NCBI GenBank assembly: GCA_030592025.1
Contig: JAUUZX010000035.1
Span: 1-8,666 of the forward strand
Origin: a bacterium
GTDB taxonomy: Bacteria; Krumholzibacteriota; Krumholzibacteria; LZORAL124-64-63
DNA: 8,666 nucleotides
Direction: 5' to 3'
Part shown: one piece after another, positions 1-8,666 of the stretch
How positions within the stretch are numbered: position 1 is the first letter of the stretch
How the letters are laid out: every line of letters starts with the position of its first letter
Notes under the pieces: generated by a model
What the model was told of the DNA's origin: nothing
Databases searched by the model: none
The model's input: the letters and a program-made list of their open reading frames with translations, nothing else
Translations under genes and position numbers: made by a program

Positions 1-579
1 GACGCGATCACGCAGGCCGGTGGGCAGGCGTCGTTCACGCAGGCCGACATTTCGATCGCGGACGGCGCACGCCTCGCCGTGAGCACCACGGTCGACCGCC
101 ACGGCGGCCTCGACATCCTCGTCAACAACGCGGGCATCGGCTACTTCGCCCCCCTCGTCGAGATCGACCGGGAGCAGTTCGAGCGGGTCTTCGCCGTGAA
201 CGTGACCGGCGCCATGCTCATGGGACGGGCCGCCGCGCGCCGCTTCGTCGCCCAGGACAAGGGCTGCATCGTCAACATCTCGTCGACGAGCGGACTGGCC
301 GGCGGCAGGACGAGCAGCGCCTACGCCAGCAGCAAGTTCGCCCTGCGCGGCATGACCGAATGCTGGCGCGCCGAGTTGCGCCCCCACAACGTGCGCGTCA
401 TGCTCGTGAACCCCAGCGAGGTGCAGACGCCCTTCTTCGCCAAGGTGGGCGTCGAGCAGGAACTGTCCGAGAAGAAGCTCCGCCCCCGCGAGATCGCCGA
501 CGCCATCGTGGGCGCCCTGGAGATCGACGACCGGGGCTTCATCCCCGAGTTCTCCGTGTTCGCGACCAACCCGTTCTGA
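1..579 (+). CDS. Short-chain dehydrogenase/reductase (SDR), 5' end missing
   Basis: The frame is open from base 1 and ends at TGA 577-579, giving 192 visible codons, so the gene begins upstream of the window. Classical SDR motifs are visible. NNAG lies at codons 42-45 (bases 124-135). The catalytic set is a serine in the NISST stretch (about codon 95), Tyr at codon 108 (bases 322-324) and Lys at codon 112, in the YASSK arrangement. These make it an NAD(P)-dependent Rossmann-fold oxidoreductase, most like FabG or sepiapterin-reductase-type enzymes. The N-terminal TGxxxGxG dinucleotide loop must lie before base 1. An NPSEV segment follows the core where classical SDRs have PG-type residues. The substrate cannot be told from the sequence, and the following lipoprotein gene gives no pathway clue. 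Confidence 0.93.
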   Translation, partial: DAITQAGGQASFTQADISIADGARLAVSTTVDRHGGLDILVNNAGIGYFAPLVEIDREQFERVFAVNVTGAMLMGRAAARRFVAQDKGCIVNISSTSGLAGGRTSSAYASSKFALRGMTECWRAELRPHNVRVMLVNPSEVQTPFFAKVGVEQELSEKKLRPREIADAIVGALEIDDRGFIPEFSVFATNPF

Positions 580-665
580 CTTGGCAGCGTCCTGGGGACA
601 ACCATCTTCCGTTGGGGCCGTAGTAGGGGTCGCCCCCGCGATCCCCGCCCCGGAAGGGCCTGGCC

Positions 666-1619
666 ATGGACCGACCCCCTGCGCGCCTCCTCCTTGCCCT
701 GTGCGCGGCCGTGTTCGTCGCGGCCGGTTGCCCCTCCTCGGGTCCCGGGGCCACGGCCATCCCCGAGCCCATCGCCTTCCCCGCTGCGGTCGATACCCTC
801 GTCGCCCACGAATTCAGCCGCTGCGAGGGCATCGCCTTCAATGGCCGCGGCGATCTGTACGTCTCCGGCGACAAGGCCCTGTGGCGAGTAGGGCCCGATG
901 GCTCGGCAGAGCGCCTTTGCTCCCTCTTCTCGAACCTCGGCGTGACGGCGGTCGGCGACGAGGACGTGCTCGTGGCGGACTTCGGCCGGACCAGCGCCTT
1001 CAACGGCACTCCCCGGCGTGACGGCATCGTCTGGCGCGTCACCCCCGCGGGCGAACGCACGCGCATCGTGAAGAAGGGGATCATCGACCCCAATTTCATC
1101 GTCCTGCGGCCCGACGGCTCGTTCCTCGTGTCCGACGACGCCGTGAACGAGATATGGCACGTGTCGACCGCCGGTGAACTCACCCTCTTCACCGACGCCA
1201 TCGGCAACCCCAACGGCATGGTCGTGGCCCCCGACGGCCGGACCCTCTACGTCGCCCAGATCTTCGACGGCATCTCCCCCATCGTGTGGGACGACCGGAT
1301 CTGGAAACTGCCCCTGGACGAAACCGGTTGGCCCGCCGGTCCGCCCGAGGTCCTCGTCGCCGCCGGGGAGGGCCACGACGGGCTGGCCATGGACATCCAC
1401 GGCCGCGTCTACACCGCGAGCAACAACACCGGCCAGATCCTGCGCATCGACCCGAGCGACGGTGCCGTGACCGTCATCTGCGAGGGGGTCGCAGGCGTGG
1501 CGAGCCTCGCCTTCGGCCGGGGCGATTTCGACCATCGGGCCATCTACGGCACGAGCATGCGCTCGGGGCTGCTGTTCTCGGTGCACGTGGGGGTCGAAGG
1601 GGCGACGTTGGTGCGGTAG
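666..1619 (+). CDS. SMP-30/gluconolactonase-like beta-propeller lipoprotein
   Basis: This encodes 317 residues. GGAAGGG at 652-658 sits 7 bases before the ATG. Residues 1-21 form a lipoprotein signal peptide and VAAGC supplies a lipobox with acylated Cys22, so the protein should be membrane-anchored outside the cytoplasm. The rest is a repeat-rich propeller with SMP-30/gluconolactonase/LRE-like segments: CEGIAF (Glu54), DPNFIV (Asn143), NPNGMVVAPDG (Asn183) and HDGLAMD (Asp238). These fall where the family has its divalent-metal and substrate ligands, so the metal site looks intact by eye. Family members hydrolyse lactones or related esters; an NHL-like binding role without catalysis is also possible. 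It follows the SDR gene by 86 bases, and no clear promoter was found in that gap. Confidence 0.85.
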   Translation: MDRPPARLLLALCAAVFVAAGCPSSGPGATAIPEPIAFPAAVDTLVAHEFSRCEGIAFNGRGDLYVSGDKALWRVGPDGSAERLCSLFSNLGVTAVGDEDVLVADFGRTSAFNGTPRRDGIVWRVTPAGERTRIVKKGIIDPNFIVLRPDGSFLVSDDAVNEIWHVSTAGELTLFTDAIGNPNGMVVAPDGRTLYVAQIFDGISPIVWDDRIWKLPLDETGWPAGPPEVLVAAGEGHDGLAMDIHGRVYTASNNTGQILRIDPSDGAVTVICEGVAGVASLAFGRGDFDHRAIYGTSMRSGLLFSVHVGVEGATLVR

Positions 1620-1639
1620 GGCGATCCACGGAAACATCG

Positions 1640-1670
1640 GCGGCCCGAGGCTCAGGCCCCGGGCCGCTCG
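1640..1670. terminator. Hairpin between convergent genes, probable terminator
   Basis: GCGGCCCG (1640-1647) and CGGGCCGC (1660-1667) form a perfect 8-bp stem around a 12-base loop. It lies 20 bases after the plus-strand lipoprotein stop and 25 bases beyond the minus-strand fibre gene stop (1693). On the plus strand it is followed by the pyrimidine-rich but T-poor stretch TCGCTCTTCT, so as an intrinsic terminator it is only moderate. It could serve both genes. Confidence 0.5.
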
Positions 1671-1692
1671 CTCTTCTACCAGCGGGGACGGG

Positions 1693-3261
1693 CTAACGCA
1701 CGCCGTCCGCCGTGTTCATCCGATCGATCCTGGACTGCAGTTCATCCAACTGCCGCTGCATGATCGCCAGCTCCCGGTCCACACGGCCCCGGGCGAAGGC
1801 TTCCGACTCGGCCTGTTCGGCGGCCAAGTCGCCCCTCGTGGGCGCCGGCACCGAAAGGACCGACCCTGCGAACTGGTCGACGCCCTCCGTTGTCACCTTC
1901 GTGGGCGTTATCGTGCCGTAGGAGGTGGGGAAGAAGATGCAGCTGAGTTGCATGTCCCAGACCCGGGCGGTGACGCCCGCGCTGTTGATACTGGCAACCA
2001 GATAAAAGGTGTTCGAGCCGGCAGCGACCTCGAACAGGCCGTTCGGCGAAGACGGGAACAGGTAGAGTCCCGACGCTGCGCCCGAGGGCAGGTAGGTGGA
2101 TTGATCCTGATTGAGCGGTAGCGTGCCGTCGATGTCCGAGACCCCCATTGTCCCAAAGGAGACGGCCCCGTTGGTATGGGTCATTTCCAACTCCCCCATG
2201 CCCTGTACGAAAACGTAACCGGCCGTGGGGCACACAATGGTGCGGCTGATCAGCGTCGTTCTGGTGGTGGTCAGGGAGATAGGACCTCCGGACAACTCGC
2301 TGGCTACGCCGGGCTCATCCGCGATCTCGTTCGCGACAATGGACTCGGGCGGTAGCATCACCGCGAGGTCGCCGGTCAGGTCGGTGCGAAAGTTCACCGT
2401 GGATCCGGTCCCGCTGATCGTGACGAGGGCACTCTCCGTACCGCCGTAATTGCCGTCGACCATGAAGCCGCTGGAGGTGTCGTTTCGCAGCACATCCACG
2501 AACCCCCCCGTGCCATCCACATCAGGCTGAACCCGGAATGTCGTGTTGCCGTCTTCCGCCGCCAAACTGATCTGGCTGCCGAAGGCACCATGGGCCCCGC
2601 CGAAACTGCTCGTGAAAGCCCCGTTACCGACCCGGGCCAGGAAACCGCCCGGCGCCACGTTGGTACCGGAGCTGATGGCCCCGCTCACGTCCAGCTTGCT
2701 GCCGGGGACGGCCACGCCGATGCCCACGTTGCCGACGGGAATGCTCGTCATGTCGCTGCCGACGACGTCCCAATCGGCGTCGGTCAGCGCCCCGGTGCCC
2801 GCGATGACGATGTTCGGCCCCACCGTGTTCACCGAGATGTTGGTGCCGGCCACGATGTTCACGTTGTCGGTCAGCCCGTTGAGTTCCTTCGTGACCACGC
2901 CGTCAGCCACGTTCAGGGCGTAGGGCATGCCGGTCAGGGGCGAGCGGGGCGAAAGCTCGGCGTCGCCGCCGACTTGGATGCCCAGCCAGTAGGGCTGGTC
3001 GAAGACAAGGGCCAGGGGCGTCACTTCGCCCAGGCCAATGCTGAAGATACCGCCGCTCAGCGCCACGCTCCGGGCCTCGGTCCAGAGGGTGGCGCCGCCC
3101 ACGTCGGCGTTCCACAACCGGAACGTGAGGTTGTAGTTGCCGTCGGGCAGGGTCATGCCGATGCCGTCGGCGAGGGTGCCCTGGAAGTTCATGGTGCGGG
3201 GTGGCTGGGCGAAGGCGGCAGTTGCGAGGAGCAGCAGCAGAATGATGGTGAGTTTCTTCAT
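1693..3261 (-). CDS. Secreted tail-fibre-like surface protein, unknown function
   Basis: This encodes 522 residues. The start at 3261 is set by GGAGGG (complement of 3271-3276) with 9-base spacing and by the signal peptide; a longer frame start at 3291 would lie upstream of that ribosome site. Residues 1-19 are a signal peptide (Lys-Lys, leucine run, cleavage after AFA). Residues 21-118 match a widespread exported module that begins with a MNFQGTL segment, contains FRLWNA and YWLGIQVG, and ends near SPLTGMPYALN. Residues 179-196 hold a GIG...KLDVSG segment typical of fibre-like proteins with repeated beta structure. Residues 330-448 look like a compact beta-sandwich. Residues 478-515 are charged and heptad-like, a likely coiled coil at the C terminus. 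No S74 autoprotease motif was seen. It probably acts as a surface or appendage protein; the ligand is unknown. Confidence 0.82.
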   Translation of the reverse strand: MKKLTIILLLLLATAAFAQPPRTMNFQGTLADGIGMTLPDGNYNLTFRLWNADVGGATLWTEARSVALSGGIFSIGLGEVTPLALVFDQPYWLGIQVGGDAELSPRSPLTGMPYALNVADGVVTKELNGLTDNVNIVAGTNISVNTVGPNIVIAGTGALTDADWDVVGSDMTSIPVGNVGIGVAVPGSKLDVSGAISSGTNVAPGGFLARVGNGAFTSSFGGAHGAFGSQISLAAEDGNTTFRVQPDVDGTGGFVDVLRNDTSSGFMVDGNYGGTESALVTISGTGSTVNFRTDLTGDLAVMLPPESIVANEIADEPGVASELSGGPISLTTTRTTLISRTIVCPTAGYVFVQGMGELEMTHTNGAVSFGTMGVSDIDGTLPLNQDQSTYLPSGAASGLYLFPSSPNGLFEVAAGSNTFYLVASINSAGVTARVWDMQLSCIFFPTSYGTITPTKVTTEGVDQFAGSVLSVPAPTRGDLAAEQAESEAFARGRVDRELAIMQRQLDELQSRIDRMNTADGVR

Positions 3262-3270
3262 GATAGATTT

Positions 3271-3276
3271 CCCTCC
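3271..3276 (-). promoter_or_regulatory. Ribosome binding site that decides the 3261 start
   Basis: The minus strand reads GGAGGG here, 9 bases before the ATG at 3261 and directly after a run of seven T (complement of 3277-3283). It rules out the longer in-frame start at 3291. Confidence 0.8.
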
Positions 3277-3308
3277 AAAAAAACAAATCACTGGCGGGGT
3301 TGCCCCGC
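3277..3308 (-). terminator. Hairpin plus T-run between two secreted-protein genes
   Basis: On the minus strand GCGGGG, loop CAA and CCCCGC (3308 down to 3294) form a 6-bp GC stem just after the stop of the FlgD-domain gene. Ten bases later comes a run of seven T (3283-3277). The gap is long for a classic intrinsic terminator, so it may be a weak terminator or an attenuator that lowers expression of the fibre gene. Read on the plus strand, TATTTTCTT follows the same stem directly, but no plus-strand gene ends here. Confidence 0.45.
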
Positions 3309-3315
3309 TATTTTC

Positions 3316-3837
3316 TTAGCGCGTCAGCACCATCTTGCGGGTCAACACGCCCTGATTCGATGCGAGGCGCGCAAAGTACACGCCCGACGCCACGCCGGCG
3401 CCACCGTTGTCACGACCGTTCCAGACGGCCTCGTGATCACCGGCGGCGACGACCTCGTCCACGAGGGTCTTCACCAGTTCGCCGCGCAGATTGAAGACCT
3501 GCAACGAAACGGCGCCCGCCTCGGGCATGGAATAGCTGATGGTCGTCCTGGGATTGAACGGGTTCGGATGGTTCCCCTCGAGGTCCCAAAGATATCCGGG
3601 CAGCAGGGGCACGGCCGAAATGGTCTCCCCGTAGCTGCGCCAGTAACCGATGGCGAGGGTGTAGTTTAGGCCCACCGTTCGCCCGGCGGCGCTCTGGGCG
3701 AGCGTGCCCCGCAAACGGTGGCTTCCGTTCATCTCGGGCCCGGCCGCGGAAATGACCGACTCGGTCATCTGGGTCTGGGCCAGCGTCGGTGTCACCAACG
3801 CCAATAGCAATACGGCCACGACAAATGCACTGCGCAT
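3316..3837 (-). CDS. Small secreted protein with C-terminal FlgD-like/type IX-like sorting domain
   Basis: This encodes 173 residues. The start at 3837 is chosen because GGAGGG (complement of 3846-3851) lies 8 bases upstream and because the signal peptide (residues 1-20, cleaved after TLA) then begins cleanly; an in-frame start at 3882 would add 15 polar residues. Residues 28-68 carry a GSHRLRGTLAQSAAG...GYW pattern, a short repeat often seen before such domains in FCB-type phyla. Residues 85-173 form a FlgD Ig-like / type IX-like C-terminal domain. It has NHPNPFNPRTTISY (89-102), VFNLRGELVKTL (114-125), GVYFARL (152-158) and a basic KMVLTR end. These domains usually direct or anchor exported proteins at the cell surface. 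With so little else attached, this may be a minimal surface protein. It lies 54 bases upstream of the fibre-like gene, in the same direction. Confidence 0.82.
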   Translation of the reverse strand: MRSAFVVAVLLLALVTPTLAQTQMTESVISAAGPEMNGSHRLRGTLAQSAAGRTVGLNYTLAIGYWRSYGETISAVPLLPGYLWDLEGNHPNPFNPRTTISYSMPEAGAVSLQVFNLRGELVKTLVDEVVAAGDHEAVWNGRDNGGAGVASGVYFARLASNQGVLTRKMVLTR

Positions 3838-3869
3838 GGCCACCTCCCTCCGTTGTTGATGTATGGATT

Positions 3870-3889
3870 CGTATCCCCCCATGGATACG
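3870..3889. repeat. Perfect inverted repeat in the 5' leader of the FlgD-domain gene
   Basis: CGTATCC (3870-3876) and GGATACG (3883-3889) are perfect 7-base arms around a 6-base centre. It lies 33 bases upstream of the 3837 start and upstream of the ribosome site. It could be a protein operator or a small leader hairpin; nothing further supports either. Confidence 0.55.
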
Positions 3890-3985
3890 TTAATGATACC
3901 TACCTGATTTGGTGTGCTTTTTCAAGTCTTTATTTAACAATCCGTTACATGACAGGACGACAAGGTCTTAGGAGGATCTGCACGC
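3890..3985 (-). promoter_or_regulatory. AT-rich promoter region for the secreted-protein pair
   Basis: This stretch is clearly richer in A and T than its surroundings and lies upstream of the FlgD-domain gene. On the minus strand a TTGAAA (complement of 3920-3925) could be a -35 box. The best downstream hexamers are either badly spaced (TATCAT, 21 bases) or weak (TAGGTA, 17 bases). I call the region a probable promoter area without fixing the boxes. Confidence 0.35.
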
Positions 3986-4072
3986 ATGATTTCAAATGAA
4001 ATGGGAAGCGGAAGGCAGGGGATTCAGGGCATGGTCGGCCACGGCCGTTGTCGTGACGGCGGACCCTCGTTC

Positions 4073-4303
4073 CTACACGAAGTCCGAATTTTCCTTCTCC
4101 TGACGCCGACGCGACGACTCGCCCACGACGAAGGTGATGATGCGGCTGACGATGAAGTACATCACCCAAGGCCACACCAGCGCCAGGACGATCAACGGCG
4201 CGAGACGGGACGCCTCGCCCTCCCCAAAGAACGGAAGGCCGCAAAGCAGGATCACGTTGAGAAAAATCGCGATGACGATGCCGGGGTTCATCTTCATGGC
4301 CAT
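4073..4303 (-). CDS. Small two-helix membrane protein, unknown
   Basis: This encodes 76 residues. AAGGGAG (complement of 4311-4317) sits 7 bases before the ATG at 4303. Residues 8-25 and 36-60 are strongly hydrophobic and form two transmembrane helices, separated by a short acidic loop (FGEGEAS). The tail after residue 61 is charged (SRRRQEKE). By the positive-inside rule the basic tail should be cytoplasmic, which would put both ends inside. I do not recognise a family. It begins 26 bases after the HTH regulator stop, so the two are probably co-transcribed. YozG-type regulators are often paired with a membrane protein (commonly DUF2975), but this one is much shorter than DUF2975 proteins and shows no clear match. 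Confidence 0.75.
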   Translation of the reverse strand: MAMKMNPGIVIAIFLNVILLCGLPFFGEGEASRLAPLIVLALVWPWVMYFIVSRIITFVVGESSRRRQEKENSDFV

Positions 4304-4329
4304 AGTGGGCCTCCCTTTTCCGGCGCCGG

Positions 4330-4542
4330 TTACACAAAATCCGGCAGGTGCTCAAGGATGTCGGCGGGCTGGCAGTCCAGCTCGCGGCAGATGGCGTCGA
4401 GGGTCGTGAAACGCATCCCCTTCACCTTGCCCGTCTTCAGCAGGGACAGGTTCGTCACGGAGATGCCGATGCGCTCCGACAATTCGGTGAGCGTCATCTT
4501 GCGTTTGACCAGCATCAGGTCGAGGTTCACTTGGATAGTCAT
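4330..4542 (-). CDS. YozG-type (COG3655) Cro/C1 helix-turn-helix regulator
   Basis: This encodes 70 residues from ATG 4542, which is the usual size for this compact family. Residues 10-40 hold the helix-turn-helix: MTLTELSERIG, then ISVTNLSLLKTGKV as the recognition region. The stretch from RFTTLDAICRELDCQPADIL (45-64) is the family signature. The frame stays open upstream to 4791, but that part overlaps the methyltransferase gene and lacks domain character. An ATG at 4605 would add 21 lysine- and histidine-rich residues encoded by the promoter itself. No Shine-Dalgarno precedes 4542. The promoter at 4549-4577 would start transcription at or next to the ATG, so the message is probably leaderless. 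The protein likely represses its own promoter through the palindrome at 4534-4554. Confidence 0.87.
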   Translation of the reverse strand: MTIQVNLDLMLVKRKMTLTELSERIGISVTNLSLLKTGKVKGMRFTTLDAICRELDCQPADILEHLPDFV

Positions 4543-4554
4543 GGGATGACTATC
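4534..4554. promoter_or_regulatory. 21-bp perfect palindrome, probable autoregulatory operator
   Basis: GATAGTCAT (4534-4542) and ATGACTATC (4546-4554) are perfect 9-base arms around GGG. The palindrome covers the -10 box, the predicted transcription start and the first codons of the HTH gene. A dimeric Cro/C1-like protein bound here would block RNA polymerase. The symmetry is seen directly; the identity of the binding protein is inferred from the adjacent gene. Confidence 0.75.
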
Positions 4555-4577
4555 GGCCTGTACATTATGTTTGTCAA
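4549..4577 (-). promoter_or_regulatory. Sigma-70-type promoter for the HTH/membrane-protein unit
   Basis: The minus strand has a perfect TTGACA (complement of 4572-4577), a 17-base spacer and GATAGT (complement of 4549-4554, 4 of 6 to TATAAT). Only six bases separate the -10 box from the A of the ATG at 4542, so the expected start of transcription is the start codon itself. Confidence 0.7.
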
Positions 4578-4583
4578 TGATTA

Positions 4584-4602
4584 TTTTATGTTTTACATAA
4601 AA
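4584..4602. repeat. AT-rich 19-bp palindrome upstream of the HTH promoter
   Basis: TTTTATGT (4584-4591) and ACATAAAA (4595-4602) are perfect 8-base arms around TTT. It starts 7 bases upstream of the -35 box. Its centre is 49 bases from the centre of the 4534-4554 palindrome, and both have 3-base centres. It may be an activator site, a second operator or an AT-rich UP-like element. Confidence 0.6.
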
Positions 4603-4634
4603 CATTAGTCCCACAGCGCGGCAAGGGCGGAAGG

Positions 4635-5507
4635 TCAGGCTTCGCCGACGGTGGGCGCTTCGATCGGGTCCAGGACCGGCTTCCTCCACGCCAACCAACC
4701 CCGGCGGGGCCACACGTCCGGCCGCGCAATGTCGTAGCCCCGGGCCGTGAGCGCCCCAGCCGCGGCGGTGAACCACGCCCTTGGGCCCCACACGGCAGCG
4801 GCGCGGGTATCCCGGGCGGCGGCTTTCCAGTCCTCGATGAAGGTGTGAGCCGGGTCGCCGGGCACCATGCGGTGGATGAAGCTCTTGGGCAGACGGGTCT
4901 GGAAGGCGTCGGGATCGAGGCCGCCGTTGAAGTTCGTGCCCAGGACGAAGGCCTCGAGGCGCCCGCCGTCAGCGTCACGGCGCAGGACGCTCGCGGTCCA
5001 CACGCGACCGTGGGGATCGCTCGTGCCGTCGACGACCAGGCCACCGGGCAGGACCTGGGCCAGCAGCCCGTCCAGCGCCGGCACCACCTCGGCTTCGTCG
5101 TACTGGCGCAGCACGTTGAAGGCCCGCACGAGGCGCACGGTCTCGCCTTGGCGCAGGGGCAGCGCGAAGCCCCCCTCCCGAAAAAACGTGCGGGCGTCGG
5201 CGTGGGGCAGGGCCCGCGCCACCCGCTCGGGGTCGATCTCCACCCCCAACAAGGGCAGGTCGGGGCTCACCCGGCGCAGGCGGGCGGCCATCTCGAGGGC
5301 CGTGTCGGGCTCGGCGCCGTAGCCCAGGTCGACGGCCAGGGCCGACGCGAACGGGCCGTCGCGGCGGGTCAGCAGGGAGGGGTCGTAGGCAGCGAGGAAG
5401 GCGTCGACACGGCGCAGGCGGTTGGGCGCGGTCTTGCCCCGCGTGATACGCCCCGGCACTACCTGGTCCTTGGGGCGGATCACCGCCTCGGGGAATCGTT
5501 GCTGCAC
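4635..5507 (-). CDS. Class I SAM-dependent methyltransferase-like protein
   Basis: This encodes 290 residues from a GTG start at 5507, with AAGGA (complement of 5516-5520) 8 bases upstream. Residues 18-34 contain GRITRGKTAPNRLRRVD, an N-terminal signature I associate with a group of bacterial class I methyltransferases. Residues 58-66 (AVDLGYGAE) are motif I for SAM binding. GVEIDP (88-93) is the acidic end of strand 2 that holds the ribose. RAFNVLRQYDEAEV (128-141) covers motif IV, and LPGGLVVDGTSD (153-164) covers the following strand. The C-terminal third (170-290) probably recognises the substrate, which is unknown. The gene begins 55 bases after the glycosyltransferase stop in the same direction, so the two may form an operon. 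Confidence 0.8.
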   Translation of the reverse strand: MQQRFPEAVIRPKDQVVPGRITRGKTAPNRLRRVDAFLAAYDPSLLTRRDGPFASALAVDLGYGAEPDTALEMAARLRRVSPDLPLLGVEIDPERVARALPHADARTFFREGGFALPLRQGETVRLVRAFNVLRQYDEAEVVPALDGLLAQVLPGGLVVDGTSDPHGRVWTASVLRRDADGGRLEAFVLGTNFNGGLDPDAFQTRLPKSFIHRMVPGDPAHTFIEDWKAAARDTRAAAVWGPRAWFTAAAGALTARGYDIARPDVWPRRGWLAWRKPVLDPIEAPTVGEA

Positions 5508-5562
5508 CTTGGGTGTCCTTCATTGATCCGCTGTTGCCACGAGCGAGACAATATGGCGACGA

Positions 5563-7569
5563 TCAGGGGGCTCCACAAGCGGCCGCCCGCATCTCCTCCA
5601 GGTTCCAGCGCGCGTCGGTGTCGTCCGGGTTGCGCTCCAGAACGCCCTCCAGCAGGCTGACGGCCTCGTCGCCGCCGTCATCGGGGGCGGACCGCCACAG
5701 GGCGCAGGCCAGGTTGCCGGCGGCCCGGTCGTTGGCGGGATGGTCCCGCAGCACGGCCCGGAACACGCGCACGGCTTCGTCCAGACGGTCGGTCGTGTAG
5801 AGCAGCTCGCCTCGTTCCAGGCTGCGCTCGATTTCCCAGGTGGCCAAGGGCAGGCGCACGGCGCGACCATCGGACGGCAACGCCTCGGCGTGCAGGACCG
5901 GCGCGAAGCCCTCGGCCACCATGGTTTCCAGATTCAGGTCACCCGTCTCGCGTGCTGCGGCGGGCAGGTTCCACTTGCGCCGGAAGATCTCCCAGCGCTC
6001 GGCGATCTGCTGCATGTAGTCCACTTGGCCCGCCACGAAACTGCGGCTGCCGAAGTGGTGAACGAAGCTGTCCCGGGCCACGACCGTGCGCCAGCCGGCC
6101 AGCAGGGCGCGCAGGCAGTAGTCGTTGTCCTCGTAGTTGCCCTGGCCGAAGCGCTCGTCCAGGCCGCCGATCGTCGCCACCAGACGGCGATGAATGAGCA
6201 GGCAGAAGCCGACGGCCCACAGGACCGGCTCGCTGCGGCCGGCCTCCTGCCCAGCCCAGTCGGCGGCGAACGTATCGAGACCCTTGAGAGTGCGGTCGTC
6301 ATAGCCCACGGTGGCCAGCTTCTGGGGGCCGCCGATGTTGTTGGTCATCGGTCCCACCAGGCCGACGTCCGGTTCGTCGAAACGCGCCAGCAGACGGTCG
6401 AGCCAACCCTCGGTCACCACCGTATCGCTGTTCAGCAGGCAGAAGTGTTCGCCCCGACCATGGGCCAGGCCCACGTTGTTGCCGGCGGCGAAGCCCAGGT
6501 TCTTCCCGTTGCGGATGACCGTCACCTGGGGGTGGGCGGCCTCCAACTGGTCCAGCAGTTCGAGGGTCTCGCGACCGGAGCCATTGTCCACGAACAGCAC
6601 CTCGTGGCGCGGGTCGGTGTGGCGCAACAACGAGTCGGCGCACATGCCCACGTACTCGGGCGCGTTCCAGGTGAGGACCACGACGCTCACGGTCCCCCGC
6701 TCCTCGGGTTCGGCGAGGCTCACCGTCGGCGTGGCGTAGAGCCCGATGCACCCGGCGCCGGTCGAGGTGACGGTGCCGTCGGCCGCTCGCTTGAAGTCCG
6801 GCTGCGCCCGGCCCAGCCAGCGGTCGTTCAGCAGGCGCACGTTGTCGGCGACGCGGCTCCAGCGCTCGTCGCCGCTCTGGGATTCGTGGTGGACGACAAC
6901 GCTCTCGGGCCGGTAGACCACCAACCCGCCCCGCTCACCCATGCGCAGGCACAGGTCCAGATCCTCGTTGCCGTTCCAGTAGGACGTGTCGAAGCCGCCC
7001 AGTTCCTCGAAGACGTCGCGCCGCACGGCCATGAGGGCCGCGCTCACCGCCTGCAGGCGTTGGGGATGGTTCGCCCCGGCAAAATCCGCCGGCTTGTGAT
7101 GGCCCAGGTGGATGCCCTCCAGCATGGTCAGGGGACCGCGCTCGGCAGCCACGAGGGCCACACCCCCGTGCTGGATCGAACCGTCAGGGTAGAGCAGCTT
7201 GCTGCCCACCGCGTGGACGTCGGGGTCGCGGTCGAGGGTCATCACCAGGGGATCGAGCCAGCCCGACGTGACCTCGGTGTCGTTGTTCAGGAACAGCAGG
7301 TGCCGCCCGCCCGCCGCTTCGGCTCCGGCGTTGCAACCGGCGGCGAATCCCAGGTTTTTCCCGGGGGCCACGATGCGCAGACGACCCGCGGCGGCCTCGC
7401 CCGCCAACCATTGGCCGGTCCCGTCGGTGGATCCGTTGTCCACGACGACGATCTCGAAACTGGCCTCGCTCGTCTCCCTCAGCAGGGACGCCACGCAGGC
7501 CCGGGTCAGCTCCAGCTTGTCGTAGACGGGGATGATGATGGAGACATCACAGGTGGCGGGCAACGGCAT
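5563..7569 (-). CDS. Tandem family-2 glycosyltransferase with C-terminal TPR tail
   Basis: This encodes 668 residues from ATG 7569. GGGAGGG (complement of 7579-7585) lies 9 bases upstream. The frame continues open to 7839, but that part crosses the plus-strand promoter and terminator and has no domain character. Two GT-A domains are present. Domain 1 spans about 8-250, with SIIIPVYDKLE (10-20), VVDNGSTDG (42-50), a DXD-like NNDT (95-98) and NGNEDLDLC (199-207). Domain 2 spans about 293-530, with VSVVVLTWNAPEY, VDNGSG (327-332), NSDT (380-383) and NYEDNDYC (478-485). Both keep the nucleotide-sugar and ED motifs, so both may be active. Residues 576-655 look like two TPR-type repeats (ELLYTTDRLDEAVRVFRAVL and DEAVSLLEGVLERNPDD). 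It probably adds two sugars to a surface glycan or protein in the cytoplasm. The acceptor is unknown and no polysaccharide cluster is visible. Confidence 0.9.
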   Translation of the reverse strand: MPLPATCDVSIIIPVYDKLELTRACVASLLRETSEASFEIVVVDNGSTDGTGQWLAGEAAAGRLRIVAPGKNLGFAAGCNAGAEAAGGRHLLFLNNDTEVTSGWLDPLVMTLDRDPDVHAVGSKLLYPDGSIQHGGVALVAAERGPLTMLEGIHLGHHKPADFAGANHPQRLQAVSAALMAVRRDVFEELGGFDTSYWNGNEDLDLCLRMGERGGLVVYRPESVVVHHESQSGDERWSRVADNVRLLNDRWLGRAQPDFKRAADGTVTSTGAGCIGLYATPTVSLAEPEERGTVSVVVLTWNAPEYVGMCADSLLRHTDPRHEVLFVDNGSGRETLELLDQLEAAHPQVTVIRNGKNLGFAAGNNVGLAHGRGEHFCLLNSDTVVTEGWLDRLLARFDEPDVGLVGPMTNNIGGPQKLATVGYDDRTLKGLDTFAADWAGQEAGRSEPVLWAVGFCLLIHRRLVATIGGLDERFGQGNYEDNDYCLRALLAGWRTVVARDSFVHHFGSRSFVAGQVDYMQQIAERWEIFRRKWNLPAAARETGDLNLETMVAEGFAPVLHAEALPSDGRAVRLPLATWEIERSLERGELLYTTDRLDEAVRVFRAVLRDHPANDRAAGNLACALWRSAPDDGGDEAVSLLEGVLERNPDDTDARWNLEEMRAAACGAP

Positions 7570-7689
7570 GGAATCATCCCCTCCCGACCGGATTCCGGCC
7601 AGAAAAGTACCTAAATGGGCTATATCGGTTCGTGCCCGGGGATCTTTGCAAGCCACGGACCATGGTGGGACCTGGTTCAGCGTGGGATC
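7570..7689. other. Intergenic stretch between divergent genes
   Basis: This part of the 317-base gap between the glycosyltransferase start and the synthetase-like gene holds the ribosome site of the former but no gene. A minus-strand promoter is expected here; the best hexamers (TTGCAA and GATATA) are 19 bases apart, so I do not call one. The rest of the gap is annotated separately. Confidence 0.5.
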
Positions 7690-7718
7690 TTGACATGGCC
7701 ATCGCCGCCGCGTATTCT
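7690..7718 (+). promoter_or_regulatory. Near-consensus sigma-70 promoter for the leader RNA
   Basis: A perfect TTGACA (7690-7695), a 17-base spacer and TATTCT (7713-7718, 4 of 6 to TATAAT). Transcription should begin near 7724-7726, which puts the first hairpin at the very 5' end of the RNA. Confidence 0.8.
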
Positions 7719-7727
7719 CGTCGGGAT

Positions 7728-7757
7728 CCTTTAACCGTGGCCCGTGAGCCCGAAAGG
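7728..7757 (+). promoter_or_regulatory. PyrR-type RNA hairpin, copy 1
   Basis: The RNA can fold as follows. CCUUU (7728-7732) pairs with AAAGG (7753-7757). AAC is bulged on the 5' side. CG, a bulged U and GGC (7736-7741) pair with GCC-CG (7748-7752). The hexaloop is CCGUGA (7742-7747). This fits the known PyrR-binding pattern: a CNGNGA hexaloop, a purine-rich 5'-side internal bulge and a lower stem ending in AAGG. The 3' strand of the lower stem contains the Shine-Dalgarno bases of the leader ORF at 7768. PyrR as the ligand is inferred; no pyrR gene is in the window. Confidence 0.7.
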
Positions 7758-7767
7758 AACCTGACCG

Positions 7768-7854
7768 ATGGCCCTTGAAAACAGGCAGGACCACGCAACC
7801 CCGACGCCCCAACGGCGTGCGGGGCCTTTTTTTATCCACCAGTGCCCCCTTTAA
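7768..7854 (+). CDS. 28-codon leader ORF running through the terminator
   Basis: ATG 7768 to TAA 7852-7854 encodes MALENRQDHATPTPQRR followed by AGPFFIHQCPL. AAAGGAA at 7753-7759 gives a Shine-Dalgarno about 9 bases upstream, and part of it is locked in hairpin copy 1. Codons 11-22 are the intrinsic terminator, and the stop codon lies in the internal bulge of hairpin copy 2. There is one Asn codon and no run of any single amino-acid codon, so it is not a classic starvation attenuator. I infer that translating it keeps the terminator open. That it is translated is not shown by the sequence. Confidence 0.45.
   Translation: MALENRQDHATPTPQRRAGPFFIHQCPL
7799..7833 (+). terminator. Strong intrinsic terminator inside the leader
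   Basis: CCCCG-ACGCC (7799-7808) pairs with GGCGT-(G)-CGGGG (7814-7824), a 10-bp GC-rich stem with one bulged G and a 5-base loop. It is followed by CC and seven T (7827-7833). It sits between the promoter and the synthetase-like gene with no complete gene before it, so it is an attenuator and not the end of an operon. Confidence 0.85.
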
Positions 7855-7878
7855 CCGGCGTCCGTGAGCGCCGGAAGG
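7848..7878 (+). promoter_or_regulatory. PyrR-type RNA hairpin, copy 2, overlapping the ribosome site
   Basis: CCUU (7848-7851) pairs with AAGG (7875-7878). UAA (7852-7854) is bulged on the 5' side. CCGGCGU (7855-7861) pairs with GCGCCGG (7868-7874), closing on a U-G pair. The hexaloop is CCGUGA (7862-7867), identical to copy 1. The Shine-Dalgarno GGAAGGAG (7873-7880) of the gene at 7887 is mostly inside the 3' strand, so a stabilised hairpin should block translation, as is known for PyrR on mycobacterial pyr leaders. Confidence 0.75.
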
Positions 7879-7886
7879 AGACCGTC

Positions 7887-8666
7887 ATGACGACCACCGG
7901 GTCCGAGCCCGTCCTCCACCACGCCGCCCGTTTCATCGCCCCGGGCCGCCCCCGCCCCCTGGCCCGGCGTCTGGCCATCCACAACCGGGTCGTGCAGCGC
8001 GTCCGCCGCTTCCTCGAGGAGCAGGGTTTCAACGAGGTGCCCGTGGCCTCCCTCGCGCAGATCGGCACGGTCTGCGAGGCCACCGACACCGCCTTCACCC
8101 TGGACCACTGCGGCGCCCTCGCCTTCGCCGGCCAGGGTGGCCAACTCGCTTTGGAGACCATGGTCGCCGGCGGGTTCCCTGCGGTGTGGTGTGAGACCGA
8201 GGCGCTGCGCCAGGAATGGAAGGTGGATGAGCGTCACCTGACCGCCTTCAAGCTCATCGAGGCCGAGGGACGGGACCTGGACCTGGACGCCCTGTGCACG
8301 GTGCAGGAGAAACTCCTGAAGACCGTGGCGTCGGACCTGGGCGCCGAACTGCTCGGCGGGCGGGACGTCACCCGGCTGGACCGCATGCTGGGGTTCGACC
8401 ACCCCCGCGTCACCTACCGCGAGGCGTTGGCCGTTCTCAACGAGCGCGGCTGGTCCATGCCCTTCGGCGAGGACCTGCATCGGGACGCCGAAGCGACCCT
8501 CAGCCGCTACTTCGGGTATCTGCCCTTCTTCGTGACCCACCTGCCGGCGTCCCTGAAGCCCTTCAACCTGCAGCGCGACCCCGACGACCCCCAGCAGTGC
8601 CTGAGCGCGGAGTACATCCTGCCCTGGTCCGGCGAGGCCATGGACGGCGGCGTGCGTGAGGTCGAC
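7887..8666 (+). CDS. Asparaginyl-tRNA-synthetase-like enzyme lacking the anticodon-binding domain (partial)
   Basis: 260 codons are visible and the frame runs off the window. GGAAGGAG (7873-7880) sits 6 bases before the ATG. The protein matches the class II catalytic core of AsnRS/AspRS. It has a helix leading to RFLEEQGFNEV (41-51), then GQGGQLALE (82-90), motif 2 as ALRQEWKVDERHLTAFKLIEAE (106-127) with Arg108 and RHL 116-118, then HPRVTYREAL (172-181), PFGEDLH (192-198), LPASLKPF (219-226) and GEAMDGGVRE (249-258). The usual N-terminal OB-fold of about 100 residues is absent: the catalytic domain starts almost at the ATG, and the frame upstream is leader RNA. That layout is known for archaeal AS-AR, an asparagine synthetase derived from AsnRS. 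It may make asparagine from aspartate, or be another aaRS paralogue. Its leader suggests control through PyrR-like hairpins. Confidence 0.8.
   Translation, partial: MTTTGSEPVLHHAARFIAPGRPRPLARRLAIHNRVVQRVRRFLEEQGFNEVPVASLAQIGTVCEATDTAFTLDHCGALAFAGQGGQLALETMVAGGFPAVWCETEALRQEWKVDERHLTAFKLIEAEGRDLDLDALCTVQEKLLKTVASDLGAELLGGRDVTRLDRMLGFDHPRVTYREALAVLNERGWSMPFGEDLHRDAEATLSRYFGYLPFFVTHLPASLKPFNLQRDPDDPQQCLSAEYILPWSGEAMDGGVREVD

Follow-up and report, generated by a model that had tools for sequence, protein, structure and literature searches.

A putative two-gate PyrR leader upstream of an AsnRS-like gene, compared with the pyr leaders of Thermus and Bacillus

The RNA loops to which PyrR binds are characterized by a hexaloop (CNGNGA) on a stem, an internal bulge and a lower stem in which CCUU pairs with AAGG. 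PyrR is a translational repressor in Mycobacterium smegmatis. The pyr leader of Thermus strain ZO5 is likewise PyrR-regulated; in a proposal reportedly put forward by Van de Casteele et al. in 1997, its terminator is kept open by a translating ribosome and no antiterminator is involved. In Bacillus subtilis, PyrR acts through an anti-antiterminator mechanism (reviewed in PMC4347634, excerpts), and coupled ribosomes have been described, in a separate paper, as preventing intrinsic terminator hairpins (PMC5021804, abstract).

The leader described here, found in a stretch of 8,666 nucleotides from an uncultured bacterium that was analysed as a whole (the window), resembles each of these systems in part. 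It shares with the Thermus ZO5 leader, as reportedly proposed, a predicted regulation by PyrR, a translating ribosome set against a terminator and the lack of an antiterminator: a leader Shine-Dalgarno sequence lies in a PyrR box and the frame behind it meets a terminator, both in the window and in 19 of the 20 leaders of the same build in a first set of relatives. It differs from that proposal in having a second box, which covers the main gene's own Shine-Dalgarno, and in its target, an AsnRS-like gene (ASNL) that often precedes carAB in relatives; a sister group, moreover, has the terminator inside pyrB. Compared with the pyr attenuators of B. subtilis (RF00515), the sequence and shape of the binding loop and the association with pyrimidine genes are alike, whereas here no antiterminator was found, the leader Shine-Dalgarno lies in the first hairpin and the Rfam score is below the cut-off. 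PyrR repression in M. smegmatis is matched by the box on the main Shine-Dalgarno (hairpin 2, 7848–7880 when counted to the end of that sequence; also 16 relatives with a single box), but here a translation-dependent terminator under a box of its own would come first. Ribosome-mediated attenuation of the trp type shares the leader ORF and the terminator; here, in contrast, no antiterminator and no run of control codons was found (there is only a mild excess of Asp), and the signal would be initiation rather than stalling. We consider it quite probable, judging from sequence and comparison, that the leader is a two-gate pyrimidine switch, in which PyrR would act at hairpin 1 through translation-dependent termination and at hairpin 2 by covering the main Shine-Dalgarno.

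All elements of the leader lie on the forward strand. They are preceded by a sigma-70-like promoter (TTGACA-17-TATTCT, 7690–7718; one found by the scan, against a mean of 0.0 in shuffles), and similar TTGAC...TAT boxes stand upstream of many relatives (by eye, uncounted); the transcript would be expected to start just 5′ of hairpin 1. Hairpin 1 (7728–7757, CCTTTAACCGTGGCCCGTGAGCCCGAAAGG; fold z −2.24 against dinucleotide shuffles) is built like a PyrR box, with CCUUUAA, the hexaloop CCGUGA and AAGG, and its 3′ strand contains most of the Shine-Dalgarno AAAGGA (7753–7758) of a leader ORF of 28 codons (7768–7854; ATG at 7768, TAA at 7852–7854), the frame of which is kept in relatives. With codons 11–22 this ORF covers an intrinsic terminator (7799–7833; stem 7799–7808/7814–7824, T7 at 7827–7833; −18.0 kcal/mol, z −2.86), and its stop codon falls within the 5′ part of hairpin 2, a second PyrR-box-like hairpin (7848–7878; fold z −2.71, with covariation in the box alignment). 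The AAGG of the main-gene Shine-Dalgarno AAGGAG (7875–7880) is part of hairpin 2, and ASNL begins at ATG 7887, encodes a class II aminoacyl-tRNA-synthetase-like core of the AsnRS/AspRS type (PF00152, E 4.2e-19) and runs off the window (7887–8666). These positions coincide exactly with those of the initial annotation of the sequence, which had placed the leader Shine-Dalgarno in hairpin 1, the terminator under codons 11–22 and the leader stop inside the hairpin that holds part of the main Shine-Dalgarno. A simple terminator scan missed the terminator, the stem of which has a one-base bulge; the 176-nt region as a whole folds no better than shuffles (z −0.81; 43 of 200 shuffles as good), and its lowest-energy fold pairs the leader start with the main-gene Shine-Dalgarno. 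Conservation is stronger evidence for the leader elements than the folding scores of single elements.

Both hairpins of the window look like PyrR-binding loops: each has a UAA bulge, and the lower stem CCUU/AAGG and the hexaloop CNGNGA match the Rfam PyrR consensus. The PyrR model itself (RF00515) scores 24.6 bits (E 0.23) over 7724–7833, that is, over hairpin 1 and the terminator, which is below its gathering score of 54 bits; a scan of the window at the gathering score returned no match, and none of nine relatives' genomes exceeded that cut-off (best 32.2 bits). In an alignment of 28 distinct boxes (hairpin 2 of the window and 27 from relatives; 31-nt boxes only, each sequence once, those of 30 or 32 nt being left out), the upper stem has a covariation score of 0.375; shuffles average 0.149, and none of 500 was as high. 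The number of pairs changed on both sides, 6, was reached by 68 of the 500 shuffles; the other four covariation measures lay beyond the shuffles. That the lower stem and the loop do not vary among the aligned boxes is a consequence of the search pattern, which fixed both but left the upper stem almost free. The protein that acts on hairpin 1 is very probably PyrR, which is encoded in all nine relatives' genomes searched (eight above the cut-off; in the ninth genome the match is partial and lies at the end of a contig); from these relatives we infer its presence in the organism of the window.

The box pattern was found in 8 of the 9 genomes that hold ASNL (17 matches against 1 for a backwards control pattern), in 38 of 80 genomes of the phylum of G001 (50 against 9), in 4 of 20 of the phylum of G008 (7 against 1) and in 20 of 47 of the phylum of G004 (25 against 3), the four genome sets overlapping. 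Wherever the gene after the box can be read, it is ASNL, pyrR, carA (L075, L078) or pyrB (L098–L106); the contig of L094 ends 194 nt after the box, before any gene. ASNL is followed by carA at 14 of 36 loci, with carA and carB at L001 passing the NCBIfam cut-offs, and by carB alone at 2 more; no car gene was found downstream of ASNL at the remaining 20, 9 of which have at least 1.8 kb of downstream DNA. At L010, L011 and L014–L016 the relaxed pattern found no box in the 300 nt upstream of pyrR; the pyrR leaders of L010 and L011, the closest relatives of the window, carry a terminator-like hairpin by eye, without a PyrR box by that pattern.

Upstream DNA is available for 38 ASNL leaders (L006, whose contig begins at the gene, was dropped), of which 22 are double leaders, with hairpin 1, terminator and hairpin 2, and 16 have a single box; a tree built from 36 ASNL proteins requires at least 4 changes between the two forms, and 7 by parsimony. 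One box was assigned by eye or by the relaxed pattern in 7 of the 20 first-set double leaders (L003, L069, L072, L083–L086). All 22 double leaders have a leader ORF whose frame stays open into or past the terminator, or ends no more than 12 nt short of it. Of the 20 in the first set, 19 have a start codon 6–11 nt after AAGG, with the frame open to the terminator, whereas 1000 shuffles gave 5.1 on average and never more than 10; the ORF of L084 begins at +20 and has its own AAGG in front of it. When the set was thinned to less related leaders, 14 of 15 had such a start and frame (shuffle mean 3.7, maximum 9). The interval of +6 to +11 was picked after the first set had been viewed, so that the second set, gathered later, is the fairer test. 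It comprises 20 new loci (L088–L106 and L109; L107 and L108 are the second boxes of L091 and L095), from which L089, L093, L102 and L109 were excluded as having no terminator by the criteria used, as was L013 from the first set. The 16 loci kept include 8 pyrB genes, in which the start is the gene's own; the other 8, leader-type loci tested separately, have the start and open frame in 6 cases (shuffle mean 2.2, P 0.005). Conservation of the leader frame in relatives was one of the checks proposed in the initial annotation. Once a start codon is given, openness is only mildly unusual in such GC-rich DNA (all 20 open where 16.9 would be expected, P 0.02), and the remaining two frames are open as far in 7 and 13 of the 20 first-set leaders; the well-placed start codon, more than the open frame, is the main surprise of the conservation.

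Leaders of pyrR follow the same plan in part. A terminator is present in 10 of the 11 in the first set, and the start codon and open frame in 6 of those 10 (shuffle mean 2.0, maximum 5). Relatives with the terminator and no open leader frame had been named in the initial annotation as the case that would speak against its model: no such case occurs among the 22 ASNL leaders, but among the 10 pyrR leaders with a terminator L012, L052, L055 (ATG at +12) and L058 have no start at +6 to +11, and in the second set L092 (pyrR) and L094 have a terminator and no start at the usual place. Four pyrR leaders (L013, L089, L093, L109) have a box and no terminator by the criteria used, and L109 has no start codon within 21 nt.

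The strongest hint at the mechanism comes from pyrB. In these relatives (L098–L106, phylum of G004) the PyrR box lies on the Shine-Dalgarno of pyrB, and 8 of the 9 genes have a hairpin with a T-run downstream of it, within their first 20 or so codons; the 5′ arm starts at codons 8–10 in 7 genes and at codon 3 in L106, and L102 has the hairpin and lacks the T-run. Later pyrB coding regions have 2 terminator-like sites in 7497 positions scanned. The identification as pyrB was checked with NCBIfam for 5 of the 9, the other 4 sharing the N-terminal motif RHLLGLE, and in the 5 proteins tested the ATCase model begins at residues 23–29, after an N-terminal extension. No in-frame ATG, GTG or TTG occurs between the terminator and the ATCase domain in 6 of the 9 (5 of the 8, the sixth being L102), so that the pyrB frame must cross the terminator there; in L104, L105 and L106 translation might also start at the T-run or behind it. 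A ribosome that crosses the terminator within pyrB would be doing just what the model proposes for the separate leader ORF.

With pyrimidines plentiful, PyrR (with UMP, by analogy) would bind hairpin 1 at the extreme 5′ end of the transcript and mask the leader Shine-Dalgarno; the leader would stay untranslated, the terminator would fold and transcription would stop. On transcripts that escape, PyrR on hairpin 2 would mask the Shine-Dalgarno of the synthetase-like gene. With pyrimidines short, hairpin 1 would open and a ribosome would trail RNA polymerase over the 5′ arm of the terminator, or onto it, so that the terminator could not fold and the main gene, and in relatives also carA-carB, would be transcribed and translated. 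The first step, in which leader translation would block termination and PyrR would block leader translation, is well supported by the comparison: the initial annotation had proposed that leader translation prevents the terminator and that a protein bound at hairpin 1 has the opposite effect, and the conserved leader start and frame, the boxes and the pyrB terminators within coding sequence all argue for it. In these phyla at large, PyrR would turn translational repression into termination by means of a terminator that is translated across, without an antiterminator, and would do so in three ways: with a leader ORF alone, with a leader ORF plus a second PyrR gate on the AsnRS-like gene (often found 5′ of carAB), and with a pyrB fusion in which roughly the first 20 codons of the enzyme serve as its attenuator. 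This wider statement seems to us slightly favoured on balance.

The place where the leader ORF stops bears on how hairpin 2 would be opened. In the initial annotation, a ribosome terminating in hairpin 2 opens it and so activates the main Shine-Dalgarno as well. This fits the window and 8 other leaders (L002, L065, L068, L069, L083, L085, L091, L095), the stop lying inside hairpin 2 in 9 of the 22; in the other 13 it lies elsewhere, at or in the terminator in 8 (L001, L003, L070–L074, L086), before hairpin 2 in 4 (L004, L008, L009, L084) and past it in 1 (L005), and a stop inside hairpin 2 was accordingly rejected as a conserved feature. Where the stop is in the terminator or adjoins it, a ribosome halted there would sit on the 5′ arm, so the 8 such leaders count for the leader-translation model. 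The box, furthermore, contains TAA (in CTTTAA) and often TGA (in GTGAG), in two frames, so that a frame reaching it usually ends there anyway; 9 of the 10 frames that reach hairpin 2 end in it, where about two thirds would be expected. In all 16 single-box ASNL leaders the box lies directly on the Shine-Dalgarno, with the ASNL start codon 7–12 nt behind it and no leader between, which indicates that the box can work as an independent gate. As a general mechanism, the opening of hairpin 2 by a terminating ribosome therefore did not hold up, and the full model of the initial annotation is unlikely; such opening is possible in the window and is not a conserved principle. A second PyrR gate is the better interpretation of hairpin 2, and the two-gate switch treats it as such.

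The composition of the leader peptides raises the alternative that they sense charged tRNA, namely aspartyl-tRNA, by stalling, the PyrR boxes being additions. The 20 leader ORFs examined contain 17 Asp codons against 7.7 ± 2.6 expected from shuffles (z 3.6, with 20 amino acids tested and kinship uncorrected). Against this, peptide sequences are not conserved overall, the leader frames of the kin L068 and L070 are shifted relative to each other, no leader peptide of the 20 has a run of a single codon, 7 of the 20 have no Asp before the terminator arm, and these leaders have no antiterminator, all of which makes amino-acid attenuation very improbable.

The same missing element weighs on attenuation of the Bacillus type, in which PyrR-bound hairpin 1 would be an anti-antiterminator and the ORF incidental. 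The alignment of the Rfam PyrR model across hairpin 1 and terminator, at the 24.6 bits given above, speaks for it. Duplex energies, however, revealed no pairing of the terminator 5′ arm with upstream RNA beyond chance (mean z +0.41; none of the leaders tested below −2), so that an antiterminator alternating with the terminator, as in trp-type and Bacillus-type leaders, was not found in the 20 leaders, which bears out its absence as claimed initially; with the conservation of the leader start and frame and the pyrB terminators within coding sequence, this leaves a Bacillus-type mechanism barely credible. That hairpin 2 is the sole regulator, with hairpin 1, ORF and terminator as remnants of an upstream transcription unit, would fit the 16 single-box leaders, which have no further box within 250 nt upstream by the relaxed pattern and in 5 cases a terminator-like site upstream of the box, but it can scarcely be right given the promoter-like site directly 5′ of hairpin 1, the retention of all parts in 22 leaders and the conserved start codon behind hairpin 1.

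Relative to the systems described before, three features appear to be new: that one leader combines the two gates, that ASNL is a target, and that a form fused to pyrB exists. No description of a two-gate leader, of an ASNL target or of a pyrB fusion was found in the titles and abstracts of the open-licence literature, a scope outside which the main PyrR papers lie, so that this is weak evidence of novelty. If the two-gate switch is real, a translational repressor would become a transcriptional attenuator without a new RNA switch, by the placing of a terminator where ribosomes must run, and a synthetase-like protein that is unstudied would join the pyrimidine regulon. The separate, doubled and gene-fused forms stand side by side in relatives and make the old Thermus proposal testable by comparison.

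The ASNL protein itself looks like a decaying synthetase. Homologues number 218, and the NCBIfam models for AsnRS and AsnA match ASNL far below their cut-offs; a true AsnRS is over the cut-off in 10 of the 11 genomes searched, and ASNL can therefore not be the only AsnRS of these genomes. In an alignment of 3 full-length homologues with ASNL from 10 chosen loci (L060, L062–L065, L068, L074, L079, L081, L084), the segment around SCEAVDS..LDHFG..AFPRQTGQL is wholly or mostly missing from all 10, as is the R-x-E of motif 2, and L068 and L084 also lack the Arg of motif 3; the copy in the window retains motif 2. ASNL may be a pseudo-enzyme under PyrR control, often encoded 5′ of carAB, and a partner of carbamoyl-phosphate synthase. 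Asparagine synthetase B (AsnB-type) is over the cut-off in 7 of the 11 genomes, and in the four where it is not (G004, G005, G008, G009) ASNL has a double leader in every case.
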